The notes under the pieces are model-generated. The model saw nothing but the letters and a program-made list of their open reading frames with translations. It did no database searches and was not told the origin of the DNA. DNA of 64,000 nt, taken from positions 342,994-406,993 of the forward strand of contig JAPJBO010000095.1 of the NCBI GenBank assembly GCA_030068145.1, given 5' to 3'. This document shows positions 1 to 64,000 of the stretch, piece by piece (position 1 is the first letter of the stretch; every line of letters starts with the position of its first letter). The position numbers were made by a program, and so were the translations under genes. The stretch is from Diplonema papillatum. Lineage: Eukaryota; Euglenozoa; Diplonemea; Diplonemida; Diplonemidae.

Positions 1-216
1 GCGAAAAGCGAAAGGGACCGAAGAGAGTGTTTTCAAAGAACTGTGCTGTACTTCTCAGAAAACGCAACTGTGCTCCAAGGAAGGTAAGAGAAGGGGCAGG
101 GTTCGCGTGCTTATTTATGTTTTTTTTGTGTCACCGTCGATCCCGAAGGACGACGTTTTTTTTGTTTTTTTTTGGTGTGCCACAGTCGACCCCGTGGGAC
201 GACAGCAGTATGGTTT
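1..216. other. T-rich gene-free stretch
   Basis: I see no gene. The stretch holds T-runs and, at 184-215, a motif starting CAGTCGACCCCG and ending GACAGCAGTATGG that recurs at 522-553, so the flank of repeat R1 is itself repeated on both sides of R1. Confidence 0.5.
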
Positions 217-491
217 GGTACCAGGGAAAGCCTGCTACACGGGAGCCAAGCTTCACGTGTTCGGCGGTACTGCAGAGCCACGGGCCTACGGGTCAAGTGG
301 CTACCGATTTCCCAAAACTAAAGCATCAAGGCTTGGCGCACCTTGGGGCTTGGCGCTCGCGCTGAACACAAGCTCGTCGAGACGGTCAGCCGCAGGGCAG
401 AGCGGACGGGGTTGTGGCACTGTGCTGCCTCCGACTCAAGCTTTGCAAGCTGTGGTTGACCGTCACGTTCCTGGACCAGGAGCGGCCTTTT
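217..491 (+). repeat. Dispersed repeat R1, copy 1
   Basis: About 275 bp beginning GGTACCAGGGAAAGCC and ending in GACCAGGAGCGGCC. A nearly identical copy lies at 13176-13450 (+), its first 90 bp recur inverted at 9143-9232, and an older, clearly diverged inverted copy lies at 37600-37746. Open frames across it are incidental: the same block in the other copies has different frames intact. Function unknown; an interspersed element or a segmental duplication. Confidence 0.8.
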
Positions 492-650
492 TCTCTCTCT
501 TTTTTTTCTCTCTGTTGTGCAACAGTCGACCCCGCGGGACGACAGCAGTATGGTGGCTTGCGGCCATTTGCATTGTTTGGAACGGAACCTTGAGTGTGAC
601 GCACTTTTTTTGTGTTTCCGACGATCCCGAATGGACGCACAGATTTTCTT
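492..650. other. Gene-free spacer
   Basis: T-rich spacer carrying the second copy of the CAGTCGACCCCG motif (522-553). No coding or RNA feature recognised. Confidence 0.4.
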
Positions 651-752
651 TTTCAGTTGGGGTAGGCGGTTTTTTTTTTTTTTGGCCCATGTCCGCGCGC
701 GCGTAAATTTTTGGAACCCCCCGGAAAAAAAAAACTTTTGCAAAAAAAAAAC
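651..752 (+). repeat. Inverted repeat arm, left (partner 2410-2520)
   Basis: The arm reads GGTAGGCGG, a T-run, GGCCCATGTCCG, an alternating CG run, AAATTT, then two A-runs each followed by CTTTTG. The same modules in the same order are found on the minus strand of 2410-2520. The two arms enclose about 1.7 kb that contains the 30/32-bp minisatellite. They may be ends of one mobile element or two independent copies of a short repeat. Confidence 0.6.
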
Positions 753-1666
753 TTTTGGGATCTGTGCATTGGAACCGGTCGTGAGAGCGACTGCAGGCGT
801 AGTCACGAGCGTGTCCGGCTCGGGAAAAGTCGAAAACCTGTTCATGACACCGATACTTCACGGTGATGCAAATCGCGTAGACGTTGTTTACCTCAGTGTG
901 TATTGACTTTGAAGCCGACTATGCCCGGTGCTGGGTTGGTGCGCTGGGCAAGCAATATCGTGATACTTTGACGTTGGTGCCAATCTAAACAGCAAGATTT
1001 GCGTAGCTTTAGCCAGCTCCTGCTGGACGCAGTCGAAGCACGCGGGATACAAGCACAGCCTCAGCCTCGAAACCGTGCGCGGTTTTACCGGCAAGGCATG
1101 TCGGGGGGTTTTTTTGCCGCTGTGGTGCGATTATCACACAGAACCAGTCCGCGGGCAGTGCACGCGTCTATGCCTTCCGACGCCTGGAGCAGCTACTAGT
1201 AGGGACGTATCTGAGACTCGACTGAGGAGGCATTAAAAGGACGCAGGGCAAGCGATGCGTTCGCGGTGCTTGCGACATAGTGCTTTGCACTTGACCGGCG
1301 GCAATGCTTGTGCCGAGGTATATTTGCGAAGAAAACGGCACTCGGACCGTGACATCGCAATGGGGCATGTCAGAAGAGAGATACAAGATTGACGGACACC
1401 CGCACAATCGACAGTCCTCTGGTTCACTGCTTTATCGTTCGCGGCGTACCCGGCGAACCGCGATCTCGAGTTTAAACCCGAGTGTTTTTTCTCCTGTGGC
1501 ATCGTCTATCCTCTGCAGCCTTCGACTATGGAACTGTTGAACTCTAGACTGCCACCGCAACCCCTCGGACACATCAAGCTCACCACATTCATCTTTGAGC
1601 TCATCGTCCAGGAATTCCACCAACAACGGGCACAAAAGTGCCAACAGCGGACCGGCCAGTAGTATA
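753..1666. other. Gene-free region, nothing recognised
   Basis: Only short open frames without similarity to a protein I know. No tandem repeat and no member of the dispersed families described elsewhere in the window was found here. Confidence 0.4.
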
Positions 1667-1986
1667 GCCGGTACATACGGTGTGAAGCGGTAGGTAGAGC
1701 CGGTACATACGGTGTGAAGCGGTAGGTAGAGCCGGTACATACGGTGTGAAGCGGTAGGTAGAGCCGGTACATACGGTGTGAAGCGGTAGGTAGAGCCGGT
1801 ACATACGGTGTGAAGCGGTTGGTAGAGCCGGTACATACGGTGTGAAGCGGTAGGTAGAGCCGGTACATACGGTGTGAAGCGGTAGGTAGAGCCGGTACAT
1901 ACGGTGTGAAGCGGTAGGTAGAGCCGGTTCATACGGTGTGAAGCGGTAGGTAGAGCCGGTTCATACGGTGTGAAGCGGTAGGTAGA
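1667..1986 (+). repeat. Minisatellite, 32-bp unit, 10 copies
   Basis: Ten head-to-tail units beginning GCCGGTACATACGG and ending GGTAGGTAGA. Two units carry GGTTCATA instead of GGTACATA. The long minus-strand open frame across it (repeating YVPATHRF) exists only because the unit lacks stops. Confidence 0.95.
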
Positions 1987-2396
1987 GCCGGTACATACGG
2001 TGTGAAGCGGTGTGTAGCCCGGTACATACGGTGTGAAGCGGTGTGTAGCCGGTACATACGGTATGAAGCGGTGTGTAGCCGGTACATACGGTGTGAAGCG
2101 GTGTGTAGCCGGTACATACGGTATGAAGCGGTGTGTAGCCGGTACATACGGTATGAAGCGGTGTGTAGCCGGTACATACGGTATGAAGCGGTGTGTAGCC
2201 GGTACATACGGTGTGAAGCGGTGTGTAGCCGGTACATACGGTATGAAGCGGTGTGTAGCCGGTACATACGGTATGAAGCGGTGTGTAGCCGGTACATACG
2301 GTATGAAGCGGTGTGTAGCCGGTACATACGGTATGAAGCGGTGTGTAGCCGGTACATACGGTATGAAGCGGTGTGTAGCCGGTACATACGGTGTGA
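1987..2396 (+). repeat. Minisatellite, 30-bp unit, about 13.5 copies
   Basis: It continues directly from the 32-bp array, but the unit end has changed from TAGGTAGA to TGTGTA, shortening it to 30 bp. Units differ mainly by GTATGAA versus GTGTGAA. The change of unit is abrupt at 2016-2020, so one array grew out of the edge of the other. Confidence 0.95.
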
Positions 2397-2409
2397 CATC
2401 CAGTAGCAG

Positions 2410-2520
2410 AAAGTCTTGTGGCAAAAGTTTTTTTTTTCTGAAAAGTTTTTTTTTTGCGCGCGCGCGCGTAAATTTCTGTGGGCCGACGGACATGGGCCAA
2501 AAAAAAAAAAACCGCCTACC
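2410..2520 (-). repeat. Inverted repeat arm, right (partner 651-752)
   Basis: The minus strand repeats the module order of 651-752: GGTAGGCGG, T-run, GGCCCATGTCCG, CG run, two homopolymer/CTTTT modules. A short GA microsatellite (2530-2553) follows. Confidence 0.6.
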
Positions 2521-2600
2521 CTTGTGGAAGAAAAAGAGAGAGAGAGAGAGAGACGAGAAAAATACTTTTTGCGGTGTTGGCGATTGGCGGGGGGAGAGGG

Positions 2601-2782
2601 GGATTGCAAGAACGTGCTTGGAATGGGGATGTGCTCAACACCGCACTGGTCCCGTCTGCGCCGTGGTTTCGGTCCTTTAAGCCACGGACACATAAGGCGG
2701 ACCATCGTCAGCGCGGAACTTGCGTGTCTGCAGACAGGACAGCGGTGTGAGTCTGGTTTGTCAGGCGGCTGTTCGTAGCTCG
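2601..2782 (+). repeat. Dispersed repeat R2, copy 1
   Basis: About 180 bp starting GGATTGCAAGAACGTGC and ending GGCTGTTCGTAGCTCG. Other copies: 14421-14592, 40612-40790, 58921-59094 (near full length) and 39197-39240, 39845-39906, 54805-54902 (partial), all on the plus strand. No coding capacity and no TIR seen; probably a SINE or non-autonomous element. Confidence 0.85.
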
Positions 2783-2898
2783 ACACAGCCAGGACCACCC
2801 GTGCTACTAGAGCACAGGCGAATCCGTCACGGGGAGAAAGCCCTACAACCGTGTCTGAGCAATCAGAGGGGGAGGGTCGTTGTATAATGGTCTAGCTT

Positions 2899-3085
2899 CG
2901 CGTTCGCTTGAAACTCCGGGGGTTTCAAGTCTCCGGGTGACCTTCGTCAATATGGGAAGATACTTTTTGTGCTCTGAGTGTCGTAAGAGTGGTGGTTACA
3001 CGAGGTAAGAGGACCGGTGGGTACCTTGGTTGTTGGTCATTGTCGGTTTCGGCCATTATCCACATACCATGCAGGGTCAAAACCT
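2899..3085 (+). repeat. Repeat F core plus flank (copy pair with 28807-28990)
   Basis: It begins GTTCGCTTGAAACTCCGG, continues with a GTCTCCGGGTGACC core and then about 130 bp (GTGCTCTGAGTGTCGTA...TTTCGGCCATT) that matches 28860-28990 closely. The core alone recurs in both orientations at many other places. Function unknown. Confidence 0.75.
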
Positions 3086-3186
3086 TGTGTCTTTTTAAAA
3101 CGCTGCATTTTCAGAGGGTTTTCGGAGTGGAACTGTATTCCACGTGGGAGGCACCCCCCCTCTAGAAAACCCCCAAGTGTAAACCT

Positions 3187-3320
3187 GTTGTTGAACGCTT
3201 ACGCCCGCCACTGAACCCAGATTTACCTGTATTTCGTGTGGGCTACAGCACATTTACCTCCTTTGATCTATCGCAACTGGCAGTCTCCTCAAGCATTTCC
3301 TACAAAGCAGGTGCTTATAC
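3187..3320 (+). repeat. SINE-A 3' part
   Basis: It holds the tail of family SINE-A, from GTTGAACGCTTACGCCCGCC to GCAGGTGCTTATAC, followed by an A-rich stretch. The usual 5' head (ATACTCGAGGG) is replaced by unrelated sequence. Confidence 0.85.
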
Positions 3321-3518
3321 GAAGAAAAATATCGAAAACGTCACAATTTCGTTCCAGAGAAGCTTTCGGGCAGGTAGCCCCCCTCACTTGGTTAATCTGT
3401 TGATCACACCGTTGGTGCTGTCATCGATCCCCCTCGAAGAGACGAGCAACGTGGTGTCCTTGCGACTTTTGTTTGTTTTGAAAAAAATTGTTGGTGAAGG
3501 CGCTCGGCTGTTTGTAAA

Positions 3519-3552
3519 AAAAAAAATATATATATATATATAAAAAAAAAAA
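3519..3552. repeat. (TA)n flanked by A-runs
   Basis: A10, about nine TA units and another A10. Simple sequence. Confidence 0.95.
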
Positions 3553-3720
3553 CAGGCAGGCGCTTCGTGTTTGTTTGCGCGTGCCGGTTGGTCGTTTCTA
3601 GTTGGATTCACCCTGTTTCGTCTTGTTTCAGAACCCGGATCAACCACCAAAACACACCGGCTGCGCCTCTTCTTGCAGGGCAATCTGCAAGAATGTTAGG
3701 AATATTACCCCCGCGAGTAG
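3553..3720 (+). repeat. Diverged copy of the 58.6-58.9 kb repeat unit
   Basis: It shares GGCGCTTCGT, GCGTGCCGG, GATCAACCACCAAAACAC and GCAAGAATGTTAGG in order with the tandem pair at 58562-58902, including a decayed form of the short hairpin element there. Confidence 0.6.
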
Positions 3721-3775
3721 GCGAAAGAAGGTTGAAGTATGGCTAAAGCTAAAGTGGTGTCACAAGAAAGGGAAC

Positions 3776-3905
3776 TTAGGGTTTTCGTTGACCGCACTAC
3801 ACCTGAACCCAGATCTTGGACGTGGTTTCAGGTGGGTAAACTGGCCATGATTATGATCAAAACGGACCTACTCGGGCGGTTCAATTTCCTCACACATTGC
3901 ATGCG
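3776..3905 (+). repeat. SINE-E copy
   Basis: It shares GTTTTCGTTGACCGCACTAC, CGGGCGGTTCA and TTTCCTCACACATT with 6893-7010. Related but more distant copies at 33588-33775, 34060-34200 and 42600-42745 share TTTCGTTGAACGC and CATTTCCTCCAACAT. Confidence 0.65.
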
Positions 3906-4149
3906 GGCAATAATCAAAAACAAAAGACTGTGCCGGCAGCAGGTTCACTCTCTCTTCACGGGGGTGTTGGCGGGACATCTCAGCAGCAGGAATGTGCCGA
4001 TTATTTGGGTGTGATTGCGTGTGAGTGCGGGGGGGTCGCGATTGTCGCTTTGCGACGCAAATTGACTCGAAGAAAAGCGTGGTTCTTGTTTTATTAGTTT
4101 ACTTGCTTGTTGCCGACAACATATTGTGGTTGAGGTGTCATTCAGATGT

Positions 4150-4670
4150 ACATCTAAAGCCGCCCCCGTCAAACTTTGTTAACCCCTTACCGACCAGCGA
4201 ACTCCACAAGGGTCGTTACATTGACCATTTTTACATATGCCGGAAAGTTAGGATGGGAATGTTCCCGCCCTTGAACCTCGGAAATCCCGCTCCCCAGCGT
4301 TTTATTTTGTGGACCCAGGAAGCTAATTCCGCTCTGAAGAGCGAGGGCTATGAAGCCTATGTCCCACTGGGGCACGTGTCAGAATACCTCGACGCGGTGC
4401 TCGGCGAGTGTGCGCAGGTTTCTATCAGGTAGAGATCCCACCCGAGTCAAGAAAGCATTTTTCGTTTCGTCGACGACTCGGGGACCTGGTACGAAATGAA
4501 TCGGTTGCCAATGGGCCACAGCTGTGCACCAGAGATCATGCACACACCGACATCGGTATTGGCCGCGGATTGCTGCCTTTGTTGCTCCAGAGCACGCGGC
4601 AAAGGACGTGGGTCCTCGAGGGGTCGACGAGGTGCCGACCTGACATGACCAGGATGTAGACCCTAAACCC
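4150..4670 (+). pseudogene. Reverse transcriptase relic, possibly tyrosine-recombinase type (Ngaro/VIPER/DIRS-like)
   Basis: Broken coding sequence spread over three plus-strand frames. One frame (about 4190-4430) reads a segment with VPLGHVSEYLDAVLGE; the next (4405-4475) reads CAGFYQVEIPPESRKHF; the third (4470-4560) reads RLPMGHSCAPEIMHTPTSVL. In RTs of this kind an F-x-Q-x-x-[IV]-x-P-x-x-[RK]-x-x-F-x-F stretch, a G-x-x-Y-x-x-x-R-L-P-M-G stretch and a P-E-I-M helix follow one another before the catalytic YxDD box, which is not present here. The match to YR retroelements rests on this recalled pattern. Truncated at both ends and frameshifted at least twice; not functional. Confidence 0.6.
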
Positions 4671-4704
4671 CGGAAGAAAGTCGAGGTGCCGTCGGTAAGG
4701 GGTT

Positions 4705-4845
4705 AAGCGTTGAGTTCTGTAAAGCAAGTGCCATGGCAGGCGAGCACTGTTTAGCACCGGGGAACTTTTAAGTACATGAACCACGTGGAATAGCATGCAC
4801 TTGTTAAGCAGCGGCTGCCAAAACTTGCCGTGACGCCTATTGGAT
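4705..4845 (+). repeat. Repeat G, diverged copy
   Basis: It contains AAGTACATGAACCACGTGGA, TAGCATGCACT and CAGCGGCTGCCAAAAC, the signature of repeat G (14872-14965, 30318-30411, 32436-32530), with an internal partial duplication. It follows directly on the RT relic. Confidence 0.65.
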
Positions 4846-4989
4846 GCAAGGTAAAGGAGAAGGTTGAAACATGCTTTAAGTCGGTCCATCCCTTCCTGAT
4901 AGACCATCCTGCGCCGTGATAATTTGAGGTTAGCATGCAGAACATCTGTAGCGATGGCCTGTATTAGTCACCACGTGACTGCCTCTTCG

Positions 4990-5275
4990 ATCGTACCGTA
5001 TCCGGCGTCCTCCAAGGGGACACATTGCTGTTCAACCTTGTGATCGATGCGATCATGATAGAAGTTGAGGGGGTGGACATTCCGAACGCGGGCGTGTGCT
5101 TTGGTCCTGTGGACGATGGCATATCCGCCTAAAGCACCTTGAATTTGTCGATGACATTGTTCTATTAGCCCGATCCGCAGCAGCAGCCAGTGTGCTCCTG
5201 CACAAGCTCACTGCGGCAGGTAGTCGTCCTGGGTTCGCCAGATGTACGTACCGTAACTCTGGGGCCTCCCTCCGC
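4990..5275 (+). pseudogene. LINE reverse transcriptase fragment (part 1)
   Basis: It matches, in the opposite orientation, the LINE at 55.8-56.9 kb. The block translates to GVLQGDT-like sequence, DAIM, LKHLEFVDDIVLLARSA (the F-x-DD catalytic box) and VLLHKLTAA. A segment is deleted right after this, joining it to sequence from about 56380 of the other copy. No open frame spans it; dead copy. Confidence 0.8.
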
Positions 5276-5605
5276 TGCTGCATCCCACAGTGCATGTACA
5301 CCATCAGAGTACTGTGCATCCACAGCACAGCGCCTCTACTGGTGACCACGAGTACTGTGCATCCACAGCACGAGCTCCTCTAGTACCTACACCGAGTACT
5401 GCACCACGCAGCACGAGCTCATCCTCTAGTGCATCAGCTACGTAGCTACGTAGTATCCTCTACCGGCTGTAGGATGGTATGTGGTATCCACCACACACAG
5501 TCCTCGTAGCATACGTAAAGCCAGTAGTATCCTCTACGGGTGTACTGTGGTGTGCATGCACAGCGCATCAGTGCCAACGGGTGCACAGCGTAGTGAGGTC
5601 ATGGT
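5276..5605. repeat. Palindrome-rich insert inside the LINE fragment
   Basis: It is built of repeated AGTACTGTGCATCCACAGCA and GAGCTCCTCTAGT-like words and self-complementary words such as AGCTACGTAGCTACGTAGT. It separates the two LINE blocks (4990-5275 and 5606-5670) and has no counterpart in the 56-kb copy, so it was inserted or expanded there. Confidence 0.6.
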
Positions 5606-5670
5606 GAGGTTCCGGACTACAAATACCTCGGCTCCATGCTCGTGGACAGCAGAGCGGATTTACTACGTGC
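5606..5670 (+). pseudogene. LINE reverse transcriptase fragment (part 2)
   Basis: It codes for PDYKYLGSMLVDSRADF-like sequence, which follows the RT palm in the copy at 55.8-56.9 kb, and so resumes the same LINE after the palindromic insert. Confidence 0.75.
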
Positions 5671-5836
5671 TACCGTTGCAGCTCCAAGCAATTCTATGAA
5701 GCACCAGGGGGAATTCTGCTTACTGGTCTGCCTGCGCCTTGTGTTCGCTGACGTAAAGTCTGCGGGATATTTCTTGGTGCAATGAGTGCAAGAAAGACCG
5801 TTTTTTTCTTCCCGTCCAACGCAGGCCTTCCGTTCA

Positions 5837-5935
5837 GCATGCTGAACGTACTGCTTTCAGCACACTAATTTTCTTAGTGTGATTTCAGTACGTGTACACG
5901 TGCTGAAATCAGTACGTTATCAGCACGTACTATCT
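5837..5935. repeat. Cluster of short palindromes
   Basis: CACACTAA pairs with TTAGTGTG, and TTTCAG-TACGTG-TACACGTG-CTGAAA is self-complementary. The word TCAGCACGTAC/GTACGT recurs. Strong cruciform potential; no known family. Confidence 0.6.
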
Positions 5936-6287
5936 GTTCTGCAGTCATCTGGGGAATCAACCGCAGTACCGGGGATTCCGGTCGGCCGATCCTGCTGTTG
6001 CTTACCGCCGCGACACTGGAGGGTTGAGGCCGGAGAGGAGGCAGAGGCAAAAGACATGCAACACTGGCACTATGCTCTGTTTCTGTTTGCCTGACCCTAC
6101 TGATTTTCAGTAGGTATTCAGCTCGAAGACAAAAGAGCTGCGTAAGCCCTGGTCCAACGACACCCTGGTTCTTGGGTGGCGTGACGACTGCGCGGCAGCA
6201 CTCCCGCAGTGGCAATGTAAAAAGGATGGACACGGTAGACCATGCACTATGCAGAGAGGGGGGTGGGTCGGCTTATTTTAGTGTTTA

Positions 6288-6461
6288 CCACCCTCCCCCG
6301 TGCTTAAGATGGATAGCCAAACCCCCTTGAATACGATAGCCAAACCCCCTTGATTAAGATGGATAGCCAAACCCCCTTGATTAAGATGGATAGCCAAACC
6401 CCCTTGATTGAGATGGATAACGGGCGAGAAGGCCAATCCATCTTAAACACCGGGGGGTCGG
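6288..6461. mobile_element. TA-flanked palindromic element, 174 bp
   Basis: The left end is CCACCCTCCCCCGTG followed by CTTAAGATGG; the right end is CCATCTTAAACACC followed by GGGGGGTCGG, so the ends are imperfect inverted repeats of about 25 bp. TA lies directly outside each end (6286-6287 and 6462-6463). The interior is a 27-bp tandem repeat (GATGGATAGCCAAACCCCC). An empty version of the site, with one TA, is present on the minus strand at 26870-26905. No ORF; non-autonomous, Tc1/mariner-like target choice. Confidence 0.75.
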
Positions 6462-6463
6462 TA

Positions 6464-6652
6464 TTGTGGTTTAGAGGTTCGGTGTTTTTCACCTTTGAGG
6501 CTGTGAGGCGCGGTAGTATGCGGTAGCAGGTATGATTATACACTTTAACTACGGCTAGCCATGTTTGTAAGTGTTGCGACCGACACCAAGAAGAAATTCG
6601 CTTTGAATTTAGTCTTGGGCCCCCCACGCGCATGGAGACAAGCAAAACAACG
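6464..6652 (+). repeat. Repeat F, copy with TA element at its edge
   Basis: It runs from TTGTGGTTTAGAGGTTCGG through GGCTAGCCATGTTTG and GTTGCGACCGACACCAAG to CTTGGGCCCCCCACGCG. Inverted near-copies are at 26185-26345 and 26718-26900, more distant ones at 28267-28480 and 51270-51440. No protein; may be an ncRNA-derived repeat. Confidence 0.75.
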
Positions 6653-6892
6653 GGCGACAATCAGTGTCGACTGTGTTAATGACGGGGTGCGGGAGTGAGA
6701 AAAAGGGAAAAAGTCCTTGCTCTGCGCTTTTTTGCGCTGCATCAACTCTTCACCGCAGAAGCCCGAAAGGTTGTGTTTTGATTGTGCGAACTGAAACCTG
6801 CCTGTTGCATGTGATACGCAGCCAATTACAGATCTAGTTTATGATGCCAACAAATTTGTAAGCCCGGGGAACCGAGTTTCCCAACCGAAAAA

Positions 6893-7010
6893 TCCGGTTT
6901 TCGTTGACCGCACTACCCTGCACCCAAATCCTGGACGCGCAATCGTGATCGGAAGGGACCTACACACGGGCGGTTCAGTTTCCTCACACATTTGCATGTG
7001 GTTAAAAAAA
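6893..7010 (+). repeat. SINE-E copy
   Basis: It shares TTTTCGTTGACCGCACTAC and GGGCGGTTCAGTTTCCTCAC with 3776-3905 and ends in an A13 run, as expected of a retroposed copy. Confidence 0.65.
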
Positions 7011-7145
7011 AAAAAAACTCGCTTGCAAGCCGGGAGGACACATGCAGCGCTGCTGCTCCTTCACACGTACAGGGAGGCCTTTCTGTGCACAAGTTACGAC
7101 CCACCGTTGTCTCGCACACCCCGACGGAGTAGCTTGGCTCCGCAA

Positions 7146-7372
7146 AGTGTGGTTTCGTTGCATTAGTGTGTGGGCCTTTGAAGCGTGGATGATGCCTCTC
7201 GCGCTGCTCCCCTTGCGGTTCCTGGCTCATGCCAAAGCGCCGCCGCCCGGGTTAAGGGGTTGCGGCATCAGGCGTGGGCCAGGGCCAGGGAGGCTATTCG
7301 GAGGATTTGTTGCACTAGTGTGATTGTCAGGCCTTCGACTACCCTGAGCAACGCACCATTAAGTGTAAGTTC
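7146..7372 (+). repeat. Repeat M, RNase H retroelement flank without its core
   Basis: 7146-7300 matches 22095-22252 and 7305-7372 matches 23578-23640, the two sides of the RNase H retroelement fragment; the roughly 1.3 kb between them is missing here. It contains GTGTGGGCCTTTGAA and TGTGATTGTCAGGCCTTCG. Probably a deletion derivative. Confidence 0.7.
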
Positions 7373-7850
7373 GACCAACCAATCGCCTGCGCCACAAGGC
7401 GCGAACATGCCCAAACCGAATTTCTGGCGGGAGCCCTGGATTTGAGCTCGAAGCAAACGTTTACGTTTACTCATTTAGGAGTAAACGCGTTGGCCAAGCG
7501 TTTACTGCAGTCTCTGCCTTAGACGGGGGCGGGGTTGTTTTTCCGCAACAAAACTACGCATTTCTTTGCGCATTCCTTTTTCTGATACATTTTTCAACAA
7601 ACCTACGCGCTTTTCTTCGCACAACAATGCATCAGGAGACCTTTTTAGTGTGGGTCGCTGTCTAACCCGCGTTGATCAAGGCTTTTGCTGGTTTCTGCTT
7701 TGCCTTCGCAGCATCCTGCACTTCAGTGCTTTTCGGGTTCTGAACCTGAACAGCAAGTGCTTCAATGCTCAACAGCAGAAAGAACGTGAACGTGCCAGGC
7801 TGGAAGCCTTCCCGTATCGAGGAAGAGAAGACACAGTCCCCTGCTAGTTG
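7373..7850. other. Gene-free stretch
   Basis: No supported gene. A short self-complementary block around 7454-7500 contains several ACGTTTAC/GTAAACG words (the word CGTTTAC also occurs at 39430-39460). Confidence 0.35.
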
Positions 7851-8329
7851 CACGGTGAGGTCCAGCCTCAGAAGCGGGAGCTAAAGAGGGCGTACACCCG
7901 AAAAGCGGGTGCGCTACAACCAAAACGCGTGTAAATCCACACCCGAAAAGCGGGTGCGCTACAACCAAAACGCGTGTGAATCCACACCCGAAAAGCGGGT
8001 GCGCTACAACCAAAACGCGTGTGAATCCACACCCGAAAAGCGGGTGCGCTACAACCAAAACGCGTGTGAATCCACACCCGAAAAGCGGGTGCGCTACAAC
8101 CAAAACGCGTGTAAATCCACACCCGAAAAGCGGGTGCGCTACAACCAAAACGCGTGTAAATCCACACCCGAAAAGCGGGTGCGCTACAACCAAAACGCGT
8201 GTGAATCCACACCCGAAAAGCGGGTGCGCTACAACCAAAACGCGTGTAAGTCCACACCCGAAAAGCGGGTGTGACACCCGCTTTTTTAACTCCAGCTTTA
8301 ACTCCAGCCCCTGAGGCTGGACCCCACCG
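7851..8329. mobile_element. TIR element with 45-bp internal minisatellite
   Basis: Terminal inverted repeats of about 36 bp: CACGGTGAGGTCCAGCCTCA on the left and TGAGGCTGGACCCCACCGTG on the right, continuing inward with GGAGCTAAAG and its partner CTTTAACTCC. The interior is about 8.5 copies of a 45-bp unit that itself holds the palindrome ACCCGAAAAGCGGGT. No transposase. A short relative without the array lies at 40192-40330. Confidence 0.75.
7897..8275 (+). repeat. Minisatellite, 45-bp unit
   Basis: Unit ACCCGAAAAGCGGGTGCGCT followed by ACAACCAAAACGCGTGTGAATCCAC. Copies differ almost only at GTGAATCC/GTAAATCC/GTAAGTCC. Perfectly adjacent units, so not a CRISPR array. Confidence 0.95.
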
Positions 8330-8379
8330 TGTGGGGGGTGTATTGCTGTCTCGCTAAGACCCAGGGACCTTGGACGAAA

Positions 8380-8456
8380 ACAGCCCCGATTGATTGAAGG
8401 GTGAGCTGCTGACACTTGAGTGACCCGCACTGTTCTGTGACAGCGGCCAGCGCGCA
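8380..8456 (-). repeat. Repeat matched inverted at 25698-25770
   Basis: The minus strand reads GGCCGCTGTCACAGAACAGTG, then CACTCAAGTGTCAGC and TTCAATCAATCGG, as does the plus strand at 25698-25770. Confidence 0.75.
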
Positions 8457-8589
8457 CCATCTTTTCATGTTAATTAAAAAAACATTGTTTGGTAAAAAAG
8501 AAATTTCCCCGGCCAACCACGTGTAGACCGACAGTCTAAATCTGCAACGTAAAAGAAACCGGGGGTTCTACAGTCTCCGGATGACCTTG

Positions 8590-8700
8590 TTTTGTGCTTT
8601 TTTTTTTTTTTTTCCCGACGACAACTAGTGTCAGACTAGCCTACCCGAAGGCAGTTGATTCCTTTAGGCAAGATTTCTCTACCGGCGGAAGTTGTTTGGG
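8590..8700 (+). repeat. Short repeat shared with 13550-13650
   Basis: Both copies have a homopolymer run, then AGTGTCAGACT, GATTC, and TTTCTCTACC followed by GGAGTTG-like sequence. Origin unknown. Confidence 0.5.
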
Positions 8701-8754
8701 TTAACGTCTTTTTTTTTTTTTGTTTGCTGGCACGGGCCATGGTTCTGGAAAAAA

Positions 8755-8790
8755 GAGAGAGTGAGAGAGAGGGAGAGAGAGAGACGACTT
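8755..8790. repeat. GA microsatellite
   Basis: Interrupted (GA)n run. Confidence 0.9.
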
Positions 8791-8878
8791 ACAGTGCAGG
8801 GACCATCTCTCTGGGGAGCATCCGGTCGCCACACTGCTACCAAAAATAACTCTGCGTTCGCTAGAAGAATGCCGACGC

Positions 8879-9035
8879 GCAACGGGCGGAGTGCAGACCG
8901 GGATCGTCAACCAACCGCCCGACAGCGGCTGCAGCGGCGGCAGCAACAGCCGCAGCGACATCGACAGCGGCGACGTCGCGACGTCGCGAGAACGCACGGA
9001 AGGACCCGCGGCACAGCACCAGTCCATTCCCCACG
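8879..9035 (+). pseudogene. Fragment of the RNase H retroelement C-terminal region
   Basis: Plus-strand sequence equals, with small differences, the minus strand of 22340-22510: RPGSSTNRP, an Ala-rich run and EGPAAQHQSIPHAGG. A tail fragment of the element whose RNase H domain is at 22.9-23.4 kb. Confidence 0.75.
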
Positions 9036-9142
9036 CGGGGGGGAAAATCTTAGTTTCGTGTTCAGGGGGGGGGCCTAGGGGCAGGGGGCGCACTAAGGAT
9101 TGGGGGGTGCAACGGGCAATGTCAACGTCTGCTAAAGGAACC

Positions 9143-9232
9143 CGGTAGCCACTTGACCCGTAGGCCCGTGGCTCTGCAGTACCGCCGAACACGTGAAGCT
9201 TGGCTCCCGTGTAGCAGGCTTTCCCTGGTACC
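9143..9232 (-). repeat. Dispersed repeat R1, 5' fragment
   Basis: Exact or near-exact inverse of 217-306, ending at GGTACC. Confidence 0.85.
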
Positions 9233-10268
9233 TGATAATAAGTCCAATGACTCCGAAAAAAAATGGGAAAATGCGGGGGCGTATTGGAAGAGAACCGTAA
9301 GGACACGTCTATTACGTGTTTTGGCCTCCTGCTGGCGATTCCAGCTCGGCTTTGACTTGAATTATTGCAACCGAGGGGTGAAACTATGATGGCTCCAGGA
9401 CGGCAAGGGTGGGTGTTGCCCTTGCGAGCGCGGTAGGTGTTCGTTAATGTTCTGAGATCTGCGATCTTTTACAACAGAAATACCTGGAGAGGTCTCCCGG
9501 TGCTTACTTTGACGGAGGGGTAGAGGGGGGGGAGGAATTCGTCAAAAGTTGTTGAACGCTTACGCCCGGCATCTATCTAATCCAGATGTACATGGGTTGC
9601 ACTTTCTCGAGTTTTCTGCCTTCGCGTTCTTCGAGTTCTGCCAGGGTTTAGGACTTCTTCCTCAGATCTGTTTCCGATTTTCCCGGTATCTGCCGACAGA
9701 TCACAAGTGTAGTGCACAACCTGCCTAACAACCTCGCAGGTTGCCCTACGTACGTGTGGGATACAACACCTTTCCACCCTTGAGATTGGGAGGCACGGCG
9801 ATGAGTACCACACTACTTCTTTCTTCTCTTTTGGGGCAGCATCGTGATTTGGCGTCGCCCCTGCTGCGGTCACGACAGGTGAGCGGCATCACCTCCCCAT
9901 AAGCGAGCACGGCGAGACGCGACGGGAGATACCACCCCACCGCCTGATCAACGGGGGGAATCCGTAGGGCGACTGAAGATGCTGGGTAGCGGATTATAGA
10001 GTATCGTGACCCGGCGAAACTCAGGTGCTCCCGTCGTGTCACCGCCGAAGGGGCAGCAGTCATAAGGAACTTAGCTAAATGACACGTTGGGTGACGCCAG
10101 CTAGCTTTCAGATTGCGCAACTGGAAGTCCCCTCAAGTATCTCCTACGAAGCAGGTGCTTATCAGGGATTATCCTGCATGGTTGGAAAACGGTTTCTTCA
10201 CCAAAAGAAATGTGAAAACGGGTTAAAAAAGTATGCTCAAAACAGGCCGGTTTAAAATAGCTATTTAT
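9233..10268. other. Gene-free region with small repeat fragments
   Basis: It holds a scrap of SINE-A at 9551-9600 (GTTGAACGCTTACGCCC) and a SINE-A 3' end at 10104-10163 (GCAGGTGCTTATC). A 124-codon minus-strand open frame (9746-10120) has no recognisable domain; I do not call it a gene. Confidence 0.45.
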
Positions 10269-10400
10269 TACCGGAATTAAAAAAGCCATTACTTCCCGCG
10301 AAATCAACTTTTTCTCGAGACTCGCCCGAGGGCGTCAGCCCGAGGGCGAGTCGAGAGAAAAAATTGATTTCAAGGGAAGTAATGGCTTTTAATTATGGCA
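10269..10400. repeat. Long hairpin, arms about 50 bp
   Basis: The left arm AAAAGCCATTACTTCCC...CTCGAGACTCGCCC pairs with the right arm GGGCGAGTCGAG...GGGAAGTAATGGCTTTT with few mismatches; the loop GAGGGCGTCAGCCCGA can itself pair GGGC with GCCC. Pairing continues outward through AATTAAAA. A fold-back MITE or a hairpin RNA locus; no protein. Confidence 0.85.
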
Positions 10401-10838
10401 ATACGAAGGTTTATTCCCGGATGCGATTCTTTACTTCCCGGCTGCCACAGCAAATCCACACTGAGCCACAGGAACTCATGTCGCTCCGAACTCGTGTCGC
10501 TCCTGGACACTCTACTGGCTGCCATTCTGTCAGTGTCCTTCGACGCGGTGGGGGTGGGGAACGGTAGGAACAAACAGCATCCATTTGTTGGCAACAAGCC
10601 AATGGCGGTGCAAAGAAACACCTCTTCTACGAACCTAGAAGGAACAGAGCTTCTAGGAACCTAGAAGTAGGCAATTGCGACCGGCGCCTTTGTTTGTTCG
10701 TCCTCCACCGTCTCGACAGGCTGCTTCATGTACTCGCCAACTTGCTCAGCACGGAGGCTAGAGGACCCGCAGGACCCAAGTCCCACGAAGGTCGCATACC
10801 AGGATTACAGATCATTAAAAAGACCTCGCTCAACGTGG
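10401..10838. other. Gene-free region
   Basis: No domain-bearing frame. An imperfect duplication around CTAGAAGGAACAGAG/CTAGGAACCTAGAAG at 10635-10670 is palindromic. Confidence 0.35.
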
Positions 10839-11052
10839 AAATACTCGAGAGACTGCCTTGTGCTCATTCGAAGGAGGCTAGAGGGGGAGAAAGCAATACA
10901 ACTACAAAGTGGGTCTTTTTTGTTGAACGCTTACGCCCGCCACTAAACCCAGATTTACCTGTGTTTCGTGTGGACTACAGCACATTTACCTCCTTTGATC
11001 TATCGCAACTGGCAGTCTCCTCAAGCATTTCCTACAAAGCAGGTGCTTATAC
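10839..11052 (+). repeat. SINE-A, near full length
   Basis: Head AAATACTCGAGAGACTGCC, middle GGCTAGAGGGGGAGAAA, tail from GTTGAACGCTTACGCCCGCC to GCAGGTGCTTATAC, followed by an A-rich end. About 215 bp, non-coding, eight or more copies here in both orientations; a SINE by size, A-rich 3' end and scatter. No convincing A or B box was seen. Confidence 0.85.
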
Positions 11053-11473
11053 AGGAAAAAAAATCTTTCCGGCCATGCTACAGACTTTTTAACCATGATT
11101 TTCCCGAATTTTGGGGATTCGAATAATCCCTGGTGCTTGTGCAAAAAAAAAGAATAGTTGAGTTGCAGCTCTTGACAAAGATAGATGGAAAAAAGAAGGT
11201 GTTTTTATTCTTCGCTTTTTCTCACGAACGGGGGGGTCGGTCCTGCTTTTGGCTTTGTAGGTTCTCCCGACTCCCCTATTCGTGGTCAGCACAAACTCAA
11301 GAGGTCTAGTCAACTATTCCCTGCAGTATTGGCATACTTTCAAAAAAAAAAAAACAAGAACCATCAGATACTCTGCCGGCTGGTTCAACGAATTGACGAA
11401 TGGTGCAAACAACGAATCGCATCATTTCACAAGCTTCGCATCATTCTTTCTTCTTTTTCGACTACAGCAGGGG

Positions 11474-11733
11474 TTTTTTTTTACATAAGCGCCAGCTTGA
11501 AAGGAAATGCTCGACGATGCTGCCCGACAAAGAACAGAAGGATCCCAAGTGCTGTAACTACCGAACCACATGTTAACGGACGTGAGGTCAGGGTCTACCC
11601 CTCCACACAAACACAATAGGCCAAAGTCCTGAGTGTAAGCGAAGAACAAATCAGATTGTGTTATTGTATCCTTACCTCTATATTTCCTCCCTTCCTCTTC
11701 GGAGTCGAAGCAGCTACGTCGAGTATTTTTGTC
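11474..11733 (-). repeat. SINE-B, full length
   Basis: Minus strand: head ATACTCGACGTAGCTGC, GGAGGAAATATAGAGGTA, middle CGCTTACA-like, then GAACCAC, GTAGTTACAGCACTT, tail AGCTGGCGCTTATGTAAA plus A-run. This copy keeps the uninterrupted AGAGGTA site into which the 13.8-kb copy received its palindromic element. Confidence 0.85.
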
Positions 11734-11876
11734 GGGCTCTCGTTGCTTGCCACTAAGAACGTTCGCTGGCGCTACTCCTTGCAAATCGCGCTGCGCGTGC
11801 TTTTCCTGTCTACTGTACTGCAGGGAGCGGGGCAAATAAAAGGGAAGAGAGAGAGAGAGTTAGAATAGAGCATCTA

Positions 11877-12063
11877 CCTACCCCTCCCCGTGTTAGTGTC
11901 GTCTACCTAAAGGCACCTTTTCCTAAAAGGCGACACTAACGCGGGAAGCCGTTGGTGAGGATGAGACATTCTCCATGCAAATACAGGGAACCCTATTGAG
12001 AACCGTCTTCCCGTGTTAGTGTCGCCTCGCGTTTTCAGGCAAAAAGGCGACAGGGGGGGTAGG
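11877..12063. mobile_element. TA-flanked palindromic element, 187 bp
   Basis: Ends CCTACCCCTCCCCGTG and GACAGGGGGGGTAGG, each with TA outside (11875-11876, 12064-12065). Inside, CCCGTGTTAGTGTCG pairs with CGACACTAACGCGGG and the same word appears again near 12012. Same terminal word (CCTACCC) as the elements at 13821 and 35298 but a different interior. Non-autonomous. Confidence 0.65.
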
Positions 12064-12105
12064 TATTTGGTGTCGGAAAGTAGGTGCTAGATCAGGCAAA
12101 CCCGT

Positions 12106-12189
12106 TCAACACGTTCGGTAGTTACAGCACTTGGTTTCCCTTCGGTTCTTTGTCTGGCAGTTATTGTCGAGCATTTCTTTCCTTAAGTA
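12106..12189 (+). repeat. SINE-B 3' fragment
   Basis: GTAGTTACAGCACTTGG, CCCTTCGGTTCTTTGTCTGG and GTCGAGCATTTC identify it. Confidence 0.8.
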
Positions 12190-12299
12190 ACGTGGCGCCC
12201 CCCTTAGCGAGAGTGTGTCCACGCGAGAGAGACAGTGAGGGTTTGGAGGAGGACGCGCCGTGCGTCGGGGTCCGTGAGGAAGCACCGGCCACGTTGCCA

Positions 12300-12400
12300 G
12301 ATGAAGAAATACTAGATAATTTTTCAAAGACTGCTAGATGAATAAGACACTAGATAACTTTCAAAGACCGCGAATGGAATCACTTCGGAATCACTTCGGA
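12300..12400. repeat. Short tandem duplications
   Basis: GATGAA...TAGATAA-TTTTCAAAGAC occurs twice about 37 bp apart, followed by a 12-bp duplication of GGAATCACTTC. Confidence 0.75.
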
Positions 12401-13175
12401 AATGGGCCCTGTGTGGCAGACCATTTCCACGACCGGTTTTAGAGCTGAAACTTTCGCCCAATACGAACTTCAACTCTGTCAAAACTTCGCATTCAAACAG
12501 TCTCGGGGCGACTCTCGGTAACGTTCTTTGATTCCCAATGCGTGTGTTGAAGGTGGTGGCTACACATGGAGAGTGCGTCGGAATGTACCTTCGCTCGCTT
12601 CCGGCAATCCCGACGGTCCAATCTTGGTCGCAAAAGGGTTGTGCCCTGTAGTGTAGGGGTGTAGTGAAGAGGAGCTTGACCAGGTCGATGCAGCCCCGCT
12701 GTATCGCAGTGAACGGTCTACTTTCGTTGAAAGGCTGCACCCCGCAAACCCGGATTTACCTGTGCTCCGTGCGGGGGGTTACCTGGTGCATTCTGGGTGG
12801 AGGCGCGGCCCATCTCTCTCTGAATCGGGCCATTGGTGTGTTGTTGGTTTTCGGCCTTTGACAGCGCGCGAACCGATGCGTTCGTCTCACTTTCAGATAA
12901 CGGTAGTGGCACGCTTGCTCGTGCCGGGCGCTAACGTCCGGAATCGTGCAAAGCTTACCGCAGCCTTTTTTTGAGCCAGTGCCGCGTGATCGTCTGGGTT
13001 AGAATGCAAAGAATCTGTGGCAATAATCTGCATTACACTAGCCTGTGATGGTTTGGGTTAGAATGCAACTACAGATTGGTGTCTTTCGACGTTTTGTGTG
13101 TGTGAGGTTCAGCTTTGTGTGTGGTGTGACAGTGAATCTTTTTTCTTTTTCTTTTTTTCCCGACGACACCAGGTA
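12401..13175. other. Gene-free region, nothing recognised
   Basis: Short open frames only, without domains. GTTTGGGTTAGAATGCAA occurs twice (12994-13070), a small local duplication. Confidence 0.4.
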
Positions 13176-13450
13176 GGTACCAGGGAAAGCCTGCTACACG
13201 GGAGCCAAGCTTCACGTGTTCGGCGGTACTGCAGAGCCACGGGCCTACGGGTCAAGTGGCTACCGATTTCCCGAACTAAAGCATCAAGACTTGGCGCACC
13301 TTGGGGCTTGGCGCTCGCGCTGAACACAAGCTCGTCGAGACGGTCAGCCGCAGGGCAGAGCGGACGGGGTTGTGGCACTGTGCTGCCTCCGACTCAAGCT
13401 TTGCAAGCTGTGGTTGACCGTCACGTTCCTGGACCAGGAGCGGCCTTTTT
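13176..13450 (+). repeat. Dispersed repeat R1, copy 2
   Basis: Matches 217-491 almost base for base; differences include a 2-base deletion near 13275. The high identity over 13 kb argues for recent spread. Confidence 0.85.
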
Positions 13451-13774
13451 CCTTTTAATTTTCTTCTTTTTTGCAAGTTTCGTTAGCACTTAGCAGTCGG
13501 AAAGTATTTATCTTCTGAAACCCAAGGAGCTCAGCGTGGCATTTTTATTTCCCCCAACAAAAAAAAAAAAAAACAACAAGTGTCAGACTGGACGTGGCGG
13601 ATTCTTTTTGACAGGGTTTCTCTACCAGAGGGAGTTGCTTGTATCGTTGGTTTGCCTGCGCGCGATGCGACCTGATTGCTCTAAGAGAGTTACTAGTTAT
13701 CGCAAGACCGTACATCGCGAGAGTATTATTCAGAGTATGAGAAAAAAAGGTGCGTAGATGTTGAACACGTGTTT

Positions 13775-14376
13775 AAAAAATACTCGACGTAGCTGCTTTG
13801 AGGGAGGAAATATAGAGGTACCTACCCTCCCCCCGTGTTTAAGATCGCGTTTTTCCGTGTTTAAGATCGCCCCCCAAAAAAACCGATCTTATACACGGGG
13901 GGGGACGATCTTAAACACGGGGGGGGACAAAAAACACCCCAAATTTTTTTTTTCCGCTGCGCGGGGCCCTGAACCCCCCCCCCCACAGTAAAAACGCCCA
14001 AAAAAAAAGCTTTCCCGCTACGCGGGACCCCACCCCACTCCCCCCCGTGTATAAGATCGCCCTCATTTGTCAAAAAAACCGATCTTATACACGGGGGGGA
14101 GGGCGCGATCTTAAACACGGGGGGTGGTAGGTAGAGGGAAAATACAATACAAACACAATCTGATTGTTCTTCGCTTACACCACCGTGTGTTGTTTTCCCA
14201 CTCAGTACTTTTGACATGTTGTATTCGTGTGGTTTGTCGTGTTGGGGTAGACCCACATGGCCTCACGTCCGTTCAACACGTGGTTCGGTAGTTACAGCAC
14301 TTCGGATCCCTTCGGTTCTTTGTCTGGCAGCTATTGTCGAGCATTTCCTTTCCTTCCAAGCTGGTACTTATGTAAA
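13775..14376 (+). repeat. SINE-B interrupted by a TA element
   Basis: Head ATACTCGACGTAGCTGC to ATATAGAGGTA (13775-13820), then a 311-bp foreign element, then the copy resumes with GAGGGAAAATACAATAC (14134) through GTTCGGTAGTTACAGCAC to GTACTTATGTAAAA. Both halves together give a normal SINE-B. Confidence 0.85.
13821..14131. mobile_element. TA-flanked palindromic element, 311 bp
   Basis: Ends CCTACCCTCCCCCCGTG and GGGGGGTGGTAGG are inverted repeats continuing into TTTAAGATCGCG/CGCGATCTTAAA. TA lies outside each end (13819-13820, 14132-14133). Words CGTGTTTAAGATCG and CGTGTATAAGATCG recur three times per side in both orientations, like subterminal protein-binding sites. It sits in a SINE-B whose empty counterpart (42919-43212) has a single TA at the same spot, so it moved by cut-and-paste with a TA duplication. 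No transposase gene; a MITE. Confidence 0.85.
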
Positions 14377-14650
14377 ACAACTTCAGGGACCACCCGTGTC
14401 TACTTCGACGGAGGCCGGAGGGATTGCAAGAACGTGCTTGGATGGATATGTGCTCACACCGCACTGGTTCCGTCTGCGCCGTGTTTCGGTCCTTTAACGG
14501 ACACATGAGGCGGACCATCATCAGCGAGAACCTGAGTGTCTGCAGACAGGACTGTGTGAGTCTGGTTTGTCAGGCGGCTGTTCGTAGCTCGTCACAGCCA
14601 GGACCAACTTCAGGGTTCGCCCGTGTCGACTTCGACGGAGGCCGGAGGGA
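14376..14650 (+). repeat. R2 copy framed by a 43-bp direct repeat
   Basis: R2 occupies 14421-14592. The words ACTTCAGGG and CTTCGACGGAGGCCGGAGGG occur on both sides (14380-14421 and 14608-14650), much longer than a normal target-site duplication. Confidence 0.75.
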
Positions 14651-14965
14651 AAATCTTAGTTTCGTGTACAGGCGCTACTTGCCTCTCATGTGTTTGATGC
14701 TAGCATCAAGTCTTCTTCGCGGAATGCAGAGTCTTATTTTCTGTTCTTTTCTTTCTTTCGTTGTCGACAACTTCTTTTTTCTCCTTCTACTTTCTTTACC
14801 ATGGTTTTTTGGACTTTCTGGTGCCGTAGAGTAGTTCTTCTTTCTCTATGCCGCCCACGTCGTGGTTCGTTTAGCATTGAGTTCTTTTAAGTACATGAAC
14901 CACATGGATTAGCATGCACTCGTTTAGCAGCGGCTGCCGAATCATGCCGTGGCACCGTCCGAGGG
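14650..14965 (+). repeat. Repeat G with upstream AAAATCTTAGTTTCGTGT block
   Basis: 14650-14730 (AATCTTAGTTTCGTGT, GGCGCTACTTGCCTCTCATG) matches 59172-59255; 14760-14880 (ACCATGGTTTTTTGGACTTT, CTATGCCGCCCAC) matches 54160-54320; 14872-14965 (TTAGCATTGAGTTCTTTTAA to GGCTGCCGAA) is the repeat G core. Confidence 0.75.
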
Positions 14966-15122
14966 GGGGGAAACAATGCATCTACAAAGGGTGGCACTTT
15001 TCATTGACCGCTTACGCCCGCCACGAAACCCAGGTTCATCTGTGTTCGTGTAGGATAGCCCGCTTTCTCCGATACCTTGTAACTGGCGGCCTCGTCGAGT
15101 ATTTCCTACAAAGCAGGTGCGC
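14966..15122 (+). repeat. SINE-A tail fused to repeat G
   Basis: It begins in the middle of SINE-A (GGGGGAAACAATGC) directly after repeat G, and ends GCAGGTGCGCATTC plus A-rich sequence. The same junction type is seen at 30411-30418. Confidence 0.75.
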
Positions 15123-15239
15123 ATTCAAGAAGAAAAAGAGGCTTCACACTACCCCCCTGGACGCAGTTTTCTGAGTACGCCCTCCGGCTGCTTTTTCGCG
15201 CGGCTTACGTGTCAGTGCACGACACGTACGACGACGAGC

Positions 15240-15475
15240 AGGCAAAGCTCTTTGCTGTGGCAGAAGTCGAGGGTCGGACTGTGGTAGAAATCAGCAGACC
15301 GTGTGTAGAAGTCGAGAGTTGGATTGGTTGGAAGAAGGATTGTGAGGTAGAAGTCAAGGGTCGCATTGTGTGGTAGAATTCGAGGGTCGGACTGTATGGT
15401 AAGAGTCGTCGGACTGTGTGGTAGAAGTCGTGGGTCAGACTGTATGAAGTCGAGGATCGGACCGTGCGGTCGTAC
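15240..15475 (+). repeat. Degenerate minisatellite
   Basis: About eight decayed units of GTGGTAGAAGTCGAGGGTCG plus GACTGT; a similar pair of units is at 21455-21495. It lies 0.4-0.6 kb beyond the 3' end of receptor gene 1. Confidence 0.8.
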
Positions 15476-15854
15476 TTTGGAGGTCGGAATGAAGGTGGCA
15501 AAACCCCGCACCGACAATCCCGCGTCGAGCCGCATTTTGCCCCGGACACGTGGCAGAGAGGAACACAGCAGCTGGTGCCCCTAGACTGCACTCCACTAGT
15601 GTCCGAAGATGATAGATTCCCTGGGTGCAGATTGCCTGCACGTTCTTCGAAGCGGAGACCGAAACGGTACCCCTCGCGCAGCTGCGAAGCCGCACTCCTG
15701 ACACACCGAAGAGCGTCGCAACAACCGAAACCTGCGCCGTAGGGTCCGATCTCTCGTGACCACAAGTCACGGTTGCAGAAACGCACGTGAGCCCCACGCA
15801 AGGCCCAGGGCGAGGGAAGAGACCGAAGCTGCCCAAGGCAGCATTGAAATACGC
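15476..15854. other. 3' flank of receptor gene 1
   Basis: No gene recognised. It presumably holds the 3' UTR of the minus-strand gene that ends at 15855. Confidence 0.35.
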
Positions 15855-18800
15855 TTACTTGGTCGCTCGGAGGGCATGATGGCTGTTCTTTCGCACGGCT
15901 GGCGGCAGCGCGTAGCTGTCGGTGAACGACGCGTGCGACGACGCGTGATCGAAGCTCCGCGCGGTGTGGTCGAAGTTCTTTCCGAAGGAGTCGAGGTGCT
16001 TGGCGGAGGCCGGCGTGAGCACGCCGTCGCTTTCGACCTCGGCGCCGTCTTCGATGTTGACGCGGCAGGATTGGTAGCTCGTCTTCCCCCGCGGTCTGGG
16101 CGGCCGTGTGTATCCAATGGAGGGTCGGGACGACGGGCGAAGGAGGGGCGACCTGGTGTGGTCACAGTTGGGTGACGGCGTTCTGGAGAACGCGGGGGAC
16201 GGATGCCCTGTAGAGAGCCAATCGTCCGCGATGCTGCAAGAAAGGGGAAGCATCAGCGAGCGCCTAGCGGATAACGCAGCGGAGGAATCCTCTTTGCTGG
16301 GGTTGGTGCTGTGCGCCAGCGAACGGCAGCTGCCGCCTGTCACGACCACCTGCGTGAACGGGGAAGGCACAGTTCCGTGCAACAAGGACACCTCCGGAGT
16401 GTGTGTGAGCATCTCCTCGGGCACCGATTCTGCGTCCGACGCCGCTTCCCTTTCCCGCTCGAAGACGCGAGCCCGCAGCTTTTCCCTCCTCCCCATGCAC
16501 AGCACGAACCCTTCTCCGGCGCCTTCCAGCACCATTTTCACGATCAACGCCACGCTTGCCACGAGCAATACCGTGTCTCCGACGAGAAACACAGGGTGGC
16601 TGTCCGCGTAGAAGGCGATGGCCATGATCACCAGCCCGACGCCTTGGATCGCGTGCATGGCAACTTCCGTGACCGCTTGGAACTGTTTCACGAACGGAGC
16701 GAGGTGCGAGTCCAGCAGTATCCTCGTGAAGAACACACCCGCACACGCCATCCGGATATGCCCGCACCCAGCCATGTCCGACGGCTCGATCGCCAGGATG
16801 ACCGCCAACAACAGGCTCGTCAAGCACTCAACGGAGGCGTACCACGCTCGGCCCGGCCGCAGACTCCTGGTCAAGCTGCCGTACCTCCGCTCCCAATCGT
16901 AGTACTCGCTCCGACTCACCCACTCCCCGGGGCCGAGAAGCCAAGTGAGGGCACGGGGTTCCGAGGTGCCCTTTTTCGACGCACCGCACGGGTCGACGAC
17001 AGGCTCGTACACTGCGTGCGCAGGCACGCCGGATCTAACCCATCGCGAAATCAGCAGAGGCAGGCCCATGCAGATGAGCAGGACGGTACCACCGATGTAC
17101 TCTGCATCTTCGAAGCTTGGCCTGAAGATGAGGCGGGCGGCACCGAAAGCGGTGCCGAGGTACAGGAACTGCCAGATGAAGAGAGGGATGGACGGGAAGC
17201 GCAGAAACCCGTCAGGGTCGCGCGTGGCGGAAGGGAGGAGATCGAGGTGGATGGAGAGGGGAACCGCGATGAGGAACAGGAGGTAAACGACAAACGCGAT
17301 CACGGAGTTGAACACGACGGCGCCCAAGTCGTGCGAGCCGCGAACGGGAGCCTGGACAGGGTGCAAGGTCAGCGGGTACTCTTCATCGGTCTGGGTGATC
17401 CCCTTCCCCATGCATGCCCTCGTCAAAAGAGAGATGCGGAGAGCTGCATGGGGCGACGCCATGGACACAACCAGCGCGGCTCCGGCCACTACACCTGCAC
17501 TGCGCGCCGGTGCGCTGCTGCCAAGCTCTTCGTAGGAGAGCTCGCCACCTGCCTCCTCAACTGGGGTCGTGTCGTTTCCAGTGTTTGCGTTTGTATCTGG
17601 AGGTTGTGTGGGTGGTGAGTTTGCCGGCGGTGCATCTGATGTTGGATGCTGAGTAGGCGCATTCGTTGCAGAAACTTGTGTTGGTAGTGTTGGCGGTGCG
17701 TCCGTTTTTGGAGCGTTATTTGGGACGTGTGTAGATGGTGTTGGTGGCGCATCAGAACTCGGAGCTTGCGAAGGTGCATTCGTGTCCGGAGCCTGCGTAG
17801 GTGGTGCATTCGTGTCCGGAGCCTGCGTAGGTGGTGCATCCGTGTCTGGGGCTTGTGTAGGTGGTGTTGGTGGCGCATCAGAGTTCGGAGCCTGTGTAGA
17901 TGGGGCAGCAGTGTCCGGAGCCTGTGTAGGTGGTGCATCCGTGTCTGGGGCTTGTGTAGGTGGTGTTGGTGGCGCATCAGAGTTCGGAGCCTGTGTAGAT
18001 GGGGCAGCAGTGTCCGGAGCCTGTGTAGGTGGTGCATCCGTGTCTGGGGCTTGTGTAGGTGGTGTTGGTGGCGCATCAGAGTTCGGAGCCTGTGTAGATG
18101 GGGCAGCAGTGTCCGGAGCCTGTGTAGGTGGTGCATCCGTGTCTGGGGCTTGTGTAGGTGGTGTTGGTGGCGCATCAGAGTTCGGAGCCTGTGTAGATGG
18201 GGCAGCAGTGTCCGGAGCCTGTGTAGGTGGTGCATCCGTGTCTGGGGCTTGTGTAGGTGGTGTTGGTGGCGCATCAGAGTTCGGAGCCTGTGTAGATGGG
18301 GCAGCAGTGCCCGGAGCCTGTGTAGGTGGTGCATCCGTGTCTGGAGCCTGCGTTGATGGTGCATCCGTGTCCGGAGCCTGCGAAGATGGTGCATCCGTGT
18401 CCGGAGCCTGCGTAGGTGGTGCATCCGTGTCTGGAGCTTGTGTAGGTGGTGCATCCGTGTCTGGAGCTTGTGTAGGTGGTGTTGGTGGCGCCTCAGAGTT
18501 CGGAGCCTGTGTAGATGGGGCAGCAGTGTCCGGAGCCTGTGTAGGTGGTGCATCCGTGTCTGGAGCCTGCGTTGATGGTGCAGCAGTGTCCGGAGCCTGC
18601 GTAGGTGGTGAATCCGTGTCTGGGGCTTGTGTAGGTGGTGCTGGTGGTGCATCAGTGTTCGGAACTTGCGAAGGTGCATTTGTCTCTGGAGCCTGCGTAG
18701 GTGGTGCATCAGTGCCCGGAGCCTGTGTAGGTGGTGCAGCAGTGTCCGGAGCCTCCGTAGATGGTGCAGCAGTGTCTGGGGCTTGTGTAGGTGGTGCATC

Positions 18801-20702
18801 AGAGTTCGGAGCTTGCGAAGGTGGGGCTTGTGTAGGTGGTGTTGGTGGTGCATCAGTGTTCGGAGCCTGCGTGGGTGGTGCAGCAGTGTCCGGAGCCTGC
18901 GTAGGTGGTGCATTCGTGTCTGGAGCCTGCGTAGGTGGTGCATCCGTGTCTGGTGCTTGCGTAGGTGGTGCATTCGTGTCTGGTGCTTGCGTAGGTGGTG
19001 CGTCCGTGTCTGGTGCTTGCGTAGGTGGTGCATCCGTGTCTGGTGCTTGCGTAGGTGGTGCATCCGTGTCTGGTGCTTGCGTAGGTGGTGCGTCCGTGTC
19101 TGGTGCTTGCGTAGGTGGTGCGTCCGTGTCTGGTGCTTGCGTAGGTGGTGCGTCCGTGTCTGGTGCTTGCGTAGGTGGTGCGTCCGTGTCTGGTGCTTGC
19201 GTAGGTGGTGCATCCGTGTCTGGTGCTTGCGTAGGTGGTGCGTCCGTGTCTGGTGCTTGCGTAGGTGGTGCGTCCGTGTCTGGTGCTTGCGTAGGTGGTG
19301 CGTCCGTGTCTGGTGCTTGCGTAGGTGGTGCGTCCGTGTCTGGTGCTTGCGTAGGTGGTGCGTCCGTGTCTGGTGCTTGCGTAGGTGGTGCATCCGTGTC
19401 TGGTGCTTGCGTAGGTGGTGCGTCCGTGTCTGGTGCTTGCGTAGGTGGTGCGTCCGTGTCTGGTGCTTGCGTAGGTGGTGCATCCGTGTCTGGTGCTTGC
19501 GTAGGTGGTGCATCCGTGTCTGGTGCTTGCGTAGGTGGTGCGTCCGTGTCTGGTGCTTGCGTAGGTGGTGCGTCCGTGTCTGGTGCTTGCGTAGGTGGTG
19601 CGTCCGTGTCTGGTGCTTGCGTAGGTGGTGCATCCGTGTCTGGTGCTTGCGTAGGTGGTGCGTCCGTGTCTGGAGCCTGCGTAGGTGGTGCGTCCGTGTC
19701 TGGTGCTTGCGTAGGTGGTGCATCCGTGTCTGGTGCTTGCGTAGGTGGTGCATCCGTGTCTGGTGCTTGCGTAGGTGGTGCGTCCGTGTCTGGTGCTTGC
19801 GTAGGTGGTGCGTCCGTGTCTGGTGCTTGCGTAGGTGGTGCATCCGTGTCTGGTGCTTGCGTAGGTGGTGCGTCCGTGTCTGGAGCCTGCGTAGGTGGTG
19901 CGTCCGTGTCTGGTGCCTGCGTAGGTGGTGCGTCAGTGTCTGGAGCTTGTGTAGGTGGTGGGTTTGTTGGTGGCGCGTTCGTGTGTGGAGCTGCAGTAAG
20001 AGGCGCGGCGGTGAAGAAGCCACACGGTTCAGACTCTCCGAGGGTCACGACGCGGTCCCAGAATTTGATGTCATCGACGACATGCTTGCCTACGACGTCT
20101 TGACCCGAACTCACGCCACCCAGCGTGAGAGTCGCATCGGTGTTAGTGGGAGGTGCGATGTCATCATGGCTTTGATAGCCGTCGACATAAGAAACGAAGG
20201 TCGTTGTATTGTACGTGAAGAGGACGTGTATCCACTGGTTGGTAACGGCAGCAGAGGTTGCTATGAATCTGAGCTCGTTGCCCAACCGCACATAGACGTT
20301 CGTTAGGTAGTAAAACAAGTACCCCTTGTCTACCGATTCCTTGCCCACCCTCAAGATGCTCGGATACCCGTCCTCCAGCGTCCGTATCCAGAACGAGAAC
20401 GAGAACGCTGTCGGGCCCAACGGGAACCCCGCCGCTTTGGTGTGTGTAAACACCGGCGTTTTACTCGTCAGCTCGAGTGCCATTCCCCCCGGGCAGTGCG
20501 AATCGGCCGTGTAGTTAGCATCATCCAGCGGTATTTCATCACGGCTGCCCAACGAGCCGTAATCATGCACATTCCCGTCTAACGGGTAATAACCTACAAG
20601 TCCCGCATTCCAAGTAGGCAACAACGCAGCCAACGCGCCGTGCAACCCCGCAACGATGCAGACACAGACGTACGTAAGCCGGTTTCCCGGGCATGGCTTC
20701 AT
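15855..20702 (-). CDS. LamG-type membrane receptor with (PPTQAPDTDA)n stalk
   Basis: 1615 residues, ATG at 20702, stop TAA at 15855-15857, no intron needed. Residues 1-27 form a signal peptide. About 30-230 look like a LamG/concanavalin-like fold: GLVGYYPLDG near the start, SFSFWIRT, and DDIKFWDRVVT at the end. About 247-1030 are a Pro/Thr/Ala stalk of decapeptide PPTQAPDTDA, probably heavily O-glycosylated. About 1075-1410 hold seven or eight hydrophobic helices with a conserved LHPVQ and a PGEWVSRSEYYDWERRYG loop. A 200-residue Ser/Arg-rich cytoplasmic tail follows. Expected role: cell-surface adhesion or sensing; ligand unknown. Paralogue at 46884-50987. Similar LamG-stalk-multi-TM layouts are, from memory, common in Euglenozoa. 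Function is inferred from domains only. Confidence 0.9.
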   Translation of the reverse strand: MKPCPGNRLTYVCVCIVAGLHGALAALLPTWNAGLVGYYPLDGNVHDYGSLGSRDEIPLDDANYTADSHCPGGMALELTSKTPVFTHTKAAGFPLGPTAFSFSFWIRTLEDGYPSILRVGKESVDKGYLFYYLTNVYVRLGNELRFIATSAAVTNQWIHVLFTYNTTTFVSYVDGYQSHDDIAPPTNTDATLTLGGVSSGQDVVGKHVVDDIKFWDRVVTLGESEPCGFFTAAPLTAAPHTNAPPTNPPPTQAPDTDAPPTQAPDTDAPPTQAPDTDAPPTQAPDTDAPPTQAPDTDAPPTQAPDTDAPPTQAPDTDAPPTQAPDTDAPPTQAPDTDAPPTQAPDTDAPPTQAPDTDAPPTQAPDTDAPPTQAPDTDAPPTQAPDTDAPPTQAPDTDAPPTQAPDTDAPPTQAPDTDAPPTQAPDTDAPPTQAPDTDAPPTQAPDTDAPPTQAPDTDAPPTQAPDTDAPPTQAPDTDAPPTQAPDTDAPPTQAPDTDAPPTQAPDTDAPPTQAPDTDAPPTQAPDTDAPPTQAPDTDAPPTQAPDTDAPPTQAPDTDAPPTQAPDTDAPPTQAPDTNAPPTQAPDTDAPPTQAPDTNAPPTQAPDTAAPPTQAPNTDAPPTPPTQAPPSQAPNSDAPPTQAPDTAAPSTEAPDTAAPPTQAPGTDAPPTQAPETNAPSQVPNTDAPPAPPTQAPDTDSPPTQAPDTAAPSTQAPDTDAPPTQAPDTAAPSTQAPNSEAPPTPPTQAPDTDAPPTQAPDTDAPPTQAPDTDAPSSQAPDTDAPSTQAPDTDAPPTQAPGTAAPSTQAPNSDAPPTPPTQAPDTDAPPTQAPDTAAPSTQAPNSDAPPTPPTQAPDTDAPPTQAPDTAAPSTQAPNSDAPPTPPTQAPDTDAPPTQAPDTAAPSTQAPNSDAPPTPPTQAPDTDAPPTQAPDTAAPSTQAPNSDAPPTPPTQAPDTDAPPTQAPDTNAPPTQAPDTNAPSQAPSSDAPPTPSTHVPNNAPKTDAPPTLPTQVSATNAPTQHPTSDAPPANSPPTQPPDTNANTGNDTTPVEEAGGELSYEELGSSAPARSAGVVAGAALVVSMASPHAALRISLLTRACMGKGITQTDEEYPLTLHPVQAPVRGSHDLGAVVFNSVIAFVVYLLFLIAVPLSIHLDLLPSATRDPDGFLRFPSIPLFIWQFLYLGTAFGAARLIFRPSFEDAEYIGGTVLLICMGLPLLISRWVRSGVPAHAVYEPVVDPCGASKKGTSEPRALTWLLGPGEWVSRSEYYDWERRYGSLTRSLRPGRAWYASVECLTSLLLAVILAIEPSDMAGCGHIRMACAGVFFTRILLDSHLAPFVKQFQAVTEVAMHAIQGVGLVIMAIAFYADSHPVFLVGDTVLLVASVALIVKMVLEGAGEGFVLCMGRREKLRARVFEREREAASDAESVPEEMLTHTPEVSLLHGTVPSPFTQVVVTGGSCRSLAHSTNPSKEDSSAALSARRSLMLPLSCSIADDWLSTGHPSPAFSRTPSPNCDHTRSPLLRPSSRPSIGYTRPPRPRGKTSYQSCRVNIEDGAEVESDGVLTPASAKHLDSFGKNFDHTARSFDHASSHASFTDSYALPPAVRKNSHHALRATK
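17620..19960 (-). repeat. 30-bp coding minisatellite in receptor gene 1
   Basis: At least 32 perfectly phased 30-bp units (18961-19920) and many less regular ones toward 17620 encode PPTQAPDTDA. In the regular block almost every difference is silent: GAT/GAC for the second Asp and GCACCA/GCTCCA for Ala-Pro. Toward the membrane domain units are longer and vary (PPTPPTQAPDTDAPPTQAPD, AAPSTQAPNSD). Confidence 0.95.
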
Positions 20703-20712
20703 GCAAACAAAC

Positions 20713-20736
20713 CTGCAGATTCAAGAAAAAAGACTT
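20713..20736 (-). promoter_or_regulatory. Candidate trans-splice acceptor of receptor gene 1
   Basis: On the minus strand a pyrimidine-rich TTTTTTCTTGAATCTGCAG ends in AG ten bases before the ATG. If the host trans-splices leaders onto mRNAs, this is where the leader would join. Inference only; no leader gene is seen here. Confidence 0.3.
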
Positions 20737-20759
20737 CTGAAATATCAAATGCGTAGTTT

Positions 20760-21735
20760 GTTCGCAAAAAAAGAATAGGCGTGTGTTTGTTTGTACGTGC
20801 CGGTCGCAAAAAAAAAAGGGGAGGGAACACGCAGTTCTGGAACTGGTTCACGAGAAGGTGCAGGTGGGGGTGACGCCACCTCCCCTTCCGAGGGAGCTCG
20901 TTCTCACAGAGACTTTTGCCCGGTGGGTGTGAGGATTGCTCGGTGTTTTGAAAAAAAACAAGGCAAACTCTAGGAACACGTTCTTTCTTTTTGTGGCGAC
21001 AGTTAGTTTGAAACTGCGTTATCTTTTTTTCTTCGGCGTGTGTCGGAAGCGACTTCCAGGCCCGTTCTCTTTTACTTTGGTAATTTCCTTGGCTTTCTTT
21101 CAGCCTGTTCAGCGCTCTTCTTTCCCGTGTAGAAAAAAGCTTGCAGATTCAAATGAAGAACTGCGCCGTTTTGTTGAAGAAATGAAATACTTCCTCTTTT
21201 CTCCCGATTCTGGCTGTGCCTGCAAGGTTGGTTGAAGATTTCCTCCGGGTTCTAACTTGGTGCGGTCTGACGCCTGTTCGCTTTATTGCGCCGATTCCGT
21301 AGCTCCGTTCAGATTGGTGCATTTTCACACACACGCCCCCCAGGAAGCTGATTTGGGGTCCCGTGCCGTCACGATTATGGCCCTTCGACTAGGAATCAAC
21401 TTCCAAAGCTTTCTGAAACCCGTACAAACCCTTCAAGTTTCTGTCTGTCCTTGAGTCGAAGATCGGACTGTGTGGTGGAAGTCGAGGGTGAGACTGCCGT
21501 TGAGCCCGCTGTTGTGTTCAGGTCACCCACGATATGCATGGTGCAGAGGTGGCTTCGACCATCTTGACAGCTTTTATAGAACCCTTTGCCGGTTTGCCGG
21601 AATGTCCGTATACCGTTTTCAGTGGAGCATGCTTTCCCCCCTCTCCAATTGACGTGGCCCCGTGATGTTATCTTCCTGTATCCCGTTGCGCCCTTTCTTT
21701 TCTAGGAACCCAAAAAACTCGCTTCCTAAACTTCT
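20760..21735. other. Gene-free region upstream of receptor gene 1
   Basis: Presumed promoter or intergenic zone. Two units of the 15.3-kb minisatellite (GTGTGGTGGAAGTCGAGGGT) lie at 21455-21495. No other known feature. Confidence 0.4.
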
Positions 21736-21888
21736 GGGGGTCAACGACATGTGGTACCAACTGGCGTGGCTTGCCTGTCTAGCTTCTTCGCCGGGGGGGC
21801 AGTAGGTTTCTGCATCTTTGCCGCCTCACTTCGTGCTCGAGCCGCCGACTCGGTGCAGGACTTCTTGACCCCGTCTACGGGAAGAATC

Positions 21889-22010
21889 TCATTGGTCCAT
21901 TCCTGCGCGTCTTCAATTAAAAAGACGAGGCATTTGGCTACCTTAGGAGAGTCATAGCTACCCCCGCCGTTTACCCGCGCTTGACCCGATCTCTCAGCGT
22001 TGACATTCAG
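21889..22010 (+). repeat. Direct repeat left of RNase H fragment
   Basis: About 120 bp (TTGGTCCATTCCTGCGCG... to CTCTCAGCGTTGACATTCAG) repeated at 23733-23852, 1.84 kb away in the same orientation; a short extra piece is at 22065-22096. Possible long or split direct repeats of a retroelement. Confidence 0.75.
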
Positions 22011-22277
22011 GGCACTGCCGGACTTCTTTTGACCCCGTCTTCTGCTCCGTAGGGACGGGAGGAACCTCATTGGTCCATTCATGCTCTTCAATTGTAAATT
22101 TGTTGCATTAGTGTGTGGGCCTTTGAAACGTGGATGATGCCTCTCGCGCTGCTCCCCTTGAGGTTCCTGGCTCATGCCAAAGCGCCGCCGCCCGGGTTAA
22201 GGGGTTGCGGCATCAGGCGTGGGCCAGGGCCAGGGAGACTGTTCGGAGGGGTCACCACCCACCGTTCGCGGGCTTCG

Positions 22278-23577
22278 TTACTTCACTGCCCCCGGCTCTC
22301 CCCGGCCTTCGTCATCCCGGGGGAGGGTTCCACGGCCATCTCCCCCCGCGTGGGGAATGGACTGGTGCTGTGCCGCGGGTCCTTCCGTGCGTCCTCGCGA
22401 CGTCGCCGCTGTCGATGTCACTGCCGCTGTTGCTGCCGCTGCAGCCGCTGTCGGGCGGTTGGTTGACGATCCCGGTCTGCATCCCGCCCGTTGCGCGTCG
22501 GCTTTCTTCTTCTCGGCGTTCGCTAGGACGTCCCAAAGGTGGCGGCTGCCGCCGCCGCGTGCGCGACGGTGCGTCGCCCGGTCGTGTCTTGCCCGTGCCT
22601 TCCACTTCTCGCCGCTGTGTTGCCACCCCCGTGGGTAATGGGCCTGGGGTCGGAAGCTGCCGGTCAGGACACCCGCCTTCTCCCAGTGGCCGCCCTGGTC
22701 GCCCCGTCCTTTGTTCGCCATCTTTTTGGGCACGTGCCGTACGGCGGCGACTTCGAACGCCCGCATCACCGCTTCGAAGGCCTCCCGGTTGTTGATCTGC
22801 GGCCGTTTGTTGAGGCCATGGAGGATGGGTCCCCCGAGGCTGGTGAGGTGGTTGACGCGCATCTCGAGGGCCGGGTGGACGGCTTTCACGCGCGCAATCT
22901 TGCCCAACCTGCTCAGCGCGGTCCTCATCGCCCACCCTTTCGCGGTCGCCGAGTCGCTGTAGGCCTGTGCCGCCTGTCGCTGTGCGGTGTCCATGGCGCG
23001 GTTCGACAGTTCGTCCGCATCCTTGTTGAGCTCGCGAGGAATGTGCACCGGCTCGATCGTCGTCCGTCGGTCGTGCAGCTTCGCCAACAGGTTCTGCGCC
23101 TGGTCGTAGTATCGCCGGAGTGTTTCGTTGCACCTCTTCGTGCCCTTTATCTGACCAATGACCAGTTCGCTGTCGCCCTTGACGACGATGGTGCGGGGTG
23201 TCGGCGGCACGGGGTCCCGCAGCAACCTCGCCAACACGCTGACGAACCCGACGTATTCCGCCACGTTGTTCGTCGCTCTCCCGGCAATGGGCTTCTCAAC
23301 TTCCCACTGCTTGACGCCTTTGTCGTAGAAGACCGCCCCGGCTCCCGCGACCGCGCCGTTGGTCCCGTTCCCCCGACTGCCGCCGTCGAAGAACGCCGCC
23401 GTCTCCTCTCCCGGCAGCGTGTCCGCCACGGTCCAGCGCTCCTTCGGCTGCCGCTGCGCGATGTTCTCCTGCCTCCGCTGTGTGCCGGCCGGCGTGAGGG
23501 TCAGGCCGCTGTGCAGCTCAAAATCGACAGCGAGCTCGAAATACGAGATGGAGGCCTGCTTGCCGGTTTCGGACCAC
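22278..23577 (-). pseudogene. Retroelement polyprotein C-terminal fragment with RNase H domain
   Basis: Minus-strand reading frame, stop TAA at 22278-22280. It stays open upstream to about 23630 with no ATG, so it is a fragment rather than a gene with its own start. Near the N-terminus SISYFELAVDFELHSGL and RQPKERWT precede an RNase H type-1 fold: FFDGGSRGN (first Asp), NNVAEYVG (Glu), VKGDSELVIGQIKG (second Asp) and HIPRELNKDADELSNRAMD (last Asp), so all four acidic positions are intact. A 170-residue Arg/Ala-rich tail follows. RNase H of this kind removes RNA from RNA-DNA hybrids during reverse transcription. No RT domain is seen upstream. Deletion derivatives lie at 7146-7372, 8879-9035 and 27745-28035. 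Confidence 0.75.
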
Positions 23578-23745
23578 CAATTTGTTGCATTAGTGTGATT
23601 GTCAGGCCTTCGACTACCCTGAGCAACGCACTATGCACACTCCGTGTCTACGTCACAGCAGATGGAACGCGTCGGTTGCGTCGCCGCGGAGGCGGCCTAC
23701 GAGTGGGTGTCGTTGTGGCCTCCCGGCCGGAGTCGTTGGTCCATT
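23578..23745 (+). repeat. Repeat M, right part
   Basis: TGTGATTGTCAGGCCTTCGA, CTACCCTGAGCAACGCAC and GCGGCCTACGAGTGGGTG; the inverse is at 27880-28035 and the first 60 bp at 7305-7372. Confidence 0.8.
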
Positions 23746-23852
23746 CATGCTCTTCAATTAGAAGACGGGGCATTGGGCTACCTGAGGAGAGTCATACCTA
23801 CCCCCGCCGTTTACCCGCGCTTGACCCGATCTCTCAGCGTTGACATTCAGCT
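23733..23852 (+). repeat. Direct repeat right of RNase H fragment
   Basis: Partner of 21889-22010. Confidence 0.75.
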
Positions 23853-24109
23853 GCAATGAAGCGAAACGTGTGGTTTAATTCCAGCTGGATTTCCTGCGTG
23901 GTATTTGCCCTCTTCCTTTCCTGGTCCACGTGTGTTCCCGTCGCGGCGGTGGCGGGCGACCCTCATGCTCCGACCTGCTTTGCCTGCACTTCCGTCAGCA
24001 GTAACAGGGCTCCGCCTGGTTGTGCGCAGCTCGGCTGGTAGTCACACTAGACTCTGGTCTTCCCTCCCTTTTTTTTTTTTTCCGGCCTTTGCGGAAAAGT
24101 TTGCCGCCT

Positions 24110-24167
24110 TTGCGGAACTCTCAGCAGAGACAGTGATTTCGTCACTGTCTCTGCTGAGAATTCCGCA
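24110..24167. repeat. Near-perfect 26-bp hairpin
   Basis: TGCGGAACTCTCAGCAGAGA plus CAGTGA pairs with TCACTGTCTCTGCTGAGA plus ATTCCGCA around a five-base loop, with one mismatch. The right flank (CATTCAAGGAGAACAA) recurs at 52827-52845. Confidence 0.85.
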
Positions 24168-24169
24168 TT

Positions 24170-24825
24170 CAAGGAGAACAACTGCAAGCATCGATCCTCA
24201 TCAGGCAAGTTCATCGGTAGCCGGAAGGCTCTCAATTTCGTTTAATGTGTAATGCGCGTGCAGCCTACGACATTTAGGAGCATCACAGACCTGCAATTGA
24301 CCTGCCCTTCCGCGCGCTAAGTCGCGCACAGTCCTCCTAAGAAGTAGTGCGCGTCTCGGGTAAGCCGCCGATGCCGATCACCGTCCACCTCAAATCTCAT
24401 CCGTGTTCGCGTTTCGCGCAGTCACCCCATTTGTGTCCAAACAGACGGTTAAAATCGAGGCAAGATTTTGGGGAAGCCCTGCACGTTGGATGCACGGTAG
24501 AACGAAGCTAGCGCACAACTCTACATTCCGACACAAAATAGATGTACGATTCTACCTCGAAAACGCGTTGATGGTGAAATGAAAGCGAGAAACTAAAAGA
24601 GCTGAGATCCGCTGCTTCCGGGAGCTCACAAACAGAGCGTCTACAAGGCTTCTATGCGTTGCACGACTAGATTCCCTAAAGACCCCCCAAACGCTTAATG
24701 GAGGCAAGGTGAGATTCATTCGAACGGTTGAGAGGGAGTGAGAGAGCGGGTGACGACTGGCCTGCGTGTGAGTGGGTGTGAAACGATGCCAGGGGGCGGG
24801 AGGAAAAATCTTTGTGCCTCCTAGG
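24170..24825. other. Gene-free region, nothing recognised
   Basis: No open frame of note on either strand and no member of the named repeat families. Confidence 0.5.
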
Positions 24826-25346
24826 CATAGTGGTCAAACAATTCGCATGCGATAATAATTATCGCATCATCGCACAAAATTATCGCATCTAATCGGCGTG
24901 CGATAATATGCGATAGTCCAGTTCTGTACAGGGCTAACGCTCCGTTTTCGGTCTCAGAGAAAATACGTGTGGTCCACATGTGGGCGCTTGGTTCGAGGGG
25001 AAAAAAAACCTTTCCCCCTAAGTGCGGCGGACAAAAAAAATAGCCTCACTACTGGACTTGGCGACACCTGGCTGTGCGGCCTTGGCGACTTGTGGGCCTA
25101 GACACCCCTGCATGTGGACTAACCTATGGCAAGCACATGCGGAGGAAAAAATATATCAAAATCCACACGTGGTACCTGTGGATCCACGTGGAAGCACACG
25201 TGGAGGAAAAAAGTCCAAAAAAAATTAGCGTGTGGAAATCCACGCGTTCCACACGTGGAGCGTAAGCCCTGCATGCGATAATTGGCGCCAAAATCCCAAA
25301 TGCGATAATATGCGATACTGCGAATCGTTTGACCACTATGCCGAGG
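24826..25346. mobile_element. TIR element with GCGATAAT subrepeats
   Basis: The left end GGCATAGTGGTCAAACAATT pairs with the right end CGAATCGTTTGACCACTATGCC. Subterminal GCGATAATATGCGATA words flank both ends. The middle has repeated CACGTGTGG/CCACACGTGG words and the block CAGGGCTAACGCTCCGTTTT. No ORF. Fragments of the interior are at 37855-37935, 38055-38140 and 38805-38855. Confidence 0.75.
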
Positions 25347-25375
25347 ATGGGGAGCGAAGGCGTACCCCACACAGC

Positions 25376-25562
25376 GCGGCTGAGCCGGTCCATCCCTTCT
25401 TGATAGACCGTGATTGACCGAAGAATACAGCACCGGGCAATTCGATGCAGCTCTAGGGACTAGGGATGGACCTGATAGACCGTGGTGGACCGTGATTCAC
25501 TGTGATAAACAGCGGCAGGCATTTCGATGCAGTTTCAAGAGATAGGGACGGACCGGCTCAGC
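25376..25562 (+). repeat. Repeat J copy
   Basis: GATAGACCGTGATTGACCGA, AGAATACAGCACCGGG, AACAGCGGCAGGCATTTCG and GACGGACCGGCTCA. Other copies: 42358-42497 (close), 31340-31440, 26345-26398 (part, inverted) and 39480-39545 (diverged). Confidence 0.8.
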
Positions 25563-25697
25563 GGCATCGTAATTTGCCAGAATATTTCTGCCCAGCCCCT
25601 TCTTTTTTCGGCATCCTAGCTTCCCATGGACAAAGCTACTTTCGTCCCGAAGGCGTCACAGATACCAAACCTCGGGTCAATGTACGAGAACGCTTGC

Positions 25698-25770
25698 GCT
25701 CTGGCCGCTGTCACAGAACAGTGCGGGTCACTCAAGTGTCAGCAGCTCACTCTTCAATCAATCGGTGACC
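25698..25770 (+). repeat. Inverse partner of 8380-8456
   Basis: GGCCGCTGTCACAGAACAGT to TTCAATCAATCGG. Confidence 0.75.
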
Positions 25771-25883
25771 CTTCCTGGTACTAAGGCGCAGTGATAGCCG
25801 CAACCTGCTGACCCGAAGTTGAATCCAATTGAGCAGCAGCAGACGCATCTGGCCCCTGGAGCGGATGAGTGCTCCGTGTCAAG

Positions 25884-25884
<1 letters not shown>

Positions 25885-25944
<60 letters not shown>
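25885..25944. repeat. (AC)n microsatellite
   Basis: About 29 uninterrupted AC units. Confidence 0.97.
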
Positions 25945-25945
<1 letters not shown>

Positions 25946-25993
25946 AAGTTTTCGTGACCCACATACAAAAACCGCCCCCTCATAATATATGAC

Positions 25994-26180
25994 ACGCAAA
26001 GATCAGTGATAATGAGGAGGCCGTCCTCACGTTTCGGCAGCGAATATTTGCAGACCGTTTCGTGCTTCGCGAGCTAGCCGCCGACATCCAAAGGCGTGGC
26101 ACAGAGATGGAGAACTCCCACCGTGAGATGTCCGAGGCTGTGAAGAATGCCAAAACGCGGAAACAAAATGATCAACATGC
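25994..26180 (+). other. Possible short coding fragment
   Basis: A stretch of about 60 codons reads a charged helical peptide (LTFRQRIFADRFVLREL, then TEMENSHREMSEAVKNAK) with no ATG at its start and is cut off by repeat F at 26183. It looks more protein-like than the flanks but matches nothing I know; perhaps a truncated exon or retroelement coiled coil. Confidence 0.2.
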
Positions 26181-26182
26181 AT

Positions 26183-26345
26183 GCGCGTGGGGGGCCCAAG
26201 ACTAGATTTCTTCTTGGTGTCGGTCGCAACACTTACAAACTTGGCTAGCCGTAGTTAAAGTGTATACTCATACCCACCACCCTCATACTACCCGCCTCGC
26301 ACAGCCACAATGATCAACCGGAGACCCTAAAACACTGAACCTCTG
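26183..26345 (-). repeat. Repeat F, inverted copy
   Basis: It starts CGCGTGGGGGGCCCAAGAC, contains TTGGTGTCGGTCGCAACACT, ends GGAGACCCTAAAACACTG. Partner of 26718-26900 and of 6464-6652. Confidence 0.8.
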
Positions 26346-26470
26346 CTGTATTCTTCGGTCTATCACGGTCTATCAAGAGGGGAGGGACCGGCTCATGTAT
26401 CTTCGATTGGGGTCCGTGAGTAGTTGCTGAAAACACACCCCACCAGTGCCAACTTCAGCACATGCGGTGT

Positions 26471-26682
26471 AAAAATACTCGAGGGACTGCCTTGTGCTCT
26501 TTTCGAAGGAGGCTAGAGGGGGAGAAAACAATACAACTACAAAGTGGGTCTCGTTCGTTTGAAAAACGCTTACGCCCGCCACCGAACCCAGATTCACCTG
26601 TATTTCGTGTGGGCTACTTACCTCCTTTGATCTTTTGCAGCTGGCAGCCTCCAAGCATTTCCTACAAAGCAGGTGCTTATAC
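26471..26682 (+). repeat. SINE-A, near full length
   Basis: Head AAATACTCGAGGGACTGCC, tail GCAGGTGCTTATACAACA. Confidence 0.85.
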
Positions 26683-26717
26683 AACAAAAACGAGCTGCAT
26701 GGCAACCCCTGCTCAAC

Positions 26718-26900
26718 ATGCATGCGCGTGGGGGGCCCAAGACTAAATTCAAAGCGAATTTCTTCTTGGTGTCGGTCGCAACACTTACAAACATGGCTAG
26801 CCGTATTTAAGCATACCTACTACCCACATACCACCCGCCTCACAGCCTCAATGGTCAACCGGAGACCCTAAAACACCGAACCTCTAAACCACAATAAACG
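26718..26900 (-). repeat. Repeat F, inverted copy with empty TA site
   Basis: It ends GAACCTCTAAACCACAATAA; on the minus strand this reads TTTATTGTGGTTTAGAGG with a single TA where the copy at 6.28 kb carries the 174-bp element. Confidence 0.8.
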
Positions 26901-27530
26901 CTAAAAAAAGTCTGCACTTGACGAGTCCTTTGCCCGCCGGGACAATACATTCCCTGCCGTCTCCCAACAGTATTGCGGGCAAAATCTCGCATGGACGCTA
27001 GATCCACGCATGTAAAACTAACTCACAACCGAGAAAAAGGTGAACCTTGGGGGTCGAGCCCCAGAAGGTCAAAATGGTGGTTGAAAATGTGCTCCCACAG
27101 TCGTTTGCGGTGAGAAAACGCTGAGAGAAAGAAATGGTCCAGCATAGAGGAAAAAAACAGTTCAGCGGGTTTGGGCATTTTGGGGAGACACGCTTGTGTC
27201 GATCCTGTGTTGTGCACGGGATCACCCGCCACCCATCGCGACTGTTTGGACAATAAAAACATCTCACAAAAAAGCTCGCTACGCTCGGCTTTGCTGTTTC
27301 GGTATTACAGCCCTCGGGTGATTATTTGGTATACGAGCGGTCAGTTTGCTTTTGCTGTCCTACCTTTTATCTGTTGGGTGCGGTCTCAACTCTTACTTTG
27401 GACCTTTAAGACCGACACCAAGTGCACATTCGTAAGGAACTTGGTCGCCTTTCGTTTGTGCTTCCGTCGAGAATTGCTCAGTCAGTTACCCGTGACGGCG
27501 TTCTTTGTTTGATTGGTGCTCCGATGTTGT
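26901..27530. other. Gene-free region
   Basis: No recognised feature in either strand; short open frames lack domains. Confidence 0.4.
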
Positions 27531-27571
27531 TGTTTTTTTTTTTTTTTTGCTTTTTTTTTTTTTTTTTTTGA
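27529..27571. repeat. T-rich homopolymer tract
   Basis: Two T-runs separated by GC. Simple sequence. Confidence 0.9.
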
Positions 27572-27744
27572 CTGTTTCGCAGGCTATTAGCTTCATTTTG
27601 CCTCAGTTTTCCAAATTCCGTCTCAATAGCCAATTTGCTTTTCCCTCTGAAACCGAGAAGCCTTTGTTTGGGCCACCCGACCTTCCAAAAGGGGGGGTTC
27701 GTTTTGGGTCTCAGGATTAGTATCAGCACTGCCCCCCCCCAGCG

Positions 27745-28035
27745 CGGGGACGCCGGCGCATTCTACCGCCGACGCCGCAACTCCGGGCCAGCATCCCCGC
27801 CAAGCGAACGCCACCCAGCGCACGAACCGATGCGAACGCGAAGAAACGAGCGAGGAGTCATCCAACGATGGCTCCGGCCAGGAGGCTACAACGACACCCA
27901 CTCGTAGGCCGCCGCCGCGGCGGCGGAACAGACGCGTTCTATCTGCTGTAACGTAGACACGGTGCGTGCATGGAGTGTGCGTTGCTCAGGGTAGTCGAAG
28001 GCCTGACAATCACACTAAATGCAACAAAATTACAC
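27745..28035 (-). repeat. Repeat M, inverted copy
   Basis: The minus strand reads GTGATTGTCAGGCCTTCGAC and GCGGCCTACGAGTGGGTG, matching 23578-23745; it belongs to the RNase H retroelement family. Confidence 0.8.
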
Positions 28036-28182
28036 CTGCTGTGAGGAGGTATTACCACGACGGGAGCTGGGCGCCCCCGCTCATCACATCCAGTGTGTCT
28101 TTCCGCCCGACCAGCTTACCCCCTGCAGGCCGGGCTGCTGGGGAACCCTGCACACGAATCGTGTTGAGAAGCCGGTATTTTT

Positions 28183-28480
28183 TGAGTCTCCGGTTGACTT
28201 GAGGCGAAGGGCGGAGTCCTTTTTTAGCGCTATTTTTTGTGGGTTGTTTTCAAAATTCTTTTTTAGAGTTAAAGTTCGCTTGAAATTCCGGGGTTTTAGG
28301 GTCTCCGTGTGACCGTTCATGAATGGGTTCTCTTAGAGCAAGAAAGGGCTATGTGGTTACGGGTTGTATATTTAGTGCACGCTTTCGTTATGGGTTATGG
28401 CTAGCCATGTCCGGGACTGTTTGTGACCGACACCAAGTACTTTCCTTCGTGGAGTGTAGTCTTGGGCCCCCCACGTTCTA
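28183..28480 (+). repeat. Repeat F, copies in series
   Basis: A core GAGTCTCCGGTTGAC (28183) is followed by GTTCGCTTGAAATTCCGG (28272), GGGTCTCCGTGTGACC, GGTTATGGCTAGCCATG and CTTGGGCCCCCCACG. Close to 51270-51440 (shared GGTTCTCTTAGAGCAAGAAA). Confidence 0.75.
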
Positions 28481-28555
28481 CTACTACCTTTTTGTTTGCC
28501 GGTGTTGTGAAGCCTCCTGGGTGACCTCCTTTTTTGTGTGGGGGGGTTTTTTTTT

Positions 28556-28780
28556 GTATAAGCACCTGCTAAGGTCCTGCTTTGTAGGAAATGCTGAGAA
28601 GACTGCCAGTTGCGATAGATCAAAGGAGGTAAATGTGCTGTAGCCCACACGAAACACAGGTAAATCTGGGTTTAGTGGCGGGCGTAAGCGTTCAACAAAA
28701 AAGACCCACTTTGTAGTTGTATTGTTTTCTCCCCCTCTAGCCTCCTTCGAAATGAGCACAAGGCAGTCCCTCGAGTATTT
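28556..28780 (-). repeat. SINE-A, inverted
   Basis: A T-run then GTATAAGCACCTGC, GGGCGTAAGCGTTCAAC, CCCCCTCTAGCCTCC and CTCGAGTATTT: a full minus-strand copy with its A-tail toward lower coordinates. Confidence 0.85.
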
Positions 28781-28806
28781 TTTTCAGACGGTTCCTTCGT
28801 TCTTTT

Positions 28807-28990
28807 TTTAGAGTGAAAGTTCGCTTGAAACTCCGGGGTTTTAAAGTCTCCGGGTGACCTTCGTCGTTAAGGGAAGATATTCTTTGTGCTCTGAGTGTCG
28901 TAGGAGTGGTGGTTACACGAGGTAAGAGGATCGGTGGGTACCTTGGTCGTTGGTCATTGGTGGTTTCGGCCATTGTCCACATACCTTACT
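28807..28990 (+). repeat. Repeat F core plus flank (pair of 2899-3085)
   Basis: GTTCGCTTGAAACTCCGG, GTCTCCGGGTGACC, then TGAGTGTCGTAGGAGTGG and GGCCATTGTCCACATACC. Confidence 0.8.
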
Positions 28991-29203
28991 TACGGTAGGC
29001 CCTCCTCAGTATGGTGCCGCAGTAGGTGACTGTCTTTTTTTGTTATTGTTTTGTTTGCCATTCGTAAGAAACGTAGTGTGTCGCGGTTTCTGGAAGAAGA
29101 CATTCCCTTTGTTTTTGGGAGAGCGGGGGTGTCCTCTTCTGAAAGGTTTGCTTGGCGCCGTTAGGGTGGCGGTCTTGTATTGATTGGTGATCTATCGTCC
29201 GTC

Positions 29204-29975
29204 TCTTGAGCACAGATTGCTGCTTTGGTACGTGCTGTTCCTTTCTTGGAAGCGTGTGTGGAAAAGAGTGCGACACTCATTTGCGTGAAAAATCAGCCCC
29301 ACGAACGCAACACGGCGGTGATGGAACGTGGGCCTTGTGTCAGGAACTAACCGGAAAGATGCTGACCATCGGAGAAGATGTCCAAAGGCGATGTAACACC
29401 GACACAGACGCATGAGCCGAGTATAGCCTGTCCGGAACCTCCCAGGGCAGAGGGAACCTTTTTCGGCGGTGCAGGAACAGAGCTCGCGCAAGTATCCGGT
29501 GAAACCCTCGTCAATACCCCCCAAACGGCTCACGCATTGCACGTTTACGGGCGCTAGCGCCTGCAAGTGCCATGCAGGTTGCCGCCGTATCTTGAGCATA
29601 GATTTCTGCTGGTACGTGCTGTTGCTTTCTTGGAAGCGTGGTGGAAAAGAGTGCGACACTCATTTGCTTGAAAATGAGTCCCCACGAACGCAACACGGCG
29701 GTGATGGAACGTGGGCCTTGTGTCAGGAGCTGACCGGGACGATGCGGACCATCGAAGAAGAAGTCCGAAGACGATGTAACACCGACACAGACGCACAAGC
29801 CGAGAATGGCCTGTCCGGAACTTCTCAAAGCAGAGGGGACCTTCGGTGGTGAAGTAACAGAGTTCGCTCGAGTGTCCGGTGAACCCCTCGTCAATACCTT
29901 TCAAACGGCTCACGCATTGCGCATTGACGGGCGCTTGCGCCTGGTGGAGCAAGCATGTCGCACTCGCCGTATCTG
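29204..29975 (+). repeat. Tandem duplication, unit about 387 bp
   Basis: Copy 1 is 29204-29590, copy 2 29591-29975, both starting CTTGAGCA and ending GCCGTATC. The copies differ by about 15 percent with small indels. Short open frames (HGGDGTWALCQELTG in one frame, TAHALRI in another) occur in both but neither is intact through the unit. Confidence 0.85.
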
Positions 29976-30100
29976 GAAGGTGAGACGAGAGGCACCGATT
30001 CTATTGATTTATCAGGGGAATTCTACTAGGTAAGACAAACGACCCTTAGGACACCTCGGTGCGCACTCGGATCGCGGGGGAAAATTTTCTTGTGGGAGGG

Positions 30101-30580
30101 AAAAAATACTCGAGGGGCTGCCTTGTGCTTACTTCGAAGGAGGCTAGAGGGGGAGAAATGTGAGAACGGGTTTTTGCCTAGAGGCTTTTCGTGTTATTTT
30201 GCAAATGCTTTGAGCTATCTTCGTGTCTGTGCTTTCAGTCGTCTTCTTAACCATGGTTAAGTGCGCAAATGGTGTCAGCCGAAGCTGGTAAAGCTTCGGC
30301 GCCGCCCACGTTATGTTTGTTTAGCATTGAGTTCTTTTAAGTACATGAACCACATGGATTAGCATGCACTGTTTAGCAGCGGCTGCCAAACATCCCGGGA
30401 CACCGCGCAAGGTGGGAAACAAGACAACCACAAAATGGGTCTTTTTTGTTGAACGCTTACGCCCGCCACTAAACCCAGATTCACCTGTGTTTCGTGTGGG
30501 CTACAGCACATTTACCTCCTTTGATCTTTTGCAGCTGGCAGCCTCCTCAAGTATTTCCTACAAAGCAGGTGCTTATACAC
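30101..30580 (+). repeat. SINE-A with repeat G between head and tail
   Basis: SINE-A head 30101-30157 (AAATACTCGAGGGGCTGCC), repeat G 30158-30411 (GGGTTTTTGCCTAGAGGCTT to GGACACCGCGCAAGG), then SINE-A tail 30418-30580 (AACCACAAAATGGGTC to GCAGGTGCTTATACAC). Either G inserted into A or a G-A chimera landed beside an A head. Confidence 0.75.
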
Positions 30581-30664
30581 AAAAAATACACGAACGCAAT
30601 AAGAACCCAAAAGTATTGTGAGCAACGATTGCGGGAAGACGGAAAGCCCCGAACGTACGCTCTG

Positions 30665-30895
30665 GTTGTCGCAAGTAGTAGTAGTAGTAGTATGTGTCAT
30701 CCTACTCCGGGAACAAGTCAGGGAGAAGAACGGAGCAATCTTTACAAACGAACGAGTGACATAAGGTGGCCGCTTGAGCGGCGCCAATCCGAGCGCACAC
30801 AGCAGCAGTGACGCGTCGGCAGTATTTGCACTTCAGGATGGGGCTGCCGTCATGAGCGTCGACGGCTAGCGAGTGTCGGCAGGTAGTTGTCGCAA
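30665..30895 (-). pseudogene. LINE 3' end, 5'-truncated copy
   Basis: The minus strand encodes CRHSLAVDAHDGSPILKCKY then CRRVTAAVCARIG and CHSFVCKDCSVLLPDLF, a Cys-rich C-terminal module, and stops just before a (TAC)n tract (30676-30692). The same module and tail lie at 55383-55680. Only the 3' end was copied, as in normal LINE truncation. Confidence 0.8.
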
Positions 30896-31007
30896 ACAAA
30901 AAGAAAAAGGAACCCCCCGGAAATGAAAAAGAGATGCGTGATTATTTTATTTTATTTTGAAGGGGACCCACCAAGGGGCAAGGGCATTAGCTTCGTTTCT
31001 TTTCAGA

Positions 31008-31092
31008 CTTACAGATTCCGTCCCCGGTGCTACTTTTCTACAATCCGATGTACAGATTCCGTCCCCTATGCATGTACAGATTCTGATCCATA
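31008..31092 (+). repeat. Three spaced ACAGATTCCGTCCCC words
   Basis: TACAGATTCCGTCCCC occurs at 31009, 31049 and, decayed, 31077, with CTACTTTTCTACAA between. A short degenerate tandem repeat. Confidence 0.65.
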
Positions 31093-31339
31093 ATGGTATG
31101 CTTCTACAATTTCCCCTCAGGAATCCCTGAAGAACTGGCACGGGATCAACCTGATAGACCGTGTGCAACGTGGTGCACTGTTGGAATTCAATCACGGGTA
31201 ACCCATGGGGCGGAGTATAGCCCAAGTCGCCAGCATCCGCACGTCGCAGCTGATGGTCCTGCCGGCTGCTCGTGGTGACCACGCGCTGATCTAAACTGCA
31301 GCCTCATTTGGTTAAGGCTCCCTGCTTCACAACCCATGT

Positions 31340-31440
31340 GCTGCTGGTTGCGCAACGTGGTGCACTGTGATAGACAGCGGCAGGCAACTCGAGCGGCAGA
31401 CAACTCGATGCAGTTCCAGGGGCTAGAGCTGAACCGGCGT
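31340..31440 (+). repeat. Repeat J copy
   Basis: GTGCACTGTGATAGACAGCG, GCAGGCAACTCGA, GATGCAGTTCCAGGGGCTAG. Confidence 0.65.
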
Positions 31441-32099
31441 AGCTGCAGGCTGGCTTTGAGGCTGCATGGGAGAGCGTTTTGGTTTTCGAATTCCAGATGC
31501 AAGGACTACCACCCTTTTGCTGCGAATCCCTAAAGCCGTTTGAGGTTGCGCGACGCAACCGCCTGCTTCGGGCCAAACTCCCCTCGCACATGAAAATATG
31601 ACATAGAGTGGGATCTAGTGTCAAGTAGAGGCAAATATCAGGCAGCATAAACGTAGTATTTATATGTACTGCAGAGGGTATAGTGGTGCCAGGAAGTGTG
31701 TTGTGGAGCACCGCGTAGACGCGAGCTGGTGCTGGAAGGTACACCTACAGGATGGCCTGAAGGGTCACGAACTGTGGGGCTGGCGCGGGGGTCCTCACAA
31801 TGCACTGCAGGCTCCGGTGTTTTGAAGCTAGCCCAAGCCCACGCGGGGGGCGCCAAAGAAATGCTCGGCCGCACCTTTCTCGTTCTTTTTGTTTGCGTTG
31901 TCCAAAATTGAGCAGAATTGCTTTACCCTAGGTCGCGGGGGTTCAAGGCTTCAAGGCACTTAGAGATCGGGGAAAGGGGGACGCAACCATCCACGCTCAA
32001 CGATGGATGCTCTATCGGATTCGAGTGTTTTCCATTAACAAGCAGGCGCACAGAGAAGAGAAGCTTCCGTCCAAGCGCACCGCCGCAACCAAGGAAGAG
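31441..32099. other. Gene-free region
   Basis: Nothing beyond short unsupported frames. Confidence 0.4.
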
Positions 32100-32530
32100 G
32101 TGTGAAAACGGGTTTTTGCCTAGAGGCTTTCGTGTTATTTTGCAAATGCTTTGAGATATCTTTGTATCTGTGCTTTCAGTCGTCTTCTTAACCATGGTTA
32201 AGTGCGCAAATGGTGTCAGCCGAAGCTGGTAAAAGTCCGCTCACGTTATGTTTGTTTAGCATTGAGTTCTTTTAAGTACATGAACCACATGGATTAGCAT
32301 GCACTGTCTTGAAAGTCAGGTTTGTCGGATGACGTCGTCACCTGCCATTGCGTCGTCAAGATCGAGTATTTGTGGAGCTAGCGGGGTTTGGCTTTCTTGC
32401 GATTCCAAAGACTGAGTCGGCGAGTACGTTATGTTTGTTTAGCATTGAGTTCTTTTAAGTACATGAACCACATGGATTAGCATGCACTGTTTAGCAGCGG
32501 CTGCCAAACATCCCGTGACACCGCGCAAGG
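32100..32530 (+). repeat. Repeat G, two copies
   Basis: 32100-32305: GGGTTTTTGCCTAGAGGCTT, AACCATGGTTAAGTGCGC, TTAGCATTGAGTTC. 32436-32530: TTAGCATTGAGTTC to GTGACACCGCGCAAGG. Between them is 130 bp of unrelated sequence. Confidence 0.8.
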
Positions 32531-32569
32531 GTTTGGTGTCCATCACAACACTTTCAGTACGGGAGGACA

Positions 32570-32870
32570 AGGTGCCCTGTGAACGAAGTGCTCTCTGAGG
32601 ACTGGATGCTCTCGAGGTCACATGTGTTCTCTGAGGACGAACGTTCTCTGCGGGCAATCTGCCCTTTTTGAACGTCGCGCTCTCTGAGGAATATGCTCTC
32701 CAGGGCAAATGAGCTCTCTGAGGACAATGCAGGACAAGGTTCTCTATTGAGGGCAAAGTCCTCTTTGAGGACTAAAGCTCTCGAGGGCAAATGTGCTCGC
32801 TGAAGACGCGAATGAGAACAATGTGCACTGAGAATGATGATCTCTGAATACGAAGTGCTCTCTGCCTTTC
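32570..32870 (+). repeat. Degenerate CTCTCTGAGGAC minisatellite
   Basis: The word CTCTCTGAGGAC (or CTCTCGAGGGC) recurs about 13 times at 20-32 bp spacing with heavy decay. An old array. Confidence 0.8.
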
Positions 32871-33182
32871 GACGATGACTTGGCTGGGCGAATGACGAGC
32901 TTGCCACACACAGACACACGCACACACACATACACGATGGGCTATATTCCGCGCAGGGATTACCCACAACTGTGATTTACCACACATACACGCAACGTGA
33001 TAGAAGCCGGGAAAAGAGCAGGGCGCGGTTCGAGAATTTCACGTACTGCTGATACAGAACAGATCGAGGAGGGAATAAAATGAAGTGGGCAGGTGTGCGT
33101 ACGGCCCACAGGCGCACACAGGCTGAGGCGATGAATCGACGCGGGGAAGTGCGCACAAACACAGCGCCATATTCATCTTCGA

Positions 33183-33400
33183 GAGCATTTCCTGAGTTGG
33201 GGCTTGCACTGATAAACGAAGCAACGGACGAACAGCATCAACTGACCAAAGGTGATGAAAATGACAAGGCAAAAGTTTCTTGTTCTTCGCGTGCAAGGTA
33301 TAAACCTCTCTGGGGGGGGTTTCCTGTACTAGCACTTTTTCATTGGCTTCGTTTTCTCTTTCGTGTGCAACCGTTGTTCCGGAAATGTTCCCGTCAGTAC
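33183..33400 (+). mobile_element. Short TIR element (AACATTTCCGG family)
   Basis: It matches 40807-41030 along its length (GCAACGGACGA, GGTGATGAAAATGAC/GATGATGATGCGAAG, GGTATAAACCTCT, GCACTTT, TTGTTCCGGAAATGTTC). The ends GAGCATTTCC and GGAAATGTTC are inverted repeats. An isolated right end is at 58506-58533, an isolated left end at 57659-57690. Non-coding. Confidence 0.6.
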
Positions 33401-33437
33401 ATGGATCGATGGACTATTAAAAAATTAGTATCATACT

Positions 33438-33560
33438 ATGGCGCTTTCTTTTGTTTGTGCGCACTAGCGGAACTCACCTGCTTTGGTAAGTTTCATGTAG
33501 TACGCTGCCAGCTACTAATTATTAGTACCAACAATGCATTGTTAACACAAAAAATAAGAC
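33438..33560 (+). repeat. Repeat shared with 37403-37540
   Basis: GGCGCTTTCTTTTGTTTGTG, CCTGCTTTGGTAAGTTTCATG, TTAGTACCAACA, CATTGTTAACA in the same order in both. Confidence 0.75.
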
Positions 33561-34202
33561 GCGTCACTGGCTAACCACGGTTGAAACCGGAAAATGATGA
33601 GGGGAGGGAATTGTTTTTCGTTGAACGCATTTTCGTTTCGCAGGCACGCAGCGGGTCTCGGCTCTGGCACGGGTGGGTGCTGGCACCGACGGAACAGAAA
33701 GAAGTGTGTACGTTTCTGCTGCATTATGTTACTCGTGAGAATCTGACCACCTGTACTCCGTGTTCGCGCTAAAGGAAACAAGCGGCTGATTTCAGCACAA
33801 AAAAAAATCTTGAGAAACTGACCGGCTGCTAATTAGCCGGATTTTGGAAGGTCTGCCGACAACACTCTTACCGGTGCATCAAGCTGATTGAGCGGCATAG
33901 CCAAAGCCTACACTGTTGAAAATCGGCTGAGTTTGTGCGAGTGTGCCGGTAAAAAAGGGCTTGAAATGTAATCAGCCGGCAAGCCGGCTGATCGCGCGCA
34001 CACTGGATGTACTATTTAAAAATAAACGGGCGCGTCACTGGCCAACCACGGTTGCAACCGGAAATGATGAGGAAAGGGAATCGACTTTCGTTGAACTCTT
34101 TGCCCTTGGACGTTTGTTTCATGGTACGGGGCAAGGAAACGCCGTGGATGGCCCATGACGCGTTCTCATTTCCTCCAACATTGCATGTTGAATTGTTCGG
34201 TC
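33561..34202 (+). repeat. SINE-E copies and GCCGGC palindrome
   Basis: Two SINE-E relatives (about 33560-33775 and 34030-34200) share CGCGTCACTGGC, AACCACGGTTG, GAAATGATGAGG and TTTCGTTGAAC. Between them 33971-33992 is a perfect palindrome, ATCAGCCGGC-AA-GCCGGCTGAT, in a stretch rich in AGCCGG words. Confidence 0.65.
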
Positions 34203-34410
34203 AAAAATACTCGATGGACTGCCTTGTGCTCATTTCGAAGGAGGCTAGAGGGGGAGAAAACAATACAACTACAAAGTGGGTCTTTTTTGTTGCCCGCCAC
34301 TAAGCCCAGATTTACCTGTGTTTCGTGTGGGCTACAGCACATTTACCTCCTTTGATCTATCGCAACTGGCAGTCTTCTCAGCATTTCCTACAAAGCAGGT
34401 GCTTGTACAA
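34203..34410 (+). repeat. SINE-A, with small deletion
   Basis: Full head, but GAACGCTTAC is missing from the middle (TTTTTTGTTGCCCGCCACT). Tail GCAGGTGCTTGTACAAAAAG. Confidence 0.85.
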
Positions 34411-34751
34411 AAAGAAAAACTCCGCGTGTGTTGAGAAACCTGCGTTTTCGTGCTGCCACCTTTGTAAGCAGCATGCACGTGCACTCAGGGTGGCGGCGAT
34501 TATCTCCTGACATCCAGCGAAATGCAATTATTTTGTTGGCGACTGTCTGTTGCGCCAGGACTTTGCACCTTCATCGCTGGGTGTGTACAACCAGCACTGT
34601 GCCCACAACTTTCCCACAAAGTGGTCAGAACAGCCACAACATTTACCCACGGTGCATCGTGGTTATCCTAACAACTAACAAGCTTAGCGCGTAAGTGGTA
34701 AGTAAGACCCCCAACGTTCCTGATGAAACTGCTCACATCCACTCGCCTACA

Positions 34752-34842
34752 TCAAGGCATCTAAAGGTCAGTCTCCCCAGAAAAGTTGGCCCACATCAAG
34801 GTTTCTGAAGGCCAGTTCCTCCAGAACAATTGGCCCAGAGTG
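34752..34842 (+). repeat. Two tandem 45-bp units
   Basis: ACATCAAGGCATCTAAAGGT and ACATCAAGGTTTCTGAAGGC each precede CCAGAA and TTGGCCCA. Confidence 0.8.
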
Positions 34843-34959
34843 CAGCGCACCGTGGGTGAGTGAGCAATCACTTACTTACACACTGTCGGTTTTGGGTCCA
34901 GTGACTCTTCTCCGAAGGGTCCAGGATCCCCCCTGCCCGTACGGACGGATAGAGTGGGG

Positions 34960-35170
34960 AAAATACTCGAGGGGCTGCCTTATGCTTACTTCGAAGGAGG
35001 CTAGAGGGGGAGAAACAATAGGACTACAAAGTGGGTATTTTTAGTTGAACGCTTACGCCCGCCACTGAACCCAGATTCACCTGTGTTTCGTGTGGGCTAC
35101 AGCACATTTGCCTCCTTTGATCTTTTGCAGCTGGCAGCCTCCTCAAGTATTTCCTGCAAAGCAGGTGCGT
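34960..35170 (+). repeat. SINE-A, near full length
   Basis: Head AAAATACTCGAGGGGCTGCC, tail GCAGGTGCGTATTTGTTTG. Confidence 0.85.
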
Positions 35171-35297
35171 ATTTGTTTGTGCGTGCCGGGGGAGGATTAG
35201 CCTGTTAGTGAGTGACAGTGAGTGAATATGATCGGTAGGCTAATCTTCTCCCAAACACGCTGCCAGCGTTCTCTTTCGTGTTTACAATCAATAGTTA

Positions 35298-35611
35298 CCT
35301 ACCCCCCCCCCCCCCCCCCCCCCCCGTGTTTAAGATCGCGTTTTTCCGTGTTTAAGATCGCCCCCAAAAAAAAACCGATCTTTTACACGGGGGGACGATC
35401 TTAAACACAGGAGGGGACAAAAAACACCCCAAAAAAAAATTGCCGCTGCGCGGGGCCCTGAACCCCCCCCCCACAGTAAAAACGCCCAAAAACAAAACTT
35501 TCCCGCTGCGCGGGACCCCACCCCCGTGTATAAGATCGCCCTCATTTCTCAAAAAAAACCGATCTTATACACGGGGGGGAGGGCGCGATCTTAAACACGG
35601 GGGGTGGTAGG
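35298..35611. mobile_element. TA-flanked palindromic element, 314 bp
   Basis: Second copy of the 13.8-kb element: same ends, same CGTGTTTAAGATCG words, same interior CCGCTGCGCGGGGCCCTGAA. TA lies outside each end (35296-35297, 35612-35613). A C-tract of about 25 (35301-35325) has expanded just inside the left end. Confidence 0.85.
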
Positions 35612-36300
35612 TATTACGAAAAAAAAACTTAGTTTGGTGTTTGTACAGAATCCTGACCGAACCCTGCCTCTCATGGATTTCAATCAGTGTTCCACAGCAG
35701 ACGGGCGGCTCACCGGAAAAACGGATGTTCCCCGGGACCCCCTAAGCCCCCTAGATCCTCAAGCGAACCTTCACTCTATAAAAAGTTGGGAGGCCCAAGG
35801 AAACTCCCCGAACCTGGTGAGATCTTGGCGTCACACGTTTGTTGTGAACCCGGCTCGCCAAAGCAAGAAATCAACGTGTACACGAAAGAAGCCCTGCATG
35901 CCCCCCCTAAACCCACCCAGTACGTATATCGCTTTAGAGAACCCATTCGACGAAGGTCACCGGAGACTCTAAAATCCGGGATTCTCAAGCGAACTATAAC
36001 TCTATAAAAACGGATCTGGCGCTTCCTTTGTTTGTGCGCACTTCCTTCAAACCTGTTTTGTTCATCTAACGGGAGTGAGGATAGTAAGCTGCCATCGATC
36101 TGTTTTTGTTCTTGACAAATTGCATTTGTTAGACACAAAAAGTACGGCTGGGATGGTATCCCAATCTACGGTCTGTAGGTCCATTTGTTCTAGGGTAGGC
36201 ACAGCCGGCATATTTTTTGTTTGTGCGTACGTGTGTAAACCCTGTTCTGAGTGATTTAGCACAGCACGCTGCCATCCGACACTTTTTGATACAAGCAAGC
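35612..36300. other. Gene-free region with inverted repeat F core
   Basis: 35958-35997 reads GGTCACCGGAGACTCT then AAAATCCGGG and CAAGCGAAC, the inverted F core; a weaker one is at 35739-35790. The block 36205-36320 (ACAGCACGCTGCCATCCGAC) recurs at 37935-38045. Confidence 0.6.
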
Positions 36301-36940
36301 TAGTTACCATAAAAAAGTCTTAGTTTAGTTGAACTCTCGGCTTCCCCGTACGGAGTTCGGCTCAAGACTTTTGGCTTGATTAGCTTTCTGTGCACAGGCG
36401 GCGAGCTACATGGCATGTGCTCAGCCAAGAGCTGTTCCAAACTCGTGATACAAGCACCGTCACGCACGGGGAAGATTTCCTCCTCTGTGTGTGTGTGTGT
36501 GTGTGTGGGTGTTGAAGTAAATGGCTTTAAGTATAGCCCAGTTATCGCTGTCACCTATATGCTTTGAGTTTCCGACACGCTGCTTTTGGTTCCTGCGACT
36601 CCTCTCCGAAGGGTGGGTGGGGCGGGGATCCTACGGGGGACGGATAGAGCGTGTTAGGTCGTCAGCTTCTTCACCATGTCAGCTGGGTTTTCGGCCCCTG
36701 TGCAACAGCTGAGTGTCTTTAGACAGGCGGCACATCTCACCCGAGGATGCTAACCCTCTCGTGTGCGATGAGATTTGGCCTGACTAGCTGTTCCCAACTC
36801 CTGGTGCAAGCACCCGTCATGGTCGGCAGTCGCGCCACCTGGGTCACAGTTTTGAGTCCTGTTCCGAGACTCGCTTGCACGGGGAAGTGGCGCGAATCAC
36901 TTGTCGCCCAGCATTCTGCAATGCTGACGACTGCTACCCC
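36301..36940. other. Gene-free region
   Basis: A short (GT)n at 36487-36510 and a block 36590-36645 (CTCTCCGAAGGGT, ACGGATAGAG) also present at 34907-34960. No gene. Confidence 0.45.
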
Positions 36941-37275
<335 letters not shown>

Positions 37276-37402
37276 CTGCGTGTGTGAGTGGGCGGATATG
37301 AAGAGTGGAATGCGGGTCGTTTGTCCCCGTGGAGATACTTCAATCTCTGAAAACACACACGACGAAGGCAACGCGCACCGCGAGGCGGAACACATACGTT
37401 GC

Positions 37403-37540
37403 GGCGCTTTCTTTTTTGGAGTGCTTTTTTTTTTGTTTGTGAGCACCAGCAGAACTCGCCTGCTTTGGTAAGTTGCATGCGGTACACTGGCCAACAACGA
37501 ATTTTTAGTACCAACACGGCATTGTTAACAGAAAAAGAAG
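37403..37540 (+). repeat. Repeat shared with 33438-33560
   Basis: See 33438-33560; this copy keeps CCTGCTTTGGTAAGTTGCATG. Confidence 0.75.
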
Positions 37541-37599
37541 AGGAAGGAAGAGGCCCGTTCTGGAAGGGGCAAGAGTGTAAACGGTAAACGGCAGCAGCG

Positions 37600-37746
37600 T
37601 GCAAAGCTTGAGTCGAAGCTGGCGCGGCGGTGGCACAACCCCGTCCGCTTTGCCCTGCGGTTGACCGTGTCTACGGGCTCGTGTTTCAGCGCGAGCGCTG
37701 GGCCCCAAGGTACGTCGCGCCTTGGTGCTTTGATTTGGGAAATCGG
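37600..37746 (-). repeat. Dispersed repeat R1, old diverged copy
   Basis: The minus strand shares ACCTTGGGGC, AGCGCTCGCGCTGAA, GGACGGGGTTGTG and GACTCAAGCTTTGCA with R1 but with many substitutions. Confidence 0.75.
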
Positions 37747-37854
37747 CGGTCACGGGAGGCTCTGCAGTAGCACCGGTACACGTAAAGCGCGTTTGCAGGC
37801 CTTCCGTGACACACTTGTGCTCGCAAGAGAAGGGAAAGTGTCGCTGCTCACCAG

Positions 37855-38140
37855 CGCTTACGCTCCGTTTTCGGTCTCAGAGAAAATACGTGTGGTCCAC
37901 ATGTGGGCGCTAAGGTTCGAGGGAATCCCCCTATGTGCGGGGTTTGTTTGTGCGTACGTGTGTAAACCCTTTTTTGAGTGATTTAACACAGCACGCTGCC
38001 ATCCGACACTTTTTGATATGGACAAGCAAACTTGTTACCATGAAAAAAGAGTCTCACTACCTGGACTTGTGGGCCCAGACTCCCCTGCATGTGGACCCCA
38101 CCTGTGGCAAGCACATGTGGGCAGTGCTCCCGCTAACGAA
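37855..38140 (+). repeat. Interior fragments of the 24.8-kb TIR element
   Basis: 37855-37935 (CTTACGCTCCGTTTTCGGTC, CCACATGTGGGCGCT) and 38055-38140 (CTGGACTTGTGGGC, GGCAAGCACATGTGG) correspond to 24930-25010 and 25050-25145. Between them lies the block shared with 36205-36320. Confidence 0.75.
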
Positions 38141-38182
38141 AACGTGCGAGGAATTCCTCAAAAAAAAGAGGCTAAAAAAAAG

Positions 38183-38218
38183 AAGGTGAGGAATTCCTCC
38201 TGAGGAATTCCTCACCTT
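38183..38218. repeat. Perfect 17-bp palindrome
   Basis: AAGGTGAGGAATTCCTC, a 2-base spacer CT, GAGGAATTCCTCACCTT. A third GAGGAATTCCTC lies at 38149-38160. Confidence 0.9.
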
Positions 38219-38220
38219 TT

Positions 38221-38800
38221 CCCGTTGGCGGTATCGTGCAGCCAAAGCACTTCACGGCCTACTCTCTGCTCGGCGTGATGGGCTGCTGGCTGCAGCAGTG
38301 CCACCAGTATGTTGGTCAAGCGTGATGCCAGATTGAACTTCTTCGTGACGCCTCAGGACACTGGACTTGAAGAAAAAATGGGGTAATGCGCAGGTGGTAG
38401 CACGGTGGTATACACACCACACACCGTATATCCCTCTATACAGGATCAACCGTATTGGTGAGTGCACGTGGTGTTGTGTAGGTGGTATATGCAGGGATAT
38501 ATAGGGTCCTCAGGTGGGCCCGTATTGGGGTCCAGAGGGTCAGGACCCCAGATCCCACGTCGCACCACAAGAAACGCTTGTGTCTGCGGCCTACGCGCGC
38601 GCGCGTAGTATATATACACACCCTGACCCGACCCCGAGATCGACCCCGAGGATGGGCCAGCAGGGGATAAGGGGGTGGGCAAGCGAGGGGTAAAATTACG
38701 GTGTTTTTTCTCGGGAGCGACGGGGTGATAACCTATGTACAAGTGTTAGTTCTCGTCGGAATAGTATTAATCGTCTAAGACCTTCGATCGTATGCGACAA
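38221..38800. other. Gene-free region of unusual composition
   Basis: 38395-38660 is rich in GTGGTATA, TATATA and GGGTC words, with an alternating CGCG run and a TATATATACAC run next to each other (38597-38620). No known family. Confidence 0.4.
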
Positions 38801-39196
38801 AAAAGTAACGTGTGGAAATCCACACGTTCCACACGTGGAGCGGAAGCCCTGCTGCTCACCGTCCTTGGGGAGGCTGCATCAACAGACGGGGTAAACGGAA
38901 CATGGATCGGCTCCCGACGGGCGTCAAGCAAAAGCGGGTGAAATTCTCTGGACATCAACAAATCAGTGACGATAGACTGCGCACGGAGCACGGAAATAGT
39001 CTTTTGCTCGAAAGACCCCCACAGCAAAGCTTGCCTCCAGACGTCACAGAGGTTTGGCTACTTGTTCAAACTGCTTTTTTGTGTTTCTTCTTTCTTTTTC
39101 CTTTTTCCGACTAATTGCGGTGGCATTGATGGCATTTTCTGTCAGCCGAGAAACGTACGGGTGTTGTCCTACGCTTGCATGGGGTGGGGGAATGGG

Positions 39197-39906
39197 GGGA
39201 TTGCATGCTTGGAATGGTTATATGCTCTACCGCATTGGGAGGGGGCGAGGCAGTGATTGCAGCAAACGCTTAGGAATCGCTTTTACTGCTGGTTATCAGC
39301 AGTCTATCCAGCAGGAGTGGACCGGCTCTCAGGGTAAAGAAGATGAGAAGATGGCCTTAGGCTTTCTTTCAGGAGCTGAAGAGCAGGATGCGGCGAAGGC
39401 GAAGCCACACGAGTTGCTGGTCAATAGTAAACGTTTTACCGTTTGCGTAGACACGTTTTACTCATTTCGCGGTGCTATCCAGGCAATTCGGTGCAGTTCC
39501 AGGAAATGGGGGTGGACTGGCTCACTGACCCTGGGATGCAACTACAGGTGGCCCCGATAAGGTTCCAATACTCAACCGAACTGGCGCAGTTGAAAACACG
39601 TGGATGGGTCAGGTTGGACGAATAGCGAGGCTGGCAACTACTATAAAGCTCGACCCCGACGTTTACCAGCGGCAAATATTTTTGTTTGTGCGATTTAACC
39701 TGCATGTGTTCTGGTTAAGCCGCTGTCAACGTTCTTTTTAGCTGTAACAAATACTGTCTCCAGGGGAAGCAGAAATTGGTTGTCGCAAAAAAATACTCGA
39801 CGTAGCTGCTTTGAATCCGATTGGAAGGGAGGAAATATAGAGGTGGATTGCAAGAACGTGCTTGGGTATGTGCTCAACACCGCACTGGTCCCGTCTGCGC
39901 CGTGTT
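39197..39906 (+). repeat. R2 and J fragments
   Basis: R2 fragments at 39197-39240 and 39845-39906 (the latter inside a SINE-B), a J fragment at 39480-39545, and 39676-39785, which matches the 5' flank of receptor gene 2 (51000-51115). Confidence 0.65.
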
Positions 39907-40147
39907 AGCGTGGAGGGGCAAATACAAGACAAACACAATCTGATTTGTTTTTCGCTTACACCACCGTGTGTTGTTTTCTCACTCAGGACTTTGACCTGTT
40001 GTGTTTGTGTGATTTGTCGTATTGGGGTAGACCCGCATAACCTCACGTGCGTTCAACACGTGGTTCGGTAGGTACAGCAATTGGGCTCCCTTCGGTTCTT
40101 TGTCTGGCATCGTCGAGCATTTCCTTCCAAGCTGGCGCTTATGTAAA
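39787..40147 (+). repeat. SINE-B interrupted by an R2 fragment
   Basis: Head AATACTCGACGTAGCTGC, then ATATAGAGGT joined to an R2 piece (39845-39906), then AAATACAAGACAAACACAAT to GCTGGCGCTTATGTAAAC. Confidence 0.8.
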
Positions 40148-40191
40148 CAAAAACGGAAACGTTTTCAACGGTTCCTTCCTGCATAGACCGT

Positions 40192-40330
40192 TCACCGCAA
40201 TGCTGCCCCGCACCGGTGGAGTCGAGCCCCAGAAGCCGGAGTTAAAGCTGGAGCTTCGAAAGCGGGCGTCACGCCCGCGTTTCGGGTGTGACCCGGGCTT
40301 GAACGGCGGCTCCTGAGGCTGGAGATGCCA
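40192..40330. mobile_element. Short relative of the 7.85-kb TIR element
   Basis: CACCGGTGGAGTCGAGCCCC, GGAGTTAAAG on the left; CCTGAGGCTGGAG on the right; ACGCCCGC/GCGGGCGT and CGGGTGTGACCCG palindromes inside. It lacks the 45-bp array. Confidence 0.6.
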
Positions 40331-40611
40331 TGTATTTCTTTTGGGGGGGAAGCCTCCGGGGGACGGGAAACTCCTAGACTGGTTGTTTGCGCTGCACTCT
40401 GCTTTTTTTTTCCTGACAGGAAAGAATGCAGGGAGACGGGACAACAGCACTTCCCGGACGCGAGCGAACAGAAAGCACGGGTAAGGGGACGTATTCACAC
40501 AAACCGGGTAGGGACGAAACTGTAAAGGAGGATCTAGCCTCGTGGTTTAAAAGGTCGGATGGTGTGGAGTCTCCGATCGACTGTAGGGCTCGAGGTGTGG
40601 TTGGGGATTGA

Positions 40612-40790
40612 AGATTGCAAGAACGTGCTTGGAATGGATATGTGTTCAACACCGCACTGGTCCCGTCTGCGCCGTGTTTCGGTCCTTTAAGTCACGGATA
40701 CTTAAGGCGGACCATCATCAGCGCAGAACCTGAGTATCTGCAGACAGAACAGCGGTGGGAGTCTGGTTTGCCAGGCGGCTGTTCGTAGCT
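40612..40790 (+). repeat. Dispersed repeat R2 copy
   Basis: AGATTGCAAGAACGTGCTTG through GCGGACCATCATCAGCGC to GGCGGCTGTTCGTAGCT. Confidence 0.85.
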
Positions 40791-40806
40791 GGTGGGGAGG
40801 TGTGTA

Positions 40807-41030
40807 GAACATTTCCGGAGTTGGGGCCTGCACTGACGACGTAGCAACGGACGATCAGCATCGCCTGGTCGATGATGATGCGAAGACGGCAAGGCAGAAG
40901 GCGCTTGCTCTTCGAGTGTGACAGGGTACAAACCTCTGGAAGAGGTGGGTTCCAGTACCAGCACTTTGTCTTCGTTGCCTTCGGCTTTCTTTTCATGTGC
41001 GACTGTTGTTCCCGAAAATGTTCTCTTCAG
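40807..41030 (+). mobile_element. Short TIR element (AACATTTCCGG family)
   Basis: Left end GAACATTTCCGGAGTTGGGG; right end GTTGTTCCCGAAAATGTTC. About 70 percent alike to 33183-33400. No ORF. Confidence 0.65.
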
Positions 41031-42357
41031 TACCTATCTATGTACCACTAGGAAAAGAAGGGGGGTAATGCTCGCTTCGGGTGTGTTCGCCCCCGTCGGT
41101 GGGTATCGCCGAACGCGTTCAGGATCGTTAACCACTTGCGAACCAAAACTGCCACTTTCGTAGCAGCAAGTTCGCGGGTGCCTGTGAGAGGCCAAAAATT
41201 TTATTTTTTCCGCAGGTGGGTGCGAATGGGGAGGACGCCTGGAGGCTGTTGTCACAGTGTTTTCCCCATCAGTTCACCTGCACAAGTCTTCCAGCGAGGA
41301 GCCACACTTCGTGTCAATATTCCCAAAAGTACTTTAGTACTGACAAAAAAAAAAAGTTGAAACTGGTCGTTGTCTGCTTTACTGGATAGATGTGACACAA
41401 ATATTTCGAAATTTCAAGTTCCCAGCACAATCGGGTGCTTTGTAGAACATTTCTGGTACTAACTGACCACAAGCTGCCAGGCTGACCGTTGTTTGGTGAA
41501 CAGAGATCAGAGGCCGGGATCCCTGCGCTTCAGAGCTTCTCTTCGCGGGTGCTGTTTTCTTTGTTACTTTCTGACCGGTTTTTGTGTTTCCGACGGTAGC
41601 GGAACAGTAGCAGGATCAAAGAGTGTAGTGTTTTTAGGCAACGAGACGTGTGTCAAATTAGTCCCCCCCTTTACAAGGCTATAAGAAATGTGAAAACGGG
41701 GGTTTGCGTGGAGGCTTTTCGTGTTATTCTGCGAGAAAGATGAAAATTCGGGTTCCAAAAAAAAGGCATGAGTGGCCCCCCCCTGGAACTTGCGACAAGA
41801 AATCTGCTCCCAGACACCAAACGGATGACAGCGGGGAAAGAAGACCCTGTTGAGTTTGACTCTAGTCTGACTTTGAGCAGTGACGCGAGCCCTGAACTGA
41901 GCAGTGTCCAAAACCAAAAAACCCATGGACATCCCGACGCACTTCCAGCAGCGTGCAAAGCAGCAGACTACAATCGGATTAGCGGGGTTGCGGTCATCCT
42001 CGCTTCTTTGGTCCCCACCAAAGTGACACGTGGTCTTGAAGCAGCCAACAACGTTGTGAATAGGAGGCTTCGCGGGATTTGAAAACTTGGGCAACAACTT
42101 CTACTTGGGGCCATCCTAGCCTTCACGTGAACCTGAGCTGCCGACGCACGTACTTCCTGCCGCCGACCAACCAGTCGAACTCGAGTGCTCGACCGGTCAA
42201 ATCGGTTGCCGAGTTACTTACAGCAAGCGCCTGCTTAGTAGGAAAGGCCGACGAATTGCGGATCGCAAAGGGAAGAAGTGTGCCGCGACCGTCGCAAGCA
42301 CGGGTAAATCTGGGGGTTCGTGCCGTGTGTGCGCCAAAATATCGTCGGTGGGCAATG
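41031..42357. other. Region without a supported gene
   Basis: A 104-codon plus-strand frame at 41768-42082 (ATG, begins MSGPPLELATRNLLPD) has protein-like composition but a comparable frame lies antisense to it and I recognise no domain. 41690-41735 is a scrap of repeat G (GGAGGCTTTTCGTGTTATT). Confidence 0.35.
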
Positions 42358-42497
42358 GACGTGATAGACCGAAGAATACAGCACCGGGAGACTAAGGATG
42401 GACCTATTAGACCGTGGCGGACTGTGATTCACTGATAAACAGCGGCAGGCACTTCGATGCAGTTTCAAGAGATAGGGACGGACCGGCTCAACCCCGC
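42358..42497 (+). repeat. Repeat J copy
   Basis: GACGTGATAGACCGAAGAAT to GGGACGGACCGGCTCA; close match to 25395-25562. Confidence 0.8.
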
Positions 42498-42776
42498 GTT
42501 ATGGCGGTCGATCAGAACTCCTGACCCGAATTCGGAGAGAGGAAGAGACCACAAATAAGAGCTCGCAACCGCGGCTGATACAAAACCAATGATGATGATG
42601 ATGGGGCGAGAAAGTTGTTTTTCGTTGAACGCAGTGCCTGATCGTTTTTGTTTACGTAAAGCTGGATTCAGGACGCAAGTGAAAACGCCACGGTTTGCGG
42701 CGGCGAGCTACTCATTTCCTCCAACATTTCATGTTTGGTAAAAAAAACAAAAAGATTCCGTGTCGGGAGGTAGTCT

Positions 42777-42905
42777 GGGACCGGGCTTCCGGGAGGGGGG
42801 GGGGAACAGGGGCGGGGGTTTGTCACGCCGCAGCAGTCCCGGGGCCCACCCACCTGTCGTTTCGTGCTCTCGTTGGCATCGTTATCGCGCTGACTTCCCG
42901 AGAGT
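42777..42905 (+). repeat. Repeat shared with 52475-52595
   Basis: Both have a G-run, ACAGGGGC or CAGGGGCGG, CACGCC, CAGCAGTCC, CCCACCTGTC and ATCGCGCTGACT. Confidence 0.65.
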
Positions 42906-42918
42906 GAACACCAGGGCC

Positions 42919-43212
42919 AAAAATACTAGACGTAGCTGCTTCGACCGAATGGAAGGGAGGAAATGTAGAGGTAGAGGTGCAAATACAATACAACCACAAT
43001 CTGGTTTGTTCTTTTCGCTTACACCACCGTGTGTTGTTTTCTCACTCAGGACTTCGACCTGTTGTGCTTGTGTGATTCGTCGTTGGGGTAGACCCGCATG
43101 GCCTCACGTCCGTTCAACACGTGGTTCGGTAGTTACAGCACTTCGGATCCCTTCTGTTCTCTGTCTGGCAGCATCGTCGAGCATTTCCTTTCAAGCTGGC
43201 GCTTATGTAAAA
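42919..43212 (+). repeat. SINE-B with empty TA site
   Basis: Head AAATACTAGACGTAGCTGC. At 42966-42977 it reads TAGAGGTAGAGG with a single TA (42972-42973), the unfilled state of the 13.8-kb insertion. Tail AGCTGGCGCTTATGTAAAAA. Confidence 0.85.
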
Positions 43213-43339
43213 AAAGGGGGGGAGTCGATCAATCGGCACGCACAATCGAAACAAAGCGCATGTCGCGCCTGTCTTCCCTCCTTCCCGGACGAAATGTGTG
43301 ACGAAATGTAGGAAGATATCTTCCGAGCACAGGATTCGC

Positions 43340-44295
43340 ATGAATTTGCATGCACTTCGATCTCGACGTGACACTCAGGCTGAAAACACGGCATCGTGGT
43401 TCGTGGCATTGCTTTCGGCACAGCCTCGGACCCGGAACCGGGGACCCTGTCCTTCGGTCTCCAAAAGTCTGAATAGTGCACCAATACGAAACTGCAAAAC
43501 TCGATGTCCCGATTTGAGGCAATCCGCTCCGAAGGCTTTCGAAGGAGCCTGCGCGGCATTTCTTCGATCGGGTTGCAACGCCCTCCTCCCCTGACAAAAT
43601 GTGGGAAGGGATCTTCCGAGCACAGGAACCACACGAATTTGCATGCACTTGTGGAAAGCTGCTGACGGGGATCTGGCGGGCCCAAGCTTTGTGGGTAATG
43701 CAGAGCCCGCACTTTTTCGACCTCAATAGTCAGGCTAGAAAAACGGCATTGTGGTTCGTGGCATTGCTTTCAGCACAACTTCGGACGCGGGACCGGGGAC
43801 CCTGTCCTCGGTCGCCAGAAATCCGAATAGCGCACCACGAAATGTTGGACCGGCACGAAGGCTGATCCGGGATGCTTCGGCGCTGCAAAACTCGATGTCT
43901 CGATTTGAGGCAATCCGCTCCGAAGGCTTTCGAAGGAGCCTGCGCGGCACTTCTTCGATCGGGTTGCAACGCCCTCCTCCCCTGACAAAATGTGGGAAGG
44001 GATCTTCCGAGCACAGGAACCACACGAATTTGCATGCACTTGTGGAAAGCTGCTGACGGGGATCTGGCGGGTCCAAGCTTTGTGGGTAATGCAGAGCCCG
44101 CACTTTTTCGACCTCAATAGTCAGGCTAGAAAAACGGCATTGTGGTTCGTGGCATTGCTTTCAGCACAACTTCGGACGCGGGACCGGGGACCCTGTCCTC
44201 GGTCGCCAGAAATCCGAATAGCGCACCACGAAATGTTGGACCGGCACGAAGGCTGATCCGGGATGCTTCGGCGCTGCGAAACTCGATGTCCCGTT
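43340..44295 (+). repeat. Tandem array, unit 391 bp, about 2.5 copies
   Basis: Copies begin near 43350 (diverged), 43732 and 44123; the last two are almost identical. Landmarks: GGCATTGTGGTTCGTGGC, CTTCCGAGCACAGGAACC, GCATGCACTTGTGG. The third copy is cut near 44295 and fused to the receptor tail array. No coding function recognised. Confidence 0.9.
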
Positions 44296-46883
44296 TCGAG
44301 GAGTCCGCCGAGTCTTTGGATCAGAAGGTTAACCTGTCGAGCGGTGCGGAGGATGTGCTCCTGCTCGCGGTGTAGTCACCGAAGCTCGGCGACGACGCGA
44401 ATTCGGAGTCGGGTCCGCCGAAGGAAAGGTTCCGAGTCGGCGTGAGAACCGCACGGCCCGAGTCGCTTTCGGTCTCGAACGCGGGTGACACCGGGATCAA
44501 CCGCTGGCTGATGGACACGAAGGAGTCCTTCCGGTACGACTTCACCCGAAAAGGGTCTGCGTCTGCTGCGAAGTCTGCTTCGTGATGCTGTTCAGATAAG
44601 AAACGGAGGACGCAGGCTATGTCGCATCCCGTGGTCCAATACCCAAACGTGCAACCAACAGCAAAACGAGTCCTCGGAGTCTCTGGATCAGAATGTAAAC
44701 CTGTCAAGCGGCGCGGAGGATGTGCTCCTGCGAGCAACAGGCGGGACCAAGTAGCTCGCGCCGAGGCGCGGCGAAGACGCGAACTCGGAGTCGGATCCGC
44801 CGAAGGAGAGGTTCCGAGTCGGCGTGAGAACCGCACGGCCCGAGTCGCTTTCGGTCTCGAACACGGGTGACACCGGGATCAACCGCTGGCTGATGGACAC
44901 GAAGGAGTCCTTCCGGTACGACTTCACCCGAAAGGGGTCTGCGTCTGCTGCGAAGTCTGCTTCGCGATGCTGTTCAGATAAGAAACGGAGGCTATGTTGC
45001 ATCCCGTGGTCCCCGGAGTCTCTGGATCAGAATGTAAACCTGTCAAGCGGCGCGGAGGATGTGCTCCTGCGAGCAACAGGCGGGAGCAAGTAGCTCGCGG
45101 CGTAGTCGCCGAGGCGCGGCGAAGACGCGAACTCGGAGTCGGATCCGCCGAAGGAGAGGTTCCGAGTCGGCGTGAGAACCGCACGGCCCGAGTCGCTTTC
45201 GGTCTCGAACACGGGTGACACCGGGATCAACCGCTGGCTGATGGACACGAAGGAGTCCTTCCGGTACGACTTCACCCGAAAGGGGTCTGCGTCTGCTGCG
45301 AAGTCTGCTTCGCGATGCTGTTCAGATAAGAAACGGAGGCTATGTTGCATCCCGTGGTCCCCGGAGTCTCTGGATCAGAATGTAAACCTGTCAAGCGGCG
45401 CGGAGGATGTGCTCCTGCGAGCAACAGGCGGGAGCAAGTAGCTCGCGGCGTAGTCGCCGAGGCGCGGCGAAGACGCGAACTCGGAGTCGGATCCGCCGAA
45501 GGAGAGGTTCCGAGTCGGCGTGAGAACCGCACGGCCCGAGTCGCTTTCGGTCTCGAACGCGGGTGACACCGGGATCAACCGCTGGCTGATGGACACGAAG
45601 GAGTCCTTCCGGTACGACTTCACCCGAAAGGGGTCTGCATCTGCTGCGAAGTCTGCTTCGCGATCCTGTTCAGATAAGAAACGGAGGACGCAGGCTATGT
45701 TGCATCCCGTGGTCCAATACCCGAACGTGCAACCAACAGCAAAACGAGTCCCGGAGTCTTTGGATCGGAAGGTTAACCTGTCGAGCGGCGCGGAGGACGT
45801 GCTCCGAGCAACAGGCGGGAGCAAGTAGCTCGCGGTGTAGTCACCGAAGCTCGGCGACGACGCGAATTCGGGGTCGGGTCCGCCGAAGGAAAGGTTCCGA
45901 GTCGGCGTGAGAACCGCACGGCCCGAGTCGCTTTCGGTCTCGAACGCGGGTGACACCGGGATCAACCGCTGGCTGATGGACACGAAGGAGTCCTTCCGGT
46001 ACGACTTCACCCGAAAGGGGTCTGCATCTGCTGCGAAGTCTGCTTCGCGATCCTGTTCAGATAAGAAACGGAGGACGCAGGCTATGTTGCATCCCGTGGT
46101 CCAATACCCGAACGTGCAACCAACAGCAAAACGAGTCCCGGAGTCTTTGGATCGGAAGGTTAACCTGTCGAGCGGCGCGGAGGACGTGCTCCGAGCAACA
46201 GGCGGGAGCAAGTAGCTCGCGGTGTAGTCACCGAAGCTCGGCGACGACGCGAATTCGGGGTCGGGTCCGCCGAAGGAAAGGTTCCGAGTCGGCGTGAGAA
46301 CCGCACGGCCCGAGTCGCTTTCGGTCTCGAACGCGGGTGACACCGGGATCAACCGCTGGGCTGAAGGAGTCCTTCCGGTACGACTTCACCCGAAAAGGGT
46401 CTGCGTCTGCTGCGAAGTCTGCTTCGTGATGCTGTTCAGATAAGAAACGGAGGACGCAGGCTATGTCGCATCCCGTGGTCCAATACCCAAACGTGCAACC
46501 AACAGCAAAACGAGTCCCCGGAGTCTCTGGATCAGAATGTAAACCTGTCGAGCGGCGCGGAGGACGTGCTCCGAGCAACAGGCGGGAGCAAGTAGCTCGC
46601 GGTGTAGTCACCGAAGCTCGGCGACGACGCGAATTCGGGGTCGGGTCCGCCGAAGGAAAGGTTCCGAGTCGGCGTGAGAACCGCACGGCCCGAGTCGCTT
46701 TCGGTCTCGAACGCGGGTGACACCGGGATCAACCGCTGGCTGATGGACACGAAGGAGTCCTTCCGGTACGACTTCACCCGAAAGGGGTCTGCGTCTGCTG
46801 CGAAGTCTGCTTCGCGATGCTGTTCAGATAAGAAACGGAGGACGCAGGCTATGTTGCATCCCGTGGTCCCCGGAGTCTCTGGA
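44296..46883 (-). repeat. Tandem array of receptor gene 2 tail copies
   Basis: Seven extra copies of the 3'-terminal coding segment, found by CGAGTCGCTTTCGGTCTCGA at about 44458, 44840, 45188, 45536, 45923, 46310 and 46690 (genic copy 47047). Spacing is 348, 380-382 or 387 bp. Each unit codes on the minus strand for SYRKDSFVSISQRLIPVSP, then FETESDSGRAVLTPTRN and LPPVARRSTSSAPLDR. Relative to the gene, about 70 residues between RLIPVSP and FETESD are missing. Some units end LDRFTF plus stop, others LDRLTFRS and read on into the next unit. No start codon or signal sequence: gene debris or cassette store, not genes. Confidence 0.9.
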
Positions 46884-49800
46884 TCAGAATGTAAACCTGT
46901 CAAGCGGCGCGGAGGATGTGCTCCTGCGAGCAACAGGCGGGAGCAAGTAGCTCGCGGCGTAGTCGCCGAGGCGCAGCGAAGACGCGAACTCGGAGTCGGG
47001 TCCGCCGAAGGAGAGGTTCCGAGTCGGCGTGAGAACCGCGCGGCCCGAGTCGCTTTCGGTCTCGAACGCGGCGCCGTCGGCGTCGGCGCCGCCCCCGCTG
47101 CGGGAGTTGGCCAGCGACGGGTGCGTCGGCCTCCGCGCTGCCAGAGGGGAAGACGCGAGGGACTGCATCGACAGGCTCCGATAAGAGCGAGCCGGCGATC
47201 GAAGGCCGTCGAACGGTGAAGACGACCGGGGTCCATCCCTCGGCTGCCACCGTAAGAACGGTTCGTCGGCCGGACTGGAGGGAACGGGAGACACCGGGAT
47301 CAACCGCTGGTTGGTGAATCCGAGGAGGGGGTCCTCACGGTACGACCGCAGCAACGGGCTCTGCGTCTGGTGCAGGGCCTGCTGCTCAGCGGTGCTGCTT
47401 CGGTGCAGCCGTGAGAAAGGAGACGGCACTCGGGTGAAGGCGTTCAGGTCGCTTGTCCCGGTGGATTGGTTGGAATACGGCAGGGCGGGCGGTGCGGAGG
47501 CGGCGTCGAGCCGGCTTTCCCTGCCGAGCACGCGGGCGTGGAGCTTGTCCCGCCGGCCGCGGACCAGCACGACGATCTCGCCGACCCCTTCGGAGACGGT
47601 CTTCGCGATGAGCAGCGCGCCGGCCGCGGTCATCACGGCGTCGCCGGCGCTGAAGGCGCCCTGGCTGTCGGCGTAGAACGCCGCTGCCAGCAGCGCGAGC
47701 CCGGCCGCCTGTACCGCGTGCAGGCACGGCTCCGCGACAGTGTGCAACTTCTTCGCGAACGGCCGCACTGCGGCGTCGAGCGCGAAGCGGCCGCAGAACA
47801 CCGCACTGCAGGCCAGCCGGACGTGCCCGCACCCCGCCGGGTCCGACGGATCTGTCGCGAGGACGCACGCGAGCGCAAGGCTCGTCAAGCACTCCACCGC
47901 CGCGTACCACGCGCACCCCGGCCGCGCGTTCCTCACCAAGCTGCCGTACCGGTTGACCCAGTCGTACTCCTCCCGCCGACTCACCCACTCCCCCGGGCCC
48001 ACGAGCCACACAAGCGCCCGCGGCTCCCCTCCCCCGCTTTTCCCCGCCTCCTCCGGGTCGACCGCCGGCTCGTACACGGCGTGCGTCGGGACCCCGGACG
48101 TGACCCACCGGAAAATGAGCAGCGGCAGGCTCGCACAGACGAGCAGAACGATGCCGCCAACGTACTCGGATTGCGGGAACTCGGGGCTGAAGACAAGCCG
48201 GGCCGCGCCGAAGGTGATCCCGAGGTAGAGGAACTGCCACACGAAGAGCGGGACGGAAGGGTAGCTGCAGTATCCGTTCGGGTCGCGCGCGGTGGCAGGG
48301 AGGAGGTCGAGGTGTTTGACGACTGTGACGACGACGACGAACACGAGGTACAGCCCGAATGCGATCAGGCTGTTGTACACGACGGCACCCAAGTCTTGAG
48401 AGCCCCCGATGGTTGCCTGGATGGGGTGCATGGCCACGGGGTAGGCGTCCTCCTCCTCCCCCCGAGCCTTCCCCAGGTGCCGTGTGCACGCCCTGGTCAC
48501 GAGCGAGATGCGGAGGGCGGCGTGCGGCGAGGCCAGCGTGAGCATGCCCACAGCGCCCGCCACCACGTTCACACTACCCGCGGCACTGGCGCTGCCCAGT
48601 TCTTTGTTGACCAGGTGCTGGTCCCCAGCGGCTTCTTGCGAGCCCAAGTCGGTGTCGTTCGATGGTGATTTGGAAGCCACGGACGCGTTCGTAGGTGCAG
48701 GGGTGTCAGGAGCTTGCGTGTCAGGAGCTTGCGTAGGTGGCGCAATAGTGTCCAGGGTTCGTGTAGCTGGTGAGCTTGTTGGCGGTGCATTCGTGTCTGG
48801 GGTCAGCGTAGGTGGTGAGTTTGTTGGCGGTGCATTCGTGTCTGGAGCTTGTGTGCGTGGTGAGTTCGTTGGTGGCGCATTTGTGTCTGGGGCTTGTGTG
48901 CGTGGGGAGTTTGTTGGTGGTGCATGTGTCGCTGGGGCTTGTGTAGGCGGTGAGCTTGTTGGCGGTGCATTCGTGTCTGGAGCTTGTGTGGGTGGTGAGT
49001 TCGTTGGTGGCGCATCTGTGTCTGGGGCTTGTGTAGGTGGTGCACTCGTGTCTGGAACTTGTGTAGTTGGTGAGCTTGTTGGCGGTGCAATCGTGTCTGG
49101 AGCTTGTGTAGCTGGTGAGTTCGTTGGAGGTACATTTGTGCCTGGGGCTTGTGTAGGTGGTGGGTTCGTTGGCGGTGCATTCGTGCTTGGAGCTTGTGTA
49201 GGTGGTGGGTTCGTTGGCGGTGCATTCGTGCTTGGAGCTTGTGTAGGTGGTGCCGTGGTGTCTGGGGTTTGTGTAGCTGGTGGGCTTGTTGGCGGTGCAT
49301 TCGTGTCTGGGGCCTGTGTAGGTGGCGCAATAGTGTCCGGGGCTTGTGTAGCTGGTGAGCTTGTTTGCGGTGCATTTGTGTCTGGAGCTTGTGTCGCTGG
49401 TGAGCTTGTTGGCGGTGCATTCGTGTCTGGTGCTTGTGTAGCTGGTGAGCTTGTTTGCGGTGCATTCGTGTCTGGTGCTTGTGTAGGCGGTGAGTTTGTC
49501 AGCGGCGCAATCGTGTTTGGGGCTTGTGTAGCTGGTGAGCTTGTTGGCGGTGCATTCGTGTCTGGAGCTTGTGTAGCTGGTGAGCTTGTTTGCGGTGCAT
49601 TCGTGTCTGGTGCTTGTGTAGGCGGTGAGTTTGTCAGCGGCGCAATCGTGTTTGGGGCTTGTGTAGCTGGTGAGCTTGTTGGCGGTGCATTCGTGTCTGG
49701 GGCTTGTGTAGCTGGTGAGCTTGTTTGCGGTGCATTCGTGTCTGGTGCTTGTGTAGGCGGTGAGTTTGTCAGCGGCGCAATCGTGTTTGGGGCTTGTGTA

Positions 49801-50987
49801 GCTGGTGAGCTTGTTGGCGGTGCATTCGTGTCTGGAGCTTGTGTAGCTGGTGAGCTTGTTTGCGGTGCATTCGTGTCTGGTGCTTGTGTAGGCGGTGAGT
49901 TTGTCAGCGGCGCAATCGTGTTTGGGGCTTGTGTAGCTGGTGAGCTTGTTGGCGGTGCATTCGTGTCTGGAGCTTGTGTAGCTGGTGAGCTTGTTTGCGG
50001 TGCATTCGTGTCTGGTGCTTGTGTAGGCGGTGAGTTTGTCAGCGGCGCAATCGTGTTTGGGGCTTGTGTAGCTGGTGAGCTTGTTGGCGGTGCATTCGTG
50101 TCTGGGGCTTGTGTAGCTGGTGAGCTTGTTTGCGGTGCATTCGTGTCTGGTGCTTGTGTAGGCGGTGAGTTTGTCAGCGGCGCAATCGTGTTTGGGGCTT
50201 GTGTAGCTGGTGAGCTTGTTGGCGGTGCAACCGTGTCTGGAGCTTGTGTGGGTGGTGAGTTGGTTGGTACACTCGTGGCGGGGGCTTGTGTAAGGGGCGC
50301 ACTCGTGTAAAAGCCGCACGGTTCAGACTCCTCCGGGGTCACGACGCGGTCCCAGAATTTGATGTCATCGATGAGGTTCCTGCTGACCGCGAAGCCCGGC
50401 GCCACACCACCCATCGTGAGGACGAGATCGGTGGCGTCGGGGATGGGATAGTCGCGCCAGGCCTTCACGCCGCTTACAAACGACACAAAAGTCGTCGTGT
50501 TGCCTGTGATGAGGACGTGCATCCACTGGTCGTGGAAATTCGGCCAGTTGAGTACGTTCGAGCTCAAGCTGCCGATCGTGAATATAAAATTGCCGAAGTA
50601 CTCGACCTTGTACCCTTTCTGCGCCTGCGTGCCCACGGTTAGGAATGTCGCGGTCACTGCGGGTTCGAGCGCCTTGATCCAGAATGAGACCGAGAAGCTC
50701 GCGGTGCCCAACGGGAACCCCGCCGACTTGTTGTGCACGAACACCGGCGTGTCACTCGTCAGCTCGACTGCCATCCCCCCCGGGCAGTACGCATCAGCCG
50801 TGTAGTTGGCCACGTCCAGTGGCTCCTCATTGCGGTTGCCCAACGAGCCGTAATCATGCACGTCGCCGTCCAATGGGTAGTAACCGACGAGCCCAGAATT
50901 CCAAGTGGGCAGCAGCGCGCCGTGAGTCCCCGCAACGATGCAGACGCAGACGCACAAAAGCCGGCTTGCTCGCGAACATGGCTTCAT
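46884..50987 (-). CDS. LamG-type membrane receptor with PPTSSPATQAPDTNA stalk
   Basis: 1367 residues, ATG at 50987, stop TGA at 46884-46886. Signal peptide 1-24 (CVCVCIVAGTHGA). LamG-like domain about 28-225, opening GLVGYYPLDGDVHDYGSLG and closing with IDDIKFWDRVVTPEESEPCG. Stalk about 226-766, Pro/Thr/Ser/Ala rich. About 809-1149 hold seven or eight membrane helices with LHPIQ-like (MHPIQ), LFVWQFLYLG, and PGEWVSRREEYDWVNRYG, matching receptor gene 1 block by block. The cytoplasmic tail ends in SYLLPPVARRSTSSAPLDRF (gene 1: SYALPPAVRKNS). Surface receptor or adhesin by architecture; ligand and signal unknown. Directly downstream lie seven tandem copies of its 3' end. The 5' flank is a dispersed repeat. 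Confidence 0.9.
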   Translation of the reverse strand: MKPCSRASRLLCVCVCIVAGTHGALLPTWNSGLVGYYPLDGDVHDYGSLGNRNEEPLDVANYTADAYCPGGMAVELTSDTPVFVHNKSAGFPLGTASFSVSFWIKALEPAVTATFLTVGTQAQKGYKVEYFGNFIFTIGSLSSNVLNWPNFHDQWMHVLITGNTTTFVSFVSGVKAWRDYPIPDATDLVLTMGGVAPGFAVSRNLIDDIKFWDRVVTPEESEPCGFYTSAPLTQAPATSVPTNSPPTQAPDTVAPPTSSPATQAPNTIAPLTNSPPTQAPDTNAPQTSSPATQAPDTNAPPTSSPATQAPNTIAPLTNSPPTQAPDTNAPQTSSPATQAPDTNAPPTSSPATQAPNTIAPLTNSPPTQAPDTNAPQTSSPATQAPDTNAPPTSSPATQAPNTIAPLTNSPPTQAPDTNAPQTSSPATQAPDTNAPPTSSPATQAPNTIAPLTNSPPTQAPDTNAPQTSSPATQAPDTNAPPTSSPATQAPNTIAPLTNSPPTQAPDTNAPQTSSPATQAPDTNAPPTSSPATQAPDTNAPQTSSPATQAPDTIAPPTQAPDTNAPPTSPPATQTPDTTAPPTQAPSTNAPPTNPPPTQAPSTNAPPTNPPPTQAPGTNVPPTNSPATQAPDTIAPPTSSPTTQVPDTSAPPTQAPDTDAPPTNSPPTQAPDTNAPPTSSPPTQAPATHAPPTNSPRTQAPDTNAPPTNSPRTQAPDTNAPPTNSPPTLTPDTNAPPTSSPATRTLDTIAPPTQAPDTQAPDTPAPTNASVASKSPSNDTDLGSQEAAGDQHLVNKELGSASAAGSVNVVAGAVGMLTLASPHAALRISLVTRACTRHLGKARGEEEDAYPVAMHPIQATIGGSQDLGAVVYNSLIAFGLYLVFVVVVTVVKHLDLLPATARDPNGYCSYPSVPLFVWQFLYLGITFGAARLVFSPEFPQSEYVGGIVLLVCASLPLLIFRWVTSGVPTHAVYEPAVDPEEAGKSGGGEPRALVWLVGPGEWVSRREEYDWVNRYGSLVRNARPGCAWYAAVECLTSLALACVLATDPSDPAGCGHVRLACSAVFCGRFALDAAVRPFAKKLHTVAEPCLHAVQAAGLALLAAAFYADSQGAFSAGDAVMTAAGALLIAKTVSEGVGEIVVLVRGRRDKLHARVLGRESRLDAASAPPALPYSNQSTGTSDLNAFTRVPSPFSRLHRSSTAEQQALHQTQSPLLRSYREDPLLGFTNQRLIPVSPVPSSPADEPFLRWQPRDGPRSSSPFDGLRSPARSYRSLSMQSLASSPLAARRPTHPSLANSRSGGGADADGAAFETESDSGRAVLTPTRNLSFGGPDSEFASSLRLGDYAASYLLPPVARRSTSSAPLDRFTF
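48690..50310 (-). repeat. 135-bp coding minisatellite in receptor gene 2
   Basis: Six near-identical 135-bp (45-residue) units, marked by GTCAGCGGCGCAATCGTG at about 49498, 49633, 49768, 49903, 50038 and 50173, plus shorter degenerate 42-45 bp units toward 48690. Each unit combines PPTSSPATQAPNTIAPLTN and PPTQAPDTNAPQTSS. A higher-order repeat, unlike the plain 30-bp array of gene 1. Confidence 0.95.
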
Positions 50988-50999
50988 GCAACGGACCTA

Positions 51000-51115
51000 C
51001 TTTGTTTGCGCGATTCGACCCGGCAACGCGTTCAGGTTAAAACGGCGTGCCAACGTTCCTTTTGCAGCTGGAGCAAGCGTGCTCTCGAAGGAGGCAGCCA
51101 CTGGTTGTCGCGAGA
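51000..51115 (-). repeat. Dispersed repeat forming the 5' flank of receptor gene 2
   Basis: TTTGTTTGCGCGATT, CAACGTTC, TTTT-GCAGCTG and TGGTTGTCGC occur in the same order at 39676-39785. It ends within 13 bp of the ATG, so the 5' UTR and any splice acceptor of this gene (AAACAAAGTAG then GTCCGTTGC-ATG) derive from a repeat. Confidence 0.55.
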
Positions 51116-51269
51116 AGAACCCGCGGCGGGACGTGCGAAACCCCTGCCTTCTGCAGTGGAGCGGCTGACTCCACTGGCTGGCGACGCTGGGACTGAAACC
51201 ACGACGTCCTTAGCTTCGCTGGTCGCTCACACCGCCGACGTCAGAAGATGACGGGCACACCCTGGCGGG

Positions 51270-51440
51270 TTCTTGTAGAGTTGAAGTTCGCTTGAAATTC
51301 CGGGGTTTTAGGGTCTCCGTGTGACCGTTGTTAAACGGGTTCTCTTAGAGCAAGAAAGGGCTCTGTGGTTATGGGCTGTGTGTTTGGTGCACGCTTTCGG
51401 TATGGGTTATGGCTTTTGTGTGTGGCCAACACGAGTTTGT
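51270..51440 (+). repeat. Repeat F copy
   Basis: GTTCGCTTGAAATTCCGG, GGGTCTCCGTGTGACC, GGTTCTCTTAGAGCAAGAAA; close to 28267-28400. Confidence 0.8.
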
Positions 51441-51648
51441 TGGTGCGTGTTTGGGTGTGTGTTTGTGGTGGTGTTTTAACTTTCTTTGTTTGTCTTTGCC
51501 TGCAAGGTTCAATCGTTTTTACGCGTGGGCATAAGGAACGTACAATTCGTTGCGTCTCATATGCAACACAACATCTTTATCATGCAACAAAAAAATGACG
51601 GCCGGTTATGCGATAACACAACACAAAAGAGCTTCCGTGTCGGGGGAT

Positions 51649-52474
51649 GGCTAGACCAGTGATGGGTGCGCATGCCGTGCGTATAAGTCGATCGGGATCT
51701 TTGAGTGCGTGAGCCCCTCCGAAGAAGGGTCCATCACACTAGTTCCAGGCTACTTAGCCCGGGTCTCTGGGTCGCGTCCCCCTCCTTCTCTTGGTCGCCT
51801 GGTCTTGCGTCTTGTTGGTCCGTCCGGGCTGGTCGCTTCGCGCTTCCCCTTCGTCTTGCATCACCTCGTCTCCACTCCCTGCCGCACGGGCTTCTTCGGT
51901 TTGTGCCACTTGCGCATGCCGTGCGTAGAAGTCGATCTTTGAGTGCGTGAGCTCTCCGAAGAAAGGTCCATCACACTAGTTCCAGGCTACTTAGCCCGGG
52001 TCTCTGGGTCGCGTCCCCCTCCTTCTCTTGGTCGCCTGGTCTTGCGTCTTGTTGGTCCGTCCGGGCTGGTCGCTTCGCGCTTCCCCTTCGTCTTGCATCA
52101 CCTCGTCTCCACTCCCTGCCGCACGGGCTTCTTCGGTTTGTGCCACTTGCGCATGCCGTGCGTAGAAGTCGATCTTTGAGTGCGTGAGCTCTCCGAAGAA
52201 AGGTCCATCACACTAGTTCCAGGCTACTTAGCCCGGGTCTCTGGGTCGCGTCCCCCTCCTTCTCTTGGTCGCCTGGTCTTGCGTCTTGTTGGTCCGTCCG
52301 GGCTGGTCGCTTCACGCTTCCCCTTCGTCTTGCGCATGCCGTGCGGCCGTGCGCACTTTTTTTTTAAAATCGGTGCGCAAGCGTGCGCGCCGTTTGGCTA
52401 CACTGCGCCGTGCGGCCGTGCGCACTTTTTTTGAAAATCGTGCGCAAGCGTGCGCACCCATCACTGGGTTAGCC
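51649..52474. mobile_element. TIR element with 237-bp internal repeats
   Basis: The left end GGCTAGACCAGTGATGGG then TGCGCATGC pairs with the right end GCGTGCGCACCCATCACTGG then GTTAGCC, imperfect over about 27 bp. Inside are 2.7 tandem copies of a 237-bp unit (51705, 51942, 52179) and, next to the right end, two copies of GTGCGGCCGTGCGCAC plus a T-run. No transposase; non-autonomous DNA element expanded from within. Confidence 0.75.
51705..52341 (+). repeat. 237-bp tandem repeat, 2.7 copies
   Basis: Unit GAGTGCGTGAGCTCTCCGAA to TGCGCATGCCGTGCG. Copies 2 and 3 are nearly identical, copy 1 slightly diverged. The repeated 77-78-codon frames in it are incidental. Confidence 0.92.
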
Positions 52475-52880
52475 CAGGTCTCCTGGGGGGGGACAGGGGC
52501 AGGGCTCGTCACGCCAGCAGTCCTCGGGCCCGGTTTCACCCACCTGTCATTTTGTGTCCGTTGTCATCGCTATCGCGCTGACTGATCGAGAGAGCGAGAG
52601 ACGAGTTAGAGTGCGGGGAGCATCCCCTGTCTCCTCACTTCTCTTCGTGCTGCCACGGCGAGCGCAAGTCGCTCCGGACTCGGGTCGCGGCTCTGCTACG
52701 GTGGGTAGCGCACAAGCACGGTGACGGGAAAGATGCAAAGAACATTGAAAAGAGGGCTAAAAGTCCCTGAAACCGATGAGTGGGCAACTGATGATGACCT
52801 ACGCCTACCAGGCATTCCGCATTCAAAGAGAACAATTGCAATCGATCCTCGTGCGACGCAAGTTCAAAAGATTTCCCATC

Positions 52881-53738
52881 CGTCAAAAGCTGATAGGGCA
52901 CAAGCTCTTGCGGGCTTGCACCGACTTGAAGTCGTGTGCTCACTCGATTGACCTGTTTCATCCACACACCGCTGCTATTGCTAGCGTTGGGCCTTATCTC
53001 GGTCAATTGTATCCATCTCGAGCGACCTGGACGTCCTGTCCCACAGGACGTGAACAGCCTTTGCTCAGAACAGGTGGCCCTGGAAGGGACCCATCGAGTT
53101 GCATCAGCCAAAGCATCAGGGCCGGATCGCTTGGATTGCCGCGCAGTTATGGTCGCAACTAGCGTACCTGCTGCCATCATTAGATGTGGTAGCCGTTTCC
53201 CAGGCTCCTTCTCCGGAATCGAACCCTAATTCCCCGTTACCCGTTACAGCCACGGTAGTCCACTACACTACCGTCAAAAGCTGATAGGGCAGAAGCTCTC
53301 GCGGGCTTGCACCGACTTGAAGTCGTGTGCTCTCACTCGATTGACCTGTTTCATCCTGCTATTGCTAGCGTTGGGCCTTATCTCGGTCAATTGTATCCAT
53401 CTCGAGCGACCTGGACGTCCTGTCCCATAGGACGTGAACAGCCTTTGCTCAGAACAGGTGGCCCTGGAAGGGACCCATCGAGTTGCATCAGCCAAAGCAT
53501 CAGGGCCGGATCGCTTGGATTGCCGCGCAGTAATGGTCGCAACTAGCGTACCTGCTGCCATCCTTAGATGTGGTAGCCGTTTCCCAGGCTCCTTCTCCGG
53601 AATCGAACCCTAATTCCCCGTTACCCGTTACAGCCACGGTAGTCCACTACACTACCGTCAAAAGCTGATAGGGCAGAAGCTCTCGCGGGCTTGCACCGAC
53701 TTGAAGTCGTGTGCTATCACTCGATTGACCTGTTTCAT
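52881..53738 (-). rRNA. Tandem fragments of small-subunit (18S) rRNA
   Basis: The minus strand reads CTTCTGCCCTATCAGC, GGTAACGGGGAATTAGGGTT, CGATTCCGGAGAAGGAGCC, GAAACGGCTACCACATC and GGCAGCAGG, which in this order are universal 18S landmarks about 300-480 nt from the 5' end. The unit (391 then 384 bp) is repeated 2.2 times: 52881-53271, 53272-53655, 53656-53738. Upstream and downstream 18S parts (including the universal 530 loop and the 3' minor domain) are absent, so this is not a working gene. It may be an rDNA-derived satellite or pseudogene, or a diverged organismal rRNA segment captured by duplication. Some sequence between the landmarks is not recognisable to me as 18S and may be lineage-specific expansion. 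Confidence 0.8.
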
Positions 53739-54110
53739 CCAGCCGGAAGGCTGCGACGGCGCCGGAAAGGGAACTGCCCGGGGCCAGCGGGTGAGCTCGC
53801 CTCCCCCGCCGGCCACACGATGCTACCGACTTCACTTTGTGGTGTCGTGGGCACATCGTTCACCCTTCGCTGCGTGCATGTATTAGCCTCCGAGGGCGAT
53901 AATACAATCCTTACACCCATGCTTGTGTCTGTTACTCTCGTCCTCCGCTCCTGCTCTGCTTGCCGCGCGCCGTATGGTTGGAGTAGAAGGTGAAGCCAGA
54001 AAGCTGCTAATCTTGCTGCTGACCACATGAAGTGGTGCCAAGCAAACTACTTTGTTTCTCTGGATGGAGCGGCAAACCAGTCGTTCGGATAACTAATAGT
54101 CTTCTAAGAA
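53739..54110. other. Gene-free region after rRNA fragments
   Basis: A GC-rich block (CCCGGGGCCAGCGGGTGAG) follows the last rRNA unit. No other feature recognised. Confidence 0.35.
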
Positions 54111-54119
54111 ACAATTTCT

Positions 54120-54625
54120 TTTCCTACCAAAAGAAGTGCGTAGTTTTGGTTTATTCTTTTGCTTTTAGTTGTCGACAACATTATTTACTTTCAGCGTCTT
54201 TTCATGCCTTTAAATGACGGTATTTTTGGTTTTCTTTCTTCACCATGGTTTTTCTGGACTTTATGGTGCCATAGAGTTGTCGTACTCTCTCTATGCCGCC
54301 CACATCATGTTCGTTTAGCAGCGGTTGCCGAATCATGCCGTAGCACCGTCCTTTCGCGTTTTTTTGGCTTTTTATAGAAAATACGAAGAACGAGCGGCGA
54401 AAACAGTGGAAACAGACCCTGAGAGCTTTGCGCCCCTCCCGCTCTTCTCTCGTTTTCTGTTTGGCTCCCTTCTCCGCTTGTCCTTCTTTCCGCGCTTTCT
54501 TGGTGTGCGTCCTTCTACCAGACAGGCCAGGCACCGCTGCCCGATAATACAAACCCGAGGCGGTTGTAGAGCCGTGTAAAGCAGCGGTTGTCAAGACGTG
54601 CCGTGTCACCTGCAAGATGCCACGG
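54120..54625 (+). repeat. Repeat G, two partial copies
   Basis: 54160-54350 (CACCATGGTTTTTCTGGACT, CTATGCCGCCCAC, AGCAGCGGTTGCCGAATC) matches 14760-14960; 54577-54620 repeats AGCAGCGGTTGTC. Confidence 0.7.
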
Positions 54626-54804
54626 CACGAACGGTGAAACGTTGGGCAAAGGGGGAAATTGCTCCTTGGGTATGAAGAGCGCGTGGTGCTTGCACCACTG
54701 AGGCCAGGTGTTTATAGCCGCGTATGTATTGAAGAATTGTTCAGGAAACGGTCGTGAGCGAAACCCGGAAAGACGCACTACGCAAAGTACCCTGCTGGAA
54801 TGCG

Positions 54805-54902
54805 GGATATTGGAAGAACGTGCTTGGGGTGGTTGTGTGCTCAACACCGCACTGGTCCCGTCTGGCCGTGTTTGGGTCCGTTAAGCGGACACATCAGGCG
54901 GG
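54805..54902 (+). repeat. R2 partial copy
   Basis: GGAAGAACGTGCTTGGGG, CTCAACACCGCACTGGTCCC, GGACACATCAGGCGG. Confidence 0.75.
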
Positions 54903-55091
54903 CCCAGCGCAGTACTGTGCACCCACAACTTTCCCACAATGCGGTCAGAAAAGACAATACCTTGTGGCTTGCATATTTTTCCTTCGCGGCCCTTGAAAAT
55001 GGCAATAATCAGGGTCCAAACTAATTCCGTCGACGCGAACTGTCTCCCACGTCTCATGCGACGAAAGACCCCAATTTTCCCTGGGCCGTGG

Positions 55092-55239
55092 GGGAAAAAT
55101 ACTCGAGGGGCTGCCTTGTGCTTACTTCGAAGGCATGCACTCCCGCTCTTCACCCCCTGGCGACAAGCAAAAGCACGTCTTTTTAGCCTGCACAATACAT
55201 TGAAGGGCAAACCCGCAAGATTGCTAGTACTAAAAAGAC
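55092..55239 (+). repeat. SINE-A head followed by short hairpin element
   Basis: 55092-55131 is only the SINE-A head (AATACTCGAGGGGCTGCC). 55177-55239 is the 62-bp hairpin GTCTTTTTAG...CTAAAAAGAC described at 58668. Confidence 0.75.
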
Positions 55240-55382
55240 GCGTGTTTTTGGCTGGTTGGCTATGCTATGCGGCCCTTGGAGCAGTCTGCGAATACGCAGT
55301 CTTATTGAGGGAATTCGCACAGCGGATTGTTCAACTTGCTTGATAGCAAACCATCAGCAGGCCGCAGTTAGTGACAAAGGTA

Positions 55383-57390
55383 GTATAGTAGTAGTATGTG
55401 TCATCCTAATCCGGGAACAAGTCAGGGAGAAGAACGGAGCAATCTTTGCAAATGAACGAGTGACATAAGGTGGCCGCTTGAGCGGCCAATCCGAGCGCAC
55501 ACAGCAGCAGTGACGCGTCGGCAGTATTTGCACTTCAGGATGGGGCTGCCGTCATGAGCGTCGACGGCTAGCGAGTGTCGGCAGAGGGTGCAGTGGTCGG
55601 AGCAAGCTTGAACGTGGCAGGTCGGTGCCGCACAAATGAGTTGGTCGATGTACTTCAGCGCATTAACCTTGCGCATCCTGCGAGATCACGCGCTTCCGGG
55701 GGTCGTCCGGATCCGGTCCCACGTGCCTTCATGCCTTTCCGCGGCGGCCGCACGGTTCTGCCTGGTGGCGTCCACCACCCGCTGGACCTTCGCGTCCCAT
55801 GCTACCCTGTCTGCCATCAGCTCCCGGATCTCCTCAGTGTTCGACATTGCCGAGGTCGCGTTGGAGCACATCGAGATAAGAAAGCGGAGGTCGACCGCGT
55901 TTCTTCTTTCGACGTGTCGTTGCAAGAAGCACGCTCGATGCTGGCTGGTCCGCCCTCAGGCAGTGCCCAGCGAAGCGGAGCCGCTTTCTCTGCGGTTCAA
56001 CTTCGATCCTCGGGAACTGATCCGCAAAAAGGTCATTATTGCTACAGCGCGTTTCGCGACTGTAGACCTTAATGCCTCGAACAAACCGAACTAGACAAGT
56101 GTATGCTCCCGTGATCTCAGGAAGCAGGGAAGTGCCAACGATCCAAGTTTCGGCGCCTGACAGAAAGACGGGAACCACGAGCGTCTTGAAAAACAAAACC
56201 TTTAGGTCGAGCCTAATCGTGGACCGCCAAACAGACTTCAGTCTGTGTACTGCTACCCAGGCCAAAGACTTGTTCCGTAGGAAATCCGCTCTGCTGTCCA
56301 CGAGCATGGAGCCGAGGTATTTGTAGTCCGGAACCTCACGGAGGGAGGCCCCATCTGGACGCGTTACGGTACGTACAACTGGCGAACCCAGGACGACTAC
56401 CTCTGTCTTGCCTACGCCGTAGTTGACCTTCAGGCCATACTTCGCGGCTGCCGCAGTGAGCTTGTGCAGGAGCACTCTGGCTGCTGCTGCGGATCGGGCT
56501 ATTAGAACAATGTCATCGACAAATTCAAGGTGCTTTAGGCGGATATGCCATCGTCCACACGTAGGACCAAAGCACACGCCCGCGTTCGGAATGTCCACCC
56601 CCTCAACTTCTCTCATGATCGCATCGATCACGAGGTTGAACAGCGTTGGGGCCAATGTGTCCCCTTGGAGGACGCCCGAGCAAAGCTCGATGGCCTCAGT
56701 TAGGCCATGTGGCGTGCGAACCTGTGTTGTCGCCCCACGGTATGTACTAATGATAGCACTCCGGAGCGAATCCGGTACACCGTAGGCTCCGAGAAGCTTT
56801 TCCAATGCGGACCAAAAAACGCTGTCGAAAGCGGTCGAAAAGTCTACGAACACTAAAAAAGCTTCGCCTTCCTTTTCCATCCTGAGCTGCTTTTCTACGC
56901 TTCAGGCAGAGGACGTGTTCAGACGTGCCCCTGCCCGGCCTTCCCCCATTCTGTGTTGGAAGAAGGACGCTGTCAACTTGCCCAATTTGGTCACGTAGGG
57001 CCTGCCGGATCCTCCCTCGCAGTACTGCGTTATACAGCTTCCCGCAGCACGATGCGAGGGTGATTTGGCGGTAGTTCCCTAAATCACGCTGGTTGCCTTT
57101 CTTGTACAGCGGTTGGGTCTCAGACCGCATCCACTCTGCAGCCTGCATGTACGCCTCCCGACAAAACTCGGTGACCTTTTCTTGTACGTCAGGGACGCGC
57201 AAGAATGCGTTCGGAACTCCATCCGGACCGGCTGCCTTGCTGACCTTAAGCCTACGAGAGGCACCCGCAACTTCAGAGATCGTGGGCGGTTCTGTCTTCC
57301 AGTCAAGGTTTCTGGCTATTAGTCGTGGTATCGCGGATGTGTCCTCACAATCACCGTGTTTTCTGCGGAGAGCTCGGTCTGCGGAGAGCT
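55383..57390 (-). pseudogene. LINE (non-LTR retrotransposon), 5'-truncated ORF2
   Basis: Reads leftward. 57390-56885: KAAGPDGVPNAFLR (RT motif 0), LYKKGNQRDLGNYRQITLAS, QNGGRPGRGTSEHVL. A frameshift near 56880 moves to the next frame: FLVFVDFSTAFDSV (first catalytic Asp), SGVLQGDTLAPTLFN, FVDDIVLIARS (catalytic F-x-DD), then RRKKKRGRPP. A second frameshift near 55900 and one in-frame stop (55686-55688) precede a Cys-rich C-terminus, CSDHCTLC then CKYCRRVTAAVC. The 3' end is a TAC/CTA microsatellite (55383-55397). No endonuclease domain remains. It would have encoded the RT for target-primed integration; with three breaks this copy is dead. Relatives: 4990-5670 and 30665-30895. Confidence 0.9.
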
Positions 57391-57956
57391 AGTGACAAAG
57401 GAAAAAAAAACAATTTGTTCGCGAGTTCGTTAGTTGTTAGGTTGAATTGGCTTCACAGTTTCCCGTTGATGTCATGCGTGTTGTGCCTTAGCATTTGTCC
57501 TCCAATCTCGCCGTCGCAGCCGCGTTCTCCGAGTAGGCACTCAGCCTGACCTCCTCCCAGTCACAGAACACCATTCGGGACGCAGTCGTTTTTCGTCTTT
57601 GTAGCCAGCACAATGCATTGAGGGCAACCCGCAAGATTGTTCGTACCAAAAAGTCAAGAACATTTCCGGAGTAGGGGCTTGCACTTCTCGCCCTAATGAC
57701 AGAGGAGGAGAACGTTGACATCTGGAAGCGCCTTTCTGGTAGGCTTTCAGAAGCCTTCAACAGCCTTGACGACGAGGCGAGCCGGCGACGCATCGTGAGC
57801 GGTTTGGACTGGGCACGTGCCCGGTACAGGGCTGTTGGAATGGTCGTGGGTGACAATCTCTGAAAGAACCGGGGAAAGGCTGCCGAGATTGGCGTTGGCG
57901 GGGGAGTCCTCATCTTGGTTCTTTTGCATTTTTCCACCTTATATTCTGCGTTTTCC
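57391..57956. other. Region upstream of the LINE
   Basis: 57602-57655 is a diverged 62-bp hairpin element; 57659-57690 is an AACATTTCCGG end. 57696-57863 holds a 55-codon plus-strand frame (MTEEENVDIWKRLSGRLS...) with protein-like composition but an open frame is also antisense to it. Not called. Confidence 0.35.
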
Positions 57957-58431
57957 TTGTAAGCACTGTGTTCTCAAAAGCGGGTGAAGCCGGATTCTAG
58001 GCAGGGTGCACTTGCATACCACACATTCTAAGCGTGTGCCTGCCCACTGCTGGCGCTGCACACATGGGGCTAACTGTGACCCCCGAGAGCACTCTTCGGC
58101 TTCAAGAGGACCCGCTGGTGGCTATCTACGGCTGAACACAGCCGATCTTGTCGTTTTGAAGTCTGGGTTTCCCGCTGGAGGCCAGAAAGTGTTTGACTAG
58201 CTTGAGTAGTGGCGAGGCCCGAAAATGACCCCATTTTGGGGGGCTCTCCCCCTCGCGCTGAGTGCCCGCTCCGGGGCCCACCTGGGCCCACCTGGGCCTA
58301 TTCGTGGGCCTTCAGAGACCCCTTTACCTCGACTCAGCCCGCCAAAAACCGTTTGGGAACCGTTTTGGGCCACACAAGTGGGGTTTCGGGGCCAGTATGG
58401 GGTGACATCAAATTTTTTTTATTAGTGCAAA

Positions 58432-58432
<1 letters not shown>

Positions 58433-58478
<46 letters not shown>
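58433..58478. repeat. Poly-G tract, about 46 G
   Basis: Uninterrupted G-run, then TTTTGG. Length in the read may be unreliable. Confidence 0.95.
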
Positions 58479-58480
<2 letters not shown>

Positions 58481-58561
58481 TTGGGCATCGTCTCATATAT
58501 ATAGATTGTTCCGGAAATGTTCCCGTCAGTACAGATGTACTAATTAAAAAAAAGAAAAGCA

Positions 58562-58902
58562 GGCGCTTCGTTTTGTTTGTGCGTGCCGGGTGATCGTTTT
58601 TCCCACTTGTATTTACCCTGTGTATATTCAGGTAAGTTCTGATCAACCACCAAAACACGCCGCCTACGTCTTTTTAGCCTGCACAATACATTGAAAGGCA
58701 ACCCGCAAGATTGTTAGGACTAAAAAGACAGGCGCTTCGTTTTGTTCGAGCGTGTTGATCGGTTTCTCACTTGTCATTTACCTGAGTCATTTTCAGGTAT
58801 TCTGATCAACCACCGAAAAAGAAACACGCTGGATACGTCTTTTTTCGCCTGCACGATACATTGAAGGGCAACCCCGCAAGATTGTTAGGACTAAAAAAAG
58901 AC
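58562..58902 (+). repeat. Tandem pair of 170-bp units each ending in a 62-bp hairpin
   Basis: Units 58562-58729 and 58730-58902 share GGCGCTTCGTTTTGTT, GCGTG, ATTTACCTG, TTCAGGTA, TCTGATCAACCACC. Each ends in GTCTTTTTAGCCTGCACAAT...GATTGTTAGGACTAAAAAGAC, whose halves pair. Decayed relative at 3553-3720; isolated hairpins at 55177-55239, 57602-57655, 59108-59165. Confidence 0.8.
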
Positions 58903-58920
58903 GCTTCAAACAGACAGGGG

Positions 58921-59094
58921 GGATTGCAAGAACGTGCTTGGAATGGATATGTGCTCAACACCGCACGGGTCCCGCCTGCGCCGTGTTTCGGTCCTTTAAG
59001 CCACGGACACATGAGGCAGACCATCATCAGCGCGGAACCTGAGTGTCTGCAGACAGGTCTGCGGTGTGAGTCTGGTTCGTCAGGCGGCTGTTCG
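58921..59094 (+). repeat. Dispersed repeat R2 copy
   Basis: GGATTGCAAGAACGTGCTTG to GGCGGCTGTTCG. Confidence 0.85.
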
Positions 59095-59171
59095 ATTCAG
59101 GCAAGGAATTCTGATCTGCACAATACATTGAAGGGCAACCTGCAAGATTGTTAGTACTAAAAAGACAGGAG

Positions 59172-59256
59172 GTAAAATCTTAGTTTCGTGTTTAGGCGCT
59201 ACTTGCCTCTCATGTATGTTTGATGCTAGCACTAGGTCTTCTTTGCGGAAATGGAA
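59172..59256 (+). repeat. Block shared with 14650-14730
   Basis: AAAATCTTAGTTTCGTGT, GGCGCTACTTGCCTCTCATG, TCTTCTTTGCGGAA. It ends at the G-tract 59257-59281. Confidence 0.75.
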
Positions 59257-60556
59257 GGGGGGGGGGGGGGGGGGGGGGGGCCGGCTAAGTTGGATGGAAA
59301 CGCCGTTTCTTTTAGTTTTTTCGAAATATGGAAACGGAAACGGAAACGGAAACGTTTCCGTTTCTTTTAAAAGAAACGCCGGAAGGCTCCTCATGCTGAG
59401 GGGTCCTATAGGATACCACTTCGCGGGTCCTTCTGTGTGTCCGTCGGGTGTCCGTTTCCAGCCAAATTTTGGCTTTCCTTTCAGAAGGCGGGATCACCTT
59501 CTTCTTTTGGTCTACCAGCAGGCACTTCTCTTCCTCCGTCTCGGCCCCTTCTTGTGTGTCGTCGCGGTCTCGTTTGTGCAGAGCAGTCGCTGATGCTCAC
59601 CGCTTTCTTTCGTCGGCGATCTGACACGAGCAAATAGGTAACCACAAGCTAATGATGCAGAATGTCGTCACATGCGGATGCTGAGGTTTTCTGACACCAG
59701 ATTCCACTCTTCTGTGCCTACCACTTCGTCCTCTGCTGCTTCCAACCCGCGTTCTCATGTTTACTTGTATCGGTGGCCGTGCCGAGTGGGGCTTTTTGAA
59801 TCTGCCGTCCTCTTCTGCATTGTCGGTGGGGTTCTTCCTGCCGTCGCTGTCGATGCTCCGACAACACCGCCCGATGGTGCCCCTTCGTGACGGTTGCCAC
59901 CCGTCGTCGTATGCAAGGTGCACTGTGGCAAGCGATGACGCACACGTTACTGCGTGGCCATCGCTTTTCTGGCGGGTTTAACATTGCCCCGGCATACGTG
60001 TGCCCTTCTCACCTCTCACCTCCTGATGCTGATTGCACTCCCTCTTTGTCTTACGCCGCCGAAAAACCCCGGTCTTGTAGCCTGTGGCGCGGCGGTGCTC
60101 CCGCTGTCCTGAACGATCGTATCTGTATAGCCTATTATTGGAAGCGGATGTGCTTTCTCGATCGTCTTCAGCGCGTTGGCCAACGGCCTCGCATAACAGA
60201 GCATCGTCGCCACCACAGCCATTGGTATAAAAGCTGCAGACCTCAGAGTCATCACAACCGGATGCGTGTGGTTGCGTCTGCTCCACGCGGTCGCAACTCT
60301 TATGCTTCATTCCGCCCTCTTTTTCGGAGCCTCCTTGTCCATGGTTTCCCACTGGATTGCGGGGTCCGCCGTTCGGAACACATTTCCGGTCGGACCTTCA
60401 GCCAGTATACTAGTGGCATACCAGCCGTTTCTTTTGAAAAGAAACGGCGTTTCCATCCACCGCCAAAAAGAAGGAAACGGAAACGGAAACGGAAACGGAA
60501 ACGTTTCCAACGTTTCCATCCTACATAGCCCTAGGGGGGGGGGGGGGGGGGGGGGT
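59257..60556. mobile_element. Putative element between G-tracts and GGAAAC repeats
   Basis: Left: G-tract (59257-59281), GGATGGAAACGCCGTTTC, (GGAAAC)4, hairpin TTCTTTTAAAAGAA. Right: hairpin TTCTTTTGAAAAGAA, GGCGTTTCCATCC, (GGAAAC)5, GTTTCCATCC, G-tract (60533-60556). The GAAACGCCGTTTCTTTT and AAAAGAAACGGCGTTTC blocks are inverted with respect to each other. The interior (about 59400-60420) has a 213-codon plus-strand frame and overlapping minus-strand frames, none recognised. A transposon is possible, not shown. Confidence 0.4.
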
Positions 60557-60890
60557 CGTTGTATAATGGTTTAGCTTGAAGGTTATTGGAAAGGTTGAAA
60601 AAGGTTTTGGGGGTCACCGTCGGTTTGTGCTTTATTTTATTTTTTTCTGTTTTTATTTTTTTTTGGGGGTCACTATTTGTTCGGGGGTTCGCGTAACCCT
60701 TCCTTTCCGGGAGATAACGTTATCTTTTCTTCTTCTCTCTGGCGCTCTTTTTCTCTATCTCTCTCTTTGGCTAGCAAAGCGACTATTGCGACCGACACCA
60801 CGACCACACCCGTAATGAATGTGATCAAGGGCCCCCCACGTGGAAGGGGGGGGCGGTAGAGAGAGGTGGATTGGCCGTGCGCCGCTCCTG
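60557..60890. other. 3' flank of the cyclase-like gene with repeat F fragment
   Basis: 60790-60843 (GCGACCGACACCACG, GGGCCCCCCACGTGG) is the 3' part of repeat F. The remainder is T-rich. Confidence 0.5.
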
Positions 60891-62708
60891 TTAGGTCGTC
60901 TCGGTGAAAAGCCGGGGGGTGACGAGAGGCAGCTGAGTGGGCGCTGCGTCGCCGGGTGGATTCCTGAGCCATTCGACCAGCCGCCGAGCCGCCTGCGGAA
61001 CGGTCCTCTCCGCCAGTATGTTCGCCGTCTCTTCTCGCTGCCCCTTCAGGTAAGCGACGGTGAGCGTGTTCACGAAGCTGACCTGCATCATCCCGGGGGA
61101 CTGCACCGTGTACATCCACTCCGCACCCACTTCCCCATGGTTCGCACGTTCGACCCTCCACAGGATTAGGGGCAGAGATGTCGTACCTTTGCAGTACGTG
61201 AGCATTTCAGGCACGGCAACCACCTCGTACGCAGTCATCACGTCTTTCGCCATGGTTGTGTCGATCAACAGTCTGATCCCCCAGTCTCTGGCCACCGAAA
61301 CGATGGTGTGAGCGAGGGAGTACACGCGGCCGACTATGTTGTACCGCCTTAGGGTTTCCGTCCCCATGTTTCCACAGAGGGCCTCTCCGCTTGAAACTCC
61401 GCCGTGGGTCACGATGCTTGCCTTCAGCGAACCGATGCCCACCTCGTAAGCTGCCGATACCGCCATGCTCCGGTGACTGACGCATGGGCGTGACGCATTC
61501 CACGAGCACGCGACGTGGTCACCCATGAAGAAGTCGACGATGCCTTTCGTTTTACTCGCGGCGATAACGATCAGGGAGAGGAACACCTTCTGAAGGCTCG
61601 CGATGTCGTTTTTCGCGTCGTTGTCGGCGACCCTCTTCGACTCGGCGTCCCGGTGCGTCGCGCGGGGTTCCAACAACTCGTGGAGCCCGCGCACGTTCAG
61701 CGCCGCGATCGAGACCGTCCGGCGGACGTATTCGTCGATGGAGTGGCGGAGGCTGAGCTTCGCTGTCCACGCCGGGAGCGACTGGGTGAGGCTCCCGCGG
61801 CCGTCGTCGCTCGCGGCGCTGTCCGGGCCGGCAGTGCTGCCGCCGTCGCCCGCATACAAGAAGCAAGACTGCGGCAGGAACGGCTCGTACCGCTTGAGGT
61901 TCGCCAGCAGGCCGGACAGCACCGCGACGAACTCGCCGGGAATTTCGGACTGGTCGCCGCTCGAACACCGCCGCAGGAGCGTCTCGGCCTCGGCGAGCTG
62001 GAATCGGACCAGCAGCTCGGAAACGTCGCGGGCGGCTTCGATGCTCGTCTGCATCTTCTCCTTCTCGGCGGTCAACCCCCAGGCGAAGCTGCGCGTGATG
62101 AAGAAGTCGACGGAGAACACCACCAGCGCGATCACAAGGGCGTGCAGGCCTTCGGTGGGCGGTATCTTGCACGGGGGGCGGGCGCAGGAGCAGTTCGCCC
62201 TGCGCTCGCTGTAAGAACTGGTCAGAGAGACGTCGTACAGTCCGTATCGGTACACTGCCTCCACCTGGGTGACAACCAGCCAACCAACCCCCATTGCCAC
62301 CAAGCAAAGACTCGACCTCGATGGCAACTTGCAAACCAACGCAGCATCTGTGTACAGCACGAGCACCGGCCACGACCGAGCCATCATCGCGGCGGCGTGG
62401 TCCAGATCTGCGACGAACAGGCAGAGCACGCTGCCGACGATCCACGAGAACATGTTCCTGTCGCTCACGCGCTTCTGGCACAGGACCGACGCCAAAAAGC
62501 AAACGTCCCACGCGCTGAGCGCGGCGGCGGCGAAGAACACCAAGTCCAGGTCCTCGTTCGACAGCCGCTGGGCGGCGGTGAAGGTAGTCACGCACCAACT
62601 AACCACCAGCATGCTCGGGTAGATCAGCTTCCGAAGCCTTTGCACGTCGGTGTCGCCCGGCAGCGCAATGCAACGGCGAAGCGGCTCGAACAGCCGCGCG
62701 ACTCCCAT
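60891..62708 (-). CDS. Six-TM protein with degenerate class III nucleotidyl-cyclase-like domain
   Basis: 605 residues from the ATG at 62708 to TAA at 60891-60893. The frame is open for 12 more codons upstream but begins there only with TTG, so the ATG is preferred. Residues 1-220 hold about six hydrophobic helices (LVFFAAAALSAWDVCFLASVL, LHALVIALVVFSVDFFITRS). Then a charged coiled stretch (EKEKMQTSIEAARD), the motif YEPFLPQSCF near 273, and a cyclase-like fold at about 330-500: FFMGDHVACSW, GGVSSGEALCGNMGTETLRR and GRVYSLAHTI. In active class III cyclases the first metal-binding Asp precedes the G-rich turn and the last motif is V-N-x-A-x-R; here NVRG replaces the Asp block and Ser and Thr replace Asn and Arg. 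Probably a membrane-bound regulatory pseudocyclase. The YxPFLPQS-plus-cyclase order is, from memory, found in kinetoplastids and relatives. Confidence 0.8.
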   Translation of the reverse strand: MGVARLFEPLRRCIALPGDTDVQRLRKLIYPSMLVVSWCVTTFTAAQRLSNEDLDLVFFAAAALSAWDVCFLASVLCQKRVSDRNMFSWIVGSVLCLFVADLDHAAAMMARSWPVLVLYTDAALVCKLPSRSSLCLVAMGVGWLVVTQVEAVYRYGLYDVSLTSSYSERRANCSCARPPCKIPPTEGLHALVIALVVFSVDFFITRSFAWGLTAEKEKMQTSIEAARDVSELLVRFQLAEAETLLRRCSSGDQSEIPGEFVAVLSGLLANLKRYEPFLPQSCFLYAGDGGSTAGPDSAASDDGRGSLTQSLPAWTAKLSLRHSIDEYVRRTVSIAALNVRGLHELLEPRATHRDAESKRVADNDAKNDIASLQKVFLSLIVIAASKTKGIVDFFMGDHVACSWNASRPCVSHRSMAVSAAYEVGIGSLKASIVTHGGVSSGEALCGNMGTETLRRYNIVGRVYSLAHTIVSVARDWGIRLLIDTTMAKDVMTAYEVVAVPEMLTYCKGTTSLPLILWRVERANHGEVGAEWMYTVQSPGMMQVSFVNTLTVAYLKGQREETANILAERTVPQAARRLVEWLRNPPGDAAPTQLPLVTPRLFTETT

Positions 62709-62895
62709 TTTTCTAGCGATTTTCCTCCTTTTTTTTGTGTTCAAACGGACCGTCGTTTTAGAGTCTCCGGTTGACCATTGAGGCTGGGAGTCGGGTAGTG
62801 AGAGCCCCCCCCCTGTGTCGATTCATCGTGGGAATGCTAAGCGCGCAAACGAAATACAACCCAGGGAGATGTTGGCACCGGTTGTCCATCAAAGA
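62709..62895. other. 5' flank of the cyclase-like gene
   Basis: 62753-62777 holds GTTTTAGAGTCTCCGG-TTGACC, the repeat F core, 45-70 bp upstream of the ATG. On the minus strand GCTAG lies just before AAAA-ATG, a possible splice acceptor. Confidence 0.45.
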
Positions 62896-63033
62896 CTTTT
62901 TTGTGTCGAACGCTTACACCCGCCACTGAACCCAGATTTGTTTCGTGTGGGCAGCATTTACCTCCTTTGACACATTTACCTCCTTTGATCGTTCGCAACT
63001 GGCAGCTCCTAAGTATTTCCTACAAGCTTATAC
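62896..63033 (+). repeat. SINE-A tail, decayed
   Basis: GAACGCTTACACCCGCCACT, an internal duplication of TTTACCTCCTTTGA, CTACAAGCTTATAC. Confidence 0.75.
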
Positions 63034-63054
63034 GTAGTAGTAGTAGTAGTAGTA
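63033..63054. repeat. (GTA)n microsatellite, possible LINE tail
   Basis: Seven GTA units then TATG, like the tails of the LINE copies at 30676 and 55383 (minus strand TAC units). No LINE coding sequence follows that I can recognise. Confidence 0.6.
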
Positions 63055-63187
63055 TGTTTGAACTTGATATGCAGCAACAATCTGTGACGATAGACTGCAC
63101 AAACCGCTACAGACTACCTCTTCGCACGCGTCGTGCCTTGGTTCGGTCGCTTCTTGCCCCGCGTACTGCTTGTCTCTGGTGCGCGCT

Positions 63188-64000
63188 TCACGTCCGCTGT
63201 GCAGCTTGACGACGAGTTCGAGGAATCACCAGATGAATCGACTTCCCTGTGTACCTTGCCTTCGCGGCACCGCTCCGGCTGGGCTCGTGGGCTGTCCACC
63301 TTTGATGTGCGCATCTCGTTCGCAGGCGGCTGCTGCGGCTTCGGCTTCTTGCGGGCGCTTCCACCTGCTTGCTCGTCGTCGCGTCCGCGCTTCTACCTGC
63401 TTGCTCGTCGTCGCGTCCGCGCTTCCACCTGCTTGCTCGTCGTCGCGTCCGCGCTTCCACCTGCTTGCTCGTCGTCGCGTCCGCGCTTCCACCTGCTTGC
63501 TCGTCGTCGCGTCCGCGCTTCCACCTGCTTGCTCGTCGTCGCGTCCGCGCTTTCACCTGCTTGCTCGTCGTCGCGTCCGCGCTTCCACCTGCTTGCTCGT
63601 CGTCGCGTCCGCGCTTTCACCTGCTTGCTCGTCGTCGCGTCCGCGCTTCCACCTGCTTGCTCGTCGTCGCGTCCGCGCTTTCACCTGCTTGCTCGTCGTC
63701 GCGTCCGCGCTTCCACCTGCTTGCTCGTCGTCGCGTCCGCGCTTCCACCTGCTTGCTCGTCGTCGCGTCCGCGCTTCCACCTGCTTGCTCGTCGTCGCGT
63801 CCGCGCTTCCACCTGCTTGCTCGTCGTCGCGTCCGCGCTTCCACCTGCTTGCTCGTCGTCGCGTCCGCGCTTCCACCTGCTTGCTCGTCGTCGCGTCCGC
63901 GCTTCCACCTGCTTGCTCGTCGTCGCGTCCGCGCTTCCACCTGCTTGCTCGTCGTCGCGTCCGCGCTTCCACCTGCTTGCTCGTCGTCGCGTCCGCGCTT
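63188..64000 (-). other. Open frame through the 32-bp array, gene status uncertain
   Basis: A minus-strand frame enters from beyond the window, crosses the 32-bp array (repeating EARTRRRASRWKRGRDDEQA and GGSADATTSKQV, period 32 residues) and ends about 60 residues later at 63188. Because the unit has no stop in any minus-strand frame the openness is uninformative. It could be the C-terminal part of a low-complexity protein. Confidence 0.25.
63361..64000 (+). repeat. Minisatellite, 32-bp unit, about 20 copies, runs off the window
   Basis: Unit CTTCCACCTGCTTGCTCGTC plus GTCGCGTCCGCG. Copies differ almost only at CTTCCACC/CTTTCACC/CTTCTACC. Not a telomeric repeat. Confidence 0.97.

Follow-up and report, generated by a model that had tools for sequence, protein, structure and literature searches.

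Directly behind a receptor-like gene of Diplonema papillatum lies an array of copies of the gene's own end, and the question is whether these copies are spare parts for receptor tails or a by-product of local duplication. The locus belongs to a 64,000-nucleotide stretch of contig JAPJBO010000095.1 (assembly GCA_030068145.1, positions 342,994 to 406,993 of the forward strand), which is called the window below. An initial annotation of the window had suggested that the array might feed gene conversion of the receptor tail, provide alternative 3' ends, or be the scar of repeated unequal exchange between paralogues. The reading that we prefer, with a probability of about 85%, is that the array represents a repeat-bounded gene end, formed when a segment was repeatedly duplicated in tandem on the spot and its copies underwent unequal exchange or conversion, and that it would be an untranslated scar located within the 3' UTR or downstream of it.

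The gene and the units behind it

The features considered are the following (U1 to U7, array units; gene 2, the receptor-like gene):

46884..50987, minus strand: receptor-like gene 2, a single ORF of 1367 aa
46884..47066, minus strand: exchanged block, the last ~180 bases of gene 2, with identity to the array of up to 98%
46532..46883, minus strand: U1, 352 bp; mosaic with a class-B body and a class-A end; stop TGA
46152..46531, minus strand: U2, 380 bp; frame broken by an 8-column deletion; CGA in place of the stop
45765..46151, minus strand: U3, 387 bp; CGA in place of the stop
45375..45764, minus strand: U4, 390 bp; recombinant with a U3-like 5' half and a U5/U6-like 3' half; stop TGA
45027..45374, minus strand: U5, 348 bp; stop TGA
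44688..45026, minus strand: U6, 339 bp; in-frame 9-bp deletion; stop TGA
44321..44687, minus strand: U7, 367 bp; in-frame 24-column deletion; stop TGA; homology ends at ~44301

The ORF of gene 2 is complete and has no intron. Its product starts with a hydrophobic, signal-like N-terminus and has seven more hydrophobic segments (both by hydropathy only), the final one at residues 1110–1128 of 1367 being followed by a C-terminal tail. A Laminin_G_3 domain was found (domain match, 1.2e-7), together with a long P/T-rich repeat stalk in which the match to Extensin_1 is slightly below the curated cut-off. For such a putative product, “receptor” is a fair label.

The array is arranged as the initial annotation had described it: seven complete units run head to tail over 44321–46883 (minus strand), in the orientation of gene 2, starting directly after the stop codon of the 46884–50987 ORF. 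Pairwise identity between the units amounts to 93.7–99.7% over 315–387 aligned columns, which is far above chance. Each unit represents the final ~101 codons of gene 2 minus 71 residues located between ...PVSPV and FETESDSG..., so that both the “last 100 or so codons” and the “about 70” missing residues were correctly recognised. The idea of a gene tail with a deletion is, however, too simple: the 71 residues are indeed missing, but the 5' part of the unit is far more diverged from gene 2 (72–76% identity) than the 3' part of 176–188 bases (90–98%), as seen in the four units covered by locus L010. The frame of the final ~101 codons is open in six of the seven units, the exception being U2. U2 and U3 carry CGA at the stop position, and the resulting 325-aa ORF (45375–46352) spans more than two units. 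When one unit was searched against the genome (271 Mb in 2910 contigs, match counts being lower bounds), at least nine matches were obtained, of which two are pieces of gene 2's own tail and the others the seven units themselves.

Exchange among the units and with gene 2

In the 3' block, U4, U5, and U6 form class A together with gene 2, and class B is composed of U1, U2, U3, and U7, of which U1 and U7 locally resemble class A. A different grouping is seen in the 5' halves: U4 with U3, U2 with U7, and U1 with U5 and U6. In the four-gamete test, 86 of the 325 pairs of informative columns do not fit a tree, so that the array units have recombined.

This mosaic structure bears on the possibility that the array is an assembly artefact. 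Tandem repeats are prone to assembly error, and one paralogue of gene 2 together with its copy was found on two contigs (loci L028 and L029). However, assembly stutter would not yield the many mosaic substitutions and indels observed in the units, and for a similar D. papillatum array long-read support is given in the part of the genome paper devoted to it (PMC10161547). An artefact is thus considered extremely unlikely.

The last ~170 bases of gene 2 have exchanged sequence with the array. In its last ~176 bases gene 2 differs from U4 in 3 of 176 columns, while in the homologous 91 columns just upstream 22 differ (Fisher p 7e-9; both counts derived from alignment identities), and the sign of conversion between array and gene that the initial annotation had envisaged is therefore present.

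Silent cassettes, such as those of trypanosome VSG and Borrelia vls, are partial gene copies that lie beside the expressed gene and exchange sequence with it. The array could, by analogy with these antigenic-variation systems, be a donor store for programmed conversion of the receptor tail: its partial copies adjoin gene 2, the end of the gene has exchanged sequence with them (22/91 vs. 3/176 columns), and the units fall into two main classes with mosaics. Nevertheless, adjacent repeats are expected to exchange without any programme, and ordinary unequal exchange would equally produce the sign seen in gene 2. Unlike cassettes, which carry the variable, exposed part of a protein, the array copies a tail located after the last hydrophobic segment, outside the lectin-like Laminin_G_3 domain (the topology being deduced from hydropathy), and the array, known from one assembly, displays no sign of programmed switching. 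As the copies at other loci also lack clear constraint (see below), we consider a programmed donor store very unlikely.

Recurrence behind other family members, coding constraint, and splicing

A protein search with the C-terminal half of gene 2 listed 83 matches, 6 of which are array units in the window. After removal of L029, whose figures equal those of L028, and of L030, which lacks a flank, the 30 best of these 83 matches left 28 receptor loci, which were compared with kinase loci. All downstream flanks were trimmed to 700 bases and those shorter than 400 were dropped, by which 4 of 30 kinase loci were lost and 26 retained. The downstream flank was lengthened for eleven receptor loci, in five cases because it was short and in six because a copy was already known there, and the kinase loci were left unextended.

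Tail copies were found downstream at 10 of the 28 receptor loci and at 1 of the 26 kinase loci (p 0.005), an excess that depends on a single control family and on small numbers. With the window's gene 2 left out, the receptor count is 9/27 (p 0.011). Copies no farther than 60 bases from the stop codon occur at 8/28 receptor vs. 1/26 kinase loci (p 0.025), or at 7/27 vs. 1/26 without gene 2 (p 0.05). For repeats inside the downstream flank itself, the excess is not significant (9/28 receptor vs. 4/26 kinase loci, p 0.21). Among the kinases, L058 and L059, possibly duplicate contigs, were counted separately, and L042 has stop codons within its kinase match, so that its “tail” may not be the gene end.

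Eight of the ten receptor loci with copies have copies of at least 130 bases. Weak copies are represented by L013 (62 bases, 77%) and L032 (65 bases, 92%), and the match at L021 stops short of the stop codon. Five copies are present at L037 and two at L036.

A same-strand blastn comparison of the 28 loci at 1e-6 gave 27 tail-to-downstream matches, all of them own-locus and distributed over 11 loci, and 0 cross-locus matches. Among the 28 tails, different loci match each other at the DNA level in four pairs only. The lack of cross-locus matches, together with these few matching tails, indicates that the copies arose, or stay alike, locally. Of the three suggestions of the initial annotation, the scar of repeated unequal exchange fits best, but the exchange appears to be local and not between paralogues.

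A tail library common to the paralogues was also considered, and it is rejected by the same 27 own-locus vs. 0 cross-locus matches over 28 loci. We observed in addition that the receptor family tails evolve fast and that many genes of the family lie on shared contigs.

The locus-specific character of the copies is important for the suggestion that the array is a 3' UTR regulatory sequence, whose units would recruit RNA-binding proteins or define poly(A) sites. The genome paper gives a median of ~800 bp for the long 3' UTRs of D. papillatum and proposes that they act as regulatory platforms (PMC10161547), which is in line with this suggestion. However, no sequence shared by the copies across loci was detected (0 cross-locus matches), and the repeated part is mostly coding-derived; a regulatory role of this kind seems very improbable. 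One can also suggest that tail duplication is selected for in the receptor family, the copies being a local 3' donor array that renews or varies the intracellular tail via conversion. The family would then evolve its signalling ends from a self-made 3' donor array, but we see only a slight chance of this.

No strong coding constraint was seen when 12 copies from seven other loci were analysed. The pN/pS ratio is 0.86 for the 12 copies and 0.69 for one copy per locus (26.5/535.6 synonymous and 48.5/1411.4 nonsynonymous sites; p 0.14), these numbers being small and some constraint on the gene branch being expected in them. Only 3 of 14 indels in the copies at these loci are multiples of three, and at six of the seven loci the copy carries one or more indels of another length. 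This analysis left out the weak matches (L013, L032) and, at L018 and L025, some of the additional copies. The pN/pS values of 0.69–0.86 would lend working tails no support, although they do not prove neutrality; together with the indels, they leave the store of working tail variants proposed in the initial annotation unsupported.

Within the coding part of the array units, three of the four indel types are in frame. U3 and U4, compared as representatives of classes B and A, differ in the 3' block by 7 synonymous and 7 nonsynonymous changes (pN/pS 0.35, Fisher p 0.052), which, along with the open frame in six of the seven units, hints at a past or present coding constraint. The open frame itself says little because the units are so alike. 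At L018, L025, L028, L036, and L037, the last part of the first copy can also still be read in frame with the gene, and both the signs in the array and these first copies could simply reflect youth.

In clusters of alternative terminal exons, several tail-like coding segments lie downstream in the same orientation. The units of the array may likewise be alternative last exons, if splicing from within gene 2 to an acceptor in a unit resulted in different receptor tails. A pyrimidine-rich stretch with AG (TTTCTTATCTGAACAG) is located ahead of the stop-leading frame in all seven units, this frame is kept in six of them, and at L025 a consensus donor, CACAG/GTAAG (the slash marks the splice boundary), occurs inside the repeated tail. 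As the genome paper reports, D. papillatum introns are mostly GT-AG and present in ~41% of genes (PMC10161547). However, gene 2 differs from the terminal exon clusters in being a complete, intronless ORF without the units, and AG/GTRAG is absent from its last 700 bases, where consensus donors only were considered. Among the last 700 bases of the 28 tails, such donors were found at L025 only. The non-triplet indels in copies at six of the seven other loci also argue against alternative last exons, and alternative splicing is reported in the same source for ~5% of multi-exon genes (PMC10161547). We regard this reading as very unlikely.

At L025 (contig C182), the repeated tail ends at CACAG/GTAAG, and GT is retained in the downstream copy. 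This locus may possibly represent a published form of the repeats, that with the repeated end of an exon inside the first intron.

Repeat-bounded gene ends and other features of the genome

The opinion of the initial annotation that no system of this form had been described is wrong, since tandemly repeated gene ends, 3' ends of single-exon genes included, are presented in the Diplonema genome paper (PMC10161547). Its sections on the “repeat-bounded gene structures” of D. papillatum report dozens of gene models with adjacent repeats, many of them repeating the 5' part, and the worked example, DIPPA_19968, has 12–13 copies of its 5' end in degenerate units of ~400 bp that are 71–96% alike (PMC10161547). 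According to these sections, such repeats are part of the 3' UTR in single-exon genes, while in the worked 5' example they are absent from mature mRNA. The gene 2 array resembles these structures in that a gene terminus (coding sequence included) and its flank are tandemly repeated beside the gene, and in that its units are likewise degenerate and of a similar length (339–390 bp). It differs from the worked example in representing the 3' end instead of the 5' end. Among the papers listed in a literature search, the Diplonema genome paper was the only one with the phrase “repeat-bounded gene”, and a general search on receptor-tail and last-exon repeats gave nothing of the array's form in titles and the beginnings of abstracts.

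We suppose that the repeat-bounded end of gene 2 would have been formed by tandem duplication of a segment spanning the stop codon, i.e., the coding end and the start of the 3' flank. The copies would then have multiplied and been shuffled via unequal crossing over and/or gene conversion, an exchange in which gene 2's own last ~170 bases took part. The array looks like a by-product of repeated local duplication and not like a reserve of functional spare parts. Since the protein is not altered by a duplication located behind the stop codon, such a duplication should be tolerated. Because the stop codon of gene 2 precedes the array, and because the relevant sections of the genome paper report such repeats as 3' UTR or as absent from mature mRNA (PMC10161547), the array copies are probably untranslated, being located in or beyond the 3' UTR.

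The gene 2 array is thus no isolated oddity but belongs to a class of gene-edge repeats that recurs in this genome. Our additions to sections 7 and 8 of the genome paper (PMC10161547) are modest: the recurrence in a family (in our sample, copies are commoner behind the receptor-like genes than behind kinases and match the neighbouring gene only), the mosaic units, and, for this array, the exchange with gene 2. A route to fast-changing protein tails in diplonemids becomes testable in this way. Such arrays can also mislead gene prediction, a warning given in the same paper (PMC10161547).

Other tandemly duplicated stretches of the window are located at 52880–53743, 43375–44308, 51667–52333, and 29199–29977. 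At the end of the tail array begins a second tandem array (43299–44308) with 391-bp units, the third copy being diverged, and the two arrays form ~3.6 kb of unbroken tandem repeats. Periods of ~340–391 bp, mostly 380–391, occur in four tandem duplications (29199–29977, 43492–44308, 44321–46883, and 52880–53743). A length of ~380–391 bp is close to two nucleosome repeats. The window periods are also near the ~400 bp of the published D. papillatum example (PMC10161547). The tandem duplication at 52880–53743, whose shift is 391 bp, is overlapped by an 18S rRNA fragment.

For a 28S piece taken from the window, 40 scored matches, itself included, were obtained among 688 first-look candidates. The genome paper gives ~280 Mb, 6181 contigs, and ~3600 scattered 28S pieces (PMC10161547).

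Genome-wide, a 16-base spliced-leader piece has 701 exact matches and its reversed control 0, and a longer GT-ended pattern has 376. The letters of the 16-base query are those which we take to be the euglenozoan spliced leader. The window contains zero copies of the leader's last 12 bases. At L084, the one locus examined, SL RNA genes composed of the leader and an intron-like stretch are located beside 5S and U2. This SL RNA–5S–U2 unit of D. papillatum is described as exceptional and apparently absent from other diplonemids in the corresponding part of the genome paper (PMC10161547).

At L081 (match at 1501) and L083 (match at 1507), the sequence behind the full leader does not resemble the SL RNA intron of L084, and two spliced-leader 16-mers abut at C171:186176–186207 and at C179:260913–260944. 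The leaders at these four sites look like reinserted reverse-transcribed leader-tagged mRNAs or leader-carrying elements. At C91:17062–23059 the 16-mer occurs four times with an exact spacing of 1994 bp, and both copies within L082 (C91:17000–19200) have a variant leader. No Rfam family was found on scanning L082 and L083, so that the leader copies at these loci are without adjoining 5S or U2.

A window ORF of 617 aa (60891–62744, minus strand) has no Pfam match at E 0.01; its C-terminal half, judged by eye, presumably resembles protist nucleotide cyclases. Fragments of reverse transcriptase and RNase H are present in the window at 55834–56880 and 22278–23429 (minus strand), and 175 TG dinucleotides in a row occupy 36941–37290.
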